From a virus, in the IMG/VR virus record IMGVR_UViG_3300035682_000067, positions 1-43,103 of that record: a DNA stretch of 43,103 nucleotides; one strand, written 5' to 3'. A program made the position numbers and the translations under genes. Shown one piece after another: positions 1-43,103 of the stretch (its first letter is position 1; each line of letters starts with the position of its first letter). The notes beneath the pieces are model-generated. The model was not told the DNA's origin and did no database searches. It worked only from the letters and a program-made list of their open reading frames with translations.

Positions 1-218
1 ACCGCGAACGGTCATTCCTAGAACCACCAGTGAACCTACTCAACGGCAACGGCTGGTCCTTCATCACCGTAGACCCATCCCCAACCGAATGGTGGGGCAT
101 CATCTGGTGGCTATACGACCCAGACTCCGGCAACCGGTACATTATTGACCTACACAAGCGACGCATGAACCCAGAACAGTTCCTGTCGCTAGACCTCAAC
201 ACGTTCGACTGGTCTGGG
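1..218. repeat. Left copy of the terminal overlap (circular genome junction)
   Basis: Bases 1-218 match 42886-43103 along their whole length except for five single-base differences (window positions 128, 146, 161, 183 and 189). All five fall at codon positions that leave the terminase protein unchanged (Ser, Ile, Arg, Leu, Leu). The overlap means the sequence closes on itself. Its two ends come from slightly different members of the same phage population, or contain assembly noise. Confidence 0.95.
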
Positions 219-656
219 CTGATCCACGAAATGTACTACCAATCTTGTGACCTAGACATTCCCATAAGTCACGTAGTTGTGGAAGTTAACGCCGCCCAAA
301 GGTGGCTACTATCCCAACCCCACGTACAAAAATGGGCAGCCATGACCGGCGTAGCGTTTGTCCCCCACACCACCAGCATCAACAAACAAGACCCCAAATA
401 TGGTTTGGAATCTATCGGCGACCTATTTAGGCAGGGCATGATTCGTATACCTTGGGGTGATATGTCTAGTAGAGTACGATGTCAAAACCTGATAGACGAA
501 TCAACAAGATACCCAGATTACGACACAACTGACCTTATTATGAGTACATGGTTCGGTAAACTTGCAGTAGAGAACCATTACACTCCTAGGAGAGAAGGAC
601 TGTACACTTTGAACCGTCCCACATGGCTTGGTTATTCTCGGAGAGGTATCGCGTGA
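1..656 (+). CDS. Terminase large subunit, C-terminal part (nuclease domain)
   Basis: This is the 3' part of the DNA-packaging motor gene whose 5' part lies at 41688-43103; the reading frame continues exactly across the circular junction, giving 617 aa in total. The part seen here carries the RNase-H-like nuclease domain that cuts the concatemer: an Asp in FITVDPSPTEWW (first catalytic acid), a Glu in VVVEVNAAQRW (second) and a late Asp in DYDTTDLIMSTWFG (third). The stop TGA at 654-656 overlaps the GTG start of the portal gene by 4 nt, so the two are translationally coupled. It is partial only because the window was opened inside the gene. The assignment rests on motif order and on the portal neighbour. 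Confidence 0.93.
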   Translation, partial: RERSFLEPPVNLLNGNGWSFITVDPSPTEWWGIIWWLYDPDSGNRYIIDLHKRRMNPEQFLSLDLNTFDWSGLIHEMYYQSCDLDIPISHVVVEVNAAQRWLLSQPHVQKWAAMTGVAFVPHTTSINKQDPKYGLESIGDLFRQGMIRIPWGDMSSRVRCQNLIDESTRYPDYDTTDLIMSTWFGKLAVENHYTPRREGLYTLNRPTWLGYSRRGIA

Positions 657-2518
657 AAACAGTAGATCAGATTCTCTCACTGTACAAGCAGCGGGTAAAC
701 TTTTACGGCCCAATCCACTCCAAAATGAAAATGATCCAATCCATCTACAACGGGACAATGGAAGTACCACTACCTGACATGGAACAAAACTCCATGCCCT
801 CCACCCCAAACCTTCTCGCTGCTGGTGTAGACCAGATGGCTGGACGTATTACCTCAGTAACCCCATCCGTCACATTCTCCAGCATGAAACCCGGCGTTAG
901 AACATATGATCGGGAAGCCCAAACTGCGTCCCGTGTAATTACTGGCTGGTGGCAAGAAGACCGTATTCCACTGAAAATGAAGCAGCGTGGCAGGCACCTT
1001 ATTGCTTATGGCATGTCACCAGTTGTTGTCCGCTGGAACTACGAGGACCACCGCCCCACATGGCAGATTCGGCATCCGCTAGAAACCTACCCATCTACAG
1101 ACATTATTCCCGGCCAAATGAAACCAACCGACTGCATCTTTGCCTACCGCAGGTCAGTTGGATGGATGAGATCAAGAGGCTACAACGACAAACTGGTTGC
1201 ACTTATGGGCCGGTCTGACATGCCTAACGACGCCAGCATTCTACTTATTGAATACATTGACGCTGACGAAACGCATCTGATTGCTGCTGGATACAAAAAC
1301 AGCGACCCGTACGGTGCATCATTTGAACTTACTTTCACAGGTGACTCACTACGTGGCATAACGATTGAGCAGTATGCGAATATTGGCGACGAGTGCCCTG
1401 TCGTAGTACCAATGAGGTTAACGCTGGATACTGCTGCTGGACAGTTTGACAACATGATTGGCATGTACTACCAGCAAGCAAAACTTATGGCCCTAGAAGT
1501 TATCGCAGTAGAGAAGGGTATCTTCCCTGATACTTATCTCATCTCGCGTCCCGGTGAAGTAGGCCGATACCTTGACGGCCCCCATGACGGGCGCACAGGT
1601 ATGGTTAACATTATTGCTGGCGGCGATATTCGGGATATGCAAACCCAGCCCGGATACCTTACTAACCAAACCATTGACCGTTTAGAACGCAACCAAAGGG
1701 TAACTGCTGGTATTCCCGCAGAGTTTGGTGGCGAATCCTCAGGCAACATTCGTACTGGTCGTCGCGGTGATGCTGTCCTATCCGCTGTTATTGACTATCC
1801 GGTAGCAGAAGCACAGGAAACGTTTGCTTATTCTCTTGAGGAAGAAGATGAGTGCGCGATATCTCTTGCTAAGGCGTGGGATGGTGACAATAAGCGTACC
1901 TTATTTGTTGGTACAGGTAACGCTGCCCGCCCAGTGACGTATGTTGCTAACAAAACTTTTGAAACAGACGAGCATGTAGTTTCTTATCCGGCTAGTGGAA
2001 CTGACATTAACCAATTAATTATTGGCATTGGTCAACGTGTTGGTCTTGGAATCATGTCAAAACGGACAGCGGCAACACTTGATCCGTATATTGATAATCC
2101 TGAGCAGGAGCATGATTCTATTATTGCTGAGGGTCTTGAGCAGGCGTTGATGTCTGGGTTGCAGCAGCAGGCTGCTAGCGGCCAGATTCCTCCTTTGGTT
2201 GTTTCTAAAATTATGGAACTTGTCCGTAATGACAAGATGGAACTTGCTGAAGCGTTAAATAAGGTAACTGAAGATGCTTTGAAGGAGCAGCAGGCTAAGC
2301 AGGAGCAGGAGGTTGGGGGTATGGGCAATCCTGCGATGTCTCCAGATCAGGCTGCGGCTGGGGCGACAGTGCAAGCGATGGCTGGGCAACAACCAGCAAT
2401 GTCACCAATACCGGGACCTAATGCTGGGCAAGAGTCTCTTAGCGGCTTGTTGTCAACGTTGCGGCGTCCTACGCAAACTGTTCAACCTATGCGTGGAGCA
2501 GATAGGGGGGCGATGTAA
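653..2518 (+). CDS. Portal protein
   Basis: A 621-aa protein directly after TerL, the usual position of the portal, the dodecameric ring at the capsid vertex through which DNA enters and leaves. The length and the N-terminal pattern fit the family: a long helix-rich N-terminus, an LLAAGVDQMAGRI segment, then a wing region with RHPLETYPSTDIIPGQ. The C-terminus is Gln/Pro-rich and low-complexity. The GTG at 653 is preferred: it has GGAGAGG at 640-646 six bases upstream and a GTGA overlap with the TerL stop. The in-frame ATG at 623 has no ribosome-binding site and would overlap TerL by 34 nt. The call is inferred from context and overall character rather than from a catalytic motif. Confidence 0.85.
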   Translation: MKTVDQILSLYKQRVNFYGPIHSKMKMIQSIYNGTMEVPLPDMEQNSMPSTPNLLAAGVDQMAGRITSVTPSVTFSSMKPGVRTYDREAQTASRVITGWWQEDRIPLKMKQRGRHLIAYGMSPVVVRWNYEDHRPTWQIRHPLETYPSTDIIPGQMKPTDCIFAYRRSVGWMRSRGYNDKLVALMGRSDMPNDASILLIEYIDADETHLIAAGYKNSDPYGASFELTFTGDSLRGITIEQYANIGDECPVVVPMRLTLDTAAGQFDNMIGMYYQQAKLMALEVIAVEKGIFPDTYLISRPGEVGRYLDGPHDGRTGMVNIIAGGDIRDMQTQPGYLTNQTIDRLERNQRVTAGIPAEFGGESSGNIRTGRRGDAVLSAVIDYPVAEAQETFAYSLEEEDECAISLAKAWDGDNKRTLFVGTGNAARPVTYVANKTFETDEHVVSYPASGTDINQLIIGIGQRVGLGIMSKRTAATLDPYIDNPEQEHDSIIAEGLEQALMSGLQQQAASGQIPPLVVSKIMELVRNDKMELAEALNKVTEDALKEQQAKQEQEVGGMGNPAMSPDQAAAGATVQAMAGQQPAMSPIPGPNAGQESLSGLLSTLRRPTQTVQPMRGADRGAM

Positions 2519-2901
2519 TGCCTCGTGGTGGCGCACGTAAGGGAACTCCCGGTAAGGGATACACGAACCGCACCGATATGACTAGCAACTACAACATGGC
2601 TGATGGTTCGCCCGCAGACGGTGGGTTGCAGGCTCCAAAATCTTCTTCACCGATGGTTCTACCTGTGTATCCAGATCAGACTCCTAATTTGATGGACCCA
2701 ACTAACCGCCCGGATGAGCCGGTAACAGCGGGGCTTAGGTCTGGTGCGGGTCCCGGTATGGAATCAATGACTGGTTTTGATCCTCGTGTCGCTGAAACGC
2801 AAGCGTTGAAACGTTGGCTGCCACTTCTTGAACCTATTATTGCTAGGCCAGATGCACCGGATTCGGTTAAGATTCTAGTTCGCTACATTAAGGGGAGTTG
2901 A
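2518..2901 (+). CDS. Small virion-region protein of unknown function, 127 aa
   Basis: The start ATG overlaps the portal stop by one base (TAATG). The N-terminus PRGGARKGTPGKGY is basic and Gly-rich. The middle is Pro/Ser/Asn-rich and probably disordered, and the last 45 residues (from about QALKRWLPLLEPI) look helical. I recognise no domain. Its position between portal and the giant virion protein suggests a structural or head-assembly accessory. Confidence 0.8.
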   Translation: MPRGGARKGTPGKGYTNRTDMTSNYNMADGSPADGGLQAPKSSSPMVLPVYPDQTPNLMDPTNRPDEPVTAGLRSGAGPGMESMTGFDPRVAETQALKRWLPLLEPIIARPDAPDSVKILVRYIKGS

Positions 2902-2902
2902 A

Positions 2903-3070
2903 ATGTTTGTTCGTAACCTTGATGCTTTTACGCAAGCCTTTGGTGTTGAACATGCCCCAACCATTTTTGCTTTATCGCAGGTGCCGTGGCCCAGTGATGA
3001 TGAGAGGAATGATTTCATTTTCAAATTGACTGGTGTCAGTATTCGAGCGAAGAACTCTTATGTCCAATAA
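2903..3070 (+). CDS. Small protein, 55 aa, unknown function
   Basis: The ATG at 2903 follows AGGGGAG at 2891-2897 with good spacing and starts one base after the upstream stop (2899-2901). The product begins MFVRNLDAFTQAFG and is moderately acidic, without Cys pairs or a membrane segment. It overlaps the ATG of the giant downstream gene by 11 nt in another frame. The strong ribosome-binding site and tight packing argue that it is real; the function is unknown. Confidence 0.7.
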   Translation: MFVRNLDAFTQAFGVEHAPTIFALSQVPWPSDDERNDFIFKLTGVSIRAKNSYVQ

Positions 3071-6000
3071 CCCTAAGAAGGACAGAAGGAAACCTTTTAA
3101 CCGTGAAGCGTATGCGGCAAGAAACCTTACCGGTTTAGGGTGGACCGCATCAGGAACGGAAGCAAGTGAGCCTGTAACTCCTTTAGGTACTGTACCTAAT
3201 CAACCGGCTTCAGCGTTTGTTGCACCCGAAGAACAGTCAAAAATAAAGACAGCATTAACAACCCAAGATCAAGGTGTTGTACAAAATGCTACTGGGTTCC
3301 TTGCTAGCATATTTGATTACGAAGATAGTCAAGATACTCCCATTGAGTGGGCATGGGATGGCATGTGGCGTGGCCTTGGTTGGGGTTACGACAAAATAAA
3401 TCATGGCGCAGCGTGGGCAGTATCGGCAGCGCCGGGTGGAATTGACACTTTCACATGGGATCAAGCAACTAAAATATCGGTAGGCCAAGCATCATTGGCT
3501 TCTGGTGCGCGATCTACGGGCAATCCGTTGGGTGACCAAATAAATACGATACTTAACCCTGTAGGTGCAGTGTTGGGGGCTATGGATTCGGCCGGACCAT
3601 TAGGGCAAGAGGATTTTGATGTTACTGACCCAAACCAGCGCAAAGCGGCGTTTGAAGATTCTACTGTAGGTAAGTGGGCTTCCGGTTTAACGGATGCGGC
3701 ATTTATTTTGGTTGCCGATCCTCTTATTTTTGCAGGTAAAGCAGCAAAGATTTCTAAACTTAAATATTTGGATGACACGTTTCAAGGTGCTGGTGGTCAA
3801 GCAAGGTTAGATACTCAACTTGCTGACGCTTTGGGCCAGACGAGAGAGCAGATGTCGCCTATTGCGGGCATTATTTATGATTCGACGTTAATGAACGCTG
3901 ATACTGGGTCTAAGCAAATATCTCGCGCTGTGTTAGCGGAAAGATTTAAGGGAACGTCAGGAACAGAGTATTTAGTAGACGCTTTGTATAACAATACTGA
4001 TGTTGGTACTGGGCAGTTGATTGTAAAATATGCGTTTGGCAACATGAATGCTGGACGGCAGTTGTTAAAAGAGAATCCTGATATTGCTATGGAAGTGTTT
4101 CGCCGTCAACGCGCTGAAGTTAGAAGCGTATTAGAACGTGAGCCTGAGACTTTGGCAAGATTAATGAAAATAACTAAAGAAAATCTTGTAAAAGAAGATA
4201 AAGATCTTGCTAATCTTGCGTTGAAGGCAAGTGATCCTCAAGGGTACGCGAATAAGGTGGCTGCAAGGGATCGGTTGCAAAACACTTACGATTCTTTATC
4301 TAATAATCGTCTTGATGAACTAGATGATATGACTGATCCTGAGATTAGGGGTCTGTTATCCGCAGAGTTTGAGGCTATTGTTAGAAAAGATCAGGCTTTA
4401 GCGGCTTTTCTTAGGGATGAGAAAGCGTTTGTTGAAGTAGGACAATTCCCGCTGGGTGCTAAAAACGTGATTGCTGGAGGAAACTACGGATTCTCTCGCA
4501 ACACTGCTCTAGGTCGGGCTGTGGAAAGATCACGTATGTCACGGGCAGCGACAAAAACACAGATTGCTGCCTCGCGGGGAGCCTTGCGTGGTACTGGTGT
4601 AATGAAAACAGTTAAAGACGCAAATGGTGTAATCAGTCAAGTTGAGGTAATGAAGCGGTTAAAGCCGTGGCAAGTTAACGAGTTTAATCAAGGTGGGTTT
4701 ACTAGAGCGGTAAATGTGTGGCGCTGGATGGGTGAAGCAAACCCTTCTGGATATATTGCCACTAAGGGACAGGCGGCTTTAGGTTCGTGGAAAGAGATAC
4801 AGGCTGTAATTAACGATGTTCCTATCTATCAGGGTCAGTCAAGGAAAGTTATTGTTGATGGTGTTGAGAGTCGCGTGGGTGGTACTGAGCGCGGGGAAAA
4901 GTTATTAAACATGTACATGGACGCTTTGCATGATTCTACTAGCGGAGATAATGCGGCGGCTTTAGCGGTTGCTAGGATTGAGAATGAGATTTGGGATGAT
5001 ATTTCTAAATGGCATGGTGTAAATAAGCAGGCGTCTGATGGTATGCGTAATAAGGCTTTGACTGCTAGAACTGACTTGTTGGAAAACTTTAAGAAAACTA
5101 ATTCAACCTCGTCTAATACGGCGTTTTGGGTTGAGAATGGTAGATTGCAGAAGGCTCCGTGGATTGAGTCACAAATCCAAGGCGGAACTTACATGCCTAA
5201 CTTTAAGAAATATAATGAGAAAGCAAGAATGTACGATTCGTCTGGTTTAATCAAGCAGTTGAATGAGGCTACAAGTTTTGCGGGAGATAACGCAACCGAA
5301 TGGTATAACGCTTTTAACGAAGTGTGGCGTCCATCAGTACTGTTGCGTTTAGGTTATACGGTTCGCAACAACCTTGAAGGCCAGTTCAGAGCGGCGGCTT
5401 TTGCTTTCTCTCTTGACCCTATACGTTATGGCATTGCTCAAGCAGCCTACGCACCATATAACGCATACAAGAGTTTTAGGTTTCCGGGTGCGCTAGAAGC
5501 GGCTGAATCTGCTGCGGTGATTCGTAAAGCAAATAGTGGTAATGCTCCTATGCCGCGAATGTTCACTAAGTGGCTTGAGCGTGAAATTAATGCTAGAGAA
5601 ACTCAAATTGAGAACACTATTCAATATATTAAGCAACCGGGTAATCTTATCGAAGATGTGAACGCTGAGACTAAAGCGTTTATGGAGAGTTTTTATAAAG
5701 ATGTAGAAATGTTTTATACACAAAAGTTGGCTGGCGCTAAAGCCTCTGGTGCTAAAGCAAAGGAAATACAGGGATACCAAGACAATTTAGATGACGCTAT
5801 TGCTAGCAGGGTTCGTGTCTCGCAGATTACTACGTTCCAGCGTGGAAGTTACGAGGCAGCAAAAGAAAACATAGATAATATTCGGCTTAAGGGTAATCGT
5901 CCTGCAACAAAAGATTATAAGACTTCTAAGTATGAGGAGTTGGCGGCTAGTAACGATGAGTTACTTACTAGCACTGTACGTACATTAGAGAATCTTAAGT

Positions 6001-8714
6001 TGATGAAACTTGTCTTTAACGACTCCATACAACGTCGTGCTGCATTGAATGACCTTGACGGTTCGCTTATTGCGTTTAGACAGCAAGGTGCGGCTAAGGC
6101 TAGGGTTATGAGTGGGACCATACAGTCGCCGGATGGCACTGTCCTTTCGGCGGCTTTCAATAAAGACAACCCTTTGCTAAGCGTAATTTTGTCTAACTTG
6201 TCGGCAGACGCAACAACTAAAGCAATGTCGGTTAGTGCATCAAACACTTTCAGAAACGCTTTCCGTGTGCATCAAATGAAAACATATGTGGAAGTGCGTC
6301 CGGGTGCAGAGGATTATTTTGTTGGGGTTGCTTCTGCATTGCGGCAGGTTTCGTTTTCCGAAATAGGAAAAATGGCTATTGCCGATAGAAGCGTTGACGA
6401 TATAGCAAAATATTTGTTGAATGATGATGAAGGTAAACAGATTTTAGATTTTATTGTTAATGGTTGGAATGCTCAAAGTCGGACTGCGCGTGCGGCAGAA
6501 AAGGGAGAAAAGGTAGGTCCGATAATAGAGGGCCGAGAGAGTGCTTTAAATTATGTTGGTAGTAAAGATGATGCTTACCAAGTAGCAGAGGATGTTATTG
6601 AAAGGTATCAGACTCTTACTGCTCAGTCTCCTGAGTTGCAGGCGTACATGAAGACTTTTAGGGCTGGAACTAAAGATGATTTGGCGAACGTCGCTAAAGG
6701 GTTGCTTAGTAAGAAAGATGCTAGTGGTAAGAACCTTTACGATTTGCAGCCGGTTATTGGCAACATCAGCGAAGAACTTGGCGCTGCTTCTGTCCGTTCG
6801 TTTATTAACCAATATACCTCCGCTGGAATGAGATGGCTGGGAACATACCCAGAAGACGCATTCACTCGCGCACCCTTCTACGGTACTCGCTATAACACGG
6901 TGTTGAATCAGATGATTAAAACCCATATGGCTAACCTTGATGAAGGTAACCGTATAACTATGCGTGAGTTTAATAATCTTATGGTTCAGGCACATCAGCG
7001 TGCTTTGAAAGATACCAAAGAGTGGATGTTTACTATTGAACGTCGCACTAATCTTGGAACTTATGGTGAGATAGCGATTCCGTTTATTAGCGCCATGCAG
7101 AACTCTATTACTACCGTTGGTCGTTTGTTGTGGCGTGATCCGTCGGTTGCTGTGATAATGACTCGCTTGTGGCAGGCTCCTAGCAAAATGGGGATGACTG
7201 ACGAGCAGGGAAATATTGTTATTCCAATTCCTCACAACTGGATACCTGATGGGGTAGAGGACGCTTTGGGTTTAGAGAACATGATGAATTGGAAAATTGG
7301 TATGAACCAGTTGAACCTTATTGCTACACAGATAGACACGGGTACTTTGTTCCAGTTTGGGCCAGTTGTTGCTGTCCCTGCCGGTGAGATGATGCGTCAC
7401 GGATTCTTTGGTATAACTCCAGATGCTCCTGAATGGTTTGCTTCTATGTTTGGTAAAGAAATTGCTGATGGAATCTGGGATTCTATGAAAGTACATACCT
7501 TTGGCGGGTACCGTAACGATAAGGGCGAATTGCAGATTGCTGCTCCTCCGTCGGCTATTGAGGCTATCTTGCCTGCGTCGGGTAAACGGGCGTTGCAGCG
7601 GCTTCAGGGTGAGAGTAACGAAACGTATGCTCGTACTTATTACGCTAACTGGGCTACGGAGTATTTGAAGTGGCGCGGGGGTATGCGCGAGCAGGAGCCA
7701 ACTAAAGCAGAAATTACGAATATGACTAATAATCTTACAATGGTGCAGTGGGCTACCGCGCTTACGGCTGCGTTCCCTCCACGGTATGAAACAGTTATTC
7801 AACCTATTTTGGATGACTATCGGGGCATGTTGGATAGTTCTCTTACTAAAGATGACGCTGATCGGATGTTTACTGAAAAGTATGGGACCGACATGTTGGC
7901 GTTTGCGACAATGGGGATGAGCACTAACATTACTGGGATTGGCAATAATCCGGTAAAAAATGCTGAGGGTTCTGCTCTTGGGATTGTCGCTCAGGCTAAC
8001 CGTTACGCTCCGTTGGTTGCTAAAATATCTCCTCAGTTAAATAGTGTTGGTGCTTTGGACTCTTTATCTATCTTGTTTACCAGTAACGCTAATGATATTT
8101 ATGATGGGACTGTTACTGCGTGGCAGGAATCTAATGCGGTTCCGGGTTTGAGCGAAATGTATCGTTCTAAGTTGTCTCCTGAGGAAGCGTTTCAGCGGGA
8201 CACTAAGAGGGCTGGTTGGTCTAAGTGGCTTGCGGCTAAGACACAGTTTGATGCCCGTTTGGAGCAGCAGGGTTTTACCAGTTTTTCTCAGTCTCCAATG
8301 TTGGATCGGGAGAAGCAACAGTTTTTGTCGCAGATGGCTAATGATCCTATGTATCAGGGATGGTTTTTGGATTACAACGAGTTTGGGTCTGCACGTACTG
8401 AGGCTACGGTTTTGGTGATGAAGGCCGCTTTGTCTGACTCAACGTTTGTTACTGACCATATGGATGACCCTATTTGGCAGGCAGCGAGTGAGTATTTGAA
8501 TGCTCGTGCTCAGGTAGAGAACCAGTTGAAGATTCAAGGTGGGGCGATAGATTCGATTGGGAATAGGAATGTGTCTCAGTGGTGGGATAAGTTTAGGACT
8601 AATTTGATGAATGTTCCGGGCTGGGATGTGTTTTCTAACCGGTATCTTGATGGTGACGATGATCCGACTAATACTGGTATTACTATTGGTTCAACGATGA
8701 GTGGAGCGGCATAA
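3060..8714 (+). CDS. Giant virion protein, 1884 aa, probable internal/ejection protein
   Basis: The largest gene of the genome, between portal and scaffold. ATG 3060 (MSNNPKKDRRKPF) is chosen; an upstream in-frame GTG at 3033 lies deeper inside the preceding small gene without a clear ribosome-binding site. The protein is mixed helical and polar, with long charged stretches (roughly residues 340-460 and 850-1000). More hydrophobic, Gly-rich patches appear near residues 120-240 and 1400-1480. I see no protease, transglycosylase, polymerase or ADP-ribosyltransferase motif. Podoviruses without tape measures carry very large internal proteins ejected with the DNA, and that is the best fit here. 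A tape-measure role is unlikely because no tail-tube genes exist in the genome. Confidence 0.75.
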   Translation: MSNNPKKDRRKPFNREAYAARNLTGLGWTASGTEASEPVTPLGTVPNQPASAFVAPEEQSKIKTALTTQDQGVVQNATGFLASIFDYEDSQDTPIEWAWDGMWRGLGWGYDKINHGAAWAVSAAPGGIDTFTWDQATKISVGQASLASGARSTGNPLGDQINTILNPVGAVLGAMDSAGPLGQEDFDVTDPNQRKAAFEDSTVGKWASGLTDAAFILVADPLIFAGKAAKISKLKYLDDTFQGAGGQARLDTQLADALGQTREQMSPIAGIIYDSTLMNADTGSKQISRAVLAERFKGTSGTEYLVDALYNNTDVGTGQLIVKYAFGNMNAGRQLLKENPDIAMEVFRRQRAEVRSVLEREPETLARLMKITKENLVKEDKDLANLALKASDPQGYANKVAARDRLQNTYDSLSNNRLDELDDMTDPEIRGLLSAEFEAIVRKDQALAAFLRDEKAFVEVGQFPLGAKNVIAGGNYGFSRNTALGRAVERSRMSRAATKTQIAASRGALRGTGVMKTVKDANGVISQVEVMKRLKPWQVNEFNQGGFTRAVNVWRWMGEANPSGYIATKGQAALGSWKEIQAVINDVPIYQGQSRKVIVDGVESRVGGTERGEKLLNMYMDALHDSTSGDNAAALAVARIENEIWDDISKWHGVNKQASDGMRNKALTARTDLLENFKKTNSTSSNTAFWVENGRLQKAPWIESQIQGGTYMPNFKKYNEKARMYDSSGLIKQLNEATSFAGDNATEWYNAFNEVWRPSVLLRLGYTVRNNLEGQFRAAAFAFSLDPIRYGIAQAAYAPYNAYKSFRFPGALEAAESAAVIRKANSGNAPMPRMFTKWLEREINARETQIENTIQYIKQPGNLIEDVNAETKAFMESFYKDVEMFYTQKLAGAKASGAKAKEIQGYQDNLDDAIASRVRVSQITTFQRGSYEAAKENIDNIRLKGNRPATKDYKTSKYEELAASNDELLTSTVRTLENLKLMKLVFNDSIQRRAALNDLDGSLIAFRQQGAAKARVMSGTIQSPDGTVLSAAFNKDNPLLSVILSNLSADATTKAMSVSASNTFRNAFRVHQMKTYVEVRPGAEDYFVGVASALRQVSFSEIGKMAIADRSVDDIAKYLLNDDEGKQILDFIVNGWNAQSRTARAAEKGEKVGPIIEGRESALNYVGSKDDAYQVAEDVIERYQTLTAQSPELQAYMKTFRAGTKDDLANVAKGLLSKKDASGKNLYDLQPVIGNISEELGAASVRSFINQYTSAGMRWLGTYPEDAFTRAPFYGTRYNTVLNQMIKTHMANLDEGNRITMREFNNLMVQAHQRALKDTKEWMFTIERRTNLGTYGEIAIPFISAMQNSITTVGRLLWRDPSVAVIMTRLWQAPSKMGMTDEQGNIVIPIPHNWIPDGVEDALGLENMMNWKIGMNQLNLIATQIDTGTLFQFGPVVAVPAGEMMRHGFFGITPDAPEWFASMFGKEIADGIWDSMKVHTFGGYRNDKGELQIAAPPSAIEAILPASGKRALQRLQGESNETYARTYYANWATEYLKWRGGMREQEPTKAEITNMTNNLTMVQWATALTAAFPPRYETVIQPILDDYRGMLDSSLTKDDADRMFTEKYGTDMLAFATMGMSTNITGIGNNPVKNAEGSALGIVAQANRYAPLVAKISPQLNSVGALDSLSILFTSNANDIYDGTVTAWQESNAVPGLSEMYRSKLSPEEAFQRDTKRAGWSKWLAAKTQFDARLEQQGFTSFSQSPMLDREKQQFLSQMANDPMYQGWFLDYNEFGSARTEATVLVMKAALSDSTFVTDHMDDPIWQAASEYLNARAQVENQLKIQGGAIDSIGNRNVSQWWDKFRTNLMNVPGWDVFSNRYLDGDDDPTNTGITIGSTMSGAA

Positions 8715-9511
8715 TGGCTGATGATAAGGGTTTACCTTTCAATTTTGCACAGAATGCAAATAAGGGTTTAGCGCCATTAAATAGTGGTACTACGGCGGCT
8801 AATAATGGTACTGACATATCAAACGCATACATCTATAATGACGCTTCGGTTATTCCTATGTGGTCAAAGGATGGGCGACCTACTCTTTCTACGGATGTTA
8901 CTGCTGCTAAGGGTTCTTATTTTTTGCAACCACAGCCAGTTAAAGATGTTTACATAAACATTATGAATAAAAACTATGGGGTTGGTAAGTGGACTCCGGC
9001 ACAATTAAACTCTTTGTTTGTTGATAGTATTGAAAATACTCGCATAGGGTTTGCGATGACTGGAGATACTTATACTCCTGATGTTTATGCTGCTGAAATT
9101 GCTCGAACTAATGCTGCTAATGGGTTAGATGCTGGTGGCAAAGCGTTGTCTGGTGGTAGTGGTGGTGTTTCTTCTTCAGTTCAAAAGTCGGTTAGGTTGA
9201 CTGATCCTTCTACTGCTCGCGGGTTGATAGATCAGGCGTTGGGTAATTTTCTTGGTCGGGCTGCTGATCCTCAGGAGCAGAAGGCGTTTCTTAAGGCTTT
9301 GAATGTTCAGGAGCGGCAGAACCCTACTGTTACTAGGCAAACTACTGTTTCAGGTGGTGGTTCGTCTTCGTCTACGTCTAGTACTGTTGGCGGGTTTAAT
9401 CCTTCTACATTTGCTAAAGAGTACGCTGCTGGACAAGAGGGCGCTGGAGAGTTTCAGGCCGCAACTTCGCTGCTTGACACGTTTATTAGTTCGTTAGGAG
9501 CAAAAGTCTAA
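8714..9511 (+). CDS. Virion-associated protein, 265 aa, candidate ejection protein
   Basis: The ATG overlaps the stop of the giant gene by one base (TAATG). The N-terminal half is compact (YFLQPQPVKDVYINIMNKNYG, then a segment ending YTPDVYAAEIART). A Gly/Ser/Thr-rich linker follows, then a helical segment DPSTARGLIDQALGNFLGRA, a second Ser-rich linker and a C-terminal helix. This two-domain, linker-rich build suits a flexible virion protein. Together with the next two genes it forms a trio between the giant protein and the scaffold, which I read as an internal-protein set; no family is recognised. Confidence 0.72.
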   Translation: MADDKGLPFNFAQNANKGLAPLNSGTTAANNGTDISNAYIYNDASVIPMWSKDGRPTLSTDVTAAKGSYFLQPQPVKDVYINIMNKNYGVGKWTPAQLNSLFVDSIENTRIGFAMTGDTYTPDVYAAEIARTNAANGLDAGGKALSGGSGGVSSSVQKSVRLTDPSTARGLIDQALGNFLGRAADPQEQKAFLKALNVQERQNPTVTRQTTVSGGGSSSSTSSTVGGFNPSTFAKEYAAGQEGAGEFQAATSLLDTFISSLGAKV

Positions 9512-10530
9512 TGGCACCTAATACTGGTGGTGGTAAGCCGTTGACAGCGGCCCAGAAGCAGGCTAGGGCAAATGCTAAGGCTGGCGGCTATACGGATGCC
9601 AACATGGACGGGCAGATAGATGTGGATAGGTTGTCTCGTGAGGAGATGGCTGCCCAGTACCAGTCGGCTATGGGTCTTATTTATTCTGTTCCTGAGTTAA
9701 ACCCATTGTTTAGTAAAGCAGTTAAACAACAGTGGTCTACTCAGAAGTTTAGTGCGGCTGTTCAAAACTCTGATTGGTATCGGAATAACAACGAGTATTA
9801 TCGTCAGGCTTGGGCTGCTGAAAACTTTGGCAAAGTTGATGGTCAGACTGGCGCTGACTGGAATGCTTCTATGGAGAACGCCCGTTTGGCTGTTCAACAG
9901 ACGGCCACGCAGATGGGTGCTGAATTAAGTCCTCAAGAGTTGGATGCTTTGTCGCGTCGTTATCTGTATGAGGGATGGAATGATCCTGCTCGCGGCCAGT
10001 TGATGGCTACTGCTTTGAGTAACGAGATTACGTTTATGCCAGATGAGCGTGGCAATACGAGTTTGATGGGTGAGTCTGGCAATTTGCAGGATGATTTGCG
10101 TGCTATTGCTACAGCGAATGGGTTGAGTTATACCGATAACTGGTATGAGTCTGCGGCTAAGTCTGTTGCTGCTGGGTTGAAGACCGCTAATGATTGGGAG
10201 CGGGATGTTCGTGAGCAGGCTGCTGGTAACTGGGGCGTGTATGCGGATAAGATTCGTGCTGGAGCGAATGCTTACGATCTGGCTTCTCCTTACATTAATA
10301 CTATGGCTAAAGAGTTTGAGATGGATGTCAATAGTATTTCTTTAGATGATCCTTATATTCGTCAGGCTTTGACTGGTGTTAATGATAAGGGTGAGCCTGC
10401 TGCTACAAGTTTGTGGGAGTTTCAGAAGAAGTTGCGTAGTGATCCTCGTTGGATGAATACGGCTAAGGCGCAGAATGAGATTACTGGTGTTACCGGTAAG
10501 GTTATGCAAATGTTCGGGTTAACAGGTTAG
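9511..10530 (+). CDS. Virion-associated protein, 339 aa, candidate ejection protein
   Basis: The start ATG shares a base with the previous stop and is preceded by TTAGGAGC. The N-terminus is a basic, Ala-rich helix (AAQKQARANAKAGGY). The rest is strongly helical, with repeated Trp/Tyr-Asn segments such as DWYRNNNEYYRQAW and DNWYESAAKSV. No enzyme motif was seen. A 10-nt gap separates it from the next gene. It is probably an internal virion protein by position and helical character. Confidence 0.72.
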   Translation: MAPNTGGGKPLTAAQKQARANAKAGGYTDANMDGQIDVDRLSREEMAAQYQSAMGLIYSVPELNPLFSKAVKQQWSTQKFSAAVQNSDWYRNNNEYYRQAWAAENFGKVDGQTGADWNASMENARLAVQQTATQMGAELSPQELDALSRRYLYEGWNDPARGQLMATALSNEITFMPDERGNTSLMGESGNLQDDLRAIATANGLSYTDNWYESAAKSVAAGLKTANDWERDVREQAAGNWGVYADKIRAGANAYDLASPYINTMAKEFEMDVNSISLDDPYIRQALTGVNDKGEPAATSLWEFQKKLRSDPRWMNTAKAQNEITGVTGKVMQMFGLTG

Positions 10531-10540
10531 GGAGAGAGCA

Positions 10541-11602
10541 ATGGCATTAACTAAAGCGCAAAAGAACCGGATGGCAAATTATGATCCGGCTGCTACTGCT
10601 GTTGCTTCATTTAACCCTACAGCAGCGGAAACGGCTGGTTTGCAAAACATTCCTCAGGGCAATCCGGCTACTGCCATTTACTCTACGTCTGAAATTGACA
10701 AAGTTACTACCAACGCACCTAAGGCTCCTGCTTCTACAACCCCCGATGTAGACCCTGACGCATACACAAAATTACGAGATAAGGCTCAGGAAGATCGCCG
10801 TGTGCAAAACGCTACAGCGACTATGCAGGCGCTGTTAGGACAATATAATTTGTCTTCGTTGTACAACACTGTGGTTAATTATGTAATACAGGGTTATGAC
10901 GCTGAGGCTATTTCTGTACTGATCCGTACTACGCCTGAATATAAGACACGGTTCCCGGCGATGGAGGCTTTGTCGCAGAAGGGTCGCGCTATTAGCGAGG
11001 CGTCTTATATTGATTATGAGCAGCAGGCGGCTGCCCTTGAGCAACGATATGGGTTGCCCTCGGGGATGCTAATGAATAACGTGACCGGATTGCTGACCAA
11101 TGACGTATCTGCAACTGAGTTAAACGACCGGGTTATTATGGCTTCAGCGGCTTCAATTCAGGCTCCTAAAGAGTTGAAGGACACGTTTAGGAACTATTAC
11201 GGTATTGATGCTGGCGGTTTGGCTGCCTACTTCCTTGACCCTAATGTCGCTACGCCACTACTTGAGAAGCAGTATGCGAGCACGCTTATTGGTTCTGAGG
11301 CTGTCAGGCAGGGTCTGGCGGTTGATGTGAATAGTGCTGAGAATCTGCAATCGTTGGGTATTACCCAAGATCAGGCCAGACAAGGGTTCACTACTGTCGC
11401 TGGGGCTTCTGGCCTAACAAAGGGTGCTGGGGATGTGACTAGCCAGCAGGAACTTATTTCAGGGACTCTTGCTGGGAATGCAGCGGCGCAACAGAACATT
11501 GATCGGGTTGCCGCTAGTCGCGCTGGAAGGTTCCAAAAGGGCGGGCAGTTCCTTCAGACTAAAGAAGGCAATGTTGGTTTGGGGTCGGCTGCAACACGCT
11601 GA
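10541..11602 (+). CDS. Virion-associated protein, 353 aa, candidate ejection protein
   Basis: The ATG follows GGGAGAG six bases upstream. Residues 1-70 are low-complexity (Ala/Thr/Pro). From about residue 75 the protein is helical and carries TTPEYKTRFPAMEAL and an AISEASYIDYEQQAAALEQ segment typical of extended helical virion proteins. The C-terminus is basic and Gly-rich. This is the last gene before a 226-nt gap with promoter and leader features, so it ends the portal-ejection operon. The function is inferred only. Confidence 0.72.
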   Translation: MALTKAQKNRMANYDPAATAVASFNPTAAETAGLQNIPQGNPATAIYSTSEIDKVTTNAPKAPASTTPDVDPDAYTKLRDKAQEDRRVQNATATMQALLGQYNLSSLYNTVVNYVIQGYDAEAISVLIRTTPEYKTRFPAMEALSQKGRAISEASYIDYEQQAAALEQRYGLPSGMLMNNVTGLLTNDVSATELNDRVIMASAASIQAPKELKDTFRNYYGIDAGGLAAYFLDPNVATPLLEKQYASTLIGSEAVRQGLAVDVNSAENLQSLGITQDQARQGFTTVAGASGLTKGAGDVTSQQELISGTLAGNAAAQQNIDRVAASRAGRFQKGGQFLQTKEGNVGLGSAATR

Positions 11603-11612
11603 AATATACCCC

Positions 11613-11643
11613 TTGCGCGGGTGGGGGTAGGTGTGTATATAAT
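11613..11643 (+). promoter_or_regulatory. Candidate promoter for the scaffold-capsid operon
   Basis: A perfect TATAAT lies at 11638-11643 in the only sizeable intergenic gap of the late region. A weak -35-like TTGCGC lies at 11613-11618 with a long 19-bp spacer. Predicted initiation near 11650 would put the folded leader that follows at the very 5' end of the capsid mRNA. Confidence 0.45.
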
Positions 11644-11646
11644 GCT

Positions 11647-11772
11647 GCTAGTGCTTAGTTCGGCCCTACTGAAAAGTGGGTGCGCTGAACCCTAGCCTTT
11701 CCAGATGCGTTTAGCCTCCGTGTCTGAGTAAAAACGGCTATCTAACAAACACGTTCACATCATCTTGGTGTG
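11647..11772 (+). ncRNA. Structured 5' leader upstream of scaffold and capsid genes
   Basis: The gap 11603-11828 holds no gene but folds well. Stem GCTAG (11647-11651) pairs with CTAGC (11692-11696). Inside it GTTC (11658-11661) pairs with GAAC (11687-11690). At the tip CCTACT (11665-11670) pairs with AGTGGG (11675-11680), closing a GAAA tetraloop. A second hairpin joins TAGCC (11712-11716) to GGCTA (11736-11740). A third joins CACATCA (11756-11762) to TGGTGTG (11766-11772). The scaffold ribosome-binding site starts about 40 bases later. It could be a translational regulator, an RNA-stability element or a processed small RNA. The base pairing is seen; the function is inferred. Confidence 0.42.
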
Positions 11773-11828
11773 GGCACAAACCTCCAACCATGCTCTCCCG
11801 GCTGGTTGCGTCTAGGAAAGGGACGGCA

Positions 11829-12302
11829 ATGACTGACAATTACATTGATGACGACTTGGAATCTGACGAGACTGAGGACGCTACTGATGAAGGTTCACCA
11901 CGTGGCCTGCGTCGTGCAGCGAACAAAGGCAAGAAGTTGGAGTCCGAAAACCAGCAGTTGAAACGTGAATTGGCGTTCTTCAAGGCAGGTATTGATACTG
12001 ATGACCCGAAGATGAAATATTTTGCTAAGGGTTATGACGGTGAGATGACTGCTTCTGCGGTACGGCAGGCAGCGATAGATGCAGGTTTTATTTCGTTAGA
12101 AGATCAAGGGCAAGATTTACGGACGCAGGCGATGTCAGCATCTCAGGCGCGAGTAATGACGGCGGCGGCAGGCGCGATCATGGAAGATTCTTCTGAGGAA
12201 GCGGCTTACGCAAGACTTGAATCTGCAATGGAAGAAGGCGGTGTCGAAGCAATGTTAGACGTTGCCAGACAGTACGGAATCCCAATCGCTTCTGAACAGT
12301 AA
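11829..12302 (+). CDS. Capsid scaffold protein, 157 aa
   Basis: The ATG at 11829 is preceded by AGGAAAGGGA (11814-11823); the earlier in-frame ATG at 11790 has no such site. The product starts with an acidic stretch (DDDLESDETEDATDEG) and then a coiled coil (KLESENQQLKRELAFFKAG). The C-terminal half is helical and acidic. Acidic N-terminus, central coiled coil and position directly before the major capsid gene are the hallmarks of phage scaffolding proteins, which direct procapsid assembly and are then lost. The gap to the capsid gene is 11 nt. Confidence 0.85.
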   Translation: MTDNYIDDDLESDETEDATDEGSPRGLRRAANKGKKLESENQQLKRELAFFKAGIDTDDPKMKYFAKGYDGEMTASAVRQAAIDAGFISLEDQGQDLRTQAMSASQARVMTAAAGAIMEDSSEEAAYARLESAMEEGGVEAMLDVARQYGIPIASEQ

Positions 12303-12313
12303 AGGAAAATAAA

Positions 12314-13345
12314 ATGCCAGCAGGTACCGGTACTCCGGGGGCTAATCAAAATAGCCCATATATCCAGTATTCGCCCAGTGAGATTGTTACTGCGGCGGGT
12401 CCACTATCTATCAACGCACCAGCACCGATTGTAGATATCACTCTTGGTAGCCAGTTTGTTACCAAGGCCTACGATCTCGCTGTTTACCCATCTCTGCGGC
12501 CGGAACTGATTTTCGATCAGTTTGCTACGGTTCGCGCCAACAACACCACTCACCGTGGTGGCTCTGTCCGTTTCTCATTCGTGAATGACATTGATCAGCA
12601 GATCACTCCGCTGCTTGAGAACATTGACGTTGACTCGGTAACACTCACCAGCAAGGCACTTACTGTGACCATGCGTGAGTACGGTACTGCTGTAACGAAC
12701 ACTGCTTTGATTCGTGGAACGAGCATGATTTCGCTTGATCCTCTGATCGCTGAGCGTGTCGGTTACAACGCTGGCTTGTCTATGGACACGCTTGCTCGTA
12801 CCGCCCTAGATGCAGTTACGATCACTTACGATGACGGATCGACCGCTACGGTTGGTTCTGTTGGTGATGGTTCTGCCGATCTGTCAGGTGACCAATTGCG
12901 TGAGGGTGTCGCTCGTCTGCGTGCAGCGAACGTACGTCCAATGCGTGGCGGCAACTATGTTGCGGTTATCTCTCCTTATCAGGCTCAGCAGTTGATGTCT
13001 GATACCACTGACACTGGTTTCCGGTGGATGGTTGGTTACGCTGGGGGTGCTGCTACCGCTGGTAACAGTATCTTCATGGGCGAGGTTGGCACCTACGAAG
13101 GTGTTCGTCTTGTTGTGAATAACCATCTGACTGCTCTGGGTTCAGGTTATTTGATGGGTGCTGAGGCTCTTGCCAAGGCTTACTCAACGGCTCCGGGCTA
13201 CGGCGGCAATCCTAAGACCGTTGTGTCTCCGGTAAACGATAAATTGCGTCGTTTTGCATCCGTCGGTTGGTACCATCTTGTCGGGTACTCTGTGTTCCGT
13301 GCTGAGGCGTTGCTTCATATCGAAACCAGTGCTGCTCTAGCGTAG
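12314..13345 (+). CDS. Major capsid protein, 343 aa
   Basis: It follows the scaffold gene with AAAGGA before the ATG. The sequence has the layout of the N4 gp56-like branch of HK97-fold capsid proteins. An N-terminal arm is followed by QFVTKAYDLAVYPSLRPELIF and a Gly-rich loop. Then come EYGTAVTNTALI, an SADLSGDQLREGVARLRAANV helix and a FMGEVGTYEGVRLVVNNHL strand near the end. The codons are more G/C-ending than in neighbouring genes, as is common for highly expressed capsid genes. The fold assignment is by recognition, not by search. Confidence 0.88.
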   Translation: MPAGTGTPGANQNSPYIQYSPSEIVTAAGPLSINAPAPIVDITLGSQFVTKAYDLAVYPSLRPELIFDQFATVRANNTTHRGGSVRFSFVNDIDQQITPLLENIDVDSVTLTSKALTVTMREYGTAVTNTALIRGTSMISLDPLIAERVGYNAGLSMDTLARTALDAVTITYDDGSTATVGSVGDGSADLSGDQLREGVARLRAANVRPMRGGNYVAVISPYQAQQLMSDTTDTGFRWMVGYAGGAATAGNSIFMGEVGTYEGVRLVVNNHLTALGSGYLMGAEALAKAYSTAPGYGGNPKTVVSPVNDKLRRFASVGWYHLVGYSVFRAEALLHIETSAALA

Positions 13346-13351
13346 GTTGGT

Positions 13352-13390
13352 TACGGCCCTCCCTTAACTTGGGGTTTTGGGGGGGCCGTA
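13352..13390 (+). terminator. Strong stem-loop after the capsid gene
   Basis: TACGGCCCTCCC (13352-13363) pairs with GGGGGGGCCGTA (13379-13390) over 12 pairs with one G-T wobble and a 16-nt loop. It lies 6 nt after the capsid stop. No U-tract follows, so it may act as a partial terminator or as a 3' stabiliser that sets capsid expression above the downstream genes. Confidence 0.55.
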
Positions 13391-13429
13391 CCGCTATAGT
13401 TAGTTAACTGCTTTGGAAGGAAAAGAGTT

Positions 13430-13999
13430 ATGGCTAAGGACCCTAATTTCCCAATGCAAGGGAAACTCGGCGGTATGGGTGGACAATATGGACGCAAGGC
13501 AGAAAACTTAACAAAGAAAGAATTAAAAAAGGCTGGTGGCGCTAAGGCTGCCGCTGGTCCCAAGGTTTCTATTTCTCAGACTAGCCGCGATACCAATCGT
13601 GGCATCACTCTTGGTCCTAAAGGTAAGCCGCTTACTGGTAGGGTCAAACTTGAGAATGGCAACATGGCCGTCTACAAGGCTGGCAAACGTGTTATCAATG
13701 TTAAGCGTTCTAAAGATAGTAATCCTCCACCTCCACCAAAACCTAAAAGTCCTCCTTTGAATATGAAAAGAAATGCACCGGGCACAAGAACTACTGCCAA
13801 GGCGGTTCCGGCTGTTGTTAAGGCTGCTAAGTTGAAAGCATTAAATGCTATGGATGTTAATGCAAAAAGGGCTGCTGCTAAAAGGCGCCCTGCTGCTGGA
13901 AAAAGTACTGCTTCTACAAAGTCTAAAAAATCTGTAGCGTTTGGTGAAGATACTGCTCTTATGTACGGATTAAATAAAATGAAAAGTTTAGGTTTTTAA
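13430..13999 (+). CDS. Highly basic virion-region protein, 189 aa
   Basis: The ATG follows GGAAGGAAAAGAG. The protein is rich in Lys, Ala and Pro (for example KKELKKAGGAKAAAGPK and a run of prolines near residue 100). One compact segment, about residues 65-95 (LTGRVKLENGNMAVYKAGKR), could form a small beta domain. The tail is a Lys/Ala/Ser linker ending in a short helix. It is the first of a run of basic proteins after the capsid gene; it may bind virion DNA or decorate the capsid. No family is recognised. Confidence 0.75.
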   Translation: MAKDPNFPMQGKLGGMGGQYGRKAENLTKKELKKAGGAKAAAGPKVSISQTSRDTNRGITLGPKGKPLTGRVKLENGNMAVYKAGKRVINVKRSKDSNPPPPPKPKSPPLNMKRNAPGTRTTAKAVPAVVKAAKLKALNAMDVNAKRAAAKRRPAAGKSTASTKSKKSVAFGEDTALMYGLNKMKSLGF

Positions 14000-14030
14000 T
14001 TTTTATACATTCGTTAACGAAGGGTTAGTT

Positions 14031-14462
14031 ATGCCGATAGGTCCAGTTAGTCCTAAGGATATGGGTAGAGCCGGTCGCGGTAGTTACGGCAAGAGTGTTT
14101 CTAAGAGCAAGATGACCGCTAAAAGACAATCACGACCACCTAAAATTGAAAATCCACCCGGTAAAAAAAGTATTGCCAGAAGTCCTAATAAGGCTCAAGA
14201 AATGGCACGAATACAAGCATCAAAAAAAGCAAACCAAAATCAAACTCAACGTCCATTAACGTGGGCACGAGTAGAAAAAAATAGTAAAGGTCTTAAAGAA
14301 AATGTAAAAACAGGAGACTTTGATAGGCCTGCACTTGTTTTTAATAAAAAAGGTGGAATTGCTCCTTATTCCAAAAATTGGACTGTAACTAGAACTCCTG
14401 TGCCTGTTAAGCCTTCTAAGGCTGGCCCTCAGGCCCGTAAATCAGTTAAGAAAGGAAAGTAG
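14031..14462 (+). CDS. Highly basic protein, 143 aa
   Basis: The ATG has GAAGGG upstream. Its composition resembles the previous gene: Lys/Arg/Pro/Ser-rich with SKSKMTAKRQSRPPK near the start and a lysine-rich C-terminus (QARKSVKKGK). The central part has A-rich codons. It probably belongs to the same functional group of basic virion or DNA-binding proteins, but no domain can be named. Confidence 0.72.
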   Translation: MPIGPVSPKDMGRAGRGSYGKSVSKSKMTAKRQSRPPKIENPPGKKSIARSPNKAQEMARIQASKKANQNQTQRPLTWARVEKNSKGLKENVKTGDFDRPALVFNKKGGIAPYSKNWTVTRTPVPVKPSKAGPQARKSVKKGK

Positions 14463-14464
14463 TT

Positions 14465-14614
14465 ATGTGTATGAAGTGTGGGTGTTCGACACCGAACGAT
14501 AAGAAGTCTGGCGCTGTCGATTACGGTAACAATGGTGGGTCTGCTAAGGCTGGTGTTATTGTTCCTGCTACTGACTCTGCTCCGGGTGGTTATGACGGGA
14601 ATGGTGGTTACTGA
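14465..14614 (+). CDS. Small Cys-rich protein, 49 aa
   Basis: It starts two bases after the upstream stop at ATG 14465, with AAGGAAAG just before. The N-terminus MCMKCGCS clusters three Cys within six residues, suitable for metal binding; the rest is Gly/Asn/Asp-rich and flexible. The next gene starts directly after its stop with GTG. Too short for a family call, but embedded in a tight operon with a good ribosome-binding site. Confidence 0.7.
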   Translation: MCMKCGCSTPNDKKSGAVDYGNNGGSAKAGVIVPATDSAPGGYDGNGGY

Positions 14615-14887
14615 GTGGCTGCGACTGCTGCGTGGCAGCGTAAGGCGGGTAAGAACCCTAAGGGCGGTTTGAACGCTAAGGGTCGTGCGTCTTATAAGGC
14701 GGCTACTGGTGGGACGTTGAAGCCGCCGGTTAAGAAGGCTGAGGCTAAGAAGTCGCCTAAGTCTGCTGCTCGGAGGAAGTCGTTTTGTGCAAGGATGACT
14801 GGTATGAAGAAGGTTAATACTTCTGCTAAGACAGCGAATGATCCTAATTCTCGTATTAATAAGTCGTTGAGGGCTTGGGATTGTTAA
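14615..14887 (+). CDS. DUF6321-like basic protein, 90 aa
   Basis: The GTG start abuts the previous stop. The sequence resembles a widespread small phage/bacterial protein: AAWQRKAGKNPKGGLNAKGR near the start, a Lys/Pro linker, then RKSFCARMTGMKKVN and a C-terminal SRINKSLRAWDC. I recognise this pattern as DUF6321-like; its function is not known. The two conserved Cys (in SFCARM and at the C-terminus) are present. Its place in the post-capsid basic cluster suggests a virion or DNA-associated role. Confidence 0.78.
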   Translation: MAATAAWQRKAGKNPKGGLNAKGRASYKAATGGTLKPPVKKAEAKKSPKSAARRKSFCARMTGMKKVNTSAKTANDPNSRINKSLRAWDC

Positions 14888-15109
14888 GTGGCTAGTCTTG
14901 GTGAAACGTTTGTTACTAAGTCTTACGATAGGAAGGTGGCTAAGGTGGCTAAGGCAGGTAAGGCGTTTTGGGATAAGCCGAATCCTAAGAAGAAGTCTGC
15001 TCCTTTGACTGCTGGTCAGAAGTCTGCTGCTAAGGCTCGCGCTAAGAAGGCTGGGCGTCCGTATCCTAATCTTGTGGATAATGCTGCTGCTAAGAGGGGG
15101 AAGCGGTGA
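14888..15109 (+). CDS. Small basic protein, 73 aa
   Basis: The GTG start directly follows the DUF6321-like stop. The composition is Lys/Ala-rich (KVAKVAKAGKAFWDKPNPKK, then KSAAKARAKKAGRPYP). Its stop overlaps the next GTG by 4 nt. The fourth member of the basic cluster; no recognised domain. Confidence 0.7.
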   Translation: MASLGETFVTKSYDRKVAKVAKAGKAFWDKPNPKKKSAPLTAGQKSAAKARAKKAGRPYPNLVDNAAAKRGKR

Positions 15110-15447
15110 CTGTTCAGAAGCAACTGTTGGGTCGTAGTTTGTATGGTCCTCAAGTGCAGATGGGTCCGGGGATTTCTCCGTTGTGGCAGTTTTTTCGTTC
15201 TCCTCCTGCCCAGAATAGTGTGATTATTTATGATGATGGGCTTGTTGTGGAGCGTCAGACGTTTGAGAATAGTGAGATTCAGGCTGATAATGTGGTGACG
15301 TTTATTCTTGGTGGTACGGATTTTCGTACGGATGAGGGTTCGTTTGATTACGATTCTTTAACAAGTGCTGGCTATACTTGGCGGAATGTTTACACTAACG
15401 ATACGTATGATGAAACGTACGATAACCCTTACAACATGCACGTTTAG
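15106..15447 (+). CDS. Virion-region protein, 113 aa, unknown
   Basis: The GTG start overlaps the previous stop (GTGA). The protein is not basic, unlike its neighbours: it is mostly beta-like with aromatic and acidic residues ([33 protein letters not shown]) and ends in a Tyr/Asn/Asp-rich tail. Position between capsid-associated and fibre genes makes a head-completion, decoration or connector role plausible, without direct proof. Confidence 0.7.
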
Positions 15448-15455
15448 GAGTAGGA

Positions 15456-16589
15456 ATGCCGTCGTTAACGTTACCTGATTCTAATAAGACTCCGGGGGAT
15501 GGTACGCCTGCTTCTGACATGAATCTTGTTGTGGAGGCTATTAATACTCTTAATTCCGCTGTCGATAATCTTGCTACTGGCCCGACAGGTGCTCAGGGAG
15601 ATACAGGGCCTACAGGCCCTACTGGTGCTACGGGTGCTGCGAGCACTGTTACGGGTCCTACGGGGTCACAGGGGGTTTCTGGGCCTACTGGGGCTACTGG
15701 GCCGCAAGGTCCTATTGGGTCCACTGGTGCGGCGTCTACCGTTACTGGACCTACCGGGCCTACAGGTCAAGCAGCAAGCGCCGGGTCTACTGGACCGACG
15801 GGTCCGACTGGACCTACTGGAACTACTGGTACAGGTGGGGCAACTGGTCCTACTGGCGCTCAAGGTGAGACTGGACCTCAAGGCGCTATCGGTCCGACAG
15901 GTGCAACTGGCGCTGCTTCCACTGTTGCTGGCCCAACAGGTCCTACTGGAGCGACAGGTCTTACTGGTCCCACTGGTGCTGCTAGTACGGTCACTGGCCC
16001 GACTGGTCCTACTGGTGCTGCTGGAACTATCGGTGTTGACGGTGCTACTGGTGCCACTGGGCCTACGGGTGCGAATGGTTCTTCAACTTCGCTATTCCCA
16101 TATAAAGCAAACACTACTAGCACAAGCGGAAATCCCGGTTCTGGTTCTATCTTGTGGAATAACGCTACTCAAGTAAGCGCAACAAGTATCAACATCAATC
16201 ATATTGACCAAGATAGTGTTGATATTAACTTGTTTCTTCATCTTCTTGTTGCCGGTGATTCTTTCTACGTTCAAGATGCTGACAACTCAAGTAACTATCA
16301 GCGATGGAGTGTTACTTCTGCACCAACTGAGTTTACTGGTTACGACACAATCGCTGTTTCTCTAATCACTTCTGCTGGTACTGGTACTACAGGATTTGCC
16401 AATAACCACTCAATTGTTATTGCCCTGCTTGTTGCTGGCGCTGTTGGCCCTACCGGTCCTACCGGCCCAACTGGGGCAGCATCTACAGTTACCGGACCAA
16501 CTGGTGCTGCCGGTGCAACTGGACCAACAGGATCGGCAGGAACAAATGCGTCAGCGTTGCCTGACATATTAATGTTGGGGGGAATGTGA
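15456..16589 (+). CDS. Collagen-like fibre protein, 377 aa
   Basis: The ATG follows TTAGGAG. After a 40-residue helical N-terminus (probable anchor/trimerisation), residues about 42-208 are Gly-X-Y repeats, mainly GPT, GAT and GAA. A short insertion of the form [11 protein letters not shown] breaks them about every 30 residues. Residues about 210-328 form a globular beta-like domain. A second short collagen block (331-360) precedes a hydrophobic C-terminal tail. Gly-X-Y repeats build trimeric rods in phage fibres. The many Thr in the Y position could carry sugars, and the next gene encodes a glycosyltransferase overlapping by 4 nt. Confidence 0.9.
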
Positions 16590-17641
16590 AAGTTGCCGTC
16601 TACACAATCGCTAAGAACGAAACCAGTTTTGTCAACAGATGGTTCAACTCAGCGAACGAAGCAGACTCCCTACATATCCTTGATACGGGCAGCGACGATA
16701 GCACTATTACTGCCGCCCGTGATCTTGGCATTGATGTATCTAGGTGGCAATTTGATCCATTCCGCTTTGATAAGGCTCGCAACCTCGCCCTAACAATGGT
16801 CCCAGACGACACAGATTTATGTATCGCTTTAGACATGGATGAAGTACTGGTTGAGGGTTGGCGGGAACATCTTGAACAAGCCTACGCTGATGGGGTTACT
16901 CGCCCCCGCTACCAGTACACATGGTCATGGATCAACGGAAAACCGGGACTCGTCTACGGCGGGGACAAGATTCATGCCCGTCACGGCTACGAATGGAAAC
17001 ACCCTGTACATGAAGTGATTACAGCGAAGAGTGGGTTTGTTGAGAGGCAGGGCTGGTATGGGCTTGAAATCCATCATCATCCAGATAGCACAAAGTCTAG
17101 GGGCCAATACTTGCCGCTGCTTGAACTGTCAGTTGAAGAAGACCCAGACGATGACAGGAATGCGCACTATTACGCTCGTGAACTGTATTTCGCGGGTCGC
17201 CACCCCGAAGCGAAAGCAGAGTTCCTCCGCCATCTGAACCTCCAGTCAGCAGTGTGGAAGCCAGAGCGTGCAGCATCTATGCGGTATCTCGCTAAATGTG
17301 ATCCTGTTAATGCTTGGTGGTGGTTGGAGAGCGCGACCCTTGAGTGTCCTGAGCGGCGTGAGGCTTGGGTTGATATGGCCCAACTGGATTATGACAATGA
17401 GGAATGGCAAGACTGCCTGTGGGCAGCGACTAGGGCGTTGCAGATAACTGAGCGTCCTCTTGAGTATCTGTGTGAGGATAGGGCGTGGGGTTCATTGCCC
17501 CATGATCTTGCCGCTATTGCCGCTTTCAAACTTGGCTACTACCATCAGGCGCAGTTTCATGGCAGAGAAGCGGTAAAGTTATCCCCATATGAGGATAGAC
17601 TTGTGGAAAACTTACAGTTTTATAGGAAGGCTGCCGCATGA
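16586..17641 (+). CDS. GT-A-type glycosyltransferase with C-terminal helical repeats, 351 aa
   Basis: The GTG start overlaps the collagen gene stop (GTGA) with GGGGGGA upstream. The N-terminal domain is a family-2-like GT-A fold: AVYTIAKNE at the start, [11 protein letters not shown] (residues about 30-40, nucleotide-sugar binding) and ALDMDEV (81-87) as the DXD metal site. The C-terminal half (from about residue 195) is helical with TPR-like pairs such as [20 protein letters not shown]. Coupling to the collagen-like gene suggests that the fibre is the substrate; modification of another virion protein is the alternative. Confidence 0.85.
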
Positions 17642-18525
17642 CAACCATCAAGGACATGCTTGCTGACGCTAAAAGGCAAACTTATGGCAGTCTCAGCGAC
17701 CAAATAAACCTCATCAGTGCCGTGTCTGCTCCCGGTGCTGATGAAATATCGCTAGAACTAGACGTCACTGGTATCACCGCTGGAATGGTCCTATCTGCCG
17801 GATTGAATGTTTGGTATGTGAAGGGTATTAGTTCTAGCGAGAACCTTGTCTATGTCATTCCGGGGTATGACAACTCCCCGCAGGACGCTACCGCTATCGG
17901 CGATTTTGTGTATATCAAGCCTAGAGTTACTGACTGGTATCTGTTTACTGTGCTGAATCAGGAGATCGTCAAACTCTCCTCTCCCAGCAATGGCTTGTAC
18001 AAGATCAGCATGTTTTCGGCTGAGGTTAATGCTACTTGGCAGACGTATGAGATTCCTGATGCTGACGCTGCCGCATTCACAGGCATGTTACGAATCCGTT
18101 ACCGTGTGCCGGGTTCTGCCGAAACGTGGATTGATATCCCTGAGAAGGCGTATCGTATTCAAATCAATGAGGGCACTTCATACATTCGCATGTTACGGAA
18201 CATTCCTTCTGGTAGCGAGATAGAGTTTACGTATAAGGGTTCGTTCACTCAGGCCACTAGCCTGTTGGATGATCCGGTTGCGGATTGTGGTTTGACTGAG
18301 ACGATGGTTGATATTCCTCCTCTTGGTTGTGTTGCTACTTTGTTGCGTACTACTGACTCTCGCCGTAATCAGGTGCAGCAGCAGGGGGATGCTAGGCGTG
18401 CTGGTGAGGTTGGTAATAATTCTAATGCGGCGATAGCGAATCAGATTGACCGCCAGTATCGGGATCGGGTGCAAGAGGAGTATGCGCGTTTAACTACGCG
18501 GGTCCCTATCATTAGGAGTTTGTAG
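17638..18525 (+). CDS. Tail/connector protein, 295 aa (nozzle-adaptor-like)
   Basis: ATG overlaps the glycosyltransferase stop (ATGA). The protein opens with a helical segment (TIKDMLADAKRQTYGSLSD). It continues with beta-rich sequence and ends in a basic helical tail (NQIDRQYRDRVQEEYARL). The pairing of a roughly 300-aa protein with a roughly 600-aa protein in this position recalls the podoviral tail tubular proteins A and B, which make the adaptor ring and nozzle. The assignment is by gene order and character. Confidence 0.65.
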   Translation: MTTIKDMLADAKRQTYGSLSDQINLISAVSAPGADEISLELDVTGITAGMVLSAGLNVWYVKGISSSENLVYVIPGYDNSPQDATAIGDFVYIKPRVTDWYLFTVLNQEIVKLSSPSNGLYKISMFSAEVNATWQTYEIPDADAAAFTGMLRIRYRVPGSAETWIDIPEKAYRIQINEGTSYIRMLRNIPSGSEIEFTYKGSFTQATSLLDDPVADCGLTETMVDIPPLGCVATLLRTTDSRRNQVQQQGDARRAGEVGNNSNAAIANQIDRQYRDRVQEEYARLTTRVPIIRSL

Positions 18526-20387
18526 TGGCACTTGAGATCACTGATGAGTTTAACCAACCGTATTCTGAACGTACGAGTGGTTTGCCGTCATCGTTTTCTC
18601 CATCCGTTGTTGGTATCGCTGGTGTCCCGTATCTGTTGGATACGAGTGATGGTGGCGGTTATAAGCGTGAAGCGTTTGAGGTTGTGCAGCAGCGGAATAC
18701 TGGTGATACGCGGGATACGTTGCTTCTTCCGCAGGATGTGTGGCGGCAGCAGGTTCAGTCGTGGAATCAGGGCGCTGGGCAGTCTAACGCTGACAGGAAT
18801 GATGCGTTACCGTTTCGTTACGAGGAGTCGTTTGGTGTTGACCCTTGGTATCAGTGGCATCTAAGTCTGCTTCCTGAAACTAAAACTATTGGCACGTACA
18901 GTGGCGACATTTGGTTAACCACCTACGACGTCTACCTAGCGGTAGTCAATGACCAATACATTCACTGGTATAACGACGTGTCAGCGTCAGCGAGTATCGG
19001 GTCTACCTCAGTGGGTAGTGTACCTGTTGTCGATATCGCTGATAGTGCCCCGTATGTTACTACTCTTACTTCTGATGGTGCTGTGCAAACTACTGCCGGT
19101 TCCGCAGCAAGTCCAGTGCTGGTAGGTATTTGGCCTAACGCCAACTTCATCGCGTATGTAAAAGATTACATGATCCTTGGGCAAGAAAATAAACTTTACG
19201 ACATTACTGGTGGTTCTCCGGGTGTACTTGTGTACACGCATCCGGTGGCTGCGTTCCGTTGGAAAGCGGCAACATCCGGCAACTCCTGCATCTACCTGAT
19301 AGGTAATGTCGCTGATAGAACTGTCGTACACAGGGTTGGTATTAAGCAGGATGGCACTGGTTTGTCTCCAGCGATTGTCGCTGCCACTCTCCCTGACGGC
19401 GAAGTTGGCTATGCGATCAGCGAATACTTAGGGTTTATTTTCATTGGTACCGATAAGGGTGTTCGGGTGGCGCAAGAAGCGAACACTAGCGGTGATCTTG
19501 TTTTGGGACCGATCATTCCTACGACTGCCCCTGTGGAATGTTTTGAAGGTCAGGACAGGTTTGTGTGGTACGGGTTGAGTGAGATGGATTCAACTTACGG
19601 TCCTGCCGAAGAAGAACTGTTCCCTACTGGCACTGTGTGTGGTCTTGGCCGCATGGACCTTTCTGTTACTACCGTGAATGCTTTGACCCCAGCGTACGCT
19701 TCAGACATTTGTGCTATCAACGTCACTGGAGCAGCCGTACAGGCAGTGGTCACGTATCAAGGCAAGCGAGTGTTCGCTATTGGTAACAATGGGGTGTTTG
19801 CTGAGGGTACTGAGTTGATGGAGGGCGGCTGGCTACGTCAAGGGGTCATGTCGTTTAGTGTGGAGGATTTGAAGACTGGCCTGTATGTGCAAGCAAAATG
19901 GCTGCCGTTGAAGGGCGAGATTGACCTTGATGCCTCCTATGACTCTACTGGTTATGTTCGTTTAGTTGACTACATTCAGCAAGACACTATCCGGTCAGGT
20001 AACACTAGCCTTGACGGAACACAGTTCTCTCGTTTCGCTGTCAGGTATGTGTTGAAGCGCAGCACGACGGTCGCTACTGAGGGTCCGACGTTGACTAGGT
20101 GGGAAGTTCGAGCGAAACCTGTTAGGGGTAAGGCTTCCCGTTGGACCCTTCCGGTGATGAATTATGAGGAAATAGAGTTGGATGGGGTAACCTATACCCG
20201 TGACCCGTTAGCGGTGTTGAACACGTTGGTGAGTCTTGTTGAAGATGGAACTTTGTTTGTTCTGCAAGAGTCGGGCCAGTCGTTTCAAGTGACTGGTAAG
20301 GATTTTGTGTGGCAACCGGAGAAGTTGAGCATTAACGGTAAGTCTTGGGAAGGTATTTGTGTGCTGGTTGTTGAGGAGGTTCAATGA
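18525..20387 (+). CDS. Tail nozzle-like protein, 620 aa
   Basis: The GTG start shares a base with the previous stop (TAGTG). The protein is almost entirely beta-rich with repeated strand-turn units (for example WLTTYDVYLAVVNDQYIHWY and KRVFAIGNNGVFAEGTEL), as expected of a beta-propeller-like nozzle subunit. The N-terminus FSPSVVGIAGVPYLLDTSDG links to the rest through a polar segment. Position and size fit a podoviral tail tubular protein B equivalent. No enzymatic motif was seen. Confidence 0.68.
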   Translation: MALEITDEFNQPYSERTSGLPSSFSPSVVGIAGVPYLLDTSDGGGYKREAFEVVQQRNTGDTRDTLLLPQDVWRQQVQSWNQGAGQSNADRNDALPFRYEESFGVDPWYQWHLSLLPETKTIGTYSGDIWLTTYDVYLAVVNDQYIHWYNDVSASASIGSTSVGSVPVVDIADSAPYVTTLTSDGAVQTTAGSAASPVLVGIWPNANFIAYVKDYMILGQENKLYDITGGSPGVLVYTHPVAAFRWKAATSGNSCIYLIGNVADRTVVHRVGIKQDGTGLSPAIVAATLPDGEVGYAISEYLGFIFIGTDKGVRVAQEANTSGDLVLGPIIPTTAPVECFEGQDRFVWYGLSEMDSTYGPAEEELFPTGTVCGLGRMDLSVTTVNALTPAYASDICAINVTGAAVQAVVTYQGKRVFAIGNNGVFAEGTELMEGGWLRQGVMSFSVEDLKTGLYVQAKWLPLKGEIDLDASYDSTGYVRLVDYIQQDTIRSGNTSLDGTQFSRFAVRYVLKRSTTVATEGPTLTRWEVRAKPVRGKASRWTLPVMNYEEIELDGVTYTRDPLAVLNTLVSLVEDGTLFVLQESGQSFQVTGKDFVWQPEKLSINGKSWEGICVLVVEEVQ

Positions 20388-21187
20388 GAAGGTCCTACGA
20401 GGGTGCTGCTGCGGCGGCTCAACTTACTACTGATCTTGCGTCGTCTACTGCCGCTTTAACTATCTTCTGCACCGATCTCACTAACTGGCCTACTGGTGTG
20501 GGCGGCTACCCGTTCTTTATCGTTATCAACCGGGGCAAGGTGAATGAGGAGAAGATTCTTTGTTCTTCTCGTACTGGGAACGTGTTGACGGTTTACGATG
20601 TGGGGTTGGTGAATGGTCGGGCTGCTGACGATACGAGTATTTCTGCCCACGTCGCTAACTCTGTTGTGGAGCATATTTTTACTGCCACTGATGCCGATGA
20701 GGCTAACGCTCACGTTAACGCATCTAGTGGAGTCCACGGTCTGACTGGTTCTGTTGTTGGTACTACAGACACACAGACTTTAACGAATAAGACTATTGCT
20801 GGTGGGTCTAATACTTTGTCTGCTATCCCTCAGGCGTCTGTAACGAACCTTGTTACTGATCTTGCGGCAAAGTTTCCGCTACTGGTTACAACGAATACGG
20901 AGACAGATTCGTACACGTTGGTTCTTGGGGATGCACAGTTAGTGGTTGAGATGAATAAATCTTCCGCTAACACGCTAACGATTCCGCCTAACTCTAGTGT
21001 TGCTTTTCCGGTTGGAACAACTCTGCTTGTTGTTCAGACTGGGGCTGGGCAGACAACGCTTGCTGCTGGTGTTGGCGTCACTGTCAACTCGTTTATAGGG
21101 TTGAAGATTGCCGGTCAGTGGGGTGCAGCGACGTTAATTAAACGTGCTACTGACACTTGGGTTGCTGTCGGGGCTTTAGTCGCATGA
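20384..21187 (+). CDS. Tail fibre/base protein, 267 aa
   Basis: The ATG overlaps the nozzle gene stop (ATGA). The first 100 residues look like a virion-attachment domain (FIVINRGKVNEEKILCSSRT). Residues about 125-150 contain TDTQTLTNKTIAGGSNTL, a motif common in phage fibre shafts. The C-terminal part (DSYTLVLGDAQLVVEMNKSS onward) resembles a small beta-sandwich that often caps fibres. Probably the shaft that carries the adhesins encoded next. Confidence 0.75.
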   Translation: MRRSYEGAAAAAQLTTDLASSTAALTIFCTDLTNWPTGVGGYPFFIVINRGKVNEEKILCSSRTGNVLTVYDVGLVNGRAADDTSISAHVANSVVEHIFTATDADEANAHVNASSGVHGLTGSVVGTTDTQTLTNKTIAGGSNTLSAIPQASVTNLVTDLAAKFPLLVTTNTETDSYTLVLGDAQLVVEMNKSSANTLTIPPNSSVAFPVGTTLLVVQTGAGQTTLAAGVGVTVNSFIGLKIAGQWGAATLIKRATDTWVAVGALVA

Positions 21188-21879
21188 TTCCCACGTTGGC
21201 TGGCGCCATCGGTAGCATCGTTTACAACATCGCTACTGGTGGAACCGTAACGACCGCCACCATCGGTGGTGTCAACTACAAGTTTCACACTTTCACTTCT
21301 AACGACACGTTCACTATTCAAGCAGCAGTCAAAACGTTTAACCTTCTCCTTGTAGGTGGGGGGTCTAATGGTGCGACTGGTGGCGGTGGGGGTGGCGCTG
21401 TTCAGCCTTACACTTCACAAACGATAGCGACTGGCGCATATCCAGTAACTGTTGGCGGAGTATGTAGTGCTTCTTCTATTAGTGGGACTGCTTTTACTGC
21501 TGCTGGCGCTGCTGTCGCTACTGGCGGCTTAAATCACACTAACGCTGGTGGTGTTCCGGGTGGCGGTTATGGTGGGGCGGCTCAAGAGACTGGCCCTAAT
21601 GGTACGGCGCAGGCGGGTGGCGCTGGGACAGCGAACTCTATTACTGGAACTTCAGTCTACTATTCTGGCGGTGGTGGAGGGGCCGCTTGGAACGCACTGA
21701 ACGGTCACCCTTCAGCGGGTGGTGCTGGCGGTGGTGGGGCTTCTGGGGCTTCTGACGGGTCTGGGGTTAATGGTCAGGCGGGCCAGTTTTATGGTGCTGG
21801 TGGTGGCGGCGCAACTAATACAGGCGCTGAGGGTGCTGGTGCAAGTGGTATCGTTATTATTCGGTATGAAATAGCGTAG
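21184..21879 (+). CDS. Glycine-rich fibre/adhesin, 231 aa
   Basis: The ATG at 21184 overlaps the preceding stop (ATGA); an upstream TTG would only add a poor N-terminus. After a short start comes a beta domain GGVNYKFHTFTSNDTFTIQ, then a long Gly-rich region with runs of Gly separated by Ala, Asn and aromatic residues, ending ASGIVIIRYEIA. This is the glycine-rich fibre-tip architecture in which polyglycine sandwiches display receptor-binding loops. It shares its domain plan with the two halves of the 575-aa protein at 23080. Confidence 0.8.
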   Translation: MIPTLAGAIGSIVYNIATGGTVTTATIGGVNYKFHTFTSNDTFTIQAAVKTFNLLLVGGGSNGATGGGGGGAVQPYTSQTIATGAYPVTVGGVCSASSISGTAFTAAGAAVATGGLNHTNAGGVPGGGYGGAAQETGPNGTAQAGGAGTANSITGTSVYYSGGGGGAAWNALNGHPSAGGAGGGGASGASDGSGVNGQAGQFYGAGGGGATNTGAEGAGASGIVIIRYEIA

Positions 21880-21888
21880 GAGAAAGCA

Positions 21889-22224
21889 ATGGCAACAGTC
21901 TACAAGCGTCTAGGGGCAGCAGCCGGTAACGGCACCATCGCTACAGCAAGCACCCTCTATACGGTCCCGGCGTCCACTGCGACGGTGATTTCTACTATCA
22001 CGATCTGTAATACTTCGGCGACCGCTGCTACTTACAGCATTTCTGGCAGTACTACTACTTCGTTTATCGCTGGGCAGGAAATTGTATCTGCGGCCTCTAT
22101 CGCTGGCAACGACACTATTAGTTTGACGTTTGGCATGACGCTGGATGCGACTAATAAGTATTTGCTAGTTTCAAGTAGTGCAGCGACGGTGGTGTTTAGT
22201 GTGTTCGGGAGTGAGATCGCATGA
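21889..22224 (+). CDS. Small fibre-region beta protein, 111 aa
   Basis: The ATG follows AGGAGAAAGCA. The protein is Ala/Thr/Ser-rich and beta-like (YTVPASTATVISTITICNTS, then FGMTLDATNKYLLVSSS), like small beta-sandwich proteins encoded among actinophage tail genes. It could be a fibre accessory or cap. Its stop overlaps the next ATG by 4 nt. Confidence 0.72.
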   Translation: MATVYKRLGAAAGNGTIATASTLYTVPASTATVISTITICNTSATAATYSISGSTTTSFIAGQEIVSAASIAGNDTISLTFGMTLDATNKYLLVSSSAATVVFSVFGSEIA

Positions 22225-22847
22225 GCATAGGTCGTTTGGCGTCTACGGCGTCGTACGCTACATCTAATTCCCCAACGTTCACTGGTACTGTAACCATGTC
22301 GGGCGCTACCGTTATTGGTGCGGGGATGGATTTGATTACGCCGACTTCGGTGGCTGGTAGTGGGGTTACGGTGTCGGGCGGGTTGGTGACATTTACTGCG
22401 GCAAGTACGGTCAGCGTCAACGGGTGTTTTACCTCAACGTATGACAATTACAGGGTCGTAGCGGCATTTGTAACCTCTAGTAATACGCTACAAATGAACC
22501 TGCGCTACAGGGTCGGGGGTACTGATAACACTGGGGCAACGTCTTACAGTATTCGAGGCGGCGATCAGGGCGCATTTGGCAGTATCGGCGCCGATGGTAA
22601 CACCTTTCCAATTCTAAGCGGGTATACGGGTGGCAATTTCCTAACAATGGATTCATTAAACCCGTTTGCCTCTCAATACACTCAAGGGGGATTTAACACA
22701 ATGTCAGCGACTGTAGCGGTTGCTGCTGCTGCAAGGTTTGGTTCATTAGTCCACACTTCTACAACCTCGTTTGATGGATTCACCATTTACATTGCAAGCG
22801 GCACCTTTACCGGCACCCTTCGCGTCTACGGATACAGGAACTCATGA
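22221..22847 (+). CDS. Fibre/receptor-binding-type protein, 208 aa
   Basis: The ATG overlaps the previous stop (ATGA). The N-terminus carries NSPTFTGTVTMSGATVIGAG, a short fibre-shaft repeat. The C-terminal 130 residues (NGCFTSTYDNYRVVAAF onward to FTGTLRVYGYRNS) look like a jelly-roll receptor-binding head. One of several alternative tip proteins at this locus. Confidence 0.75.
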   Translation: MSIGRLASTASYATSNSPTFTGTVTMSGATVIGAGMDLITPTSVAGSGVTVSGGLVTFTAASTVSVNGCFTSTYDNYRVVAAFVTSSNTLQMNLRYRVGGTDNTGATSYSIRGGDQGAFGSIGADGNTFPILSGYTGGNFLTMDSLNPFASQYTQGGFNTMSATVAVAAAARFGSLVHTSTTSFDGFTIYIASGTFTGTLRVYGYRNS

Positions 22848-23077
22848 CCCAATACATTGAAACATTCCAAGACGGCAGCACCTTTGAGCGTGACTGGACA
22901 GCCGACGAACTGGCACAATTTGAGACTGACCGCATCGACAATGAGACACGGACTGCTGCTGCTGCTGCTGCTGAGGCGGAGCGGGTGGAGGCTACTGCTG
23001 CGGCTGTCGCTCATGCACGGTCGCTTGGTTTCACTGACGCGATGATCGCAGTGATGTACCCGAACCTTGGAGTGTAG
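22844..23077 (+). CDS. Small acidic coiled-coil protein, 77 aa
   Basis: The ATG overlaps the preceding stop (ATGA). The protein has an Ala/Glu-rich helix at about residues 35-58 (TRTAAAAAAEAERVEATAAA) followed by LGFTDAMIAVMYPNLG. Similar small helical proteins lie next to fibre genes in other phages and may assist fibre assembly; the function is not established. Confidence 0.68.
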   Translation: MTQYIETFQDGSTFERDWTADELAQFETDRIDNETRTAAAAAAEAERVEATAAAVAHARSLGFTDAMIAVMYPNLGV

Positions 23078-23079
23078 TT

Positions 23080-24807
23080 GTGGCTATATCTAAATTGTCT
23101 ACAGCGAACGGCGCAGGATCAACAATCCCAACAGCAGGACGTTACGCCGCTGTCAGTGGGGGGACTGTTACGACATATTCGTCGGGAGGATTGACTTATC
23201 AAATCCAGACTTTTACTGCTAGCGGTACTTTGACTGTATCCAATTCTGGGATGGTAGATGTGTTGCTGGTGTCGGGCGGTGGAGGCGGCGGTTGCGGTTG
23301 GGGCGGTGGCGCTGGTGGCGGTGGAGTTCTTCCCGTCACTCAGGGATATTTGGCAAGCGGCTCGTATACCGTAACAGTCGGAGCGGGCGGTGGTGGTGGT
23401 GGTGGTGGTGCCACACAACCATCTGGCGCTTCTGGTAGCGAGTCATCATTAAGCGCGTTTTATGCAATAGGTGGCGGTGGCGGCGGCGGGGCATATGGTG
23501 GTGATCCAAATTCGGCTAAGCGTGGCGGTTCTGGTGGAGGTTCTTCCAACAATTACACGGCTGGCTTAGGTACTTCAGGTCAAGGATTTTCTGGTGCAGT
23601 TGGTTTTAATGGATCAGTCGCAACAGCAACTGGCGGCGGCGGCGGCGGGGGTAGTGCCGTTGGCGGCACTGGGAGCAGTAACGTGGGTGGGACGGGTGGC
23701 GCTGGATTGTCTAACACGCTGCGAACTAATTCCGCGCAAACTTATGCGGGTGGGGGTGGTGGTGGTGCCGGAACTGGAACAGCAGGCGCTGGCGGTACTG
23801 GTGGTGGAGGCGCGGGAAGTGTAACAACGGCTACAGCCACGGCAGGCACAGTGAACACTGGCGGCGGTGGCGGTGGTGGTGGTGGCACCGCTACAAATTC
23901 GGGCATTGGTGGCGCGGGTGGTTCCGGTATCGTCATCGTGCGCACAGTAACCGCAGGCTCAGCAGCAGGATTCTCCGCGAGTGGTGGTACTGAAACTACT
24001 TATGTTGGTGATGGATCGAATGGTGTGAACGGTCGTAGTTATAAGGTGCACTCCTTTACTTCGAGTGGCACGTTGACGGTTTCGTCTCCCGGTTTCGTTT
24101 CTTGCCTAGTCGTTGGCGGTGGAGGTTCAGGTGGATCTGGCTACGGCGGCGGCGGCGGCGCAGGCGCACATTTGAATACAACGTCGTATTACTTGCAATC
24201 AGGTGCTCAGACAGTTGTTGTTGGCGCAGGCGGAACTCCCTACACCTTGACAGCAACAAATCTCCAAATGCCCGGTCAAAACGGTCAAGCCTCCCGTGTT
24301 GCAGATCTTTTATCTCCCGGCGGCGGCGGGGGCGGTACTGTCGCATGGTTAGTCAACTCAACGACTAACCGTGGCGTTGACGGATTCAATGGCGGTTCTG
24401 GCGGTGGAGGTGGTGCCAACAACACTGGTGGCGCACTTGGTGGATCAGGAATTTCAGGTTATGGAAACAACGGCGGTGCCCCACATTCCACTGGTGGATG
24501 CGGTGGCGGTGGCGGTGCTGGTGCTGTGGGTGCGGCAGGAACAGTATCTGCCGGTGGCGCGGGAGGCGCGGGTCTTGCCAGTCTCATAACTGGCACAAGT
24601 GTAACTCGCGCTGGTGGTGGCGGTGGTTCGAGAGAAACATCTGGCGCTGGCGCTGGCGGTTCTGGTGGCGGTGGTGCCGGAGGTAGCAGTAGTGGAACGG
24701 CTGCTACAGCAAACACTGGTAGCGGCGGTGGTGGCGGTGGCCCGAACAGCGGTAATGCTGGTGGTGCTGGTGGCAGTGGTGTAGTAATTATTAGTTACGC
24801 GATATAG
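23080..24807 (+). CDS. Large glycine-rich adhesin with duplicated domain, 575 aa
   Basis: The GTG start lies two bases after the previous stop. The protein consists of two copies of one module. Each copy has a beta domain (GGLTYQIQTFTASGTLTVS near residue 40; GRSYKVHSFTSSGTLTVSS near residue 325) followed by 200 or more residues dominated by Gly runs, and ends in a VIV-type strand (GGSGIVIVRTV; GGSGVVIISYAI). Such polyglycine tips bind host surface receptors in other phages. The internal duplication, plus the related single-copy protein at 21184, suggests diversification of receptor binding. The antisense frames over this gene are composition artefacts. Confidence 0.82.
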   Translation: MAISKLSTANGAGSTIPTAGRYAAVSGGTVTTYSSGGLTYQIQTFTASGTLTVSNSGMVDVLLVSGGGGGGCGWGGGAGGGGVLPVTQGYLASGSYTVTVGAGGGGGGGGATQPSGASGSESSLSAFYAIGGGGGGGAYGGDPNSAKRGGSGGGSSNNYTAGLGTSGQGFSGAVGFNGSVATATGGGGGGGSAVGGTGSSNVGGTGGAGLSNTLRTNSAQTYAGGGGGGAGTGTAGAGGTGGGGAGSVTTATATAGTVNTGGGGGGGGGTATNSGIGGAGGSGIVIVRTVTAGSAAGFSASGGTETTYVGDGSNGVNGRSYKVHSFTSSGTLTVSSPGFVSCLVVGGGGSGGSGYGGGGGAGAHLNTTSYYLQSGAQTVVVGAGGTPYTLTATNLQMPGQNGQASRVADLLSPGGGGGGTVAWLVNSTTNRGVDGFNGGSGGGGGANNTGGALGGSGISGYGNNGGAPHSTGGCGGGGGAGAVGAAGTVSAGGAGGAGLASLITGTSVTRAGGGGGSRETSGAGAGGSGGGGAGGSSSGTAATANTGSGGGGGGPNSGNAGGAGGSGVVIISYAI

Positions 24808-24815
24808 GAGAAACA

Positions 24816-25064
24816 ATGACATACCATAACGCGCACGCGGCACTGATTGAGGACGGCATCGTCCGTAACGTTATCGTTATTCCGTACATGGATGATGATG
24901 ACGCGAAGGTCACGGCCTATTGCAATTCAATCGGTCTCGCTGGCACTTGGGTCGATACCTCGTACGTCGGGTCTAGGCGCGGAAAGTACGCTGGCTTGGG
25001 TGATTCTTGGGATGGGGAAAACTTTACTTCACCCGCTGCGCCTGAAGCCGTTACCGAATTGTAA
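24816..25064 (+). CDS. Small protein after the adhesin, 82 aa
   Basis: The ATG has TAGGAGAAACA upstream. The product (HAALIEDGIVRNVIVIPYMD, then GSRRGKYAGLGDSWDG) resembles short proteins that follow tail fibres in many phages and may help fibre folding or cap them. Two bases separate it from the next gene. The role is inferred from position. Confidence 0.68.
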   Translation: MTYHNAHAALIEDGIVRNVIVIPYMDDDDAKVTAYCNSIGLAGTWVDTSYVGSRRGKYAGLGDSWDGENFTSPAAPEAVTEL

Positions 25065-25066
25065 CC

Positions 25067-25282
25067 ATGAACTTTGCTGATTTTGTGCCCTTTATCGCCA
25101 TAGCCACAGCCCTACTAGCGGGTCTGTTGTGGATGATAAAAGCACAAATCAGCCTCCAAAAGGAGTTCAAGCCTAATGGTGGGGCCAGTACCCGTGATAG
25201 CCTAAACCGTATCGAAGTTGATCTGCGCGATTTGAGGGCAAAGATTGACGATCATGTCCAGTGGCACCTTGATAGGGAGTAA
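25067..25282 (+). CDS. Small membrane protein, 71 aa, possible holin or lysis accessory
   Basis: One N-terminal transmembrane helix (FVPFIAIATALLAGLLWMI, about residues 7-25) is followed by a charged, probably coiled-coil tail (RIEVDLRDLRAKIDDHVQW). It lies just upstream of a second membrane protein and the amidase, so it is part of the lysis cassette. It could be a holin, an antiholin or a spacer protein. Confidence 0.72.
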   Translation: MNFADFVPFIAIATALLAGLLWMIKAQISLQKEFKPNGGASTRDSLNRIEVDLRDLRAKIDDHVQWHLDRE

Positions 25283-25286
25283 AGTA

Positions 25287-25517
25287 ATGAAATGGACTGC
25301 TGGAAACCGAAAGTTGTTGTACCGAATCTCATTAGCGGTTATACCTTTGCTCGTCTTTTATGGGGTTATCTCCCAAGACGCCGCACCGCTATGGATCGCT
25401 CTGGTCGGTTCAGTGTTTGCTCCGATGTTGGCGTTAGCGAATATCAGTCCTGATGGGCGGGGTTCGTTGGATGTTCCGGCTGATGTGGACAACAGTGTCC
25501 AGTTGGATACCGAGTAA
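25287..25517 (+). CDS. Holin candidate, 76 aa
   Basis: The ATG at 25287 with AGGGAG at 25274-25279 is chosen over an earlier in-frame start at 25245. The sequence has a basic N-terminus (MKWTAGNRKLLYR) and two hydrophobic segments (ISLAVIPLLVFYGVI, then WIALVGSVFAPMLALA) separated by a short polar turn. The C-terminus is acidic. Two membrane helices and direct overlap (TAATG) with the amidase gene fit a holin that opens the membrane for the endolysin. Confidence 0.75.
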   Translation: MKWTAGNRKLLYRISLAVIPLLVFYGVISQDAAPLWIALVGSVFAPMLALANISPDGRGSLDVPADVDNSVQLDTE

Positions 25518-26125
25518 TGGCGTACAGCGATATCCTCAAAAAGCAACTGACGACGTTTATGCCTGCTGGACTTGTCGTATATATGAAGGACTGGGAGAAG
25601 AACTATACGGGGGCGTGGAAACCGGCAGGGAAACCGTTGGCGTTACTCCTCCACCACACCGCTTCTTGCGCTACTCAGTCGCAGTCAGCGAAGGCTCCGG
25701 GCAATCAGAAGGGCGCAAACAATGGGACTATCAACTACATCCAGAACCATTACGACGTCCCTGCCGCAAATTTCACGTTGGACAGGGATGGGACCGTTTA
25801 CGTTCATGCAGCGAATCCTGTGTGGCACGCTGGGTTAGGTTCTTTCAAAGGTAAACCACCGTGGGACAGTCTGTTTATCCCTGACGATGAGGGCAATCGG
25901 TACATGCTTGGTGTGGAGATCATGTCGCAAGGAAAGATTAAGGACTATACGACGGCTCAGGAGAAGTCTCTAGCGTGGTTGATTGATGCGTGTGCTGCTT
26001 CTGCTGGGTGGGAGCCGTTGTGGTTGAAGAATCGTCCTCGCCATAAGGATTGGACGACCCGCAAGATTGACATTCTTTACACTAACACTGAGGTGAAGGA
26101 ATGGATCCAAAAGTACGGTAAGTGA
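25517..26125 (+). CDS. Endolysin: N-acetylmuramoyl-L-alanine amidase (type 2), 202 aa
   Basis: Cuts the bond between the glycan strand and the stem peptide of peptidoglycan at lysis. The amidase-2/PGRP fold is visible: LLLHHTAS (His46/47, first zinc ligand), NYIQNHYDVPAANFTLDRDG, VWHAG (His104) and RHKDWTTRKID (His176 with the Lys/Asp typical of the active-site end). The domain fills the protein; there is no separate cell-wall-binding domain and no signal peptide, so export depends on the holin genes just upstream. Confidence 0.92.
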   Translation: MAYSDILKKQLTTFMPAGLVVYMKDWEKNYTGAWKPAGKPLALLLHHTASCATQSQSAKAPGNQKGANNGTINYIQNHYDVPAANFTLDRDGTVYVHAANPVWHAGLGSFKGKPPWDSLFIPDDEGNRYMLGVEIMSQGKIKDYTTAQEKSLAWLIDACAASAGWEPLWLKNRPRHKDWTTRKIDILYTNTEVKEWIQKYGK

Positions 26126-26149
26126 TTACCTACTTTAAGGGGCGATGGT

Positions 26150-26380
26150 ATGGGTTTCGCTGAATCTTTAGAAAATATTGTTAAGCCAGCCGCTGGCCCT
26201 AAATGCAGCGTATGTACAACTGTTAGTGGTCTGCCTGCCGCAGATCAGAAAGTTATTATTGCTGCGTTCGCTGACCCGGCTATACGTACATCCGATTTGC
26301 GTAGAGTGTTTCTTGCTGAGGGTTACTCGTTTTCTACTGGCACTGTTGGCCGTCATCGTCGTAAAGAATGTAGACGCTGA
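26150..26380 (+). CDS. Small CxxC helix-turn-helix protein, 76 aa
   Basis: The ATG follows AAGGGGCGATGGT. The product has CSVC at residues 19-22 and a predicted HTH (LRRVFLAEGYSFSTGTVGRHRR) at the C-terminus, ending in basic residues. Small proteins of this kind are common in actinophages and are taken to bind DNA. It shares one base with the start of the phosphoesterase gene, so the two are probably made together. Confidence 0.78.
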   Translation: MGFAESLENIVKPAAGPKCSVCTTVSGLPAADQKVIIAAFADPAIRTSDLRRVFLAEGYSFSTGTVGRHRRKECRR

Positions 26381-27417
26381 TGGGTATCGCTAACCGGCTC
26401 ACGGAGGAGGCTCTTGAGGCTCAGCGTGAGATTGAGGATTTGCGTGGCGCTCTTGTTCGTTCTCAACGCGAGTTAGTTAGGGCTAAGGCTAAGACGGATC
26501 ATCTGGTGGCTGCGACTATCCAGTCGGCGCATGATGCTGTGTTGGCTAAGCCGCAGATCGTTATCCCTAAACCTGTGAAGGATGTTCGTACCCGTGGTGG
26601 GGAGGTGGCGTTGTGGCATTTGACGGACTGGCAGGGAGCGAAAACTACTACGTCATACAACACTGAAGTTATGCACACTAGGGTGAACCGGTTTGTGGAT
26701 AAGGCTGAGAAGATCACTAACATTCACCGGGCTGCCCATCCGGTTAAGGATGTGCATGTGTTGTTTGGTGGGGACATGATTGAGGGTTTGTTCAATTTCC
26801 CTACGCAACCGTTTGAGATTGATGCGACCCTGTTTGAACAGTTTGTGACTGTAGCGAATCTTATGGTCGCTGTTATTCGTCGGGCTTTAACGATTTATGA
26901 GAGTGTTCATGTGGTTGCTGAGTGGGGTAATCATGGCCGTTTGGGGTCCAAGCGGGATGCTGTGCCTCGTAGCGATAACGCTGATCGGATGACTTATGAG
27001 TTGGCTCGCCAGATTCTGTTGTCGTCTGGGGAGAAACGGTTGACTTGGGCTGATTGTCCTGAGGATATTCAAAGGGTTGAAATTGGGGCATATCGAGCGT
27101 TGCTGATTCATGGGGATGAGATTGGCCGGAACGGGTACGCTTCTACGGCGACGATGGTTAATCATGTGAACCGGTGGCGGTCAGGTGTCTATCCTTGGCA
27201 CTTCAGGGACGTTTATGTGGGCCACTACCACACCCACTACCAGTCCAGCCTTGCGGACGGCTCAGGGGCCGTGTATGGCACCGGATCGACTGAGAGCGAC
27301 AACCGTTACGCTTCCGTAGGGTTAGCGTCATCCGCTGTCCCCTCCCAAAGACTCCACTTTATTGACCCTACGGCTGGCCGGGTCACAGCCCAATATCAGG
27401 TCTGGCTCAATGACTAG
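26380..27417 (+). CDS. Metallophosphoesterase, 345 aa
   Basis: An N-terminal coiled coil (about residues 9-45) precedes a calcineurin-like phosphoesterase domain with the full metal-site set. This comprises HLTDWQ (80-85), FGGDMIEG (119-126), GNHGR in the middle, an isolated His in LLIHGDE, and GHYHTH near residue 280. Such enzymes cleave phosphodiesters; the phage versions may act on DNA (Mre11/SbcD-like) or nucleotides. It forms a two-gene unit with the CxxC-HTH protein upstream, which could guide it to DNA. Confidence 0.88.
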   Translation: MGIANRLTEEALEAQREIEDLRGALVRSQRELVRAKAKTDHLVAATIQSAHDAVLAKPQIVIPKPVKDVRTRGGEVALWHLTDWQGAKTTTSYNTEVMHTRVNRFVDKAEKITNIHRAAHPVKDVHVLFGGDMIEGLFNFPTQPFEIDATLFEQFVTVANLMVAVIRRALTIYESVHVVAEWGNHGRLGSKRDAVPRSDNADRMTYELARQILLSSGEKRLTWADCPEDIQRVEIGAYRALLIHGDEIGRNGYASTATMVNHVNRWRSGVYPWHFRDVYVGHYHTHYQSSLADGSGAVYGTGSTESDNRYASVGLASSAVPSQRLHFIDPTAGRVTAQYQVWLND

Positions 27418-27643
27418 CGTCGTGAAAGACCGAAATCCCCTCTACGGGGACCCTGTACCGAACATGGAAAGGACCGCAAAACTGTGGTCTGCCTACCTTG
27501 AAACGCCGATAACTGCCCACGATGTCGCTATCTGCATGATCCTTGTGAAGGCGTCACGGGCGAAAGTCAGCGACCACAAAGACAACTATCTGGACATAGC
27601 CGGGTATGCTGATATTGCCAACCAAGTCTGGAGCGCGAGTTAA
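27410..27643 (+). CDS. DUF6378-like protein, 77 aa
   Basis: The ATG at 27410 overlaps the phosphoesterase stop by 8 nt; an upstream in-frame start would overlap far more. The sequence follows a pattern I recognise from phage proteins with DUF6378: YGDPVPNMERTAKLWSAYL, then ITAHDVAICMILVKASR and a C-terminal DNYLDIAGYADI. The arrangement recalls small nucleotide-pyrophosphatase-type helical proteins, but no activity has been established. Confidence 0.78.
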   Translation: MTSVVKDRNPLYGDPVPNMERTAKLWSAYLETPITAHDVAICMILVKASRAKVSDHKDNYLDIAGYADIANQVWSAS

Positions 27644-27844
27644 ATGGCTATAGGGAAGAACCTAACCGCCAAGGTTACTTACGGTGATCTGAAGGTTGAA
27701 CTGATCGCTGAGGGTGCGTCGTGGAATCCTGATGTCGCTGATGATTTGATTAAACGGGTTAAGAGCCTGTGGCGGGATTCGTTGGAGTCGATGATGGAGA
27801 CTAACGCTTGGAACGCTGTAGACATTGATGCAGAAGACGAGTGA
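27644..27844 (+). CDS. Small protein, 66 aa, unknown
   Basis: The ATG abuts the preceding stop. The protein starts with a short beta-like segment (LTAKVTYGDLKVELIAEG) and continues with one helix and an acidic tail (AVDIDAEDE). Its stop overlaps the next ATG by one base. No recognised family. Confidence 0.68.
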   Translation: MAIGKNLTAKVTYGDLKVELIAEGASWNPDVADDLIKRVKSLWRDSLESMMETNAWNAVDIDAEDE

Positions 27845-27975
27845 TGGAAGACCCGGATATTCGCTGCCAGCGATGCAAAGAGTTTGGGGCAGTGGCCTAC
27901 AGGGGCTGGGAAGTGTTATGTCAGGCATGTATAGATGCGGAAGAGTCACTCTACTTTGATGATAGGAAACGATGA
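27844..27975 (+). CDS. Zinc-ribbon microprotein, 43 aa
   Basis: Start TGATG overlaps the upstream stop; the stop overlaps the methyltransferase ATG (ATGA). Two CxxC pairs (residues 8-11 CQRC and 26-29 CQAC) separated by 14 residues form a classic zinc ribbon. Probably a nucleic-acid- or protein-binding accessory. Confidence 0.72.
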   Translation: MEDPDIRCQRCKEFGAVAYRGWEVLCQACIDAEESLYFDDRKR

Positions 27976-28499
27976 GCGCCAACGAATCAGTTCTATTTGC
28001 TGCTAGAAACACAACGAAAGCGTTAGAGTTAGGGACACGAAAGTGGGGTGCCCAATCAACCCATCACAGGGATTTGTTCCCTACTGACTGTGATTTTACG
28101 ATGACTGATTATCTTGAGGGGGACGATGTTGATGTGGTGTCAGATGCCCACGACTTCAAAGAGTTCCCTGACAACACCTTTGAGGGTGTCTATTCGGCTT
28201 CTACCTTTGAACATATTCAGCATCCGTGGGTCGCTGCCGCTGCGTTGTTGCGAATAATTAGACCGGGCGGCTGGCTGTACGTTGCTACTCACCAAACTTT
28301 CCCTGTCCACGGATATCCGTATGACTATACGCGGTGGACTGATGCAGGGTTGCAGTCTTTGTTTGAGTGGGTTGGGTTCACTGTTGAGGCCGCTGAGATG
28401 ACTGACAAGTGTGTCATTACTCCGCCTAAGAACATTACGGTGTGGGACCCGAACGCTCCTGCCTACTTAGGTGTGTCTGTGTTTTGTCGTAAGCCCTGA
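27972..28499 (+). CDS. SAM-dependent methyltransferase (class I), 175 aa
   Basis: The ATG overlaps the zinc-ribbon stop. The fold is that of small-molecule/sugar methyltransferases of the Methyltransf_11 kind: an LGTRKWG loop at the start, DVVSDAHDF (strand 3), DNTFEGVYSASTFEHI and IIRPGGWLYV. The glycine-rich SAM loop is weak, so cofactor use should be treated as likely rather than certain. The substrate is unknown; with two glycosyltransferases in the genome, a sugar is plausible. The last 37 nt overlap the end of the convergent glycosyltransferase gene. Confidence 0.8.
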   Translation: MSANESVLFAARNTTKALELGTRKWGAQSTHHRDLFPTDCDFTMTDYLEGDDVDVVSDAHDFKEFPDNTFEGVYSASTFEHIQHPWVAAAALLRIIRPGGWLYVATHQTFPVHGYPYDYTRWTDAGLQSLFEWVGFTVEAAEMTDKCVITPPKNITVWDPNAPAYLGVSVFCRKP

Positions 28500-29539
28500 C
28501 TGAATACTTCCTGCCAGTCTTTCGCTCTCGCTTCGATACTCCACTTGTCTACTACTGTCTGGTAGGCGCGTTCCGCTTCCAACCGTCTAATTTGATACGT
28601 CAGTAGGTGTCTTACTTGGTTGGCCCATTCTTCTGGGGTCCTAGCGATATGTCCTACACCATCTTCGTGGAGTAGGCGGTATTCTGGTACATCGCTGGCA
28701 ACGAAAGGTATGTTCGATGCTGCGTATTCTAGGCCTTTAATGTTGGACTTTGCGTAGTTAAATGGAATATCTCGTAGTGGTACCAGTCCGATATCAAATT
28801 TGAACCCTGAGGAGTAGTCATTTATAGGAACGATAGGGCTGGTGGTGACACGGTGAGGGTCCACACCTGTTACTTCCGCAAAGGAGGGCGAATCATTGCT
28901 GTGGCCTGCATGGTGGATCATCAGGTCGTTGCGTTCAAGAAACTGTGGCAACCATTCCGTTAACTGTTCAAGGTCGTTGTTTCTGTAGGCGGTGGCCCCT
29001 ACCCACCCTAGGACGGGCTTGTGGTGGGTGTGGCGTACTCGTTTGAACTGGTTGACGTTGACTCCGTTACGAACCATCTGTACATCTTTATGATCGCTGT
29101 AATGCTCCAGTAGGAAAGGAGTAGATACTGTCAGCGTGTCAGCCATAGCGATACTTTTCCGGTAATGGTCACGGTTAGTTGCCTTATTCGCTTCCGGGTC
29201 GGTGGCATTGTAGGCCCGGTTCGCTGGGGTTAGTCCTTCAAAGTAGTCGTCTAGGTCGATGATGATTCGCTGTCCGAGTTTTTGGGCGAGTTCTATTTCT
29301 TTGGGTATGCGTTTGTCCATCATCAGTTTGAGGACGATGGTTTTGAATCCGAATACTCCGGTGGAGTGGGTGTCACGGATACCGAATCCTCTTATAGGGT
29401 CCCATGCTATGCGTCCGGCGTGTGCTCGTTGTCCACAGACGAGCATTGGGAGTATGCACCGGTAGTAGCCGCAGCCTCCGGGTGTGAGGGTGCCGGTGGG
29501 TGATACCCCAAAGTCACCGGAGATAAAACCTACGCTCAT
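28463..29539 (-). CDS. GT4/GT1-like glycosyltransferase, 358 aa
   Basis: The ATG at 29539 overlaps the upstream stop (ATGA), so the earlier in-frame start at 29563 is rejected. The GT-B features are visible: PGGCGYYRCILPM at the N-terminus, an RIIIDLDDYFEGL strand, VRNGVNVNQF followed by KPVLGWVGAT at the start of the second domain, and the donor-site stretch SNIKGLEYAASNIPFVAS near the C-terminus. It is the last gene of the leftward early unit. The acceptor may be phage DNA, a virion protein or the cell surface. Confidence 0.85.
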   Translation of the reverse strand: MSVGFISGDFGVSPTGTLTPGGCGYYRCILPMLVCGQRAHAGRIAWDPIRGFGIRDTHSTGVFGFKTIVLKLMMDKRIPKEIELAQKLGQRIIIDLDDYFEGLTPANRAYNATDPEANKATNRDHYRKSIAMADTLTVSTPFLLEHYSDHKDVQMVRNGVNVNQFKRVRHTHHKPVLGWVGATAYRNNDLEQLTEWLPQFLERNDLMIHHAGHSNDSPSFAEVTGVDPHRVTTSPIVPINDYSSGFKFDIGLVPLRDIPFNYAKSNIKGLEYAASNIPFVASDVPEYRLLHEDGVGHIARTPEEWANQVRHLLTYQIRRLEAERAYQTVVDKWSIEARAKDWQEVFSQGLRQNTDTPK

Positions 29540-29829
29540 CCGATGTGCTCGTGGCAGCCGCATTTGCAGATACCACTCTTATGGTGGTGGGTGCAGGCTA
29601 CGCATTTGGTTGGCGCAGGCGGAGCGACCGCTATATGTGTCACAGGAGGTTCGGGTTGGCCTTCGGGTGTTCCGATGATGAGGGGTATGGTTGTGAGATC
29701 GCTGGGGGAGGCGCAGTCTAGGTCGTTCCATACCACGCTGGTGGAGTGGTTTCCGGGGTGTCCTCCGGGCATGTCGCATCGTTCGTTGGTTCCCCATTTG
29801 TATGCCCAGCATTGCCGTATTTCAGTCAT
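29536..29829 (-). CDS. Cys/His-rich protein, 97 aa
   Basis: ATG 29829 is preceded by AAGGAGAAACA, a near-ideal ribosome-binding site; the 22-residue extension from 29895 lacks one and runs through a hairpin. There is an N-terminal CWAYKWGTNERCDMPGGH motif with two Cys and two His. The C-terminus is CVACTHHHKSGICKCGCHEH, with five more Cys and several His. Two small metal sites are likely. The function is unknown; it is coupled to the glycosyltransferase. Confidence 0.75.
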   Translation of the reverse strand: MTEIRQCWAYKWGTNERCDMPGGHPGNHSTSVVWNDLDCASPSDLTTIPLIIGTPEGQPEPPVTHIAVAPPAPTKCVACTHHHKSGICKCGCHEHIG

Positions 29830-29849
29830 TGTTTCTCCTTGTTTTGGCT

Positions 29850-29927
29850 GAGTGGGGGAGGAGACACGGGAGGCAAACCTCCCCCACTCGCTCACCTACC
29901 GGACACACGGGGGGGTGCCGGGTAGGG
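29850..29927 (-). terminator. Twin hairpins between early genes, candidate terminator
   Basis: GAGTGGGGGAGG (29850-29861) pairs perfectly with CCTCCCCCACTC (29878-29889) over 12 bp. A second imperfect stem follows, with CCTACC near 29895 pairing GGTAGG near 29921. Both sit directly after the exonuclease gene on the - strand. No U-tract is seen; partial termination or RNA processing is possible. Confidence 0.5.
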
Positions 29928-29930
29928 AGT

Positions 29931-30860
29931 TCATTTGCGTACTCTGCTGAAATCTATTCTTGCTGAACTTTGCTCGTCAGGTCGGCTGGATCGTACGCTA
30001 ACCCATCTGACTTGCCAATCTTTAGTCGCCCCACTTATCCCAGATAGTATATCTTTCGCTTCGTCTTTCATCTGTTCAGCCACGATAGCCATGTCGCGTG
30101 CCTCCGCATACATGTTTACCGCCGATACTAGCGACGGGTCGGTGATCTCTTGTACCCCATCGTTGGCCTGTAGTCCTCCACGGCAAGCAGTGAAGTGGGC
30201 GCATATCTTTTGACATACCACTGAGGGTATATCTCTGGAGGCGTCTTCGTTGTTTTTGACCGCATAGATTACGTCAGTTACCCAACTGTCTATCTCATCG
30301 GTGAGGGTGGGGTCTAGTTCTTCCACGAACACGATGGGGATGGGTTCCTTGCCGCTACGGTCAAAGTAGACGTTCCCAACGTAGACGGGTTTGGTCGTGT
30401 CGAATAGTCCTGCCGCTATGCAGCCCATCGCGTACAGGTGGCGTTGATATTTGTGTTGCTGGCTGGTGCCTTCTCGTTTGACCCATTGGAATCCGTCCAC
30501 AGTTTTGATGTCTAGGACTGTGTTGTCTTCTGGGATAACGATGTCTGGGTGGCCGCTGATGGTGGCTCCAGAGGGGAGGGTAGCGGTGACTGTTACGTCA
30601 TCAATGCTACCCATTAGCCATGTAGGGAACATTTCTTTGAGTGCTGTTTCTACATAGTTGTGGACTGCTGTTCCTACTGCTGCTGACCATTTGGGTGGGC
30701 TATCTGTGGCACCCACGCCACGGGTCATTAGGGCTGCTCTTTGACGGCAGAAGCCTACGTCGCTGGGACCTAGGCGTCCTTCGTCGCTTTGTACTGTTCG
30801 GGCACTGTTGTCCATGTATGCCGTTAGTGCTGCTTGTACTGCTATCCCGTAGTCGTTCAT
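29931..30860 (-). CDS. Cas4/RecB-like PD-(D/E)XK exonuclease, 309 aa
   Basis: The ATG at 30860 follows AACGGGAGGCACCACA. Core nuclease motifs are GHPDIVI (residues 103-109) and LDIK (116-119), followed by QRHLY (139-143), the QxxxY motif of RecB/Cas4 nucleases. A Cys at residue 38 (GFCRQR) and three clustered Cys near residue 215 (VCQKICAHFTAC) have the spacing of a Cas4/AddB iron-sulphur cluster. It probably resects DNA ends for the Rad52-like annealing protein encoded just upstream, as in phage two-component recombination systems. Confidence 0.88.
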   Translation of the reverse strand: MNDYGIAVQAALTAYMDNSARTVQSDEGRLGPSDVGFCRQRAALMTRGVGATDSPPKWSAAVGTAVHNYVETALKEMFPTWLMGSIDDVTVTATLPSGATISGHPDIVIPEDNTVLDIKTVDGFQWVKREGTSQQHKYQRHLYAMGCIAAGLFDTTKPVYVGNVYFDRSGKEPIPIVFVEELDPTLTDEIDSWVTDVIYAVKNNEDASRDIPSVVCQKICAHFTACRGGLQANDGVQEITDPSLVSAVNMYAEARDMAIVAEQMKDEAKDILSGISGATKDWQVRWVSVRSSRPDEQSSARIDFSRVRK

Positions 30861-30875
30861 TGTGGTGCCTCCCGT

Positions 30876-31568
30876 TTATTTTTTACTGGTTGATGCTATG
30901 GCTTTGTCTAACCATTTCGCTAGGGTCACTCCTTGGTAGGAGAAATCGTTGACTCCTTCTTCGTTCATTTCTTTCTTTATCGCTAACAGGCTTGAGATGT
31001 CTTTATCTGCCACGGCTGCTTTCATGGACTCAATCCAGATGTCTGCGCCTTCACTGTCCTGTGATATGGCTACAGGTGCCTCTGTGACGGCCACTGGGGG
31101 GATGTCTGGCATGGTTCCATCCCCGTCTAGGGTCCCACCAACTACGTCCCTTAGGGACCCGTTATTGTAGAGCGATAGTCCAAACTGTGTTCCTAGGTTG
31201 ATCGCGGCCCGCTTGAGGGCGTCAGATTCCCCAGTTTTTACCGCCATGTCGTGGGATTCTCCCCGTTGGGGGTTCATCCCTGACCCTACGACGGCTTCAC
31301 TGTAGGTGCAGTCAAGTGCGGCGATATGCAGGGTGCCTAGCACCTTGTAGCCTACCGACCAGTTAGCGCCTAACTTTTCTTCATACATAAGGGTTGCGTC
31401 GGTTACGTTCCAACTCCAACCGCCAAACCCAAAGATTCGTATTAGGTGGGCTTTAACTTCGTACGCCTCAAGGTATGAAAGGTCTAGCGTTCCCGCCCCT
31501 TTGCGTTTCGCTACCCGGTTGGCGCTAAGCGGCTTAAGCAGTTCTTGCTGTTGTCTAATGTTAAGCAT
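30876..31568 (-). CDS. Rad52/Rad22-family single-strand annealing protein, 230 aa
   Basis: ATG 31568 with GGGAGAGTATC. The Rad52 core is visible: SYLEAYEVKAHLIRIFGFGG (31-50), a central beta region ending TYSEAVVGSG, and ESDALKRAAINLGTQFG (about 113-129). After an acidic, Pro-rich linker comes a short C-terminal helical domain. It anneals complementary single strands during recombination-dependent replication. The exonuclease gene follows 15 nt downstream, making a recombinase-exonuclease pair. Confidence 0.9.
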   Translation of the reverse strand: MLNIRQQQELLKPLSANRVAKRKGAGTLDLSYLEAYEVKAHLIRIFGFGGWSWNVTDATLMYEEKLGANWSVGYKVLGTLHIAALDCTYSEAVVGSGMNPQRGESHDMAVKTGESDALKRAAINLGTQFGLSLYNNGSLRDVVGGTLDGDGTMPDIPPVAVTEAPVAISQDSEGADIWIESMKAAVADKDISSLLAIKKEMNEEGVNDFSYQGVTLAKWLDKAIASTSKK

Positions 31569-31627
31569 GATACTCTCCCGTCTTGTAATTGTTTATCTGA
31601 CAGTATACTACCATAGGAGTTAAGTCA
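31569..31627. promoter_or_regulatory. Divergent promoter region between rad52-like gene and the 111-aa gene
   Basis: The 59-bp gap separates divergent genes and carries the palindrome AGTATACT (31603-31610), usable as a TATACT -10 on either strand. On the + strand TTGTAA (31583-31588) lies 15 bp upstream. On the - strand TTGACT (31623-31628) can pair with TACTGT at 17 bp. A GGAG for the + gene is at 31616-31619. Confidence 0.45.
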
Positions 31628-31963
31628 ATGGCTTCCAACTATCTAACTTTCTACAGCCAATTCCAATCCCTAATCGACTCAATCAACCACGACTCAGACT
31701 CAGGACAAAAACTAGCAAACCTACGAAACCTACAAAAAGACGGACTCAAACTCCTCCTCAGAAGCAGAGATGAAGCAGCCTACGACCTACGATCCAGATA
31801 CAGCGGAGAAGAATCAGAACGTATAACTGGAGTAAACCGCAAATACATTGACTATTGGGCTAGACGTTGGATGAAACTACACTCACTCCCCCGGCTAAAG
31901 GGAATGCACAACATCGACTTGGCTAACGTCATTGATCTCAGTAACAGGATTTCTCGCTCCTAA
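31628..31963 (+). CDS. Unknown protein, 111 aa, on the opposite strand to its neighbours
   Basis: The ATG follows ATAGGAGTTAAGTCA. The protein is helical and charged (LANLRNLQKDGLKLLLRSRD), with RITGVNRKYIDYWARRWMKL near residues 65-84 that could be an HTH. Codons are strikingly A/C-rich (many CTA, AAC, CTC), unlike the T/G-ending style of most late genes. The 3' 69 nt overlap the end of the HNH gene on the other strand. The divergent position beside rad52 suggests a regulator, but that is inference. Confidence 0.68.
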   Translation: MASNYLTFYSQFQSLIDSINHDSDSGQKLANLRNLQKDGLKLLLRSRDEAAYDLRSRYSGEESERITGVNRKYIDYWARRWMKLHSLPRLKGMHNIDLANVIDLSNRISRS

Positions 31964-32278
31964 CGAATCTAAAACAAACCAGCCATCCCACAACCTAACC
32001 GGCACATCCCCCGGATCAGCGTTCTGCGCTACCAGCCAACCTGATTCATATGCTTCCAAACGATTAGACTCCACGCGAGTGTGACATTTCTGGTGCAACA
32101 AGAGGGCGTTTTGCGCCTGCCCTGTTTCAACCCGTTTCGTGCCACCGATACCCCGTGGGCGACGATGGTGGTATTGCGGTGACTCCACCGGCATTCCACA
32201 TAACTCACAGCATCCCCTAGCCCTCTCATCAATAATGGATCTAACCAGTTTGTTGAATGCGCTACTGAGTTTAGCCAC
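31895..32278 (-). CDS. HNH endonuclease, 127 aa
   Basis: The GTG at 32278 is placed 8 nt after AGGAA; the in-frame GTG at 32284 is too close. The zinc-finger HNH core reads CCELCGMPVESPQYHHRRPR, followed by QNALLLHQKCHTRVESN (the Asn and His of the motif). The C-terminal extension (ESGWLVAQNADPGDVPVRLW) is typical of phage HNH proteins. It may nick or cut DNA in replication or packaging. It sits next to a resolvase-like gene rather than TerL. Confidence 0.87.
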   Translation of the reverse strand: MAKLSSAFNKLVRSIIDERARGCCELCGMPVESPQYHHRRPRGIGGTKRVETGQAQNALLLHQKCHTRVESNRLEAYESGWLVAQNADPGDVPVRLWDGWFVLDSLGARNPVTEINDVSQVDVVHSL

Positions 32279-32381
32279 CGTCACGATTCCTGAACAGCGA
32301 AACGATGAAAGCGCAAATCCCCCAAACTATGCACACCCCTGCCCCTATTACGAAAATCATGTACTCGAATCCTGTGGTCAT
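32271..32381 (-). CDS. Single-pass membrane microprotein, 36 aa
   Basis: ATG 32381 overlaps the resolvase stop (ATGA) and has AGCAGGAT upstream. The product is one hydrophobic helix (YMIFVIGAGVCIVWGICAF) with a short polar start and a basic end (FRNRDGG). It overlaps the HNH start. Small membrane proteins in early operons may act on host division or transport or on superinfecting phage; nothing specific can be assigned. Confidence 0.62.
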   Translation of the reverse strand: MTTGFEYMIFVIGAGVCIVWGICAFIVSLFRNRDGG

Positions 32382-32716
32382 TTATATCCTGCTTCCTTCA
32401 AGAGTTTAACCAGCATCCCGAATGGGAGAGTGGCGTACTGCTCTGCCGGGTCAGTGACCCCCCGTTTCTTGTGAACTACTACACCTAACTCTGTGCCTGC
32501 GTTGGCGCATTCGATGGCAAGTTCGGTAAGCCATCCTGAGAGTCCCATGGTTTTGTGGTTTTTACATTCAAAGGTAAAGCCCTCAATTCCATGTATGTCT
32601 CCTCTGTCATCACTCCAGCCTGCGCGAGTACGATCAACTCTGAAGCCGCATAATCTGAGATAGTCCACGATGGATCGCTCATATGCACTCCCCTTGTTTT
32701 TGTTTGGGTTAGTCAT
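32378..32716 (-). CDS. Holliday-junction-resolvase-like PD-(D/E)XK nuclease, 112 aa
   Basis: The sequence opens NKNKGSAYERSIVDYLRLCG with the conserved Glu, followed by RAGWSDDRGDIHG (catalytic Asp) and FTFECKNHK (E-x-K). This is the signature of small Hjc/RecB-type resolvases found in many phages. It would resolve branched DNA before packaging. The upstream zinc-ribbon gene overlaps its ATG by 8 nt. Confidence 0.85.
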   Translation of the reverse strand: MTNPNKNKGSAYERSIVDYLRLCGFRVDRTRAGWSDDRGDIHGIEGFTFECKNHKTMGLSGWLTELAIECANAGTELGVVVHKKRGVTDPAEQYATLPFGMLVKLLKEAGYK

Positions 32717-32819
32717 CTGTCTTTACAGTAACTGTTCTATTGTTCTCGCAACTGCGGCACATGCCCTGTCGTTTTAACTGAGTTGGTGCTGATTCGCAAT
32801 TACATACTGGACATTTCAT
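32709..32819 (-). CDS. Zinc-ribbon microprotein, 36 aa
   Basis: ATG 32819 follows AAAGGGGAACAA. The protein has CPVCNC at the start and CRSC at residues 21-24, a compact four-Cys zinc ribbon, and ends TVKTDD. Its stop lies inside the resolvase start, so the two are co-translated. Confidence 0.7.
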   Translation of the reverse strand: MKCPVCNCESAPTQLKRQGMCRSCENNRTVTVKTDD

Positions 32820-32841
32820 TTGTTCCCCTTTTTTGTTTAGA

Positions 32842-32937
32842 TTAGTGATGGCATGTGCAACTGCATTTGTAATACGCGCCAACTTCTATACGCAGATACG
32901 TTGAAGCCTTCCCACACTTGTCGCACTTAGCAACCAT
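32842..32937 (-). CDS. Zinc-ribbon microprotein, 31 aa
   Basis: ATG 32937 lies 11 nt inside the end of the transglycosylase-like gene. Two Cys pairs (CDKC at residues 5-8 and CSCTCHH at the end) flank a basic/aromatic strand. The context and Cys spacing support it; it is among the shortest genes here. Confidence 0.6.
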   Translation of the reverse strand: MVAKCDKCGKASTYLRIEVGAYYKCSCTCHH

Positions 32938-33379
32938 AACGGCCCCCTTTCCAATGGGTTAAGCCCACACCGTCGCCTCTCCAGTTAGCGACGGTGAAGA
33001 ACATCATGTCTTGATAGAACCGGTGCCACTTATGTGCCGGGGTTTCACGCAACGCACGGCTGATCTCGTTGCCAACTGTTACCCCCCACATTTTCCGCAT
33101 TTCCGCTCGCATCATGTAGGACGCTCCTACGGCGAGAGCGTCCGTGACTTGGTACGTGCCCTCGTAATAATTATTTGAGCCGGTGCCCCAGTATTGGAAA
33201 CGTCCTTCTCGCTGTCCAATACATTTGCGTACGGGTTCTTGCGACTTGCGATAGAACTCTCCTTGATAGTAAGAGTCCTGTACTCCTGTCTGTACCGGGT
33301 CGTTACGGTCAGCGACTACGGCGATAGGAACGGCTGGCGTTGCTAGTAGGGCTATGGATAGGAGTAGGGGTGCAATCAT
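32927..33379 (-). CDS. Secreted transglycosylase/lysozyme-like protein, 150 aa
   Basis: The ATG at 33379 has GGGAGG at the right distance. An N-terminal signal peptide (MIAPLLLSIALLATPAVPIA) is followed by a domain that resembles the small transglycosylase fold of Rpf/C-type lysozymes: RKCIGQREGRFQYWG with the Glu where the catalytic Glu sits, then EGTYQVTDALAVG. Placement in the early, leftward region, far from the lysis cassette, is unusual. It could remodel the cell wall during infection, or be carried in the virion. Confidence 0.72.
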   Translation of the reverse strand: MIAPLLLSIALLATPAVPIAVVADRNDPVQTGVQDSYYQGEFYRKSQEPVRKCIGQREGRFQYWGTGSNNYYEGTYQVTDALAVGASYMMRAEMRKMWGVTVGNEISRALRETPAHKWHRFYQDMMFFTVANWRGDGVGLTHWKGGRYGC

Positions 33380-33429
33380 GCAGCCTCCCAAGATTGGGGA
33401 CGGGAGACAATCGTTGGGTTCTGCTTCAT
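33376..33429 (-). CDS. Possible 17-aa leader peptide
   Basis: ATG 33429 overlaps the preceding stop by one base (TGATG) after GGAGAG. The peptide (MKQNPTIVSRPQSWEAA) ends with TGA overlapping the ATG of the secreted protein. The double coupling suggests a translational link that carries ribosomes to the next gene rather than a functional peptide. Very short, so tentative. Confidence 0.35.
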   Translation of the reverse strand: MKQNPTIVSRPQSWEAA

Positions 33430-33809
33430 CACTCTCCTACTTTCACAATAAAGGCGCTCACTATTCGGTGAACGCCGGAAGAACCTAGTCTAGTGGACAC
33501 TGTGCCATTACTACCGGTAATACCGGCTATTAACCCATCTTGGCGTAGTTCTCCACACCTTTTCCAGTAGCAGGATGTGAGTGCCATGCCTGCCGCTATC
33601 GCCGCTTCCTCATCAGTTAACCCCGCAGGGTAGGCCGCTTGGAACGCTTTGAGTAGTAGATCTTTCTGCGATCCAGCACGGTAAGCGACATCTTTTGCTC
33701 CTTCGATGCTGGTGGCCCAGTCGTCAACGCGATGTCTGCCGCTCCGGTATACCGGGTCAAACATGGTGTCTTCCCAGTCAGGGATCGTCGTATCCTTAAT
33801 CTTTCCCAT
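33429..33809 (-). CDS. Winged-helix DNA-binding protein, 126 aa
   Basis: ATG 33809 with GGGAGGGGAAATCAG is preferred over the start at 33860. The middle of the protein (LLLKAFQAAYPAGLTDEEAA, then TSCYWKRCGELRQDGLI) is a wHTH of the kind common in actinophages. The N-terminus is polar and the C-terminus a beta hairpin. Possibly a regulator of early genes or a replication accessory. Confidence 0.75.
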   Translation of the reverse strand: MGKIKDTTIPDWEDTMFDPVYRSGRHRVDDWATSIEGAKDVAYRAGSQKDLLLKAFQAAYPAGLTDEEAAIAAGMALTSCYWKRCGELRQDGLIAGITGSNGTVSTRLGSSGVHRIVSAFIVKVGE

Positions 33810-33921
33810 CTGATTTCCCCTCCCTAAACATTTGAAATATCTCGTGAACCACGGCAACAAATTGATGTTGGTTTAACTTTGAAATATCAATAGTTTTTAT
33901 TACATCCTCAATTGTTTCCAT
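33796..33921 (-). CDS. Small protein, 41 aa, unknown
   Basis: ATG 33921 follows GAAGGGGAAAGCAG and lies 14 nt inside the upstream gene; its end overlaps the wHTH start by 14 nt. The product (METIEDVIKTIDISKLNQHQ onward) is helical and A/T-rich in its codons. No Cys. Supported by the ribosome-binding site and coupling only. Confidence 0.6.
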   Translation of the reverse strand: METIEDVIKTIDISKLNQHQFVAVVHEIFQMFREGKSDGKD

Positions 33922-34195
33922 CTGCTTTCCCCTTCGCTCGTTGTAGTTCAGCAATCTCTGCGCGTAGGTCTTCGTATTCTCTGTTACGCGCCATGTATGC
34001 GTTTTCTTGCGCCTGTAGCATCAACGCATTAAACCCATTTATTGCATGGATGTGATCGTCGATATTGGCGTCACCCCACGAGTCGTACGCGATTTGTACG
34101 GACAAGATGACTGTCCCGTCAATGGTGTCCACGTTAATTATGCGTACTAGTTCAAACCGTTCGGCGCTTTGTGCTGCTGGGCTGTTACCGCTCAC
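33908..34195 (-). CDS. Small protein with C-terminal coiled coil, 95 aa
   Basis: The GTG at 34195 has AGGAGAGCAGCC upstream. The first 50 residues are beta-like (RFELVRIINVDTIDGTVILS). The rest forms a long helix (MLQAQENAYMARNREYEDLR, then AEIAELQRAKGK) likely to be a coiled coil. No enzyme motif; possibly a small oligomeric regulator. Confidence 0.7.
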   Translation of the reverse strand: MSGNSPAAQSAERFELVRIINVDTIDGTVILSVQIAYDSWGDANIDDHIHAINGFNALMLQAQENAYMARNREYEDLRAEIAELQRAKGKADGNN

Positions 34196-34307
34196 GGCTG
34201 CTCTCCTGTTCTGTTAGATGATCTATGTGGGCGTTGTAGCAGGTTTCGCAAGGTTGCCGTTCCCCGTCGTGGTACTCGCATGTTCTGATTGGTGTCCAAT
34301 GTTCCAT
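34185..34307 (-). CDS. Cys/His-rich microprotein, 40 aa
   Basis: ATG 34307 follows ACAGGTGACTGTC and the stop overlaps the next GTG by 11 nt. The metal-binding pattern is C at residue 10, H at 13, then CETC at 20-23 and two later His. The other frame over the same DNA lacks any ribosome-binding site or pattern and is rejected. Confidence 0.6.
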   Translation of the reverse strand: MEHWTPIRTCEYHDGERQPCETCYNAHIDHLTEQESSRER

Positions 34308-34312
34308 GACAG

Positions 34313-34399
34313 TCACCTGTCTCTCGTGTTGAATAGTTTGCAGAAATTGCAGAAACGATTAGCGATCTTGTGCATTCCACATTCTTTGCAAGTAATCAT
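34313..34399 (-). CDS. Zinc-ribbon microprotein, 28 aa
   Basis: ATG 34399 overlaps the upstream stop (ATGA). The protein has CKEC at residues 4-7 and CNFC at 17-20, a minimal zinc ribbon, and ends in Arg/Asp. The Cys spacing matches its neighbours, which supports it despite its length. Confidence 0.58.
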   Translation of the reverse strand: MITCKECGMHKIANRFCNFCKLFNTRDR

Positions 34400-34779
34400 T
34401 CTGGTATCTCCCCGATGTTTAGGTTGGGTAACTTCTGTGTCTTGTACGCTGGTACATGGTGCGTGGTTTCACCGGGCACACAGCGACATATCTCGCAGTC
34501 TTGCCCGTGGTGGAGGTCCCCGCATGGTATGTGCCCGTATGACCACCCTACTCTCGTAGTTTGCTGCTTGGGTGGGTATTGGCAAAGGTTCCTCAGGTTG
34601 GTCACTACGAACGCAGGGTTAGGTTGCCGTTCGTTTATGTAACACGCCTTAGCGAGGGCGTCTGTCTCCCAACCATTCTGGACCGCTTCCATAACAGACT
34701 CATCAATCGTGTATGGATTAGGTCGTAGTGTGGCTGGTAGGGCACGCATGTAATCATTAGTTACAGGGCTAACTGGCAT
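34396..34779 (-). CDS. Replication-region protein with C-terminal zinc site, 127 aa
   Basis: The ATG has AAGGAGATAGCAG. The N-terminal half is helical (DESVMEAVQNGWETDALAKA, a possible HTH); the C-terminal half has CGDLHHGQDCEICRC, four Cys and two His within 15 residues. It overlaps the end of the wHTH initiator-like gene by 11 nt and probably works with it. Confidence 0.68.
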   Translation of the reverse strand: MPVSPVTNDYMRALPATLRPNPYTIDESVMEAVQNGWETDALAKACYINERQPNPAFVVTNLRNLCQYPPKQQTTRVGWSYGHIPCGDLHHGQDCEICRCVPGETTHHVPAYKTQKLPNLNIGEIPE

Positions 34780-35197
34780 CTGCTATCTCCTTATGGAAAG
34801 TTCCGAGATTTGCGGGCTGGCCTTCTTTATAGTTTTCTTTAATAGTGTTCTTAATATCCGCCGACTGCACCGACGGTCGGGTTTCCAGTCGTTCGGTTTT
34901 CCAGTCGGTCGGTGTGTGGGTCCATTCGACCCAACGTGACCATTGTCCTCGTTCGTTTTGCTCTGAGTGGACGATCCTGTACCCGCTGTCGGTTAGTTCC
35001 TTCAAGGCGTTCTGGATGGCGTCACGGCCCTCGTGGGATGACTGTGACTCCAACCATTCTCTTGTGGCTTTCCACTCGCCAGCGTTGCTCAGAACCAGCG
35101 CAAGGATGCCTCTAGCCCTGAACGACAGTGTGGTGTCCCTCAGAGCGCTGTTAGCGATCTGGGCAAATGGGACATTTGGTACCCGATTGATTGTCAC
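34769..35197 (-). CDS. wHTH replication-initiator/organiser-like protein, 142 aa
   Basis: GTG 35197 overlaps the upstream stop (GTGA). Residues 1-95 contain a winged helix seen in phage replication initiators: ALRDTTLSFRARGILALVLS, then SHEGRDAIQNALKELTDSGY and a wing. The C-terminal tail is polar and flexible. As no DnaA, helicase, primase or polymerase is encoded, this protein is the best candidate to mark the origin and recruit host enzymes. Confidence 0.72.
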   Translation of the reverse strand: MTINRVPNVPFAQIANSALRDTTLSFRARGILALVLSNAGEWKATREWLESQSSHEGRDAIQNALKELTDSGYRIVHSEQNERGQWSRWVEWTHTPTDWKTERLETRPSVQSADIKNTIKENYKEGQPANLGTFHKEIADAS

Positions 35198-35448
35198 TTG
35201 GGGATTGCGTCGTAGGCGTCGTTTAGGACACTTTTGGCGCAGTCTATGGAGCAGCAGTCAACGGCACGTTCTACCGGGGATACATTGTTGTTGTCGGAAT
35301 TGACGTCCCATTGCCATGCGCGTGGACGGTTTACGTGTATCCTGATCCATCCTTTTGGTGCTACTGCGTCTGCTAGGTGTAGGTCGTCTACGTGGTCTAC
35401 GAACTCTGTGTTTCTGCATATGTCGCACTTGATTGATGATCCGTACAT
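35194..35448 (-). CDS. Zinc-binding protein, 84 aa
   Basis: ATG 35448 after AACGGGAGGCACCAA. CDIC at residues 8-11 and the later CCSIDC group give a split zinc site. Between them is a beta-like segment (GWIRIHVNRPRAWQWDVN). First gene after the promoter at 35488-35516; unknown function. Confidence 0.7.
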   Translation of the reverse strand: MYGSSIKCDICRNTEFVDHVDDLHLADAVAPKGWIRIHVNRPRAWQWDVNSDNNNVSPVERAVDCCSIDCAKSVLNDAYDAIPK

Positions 35449-35487
35449 TTGGTGCCTCCCGTTGTTTGAAGTTGTCTAACTAAAATA

Positions 35488-35516
35488 ACTTTATCGTATA
35501 TCAGTACCCATGTCAA
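35488..35516 (-). promoter_or_regulatory. Early promoter for the replication block
   Basis: On the - strand the -35 TTGACA (35511-35516) lies 17 bp from TAAAGT (35488-35493). The -35 sits in the shared 13-mer CTTGACATGGGTA. It drives the zinc-binding protein gene and the genes below it. Confidence 0.6.
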
Positions 35517-35536
35517 GTACTGTCAATTTGCTAACC

Positions 35537-35580
35537 GGTTCAACGAACCAGCCCGCGTGCTCTGTCACAGGAATCGCGGG
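35537..35580 (-). terminator. Two hairpins after the SSB gene, candidate terminator
   Basis: CCCGCG (35552-35557) pairs with CGCGGG (35575-35580); a second hairpin GGTTC/GAACC (35537-35549) follows in the direction of the - strand. They separate the SSB transcript from the next promoter. No U-tract follows. Confidence 0.5.
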
Positions 35581-35586
35581 TGCGCC

Positions 35587-35994
35587 CTAGAACGGCATCT
35601 CCGTGGCCTGCAACGACGCGATAGCGGCAGTCGTATTGCTTGATTCCAGCATTCGCTTAGTTTTCGCTGGCCCAAACTTCACCGACACACCTACCGAATC
35701 TGCACGAAACTGCATAGTAGAACGCTTCACGCCTTCAACCTCAGTGTTATAGGCAGACAGTTTTCCGATAGCGACAATGGAGTCACCCACTGTCACCGAT
35801 TCGACTAGATGCTCAGCCCCAAAATTGACTATAACGTCAATGAACATCGGCTCACCGTCAGTGAACTGTCCTGTTGAATCGCGGATACGATCCTTAGCGA
35901 CACAGCGCACCCGTGCCCATGCTTTGCCTTCGCTACCGAACATGATCTCTGGTTCTTTAACTACACCGAACTCGCTTGCAATCATTGGTAACAT
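35587..35994 (-). CDS. ssb: Single-stranded DNA-binding protein, 135 aa
   Basis: ATG 35994 overlaps the upstream stop (TAATG); 25 extra residues from an earlier start are rejected. The N-terminal two-thirds form an OB fold: KAWARVRCVAKDRIRD (strand 1), MFIDVIVNFGAEHLVESV, then VGDSIVAIGKLSAY. The C-terminus is short and ends EMPF, like the PF-terminal tip through which bacterial SSBs bind partner enzymes. Its neighbours suggest it supports recombination-dependent replication. Confidence 0.85.
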   Translation of the reverse strand: MLPMIASEFGVVKEPEIMFGSEGKAWARVRCVAKDRIRDSTGQFTDGEPMFIDVIVNFGAEHLVESVTVGDSIVAIGKLSAYNTEVEGVKRSTMQFRADSVGVSVKFGPAKTKRMLESSNTTAAIASLQATEMPF

Positions 35995-36305
35995 TATTCG
36001 TTGCCTCTCTGTTTGTCGTAGTGTGCTTGCAATAGTGGAACAAAGTCGTGCAACTGCATCCCTACCCACGCCTGATCTATTGAATCCATCCCGTAGTCGT
36101 AGCGGATAGCGATATGGGTAGTTGGTAGTTCTGCCCCGATCAGGTCATGCCAGTTCTGTAGTTTCCTGCTAGTGGTCAGGTCTATCTGATATGGGGGTGG
36201 TGACAGTATCTGCCCCCGTACCCCATCCCAAGTTAGCCCAGCGATACCTGCATGGCCTGTCAGATATCTAGTAACTGCTAAGCCTTTGTCTCGCCTGACC
36301 CCCAT
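35994..36305 (-). CDS. Unknown protein, 103 aa
   Basis: ATG 36305 (TGATG with the upstream stop) is taken instead of a TTG at 36317. The product contains RYLTGHAGIAGLTWDGVRGQ, TSRKLQNWHDLIGAELP and a C-terminal helix. No Cys pattern or catalytic motif recognised. It lies just before SSB. Confidence 0.68.
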   Translation of the reverse strand: MGVRRDKGLAVTRYLTGHAGIAGLTWDGVRGQILSPPPYQIDLTTSRKLQNWHDLIGAELPTTHIAIRYDYGMDSIDQAWVGMQLHDFVPLLQAHYDKQRGNE

Positions 36306-36583
36306 CAGCCCACCCAACGAATATATACATCGTTACGGTGGCCCTCATCAGTCTTCCGGGTAGTGATCTCCCAGTGGGCTGCCATGTAGACGCCGTGCTC
36401 TTCATGTTCGCAATCTTCAAGGAAAGCAGGGTACTTGCCACGCCTTAGGTGGGTCGCTACTCCGGGGCTGTAGTTGCCTACGTTGGCCCATTGTCCTTTA
36501 TTGGTTTTAAGTTCAGCGACGACGGCAACCCATCGGTCGCTCATTGCGCCTTTCTTACTTGGTGGTGGTTCAACAAACTCCAT
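36305..36583 (-). CDS. Unknown protein, 92 aa
   Basis: ATG 36583 has AAGGAGACAC. The protein is polar, with a central DRWVAVVAELKTNKGQWANV, and ends HRNDVYIRWVG. It couples to the next gene by overlap. No family recognised. Confidence 0.68.
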   Translation of the reverse strand: MEFVEPPPSKKGAMSDRWVAVVAELKTNKGQWANVGNYSPGVATHLRRGKYPAFLEDCEHEEHGVYMAAHWEITTRKTDEGHRNDVYIRWVG

Positions 36584-36619
36584 GTGTCTCCTTAGGGTTA
36601 GCCATTGGTGGCCCTTGAA

Positions 36620-36865
36620 CTATAGCGTGAGGGAATGCTTCCTTGTACGGGTGGGGCACACCCCACGCCTAACCATATAAATCATTACATCTATCCTACG
36701 AAACGCCGTGTTCCTATCCCCACGTTGATACATCGGGGCATCTAGGGCGTAGTCATCACATAGCCTTGCGGCCTCCCCTCTCGTGATGAAGTTGGGTACA
36801 CCTTTGGCGTCTAGTTCTTTTTGTAGTGCGCGGAACTCCCGTAGTTGTATTTTAGTTAGTTTCAT
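36620..36865 (-). CDS. Unknown basic protein, 81 aa
   Basis: ATG 36865 overlaps the upstream stop (ATGA) after AAGGGGGACCAGA. The helical N-terminus (KIQLREFRALQKELDAKGV) and GEAARLCDDYALDAP suggest a small DNA- or protein-binding domain; the C-terminus is basic. A 36-nt gap separates it from the gene downstream. Confidence 0.66.
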   Translation of the reverse strand: MKLTKIQLREFRALQKELDAKGVPNFITRGEAARLCDDYALDAPMYQRGDRNTAFRRIDVMIYMVRRGVCPTRTRKHSLTL

Positions 36866-37116
36866 TCTGGTCCCCCTTGTTTGACGAGTGCCCGGACAGT
36901 GGCAGCGGCTGAGCGCATCAAGGGGTTAAACTCTGGACCGAAGTCGCCACCGTTTTCGGCGTAGAACTTTGCATCAGAAAGCAATTCACCATACTCGTCT
37001 TCCGTTAGGTTGACCAAGAGAGAACGACCTTTGCTGCCTTGGATAGTTTCTGCGCTCAATAGATCACGGTTGATGTGATCGTAAAGAAACGTGGACGCTA
37101 GTGTGTATGTTTTCAT
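36862..37116 (-). CDS. Unknown protein, 84 aa
   Basis: ATG 37116 follows CTACGGGAGGCAACGAA, the ribosome-binding site that lies beside the palindrome at 37134-37153. The product is helical and acidic (NLTEDEYGELLSDAKFYAEN). The palindrome next to its start makes it a likely target of the same regulator as the ArdC and 39697 genes. Confidence 0.7.
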   Translation of the reverse strand: MKTYTLASTFLYDHINRDLLSAETIQGSKGRSLLVNLTEDEYGELLSDAKFYAENGGDFGPEFNPLMRSAAATVRALVKQGGPE

Positions 37117-37133
37117 TTCGTTGCCTCCCGTAG

Positions 37134-37153
37134 ATTTCCCATTTGTGGGAAAT
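37134..37153. promoter_or_regulatory. Palindromic operator A
   Basis: ATTTCCCA-TTTG-TGGGAAAT, a perfect 8-bp inverted repeat with a 4-nt centre, four bases from the ribosome-binding site of the 84-aa gene. It is the longest of six related palindromes in this region. Confidence 0.68.
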
Positions 37154-37155
37154 AG

Positions 37156-37266
37156 TTAATTGAGTTGAGCAATTAGGTCATCGGTCATTTTTATTATTTC
37201 TTCAATCGTCATCTTGTTTGCTTCCGGCTGTGTTAGCCGGTTGGTCATATCTATTACGTTTCCCAT
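37156..37266 (-). CDS. Small protein, 36 aa, first gene after the strongest early promoter
   Basis: ATG 37266 with GGGAGGACAC. The product (MGNVIDMTNRLTQPEANKMT onward) is helical and without Cys. It directly follows the best promoter in the genome and ends three bases before operator A, so it is probably well expressed. Unknown function. Confidence 0.62.
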   Translation of the reverse strand: MGNVIDMTNRLTQPEANKMTIEEIIKMTDDLIAQLN

Positions 37267-37290
37267 GTGTCCTCCCTTCGTGTATATCTA

Positions 37291-37319
37291 AGTATACCAT
37301 ACTACTATACCTGTGTCAA
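37291..37319 (-). promoter_or_regulatory. Near-consensus sigma-70-type early promoter
   Basis: On the - strand TTGACA (37314-37319), a 17-bp spacer and TATACT (37291-37296). The -35 is embedded in CTTGACACAGGTA, as in the other early promoters. Expected to be the strongest early promoter here. The divergent HNH gene starts 17 bp away on the other strand. Confidence 0.8.
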
Positions 37320-37335
37320 GTAGTAGCATAAACGT

Positions 37336-37812
37336 ATGGCAGCGAACAGGTCAGAAATCGCTAGGTTCCAACGCCTAGCCAAACCACAAACCAACGGATG
37401 CTGGCTATGGACAGGACCCCACGGCACCCGCGACGGCTACGGCAAGTTCCAACCCAGCCCCGGCCAACCCAAAGTCATGGCACACAGATGGGCATACGAG
37501 GCATTCACCGGACCAATCCCCGACGGCTACCAACTAGACCACCTGTGCCACACAAATGACTCAGGATGTCCGGGTGGGCCGGATTGCGGCCATCGTCGCT
37601 GCTGTAACCCAGCCCACCTAGAACCTGTTACCGCTAGCGAGAACACTATGCGGCAACGCCATTTCGAGCGTGCTAAGACTGAGTGTCCACGGGGGCACCC
37701 TTATACGGGAGATAACTTGATTTCGGGATCTGATGGCCGTCGCCGCTGTAGAACGTGTGACCAAGCAAGAAAGCGTCGTAAATCAGAAACTGTAGAGCCA
37801 TCTGCCGGGTGA
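37336..37812 (+). CDS. HNH homing-type endonuclease, 158 aa
   Basis: Matches the HNH_3-like layout of phage homing nucleases: CWLWTG with DGYGKF, then AHRWAYEAFTGPIPDGYQ, LDHLCH (catalytic His), RCCNPAHLEPVT (Asn/His) and a C-terminal zinc segment CPRGHPYTGDNL with a later CRTC. No ribosome-binding site precedes the ATG. The gene lies on the strand opposite all neighbours, has A/C-rich codons in its first half, and its last 140 nt run antisense to the adjacent gene. All of this fits late insertion of a selfish element. Confidence 0.88.
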   Translation: MAANRSEIARFQRLAKPQTNGCWLWTGPHGTRDGYGKFQPSPGQPKVMAHRWAYEAFTGPIPDGYQLDHLCHTNDSGCPGGPDCGHRRCCNPAHLEPVTASENTMRQRHFERAKTECPRGHPYTGDNLISGSDGRRRCRTCDQARKRRKSETVEPSAG

Positions 37813-37864
37813 CTCCGTATCTAATCATGTCCCATTCGATAGATTCTTGCACTGTCATGGTCAT
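37673..37864 (-). CDS. Small protein, 63 aa, mostly antisense to the HNH gene
   Basis: ATG 37864 has GGAAGGAGACAGC, an excellent ribosome-binding site, and overlaps the upstream stop by 4 nt. Only the first 17 or so codons lie outside the HNH gene; the remainder is read through its 3' part. The original 3' end may have been replaced when the HNH gene arrived. The start is well supported, the C-terminus less so. Confidence 0.5.
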   Translation of the reverse strand: MTMTVQESIEWDMIRYGVTRQMALQFLIYDAFLLGHTFYSGDGHQIPKSSYLPYKGAPVDTQS

Positions 37865-38070
37865 GCTGTCTCCTTCCCGTAAATGTAGTCGTCGTAGTAT
37901 TCACGTTGAGCGTCAGATATTTGGCGCTTAAGGTTAATGACTTCTTGCATGGTCAGGTACACATCGGCTGTCCCAAGCTTCAAATGAAACGCGCCGATGT
38001 TTGCCCAATGTTCTTCGTTAACGACGTTTACTTGTGTGCTGCTTGCTTGTTGCCATGTTGAGATAATCAT
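37861..38070 (-). CDS. Unknown protein, 69 aa
   Basis: ATG 38070 overlaps the zinc-ribbon stop (ATGA) and follows AAGGAGGCAACAAA. The C-terminal half is a long helix (EVINLKRQISDAQREYYDDY). No catalytic motif recognised. Confidence 0.68.
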   Translation of the reverse strand: MIISTWQQASSTQVNVVNEEHWANIGAFHLKLGTADVYLTMQEVINLKRQISDAQREYYDDYIYGKETA

Positions 38071-38180
38071 TTTGTTGCCTCCTTCATAGTTTGCGAGTCA
38101 CAGTCGTGACCGCACCAATACTCTGACCACGAGAAATACCTGTTGCATTCCCCGCATGTGATGCCTTCCGTAAGTTTCAT
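38067..38180 (-). CDS. Zinc-ribbon microprotein, 37 aa
   Basis: ATG 38180 overlaps the ArdC-like stop (ATGA) after CAGGAGGAGGCAGC. CGEC at residues 9-12, then C23, H25 and C27, form a metal site around aromatic residues. Coupled on both sides by 4-nt overlaps. Confidence 0.7.
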   Translation of the reverse strand: MKLTEGITCGECNRYFSWSEYWCGHDCDSQTMKEATK

Positions 38181-39055
38181 GCTGCCTCCTCCTGTTGAAT
38201 CTCTACCACTGGCGGCATGATGTGATCCATAGCCTTCTGCGCCGCCTGTGCCGCCGACACGATCAGCGAATGGTCATTCTGTAGGGCACTAAGCCATCCT
38301 TTGATGTAGTCGGCCATCGCTGGCATATCTACGCTGATACCTGCTGCTTGCATCATCATGGATGCGCCTATCTCAGCGACAAGTTCCTCTTTGGCGTAGT
38401 CAGACTTGCACGCCTTGTCGTTGATCTCGAAACGCTTGAGCCTAGATGGGTGGCCCGTGGAGTGGGTCAGTTCATGGCATAGAGTCTCTGCGTAGCCTTC
38501 TACGGTAGCGAATTGCCCAATGAGGGGAAGCGATATCGCATCTGTCGATGGCCGATAGAACGCGCTGTCTTGCTCACTGTGAGACAACTTTGGTGCGTTC
38601 GGGTAGTTCTCATAGATGCTACTCAGCGCGGCGGGTACTGAGATGGGTTCGCCTAGGTCGGGGGTTACCCATTCGATGCCGTCCACTTGCTCAGTGTTGT
38701 AGACGTACATCCATTTGAGCATGTAGAAACTAGCATCCTCACCTGTTTTCTTGTCGGTCTTTTCTATCTTTGCATATTTCATTATGCGTGTGCCATTTTC
38801 TCCGCCGCGTACCTGTGCTCCCCGATTGGATGCCCCTTGGTAGGTGGTCCATGCTGGCGATGTGTAGCCTTTTTCCATGCTCGCTAAGCCTAAGAGCATG
38901 ACGTTCATGCCACTGTATGGGCGTTTGGAGTAGTAGTTTTGTAGTCGGCATCCGGGTGTTGGTGACCAAGGCTTTTTCCAAGGGACTACGCCTTGTTCTA
39001 GTTGGTTGATGAATTGTTGGCTGATCTGTTCTGCTATTTCTGTTTTCTTTGTCAT
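38177..39055 (-). CDS. ArdC-like antirestriction protein with zincin domain, 292 aa
   Basis: The ATG at 39055 with GGGAGGTATGAC is chosen over a start 16 residues upstream. The N-terminal domain (residues 1-130: IAEQISQQFINQLEQGVVPW, then YSGMNVMLLGL and YTSPAWTTYQGA) is the ssDNA-binding ArdC-N type. The C-terminal domain contains CHELTHSTGH (193-202), the HExxH zinc site, with a distal EELVAEIGA as third ligand region. ArdC proteins protect incoming single-stranded DNA from host restriction. A well-placed promoter and operator precede it, consistent with very early expression. Confidence 0.9.
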   Translation of the reverse strand: MTKKTEIAEQISQQFINQLEQGVVPWKKPWSPTPGCRLQNYYSKRPYSGMNVMLLGLASMEKGYTSPAWTTYQGASNRGAQVRGGENGTRIMKYAKIEKTDKKTGEDASFYMLKWMYVYNTEQVDGIEWVTPDLGEPISVPAALSSIYENYPNAPKLSHSEQDSAFYRPSTDAISLPLIGQFATVEGYAETLCHELTHSTGHPSRLKRFEINDKACKSDYAKEELVAEIGASMMMQAAGISVDMPAMADYIKGWLSALQNDHSLIVSAAQAAQKAMDHIMPPVVEIQQEEAA

Positions 39056-39073
39056 GTCATACCTCCCGTTAGT

Positions 39074-39088
39074 GTCCCAATTTGGGAC
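39074..39088. promoter_or_regulatory. Palindromic operator B
   Basis: GTCCCAA-T-TTGGGAC, a perfect 7-bp inverted repeat, between the promoter at 39111-39139 and the ArdC ribosome-binding site. A variant of the TTCCCA/TGGGAA family. Confidence 0.6.
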
Positions 39089-39110
39089 AGTGGTGTGTTC
39101 CAATAAGTAA

Positions 39111-39139
39111 ACAATAGCCTATCTTGATACCTATGTCAA
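39111..39139 (-). promoter_or_regulatory. Early promoter for the ArdC-like gene
   Basis: TTGACA (39134-39139), 17-bp spacer, TATTGT (39111-39116) on the - strand, within CTTGACATAGGTA. The stop codon of the upstream 50-aa gene lies inside the -35. Confidence 0.62.
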
Positions 39140-39288
39140 GACACGTAGGATATCTGTTCGCACCGCAGTGCATACCCCTCACACACACAGCGAGTAGCAT
39201 GAAAATCACAGTGCAACATGGTCCCGAACCTGCCACCCTTGGTGTAATAGGTGGCGTGCGAGTCACAGTCTTTGTATTCGCATTTCAT
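39136..39288 (-). CDS. Cys/His-rich microprotein, 50 aa
   Basis: ATG 39288 overlaps the upstream stop (TAATG) with GAGGAGGACAAC. The metal-binding residues are C3, C8, H11, C27, H30, C34, C36 and C43. It is the most Cys-dense small protein of the region; two zinc sites are possible. Confidence 0.68.
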   Translation of the reverse strand: MKCEYKDCDSHATYYTKGGRFGTMLHCDFHATRCVCEGYALRCEQISYVS

Positions 39289-39395
39289 TAGTTGTCCTCC
39301 TCGTCGTAGTAGGGGTCGTAATCTCGTTTAGATATGCGTTCTATGTGCCATGCCACGGCGTCAAAGTTCTCTGACCATTCATAGTTCTTTGCCAT
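39288..39395 (-). CDS. Small acidic protein, 35 aa
   Basis: ATG 39395 after GGAGGTGTGAC. The product is aromatic and acidic (MAKNYEWSENFDAVAWHIER, ending YYDEEDN). No Cys. Supported by its ribosome-binding site and one-base overlap with the following gene. Confidence 0.62.
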   Translation of the reverse strand: MAKNYEWSENFDAVAWHIERISKRDYDPYYDEEDN

Positions 39396-39396
39396 G

Positions 39397-39549
39397 TCAC
39401 ACCTCCGTATCCGCTAGTTGTTGCCTTAAATGGGATATAACTTCTCGTGATGTTTCCACGTAATGGCGTTGGCACAAATCTATCCAGCCATGTCTTAGCG
39501 TCCATGTCGCGGCGATAGCAGGCTCATAGCACCACGGGCAGGTTTTCAT
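39397..39549 (-). CDS. Zinc-binding microprotein, 50 aa
   Basis: ATG 39549 with AGAGAGGTATGAC. CPWC at residues 4-7, H20, C26 and H29 form a metal site. A helical C-terminus follows (VISHLRQQLADTEV). Small gap to the next gene. Confidence 0.66.
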   Translation of the reverse strand: MKTCPWCYEPAIAATWTLRHGWIDLCQRHYVETSREVISHLRQQLADTEV

Positions 39550-39550
39550 G

Positions 39551-39697
39551 TCATACCTCTCTGATGGATAGAATTGACCGTTCCGGGCATCGTTCGAACT
39601 TCATGATGAGCGACCGCGCCGTAGCCTCATCGGTAGCGTTGACAGTGATCGTTGTTGGATAGTTGTTGCCTATGAGTTCAATCTTCCATGTTTTCAT
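39551..39697 (-). CDS. Small protein, 48 aa
   Basis: ATG 39697 overlaps the upstream stop (TAATG) after GGTAGGAATC. The first half is a beta hairpin (WKIELIGNNYPTTITVNATD), the second a helix with one Cys. A short beta-beta-alpha fold is plausible. Unknown. Confidence 0.64.
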   Translation of the reverse strand: MKTWKIELIGNNYPTTITVNATDEATARSLIMKFERCPERSILSIREV

Positions 39698-39903
39698 TAG
39701 ATTCCTACCTTTGCGAGTAGTTCGGCTGGCATGGTGCGCGTCAGGTTCGCGGCGGCTTCAAACCGCACCCGATCAAAGTTCGGGTAGTTGCTACGTAGCG
39801 ACCGGGCCACGATGTCTAGCGTTGCTTCCCATGTCCAATCTCCCATGCCTTTGCCTGCTACGCCTAGGGCGGTGGCTAGGATTTTGTAGTCTTTGCGTGT
39901 CAT
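39697..39903 (-). CDS. Unknown protein, 68 aa
   Basis: ATG 39903 with GGGAGGAACACA; the eight-residue extension from 39927 would start inside operator C and is rejected. The helical protein has ATALGVAGKGMGDWTWEATL and ends in an amphipathic helix. First gene of the transcript from the promoter at 39970-39998. Confidence 0.68.
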   Translation of the reverse strand: MTRKDYKILATALGVAGKGMGDWTWEATLDIVARSLRSNYPNFDRVRFEAAANLTRTMPAELLAKVGI

Positions 39904-39920
39904 TGTGTTCCTCCCGTTAA

Positions 39921-39936
39921 TTCCCATTTGTGGGAA
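39921..39936. promoter_or_regulatory. Palindromic operator C
   Basis: TTCCCA-TTTG-TGGGAA between the promoter at 39970 and the ribosome-binding site of the 68-aa gene. Confidence 0.68.
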
Positions 39937-39969
39937 ATTGTTTGCTGGGGTGGTTTCCCCATTAAGGCA

Positions 39970-39998
39970 ATACTACACTATGCCAGCCCCTATGTCAA
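39970..39998 (-). promoter_or_regulatory. Early promoter flanked by operators C and D
   Basis: TTGACA (39993-39998), 17-bp spacer, TAGTAT (39970-39975) on the - strand. Operators lie about 33 bp below the -10 and 23 bp above the -35. Confidence 0.62.
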
Positions 39999-40021
39999 GT
40001 CCTAAGGTATGGGTACCTGAC

Positions 40022-40037
40022 TTCCCACAAATGGGAA
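40022..40037. promoter_or_regulatory. Palindromic operator D
   Basis: TTCCCA-CAAA-TGGGAA, the reverse complement of C, upstream of the promoter at 39970-39998. It is not in a transcript leader of that promoter, which favours a DNA-binding role. Confidence 0.66.
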
Positions 40038-40154
40038 TTGTTGCGCGACGGCCCGACATACCCCAAACTCGGCGCGAGTTAGCCCCAGCGACATCACGGC
40101 GTCCCGGCAGAGTAGATAGCGGGTCCGGGTTGGCCCGGATTTCGGGCATGAAGA

Positions 40155-40184
40155 AGCCCCCTAACCCTCGCGGGCTAGGGGGCT
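40155..40184 (-). terminator. Rho-independent-type terminator of the first early gene
   Basis: AGCCCCCTA (40155-40163) pairs with TAGGGGGCT (40176-40184), nine perfect bp with a 12-nt loop; on the - strand the stem is followed by TTCTTC. It lies 14 nt after the 189-aa gene. The remainder of 40038-40154 holds no gene. Confidence 0.75.
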
Positions 40185-40198
40185 ACCTTCGTGCGGTA

Positions 40199-40768
40199 CT
40201 AGGCGACCTTTGCCGCCTTAGGTGTTGCGGCGCCGATTTCGGTAGCGACTGCGCGCATCGTATCGAGGATTTCTGCATCGGTTGGCGTCAATTTCATGTG
40301 GAGATCATTAGCGAATTGGCGCGATAACGTGAGCCATTCGGCGCGGCGACTCTCCGGGGTGGTGACGACTACGGCGGGCTTTGCGGCGACCTTGGGCTTT
40401 GCGGCGGCTTTTGTCTTTGCGGCGCGCTTAGCCTTAGCGACGACTGGCATGAGAGCCTCTAAATCCTTTAAAGATTTCGCGCCAGTCATCTGTTCTTTGT
40501 CTAATTGGTCGCCGCACAATTTCACTTTGATAGCGTCGGCCTTGGGGTTAGCGATTAGCCACTTCCCTGTGATGTTGTCGCGCGACACCTTGGACTTGCT
40601 CACTCCCGTAGCGATAACTTTCTTTGCGATCGTGTCCTTCGATGTGGCGAGAGCGATAAGGCCAGCGCGTACCTGCGCGACCTTTGCGGCGCGGTCTTTG
40701 CTGGTCACTGCGTAGTGGAGGATGAGCGCGTTCAGGTAGCCGGTTACGTATTCGTTTGAATCGGACAT
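40199..40768 (-). CDS. Unknown early protein with Lys/Ala linker, 189 aa
   Basis: ATG 40768 with GGGAGGTCCGAA; the 31-residue extension from 40861 runs through the operator/promoter area. Residues 1-85 are helical and include IAKKVIATGVSKSKVSRD, a possible HTH. A linker of Lys/Ala/Pro follows (AKRAAKTKAAAKPKVAAK), then a C-terminal helical domain. It is a separate transcript ended by its own terminator and flanked by operators. A regulator of the early region, or of its own promoter, is plausible but not shown. Confidence 0.75.
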   Translation of the reverse strand: MSDSNEYVTGYLNALILHYAVTSKDRAAKVAQVRAGLIALATSKDTIAKKVIATGVSKSKVSRDNITGKWLIANPKADAIKVKLCGDQLDKEQMTGAKSLKDLEALMPVVAKAKRAAKTKAAAKPKVAAKPAVVVTTPESRRAEWLTLSRQFANDLHMKLTPTDAEILDTMRAVATEIGAATPKAAKVA

Positions 40769-40796
40769 TTCGGACCTCCCTTGTTTTATGGGATTG

Positions 40797-40808
40797 TTCC
40801 CATGGGAA
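40797..40808. promoter_or_regulatory. Palindromic operator F (no spacer)
   Basis: TTCCCATGGGAA, a perfect 12-bp palindrome with the same half-sites as the other operators, adjacent to the presumed -10 of the 189-aa gene. Confidence 0.55.
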
Positions 40809-40809
40809 G

Positions 40810-40838
40810 AACTTACTACCTCCCGAGATGTATGTCTA
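40810..40838 (-). promoter_or_regulatory. Weak candidate promoter of the 189-aa gene
   Basis: TAGACA (40833-40838), 17 bp, TAAGTT (40810-40815) on the - strand; both hexamers depart from consensus. Placed by analogy with the other early promoters and the operators around it. Confidence 0.35.
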
Positions 40839-40881
40839 GTCGAATCGCAAGAAATATACATTTATTTTATTGGGTACCTAA

Positions 40882-40897
40882 TTCCCATTTGTGGGAA
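40882..40897. promoter_or_regulatory. Palindromic operator E
   Basis: TTCCCA-TTTG-TGGGAA, identical to operator C, upstream of the 189-aa gene at the beginning of the gene-free stretch 40862-41341. Confidence 0.66.
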
Positions 40898-41017
40898 ATT
40901 GGAACCGGACACCAACGTCCGATAATCGGTGGATCGACGATCTCGGCACGGGTGAGCAACTATGCCACTTTGCCCAATAACCTCTCAGTGTGCCCCCTAG
41001 CCCCACCTAGCCCCATC

Positions 41018-41033
41018 TCGAACACACGTTCGA
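41018..41033. promoter_or_regulatory. LexA/SOS box 1
   Basis: TCGAAC-ACAC-GTTCGA, a perfect 6-bp inverted repeat that matches the actinobacterial SOS-box form TCGAAC-N4-GTTCGA. Part of the early/late divide. Confidence 0.75.
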
Positions 41034-41069
41034 AGCACAGCGATAACCACCACCCATATAGGTAATGAG

Positions 41070-41085
41070 TCGAACATACGTTCGA
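41070..41085. promoter_or_regulatory. LexA/SOS box 2
   Basis: TCGAAC-ATAC-GTTCGA, 52 bp from box 1, about five turns of the helix, so two dimers could bind on the same DNA face. No clear -35/-10 pair is visible beside it. Confidence 0.75.
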
Positions 41086-41273
41086 AACACTCACCCCTCC
41101 CCCTCCCCCTCTCCCAACACCCGAAACCACCACGGGCTGAGTTGTATGCACGTCCTACCTATTGATGTCAGATAGTCGGACGTCCATGCAAAATGTATGA
41201 CCGGGGGCATGCCGAGACACCCCCACCCCCCCCTATATACATAGGTTTGAGTTCGTGTTGTGTCAATGTTGGT

Positions 41274-41344
41274 GCTCCACTACAGGGGTGTGTTATGCTC
41301 CACAACAGGGTTCCACAACAGGATTGGGGTTGCTCCACAACATG
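41274..41344 (+). repeat. Four direct repeats of GCTCCACAACAGG before the RHH gene
   Basis: Copies begin at 41274 (CTACAGG variant), 41297 (exact), 41310 (GTTCC variant) and 41332 (ending CATG, covering the RHH start codon). Inverted copies occur inside the gene at 41383-41392 (10 bp) and 41642-41654 (perfect 13 bp). Candidate pac site or operator for the RHH protein. Confidence 0.7.
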
Positions 41345-41695
41345 CGTAATGATTACAGGAGTGGCCGTAAGGTGTTGCATGTTGTTGTGGAGGTGGAGTT
41401 GCATGACCGGGTAAAGGCTTTGGCTGCTGCTGCTGGTTGCAGTATCACGGAGTTTGTTACTAAAGTTTTAGAGAAGGGAACAGATTATGTTGCTGACGTT
41501 GGACCCGCAGATAGTGTCATGTCTGGAGCGAAGGGCAGCGTTAACGGAGCACACAGTGCAAGAGGTAGCGGCAGCGGTGTTGTCGGTGGTCCTGTTGGAC
41601 GAGGAGTAGACTGGGACTCTATTCTCGTTGCAGGTAAGAAACCTGTTGTGGAGCCGTCTGTTGTTTCTGCTGATGAATGGTTAGACATTGCGTAA
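41342..41695 (+). CDS. Ribbon-helix-helix DNA-binding protein, 117 aa; possible small terminase
   Basis: ATG 41342 is taken; a GTG at 41372 with AGGAG ten bases upstream is an alternative. The N-terminal domain fits the Arc/CopG ribbon-helix-helix fold: a beta strand VLHVVVEVELHD, helix DRVKALAAAAG, turn, and second helix SITEFVTKVLEKGTDY. A Gly/Ser linker (about residues 55-85) leads to a conserved-looking C-terminal peptide (PSVVSADEWLDIA). It overlaps the TerL start by 8 nt and carries repeat copies in and around its gene. A DNA-recognition subunit for packaging is therefore attractive; a simple autorepressor is the alternative. Confidence 0.72.
   Translation: MRNDYRSGRKVLHVVVEVELHDRVKALAAAAGCSITEFVTKVLEKGTDYVADVGPADSVMSGAKGSVNGAHSARGSGSGVVGGPVGRGVDWDSILVAGKKPVVEPSVVSADEWLDIA
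41642..41654 (-). repeat. Inverted copy of the GCTCCACAACAGG repeat
   Basis: CCTGTTGTGGAGC, the exact reverse complement of the 13-mer, lies near the 3' end of the RHH gene, about 330 bp from the direct copies. A second, shorter inverted copy is at 41383-41392. Confidence 0.65.
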
Positions 41696-43103
41696 AGTTG
41701 ATCTAGACAAGTGGCAGAAATACTTTACCGCCCGCAATGACGGCTTAAGTGTTGATGCGTCTGCTACCAGAGCGAAACTGTCTAACTCCACCGCCTACAG
41801 GTTTGAGCGAGGCGACCCAACGTCCGGTGGCCTAGAAGCCGCATCTGTCCTAGGGATATCTGTCGTTGGCGGCAACCTAGTCTCCCAACCCCTATCCCCC
41901 GAAGCACAACAAGCGTTAGAAGATTTCAGTTACTTTCGTATGAGATATTTTGGGCGCAAATCTTTACCGTGGCAAGAACGAGCAGCCTACGAGGTTCTGC
42001 GGTCGATTGAGTCTCGTGACCGCGAATATGTCGTTATGAACGAACCACCCGGCTCCGGCAAATCCACCCTCTTCACCCACGACATTCCCTGCTGGCTCAT
42101 CGCCCGTGACAGGACGATCCGTATCCAGATTGGTTCTCGCACTGAGCGACAAGCCCGAATGTATGTCAGTCGAATGAAACGTTCCCTAGAACGCGACGCG
42201 CCCCTAAGAACGGACGCTGATTCTCTTACTCGCGGGATTTCTTTTGACGCAGAATCGTGCCTTCAAGACGACTTTGGTGCGTTCAAACCAGAAGGCCGAT
42301 CCGACCTGTGGCGAGGAGAAGCCCTCGTTGTCAGGCAGATAGATGGCGTGCAACTTGACGATAAGGAAGCCACGGTTTCCGCGTGGGGCCAAGACTCAGG
42401 TTTCCTCGGAGGCCGCTTTGATCTTGTCCTGTGGGATGACCTTGTGGATCGTAAGAACACTAAGACCGCTGAGTCGAAGGATCAATTGCGGGAGTGGTGG
42501 GATGCTGAGGCAGAAACCCGCCTAGAACCCGGAGGCACCCTCCTCCTACAAGGGCAGCGAATCCAACACGACGACCTCTACCGTTACTGCCTAGACAAGC
42601 AAACCCTTGACGAAACCCCCAAATATCGGCATGTCGTATTCAAAGCACATGATGAAGACATTTGCACAGGTAACCACGACGAGGTAAAGCCGTGGCCCAA
42701 AGGCTGCCTACTAGACCCACACCGATTGCCGTGGAAACATTTAGAAACTTTGAAGCACAATAATCCGCGCTCGTTTGCCATCATGTACCAGCAAGAAGAC
42801 GCCGACACTATAGGTGGCCTAGTTGATATTGCTTGGATCACCGGAGGGCAAGACGTTGAAGGATACCCTGCACCCGGCTGCCTAGACCGCGAACGGTCAT
42901 TCCTAGAACCACCAGTGAACCTACTCAACGGCAACGGCTGGTCCTTCATCACCGTAGACCCATCCCCAACCGAATGGTGGGGCATCATCTGGTGGCTATA
43001 CGACCCAGACTCAGGCAACCGGTACATTATCGACCTACACAAGCGGCGCATGAACCCAGAACAGTTCTTGTCGTTAGACCTCAACACGTTCGACTGGTCT
43101 GGG
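41688..43103 (+). CDS. Terminase large subunit, N-terminal part (ATPase) with extra HTH-like domain
   Basis: TTG 41688 is the only start: a stop lies two codons upstream and the next ATG is 252 nt further on. The first 60 residues (KYFTARNDGLSVDASATRAK, then LSNSTAYRFERG) resemble a helix-turn-helix. The ATPase follows: Walker A GSGKST (122-127), Walker B LVLWDD (246-251) and coupling motif LLLQGQR (285-291). The protein continues at position 1. Start overlaps the RHH gene by 8 nt, so small regulator and motor are co-translated. Confidence 0.9.
   Translation, partial: MRKVDLDKWQKYFTARNDGLSVDASATRAKLSNSTAYRFERGDPTSGGLEAASVLGISVVGGNLVSQPLSPEAQQALEDFSYFRMRYFGRKSLPWQERAAYEVLRSIESRDREYVVMNEPPGSGKSTLFTHDIPCWLIARDRTIRIQIGSRTERQARMYVSRMKRSLERDAPLRTDADSLTRGISFDAESCLQDDFGAFKPEGRSDLWRGEALVVRQIDGVQLDDKEATVSAWGQDSGFLGGRFDLVLWDDLVDRKNTKTAESKDQLREWWDAEAETRLEPGGTLLLQGQRIQHDDLYRYCLDKQTLDETPKYRHVVFKAHDEDICTGNHDEVKPWPKGCLLDPHRLPWKHLETLKHNNPRSFAIMYQQEDADTIGGLVDIAWITGGQDVEGYPAPGCLDRERSFLEPPVNLLNGNGWSFITVDPSPTEWWGIIWWLYDPDSGNRYIIDLHKRRMNPEQFLSLDLNTFDWSG
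42886..43103. repeat. Right copy of the terminal overlap
   Basis: Matches bases 1-218 apart from five synonymous differences; see the left copy. Counting one copy only, the genome unit is 42,885 bp. Confidence 0.95.

Follow-up and report, generated by a model that had tools for sequence, protein, structure and literature searches.

The window, which is the whole of a 43,103-bp record of a freshwater-type actinobacterial virus, holds two perfect copies of the 16-bp LexA (SOS) box form of Actinomycetales at the divide between early and late genes. The pair is most probably a set of host-LexA operators that would make transcription at the early/late hub responsive to the SOS state of the cell, a reading to which we assign a probability of about 65%. 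Control of phages by host LexA is known already. What is new here is the presence of probable, evolutionarily mobile host-LexA operators in the hub of a Beephvirinae-like actinophage.

The record has a GC content of 50%, and its two ends (1-218 and 42886-43103) overlap over 218 bp, so that it represents a near-complete, circularly assembled phage genome of ~42.9 kb. Five mismatches in the overlap indicate that the contig joins strain variants. The leftward early genes encode a Rad52-like recombinase, an SSB, a Cas4-like exonuclease, a RusA-like resolvase and an ArdC-like antirestriction protein. The first leftward gene (40199-40768, minus strand) is an ORF with a Shine-Dalgarno-like sequence, and its product of ~190 residues (a 189-aa ORF) has a Lys/Ala-rich C-terminal half. 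This protein has no Pfam match, one weak match to a PHROG of unknown function and no relatives of its translation in the viral contigs; its AlphaFold single-sequence model (pLDDT 40) is not interpretable. Judged by eye it looks HTH-like, and it might tentatively be an HTH-type regulator.

The rightward block opens with a ribbon-helix-helix (RHH) protein of HicB/ParD-like type (41342-41695, plus strand), assigned from weak Pfam matches and from a related ORF in relatives. The RHH gene lies directly upstream of the terminase large subunit gene (TerL; 41688-43103, plus strand, running on into 30-656 through the circular overlap; PHROG phrog_38, E=4e-41) and overlaps its start. CTCCACnACA repeats upstream of the RHH gene (41275-41342, plus strand) are probable sites of RHH autoregulation. 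A second RHH-like ORF of 40 aa (MLLTLDPQIVSCLERRAALTEHTVQEVAAAVLSVVLLDEE; 41487-41609, plus strand) lies inside the RHH gene in another frame, where it overlaps the Gly/Ser-rich linker; both frames are kept in six relatives (L030, L032-L036), and the two ORFs are probably overprinted genes preceding TerL. About eleven relatives share with the window a conserved hub element ahead of TerL, ATGACCGGGGGnnTGCC ... TATATACATA (41197-41246; also recorded as GACCGGGGGnnTGCC...TATATACATA), which is a candidate late promoter or cos region. The window has no Rfam match and contains no tRNAs, and cultured phages hold no DNA nearly identical to it.

The two boxes, TCGAACACACGTTCGA at 41018-41033 and TCGAACATACGTTCGA at 41070-41085, were read directly from the sequence as the perfect inverted repeats that the earlier note had described, with a start-to-start distance of 52 bp and a gap of 36 bp. 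Their placement at the early/late divide was likewise borne out: they sit in the middle of the hub between the first leftward gene and the RHH and TerL genes, with the leftward start codon (40768) ~250 bp away on one side and the RHH start ~256 bp away on the other, and are flanked by a C-rich tract. A promoter/terminator scan returned background-level scores for promoters, with no clear promoter overlapping the boxes. No other exact TCGAAC-N4-GTTCGA site occurs in the record. A first-order Markov model predicts 0.0019 such sites per 43-kb record, and chance falls far short of explaining two within 68 bp. At three mismatches the motif falls to background (12 sites seen, 14.9 expected), so the signal consists of the perfect pair only. 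It had also been proposed that the spacing places both boxes on the same face of the DNA. The arithmetic is right, as 52 bp is about five helical turns, but the spacing has no demonstrated meaning; as a general trait of box pairs, face phasing was not upheld across 17 families (Rayleigh p ~0.27), and the two boxes of the relative L139 are 27 bp apart.

The identity of the motif can be read from a bacterial genome that accompanies one of the relatives. A TerL profile run against genomes located L139 in an Actinomycetales metagenome-assembled genome (MAG), G017, where it is binned as contig C45. The sole LexA gene of this MAG has an exact box upstream (L224/L232), another exact box lies ~75 bp before recA (L228) and a further one in the dnaE2 cluster (L229), the names of these genes being read from their translations. 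Exact TCGAAC-N4-GTTCGA sites occur in 58 of 60 sampled genomes of a single Actinomycetales order, the same one to which the MAG belongs, typically in 2-8 copies per genome as against 0-1 for a reversed control pattern. Both 16-mers of the window are found among these host sites. In Streptomyces venezuelae, the motif obtained by LexA ChIP-seq is the 16-bp tCGAAC-N4-GNNCGa (PMC9380542). The attribution of the boxes to the actinobacterial LexA form, together with the expectation that candidate hosts would carry an SOS box of this kind, is supported at the level of the exact letters. By comparison of sites, TCGAAC-N4-GTTCGA is the LexA-box form of Actinomycetales, the window pair likely consists of host LexA boxes, and LexA very probably binds the pair in the natural host. 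The host link for the window consists entirely of the MAG binning of a relative.

Conservation of the pair among close relatives is patchy. Across their whole records, sixteen TerL relatives lack an exact box, including those whose TerL is 74-87% identical to that of the window, which argues that the pair is easily gained and lost. The expectation that related phages would share a pair at this place therefore failed in sixteen cases and held in part for L139, a syntenic genome of 43,036 bp with a 106-bp circular overlap, a TerL 73% identical and matches to 31 window ORFs. Its hub contains an exact box, TCGAACGTGTGTTCGA, which is the reverse complement of the first window box and lies 134 bp before TerL, as well as a box with one mismatch, TCGTACAGGTGTTCGA, 107 bp before TerL. 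The pair is not a lineage-wide trait, as the close relatives with boxes are L139 and L163 only, the latter with one 1-mismatch box at -116. While the window boxes are mid-hub, those of L139 are ~9 bp from the conserved element that precedes TerL, which favors a rightward promoter there. The first leftward gene of L139 has no tblastn match in the window. The same box beside a different first leftward gene favors recognition by a shared host protein, and the persistence of the box among phages whose first leftward genes differ points to LexA as that protein. CGGACAT / TGTCCG motifs are also repeated in the hubs of L036/L053, L139, L268 and L270; the first leftward proteins of L036 and L139 look alike, a hint that this protein reads these motifs.

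More distant phages carry the boxes at the same place. When 2.9 million viral contigs were scanned for pairs of exact boxes, 27 loci had them 24-54 bp apart and 39 had them 4-23 bp apart; the two lists share seven loci, leaving 59 distinct ones. Four of the phages found by motif (L012, L016, L017 and L023) have a window-like hub, flanked on its other side by leftward genes. Their boxes precede a phrog_38 TerL by roughly 400-630 bp; this TerL is 24-26% identical to that of the window and 44-45% identical to those of Streptomyces Beephvirinae, to which these phages are related. The hub of L017 contains a 16-mer identical to the second window box. Searching by TerL alone recovered L059 with two exact boxes, L081 with one, and five more phages with 1-mismatch boxes; in all TerL-found relatives the boxes are upstream of the TerL gene and none is inside it. 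Together, the four motif-found phages, L059 and L081 carry 1-3 exact boxes each, which precede TerL by roughly 400-670 bp. When all 4096 half-sites with a 4-bp spacing were ranked neutrally over 123 de-duplicated 1-kb regions upstream of TerL, TCGAAC placed fifth, with nine loci (up to one mismatch) against a mean of 0.37 upstream and none in 111 downstream regions. On these counts, the hub carries LexA boxes repeatedly but sporadically.

The LexA-box theme is wider than the lineage of the window, because some of the 59 loci belong to different elements and lie near their helicase genes (L007, L019). In L019, and in L007 with its two boxes, the gene near the boxes is an SNF2-type helicase gene. 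Clusters of 4-6 perfect boxes of the LexA form are present in L003 (7105-7333), L019 (472-740) and L010 (3882-4042). A different dyad, TGTGAcnnnnnTCACA, which has the CRP/GlxR form, precedes TerL in about 30 of 58 phages of the L012-type group (L059-L137) and in cultured Beephvirinae (Streptomyces phages L268-L270). It is possibly the site of a second host regulator.

The window also contains a second, phage-specific family of dyads, on which the earlier note was silent. The dyad TTCCCATTTGTGGGAA is present in four copies, perfect including the spacer, in the early-gene regions near leftward gene starts: upstream of the first leftward gene (40882-40897), reversed in an intergenic region of the early operon (40022-40037), just upstream of the leftward ORF 39697-39903 (39921-39936), and ~20 bp upstream of the leftward ORF 36862-37116 (37136-37151). 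Some relatives have multi-copy early-region dyads of their own, GTGACACcGTGTCAC in nine copies in L052, CCCCCAnnTGGGGG in four copies in L049, and a AACCGACCnnGGTCGGTT-type (AACCGACC-type) dyad in seven copies in the early region of L054. Such changing multi-copy dyads, with up to nine copies, resemble a dispersed operator system with shifting specificity. Since both the window and some of its relatives carry phage-specific dyads, a phage-encoded regulator probably exists. The LexA-type pair is an addition to the phage-specific operator system of the lineage.

In overall organization the phage resembles the Beephvirinae, or cluster BI, Streptomyces phages Stella, Abafar and WRightOn, in which TerL also heads a rightward late block, the early block is leftward and the hub lies between them. 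About 10 window ORFs, including TerL, the major capsid protein and tail proteins, match Beephvirinae colinearly at roughly 21-45% identity; by these values the phage is Beephvirinae-like and too distant for membership in the subfamily. Unlike the window, the genomes of Stella, Abafar and WRightOn lack TCGAAC-N4-GTTCGA at 0-1 mismatch. Abafar has been described as virulent and without lysogeny genes (PMC11536984). The closest functional precedent is GIL01, a tectivirus of Bacillus thuringiensis that likewise has LexA-type boxes in its regulatory region and needs no integration; host LexA binds SOS boxes in its promoters (dinBox1, 1b, 2 and 3) and thereby controls the early promoter (P1) as well as the late one (P3) (PMC4551915; PMC6182141). 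However, GIL01 is a small temperate tectivirus with a helper protein, gp7, whereas the window is a 43-kb tailed actinophage with boxes in the actinobacterial form. Host LexA boxes are also found in the regulatory regions of LexA-controlled prophages, among them the CTX phage of Vibrio cholerae and the 'SOS-dependent prophages' of PSOSP (PMC12527982), but the window, unlike these, shows no lysogeny genes. The LexA regulon of S. venezuelae, which includes a phage-tail gene cluster among its strongly induced targets (PMC9380542), shares the 16-bp motif with the window but is a chromosomal regulon rather than a free phage. No report of LexA boxes in actinophages or virulent phages was found in the literature searched, a search with most subscription journals outside its coverage.

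These observations suggest a mechanism in which host LexA dimers would occupy both boxes in an undamaged cell and repress transcription that starts in or crosses the hub. Self-cleavage of LexA, prompted by RecA* when DNA is damaged from outside or by the infection itself, would then release the hub. Alongside the pair, a regulator encoded by the phage itself would control the early genes through the TTCCCATTTGTGGGAA dyads. Binding by LexA and repression as the sign of its effect are both presumed here from sequence, and the controlled promoter could be leftward, rightward or both. By analogy with GIL01, release of the hub from host LexA appears to be the most economical reading.

The earlier note had gone further and suggested that the phage may borrow host LexA as its repressor and switch on when the host suffers DNA damage, a claim that is possible but overstated. 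In its strongest form, the phage would be a temperate episome without an integrase, as GIL01 is, with LexA at the pair serving as the main lysogeny repressor until DNA damage releases it. The note was correct that the window has no visible integrase or classic repressor gene: there is no match to an S24 peptidase or a LexA DNA-binding domain (PF00717, PF01726) at E<=1, nor to a tyrosine or serine recombinase (PF00589, PF00239). This absence, the location of the boxes where a genetic switch would be expected, the exact precedent of GIL01 (PMC4551915; PMC6182141) and the binning of a relative in a bacterial MAG all speak for such a lifestyle. Against it, the window has no match to a ParA-type partition ATPase and no recognizable maintenance genes, Abafar shares the architecture and is virulent, most close relatives have no box, and the phage-specific dyad family suggests that another regulator is at work. 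LexA-maintained lysogeny is therefore considered unlikely. Because lysogeny genes are lacking and the virulent Abafar is boxless, a role in a purely lytic cycle is a live alternative. A virulent tailed lineage may repeatedly acquire LexA boxes at the early/late divide for ends other than lysogeny. Its own attack on host DNA would raise the SOS state of the cell, which could then time expression of the late genes or the terminase; alternatively, the boxes could titrate LexA. This is a tentative proposal, somewhat more plausible than lysogeny and well short of even odds.

Titration on its own, in which the boxes of accumulating phage DNA would soak up LexA, so that host repair and nucleotide genes are derepressed, and would play no part at phage promoters, is improbable. 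In a group whose phages are not known to lysogenize, perfect and presumably high-affinity boxes would suit a decoy, as would their distance from both start codons and the clusters of up to 5-6 boxes in other phages (L003, L019); however, there are just two sites per genome, they are at the regulatory hub rather than at random places, and no precedent was found in the literature searched. It is slightly less probable still that the pair serves a repressor encoded by the phage, whose operator happens to be TCGAAC-N4-GTTCGA without any tie to LexA. The phage-specific dyads in the same region of L052, L054 and L049 do point to repressors with variable operators in this lineage, but the window already has a dyad family of its own, the box is common to phages with different first leftward genes, and it matches the host SOS box in every letter. 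A part in packaging, as a cos or recombination site bound by a phage packaging protein, seems very improbable. The linear genome ends of the architecture-sharing Beephvirinae do fall within this hub, some 630-660 bp ahead of TerL, and the C-rich tract beside the boxes would fit such a site; yet close relatives share the hub and not the boxes, and LexA identity accounts better for the exact letters. Chance, with which the absence of the pair from most relatives would agree, can be practically dismissed given the very low expectation for even one exact site and the recurrence of boxes at the same hub in unselected relatives.

Host-LexA control has so far been worked out in a few prophages. Here, perfect LexA boxes come and go at one fixed place in uncultured actinophages that are related to virulent isolates. 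The question of whether lytic phages read the SOS response has thereby become directly testable. Such coming and going suggests that the sensing of host stress can be plugged into and out of a phage switch by a site of 16 bp.
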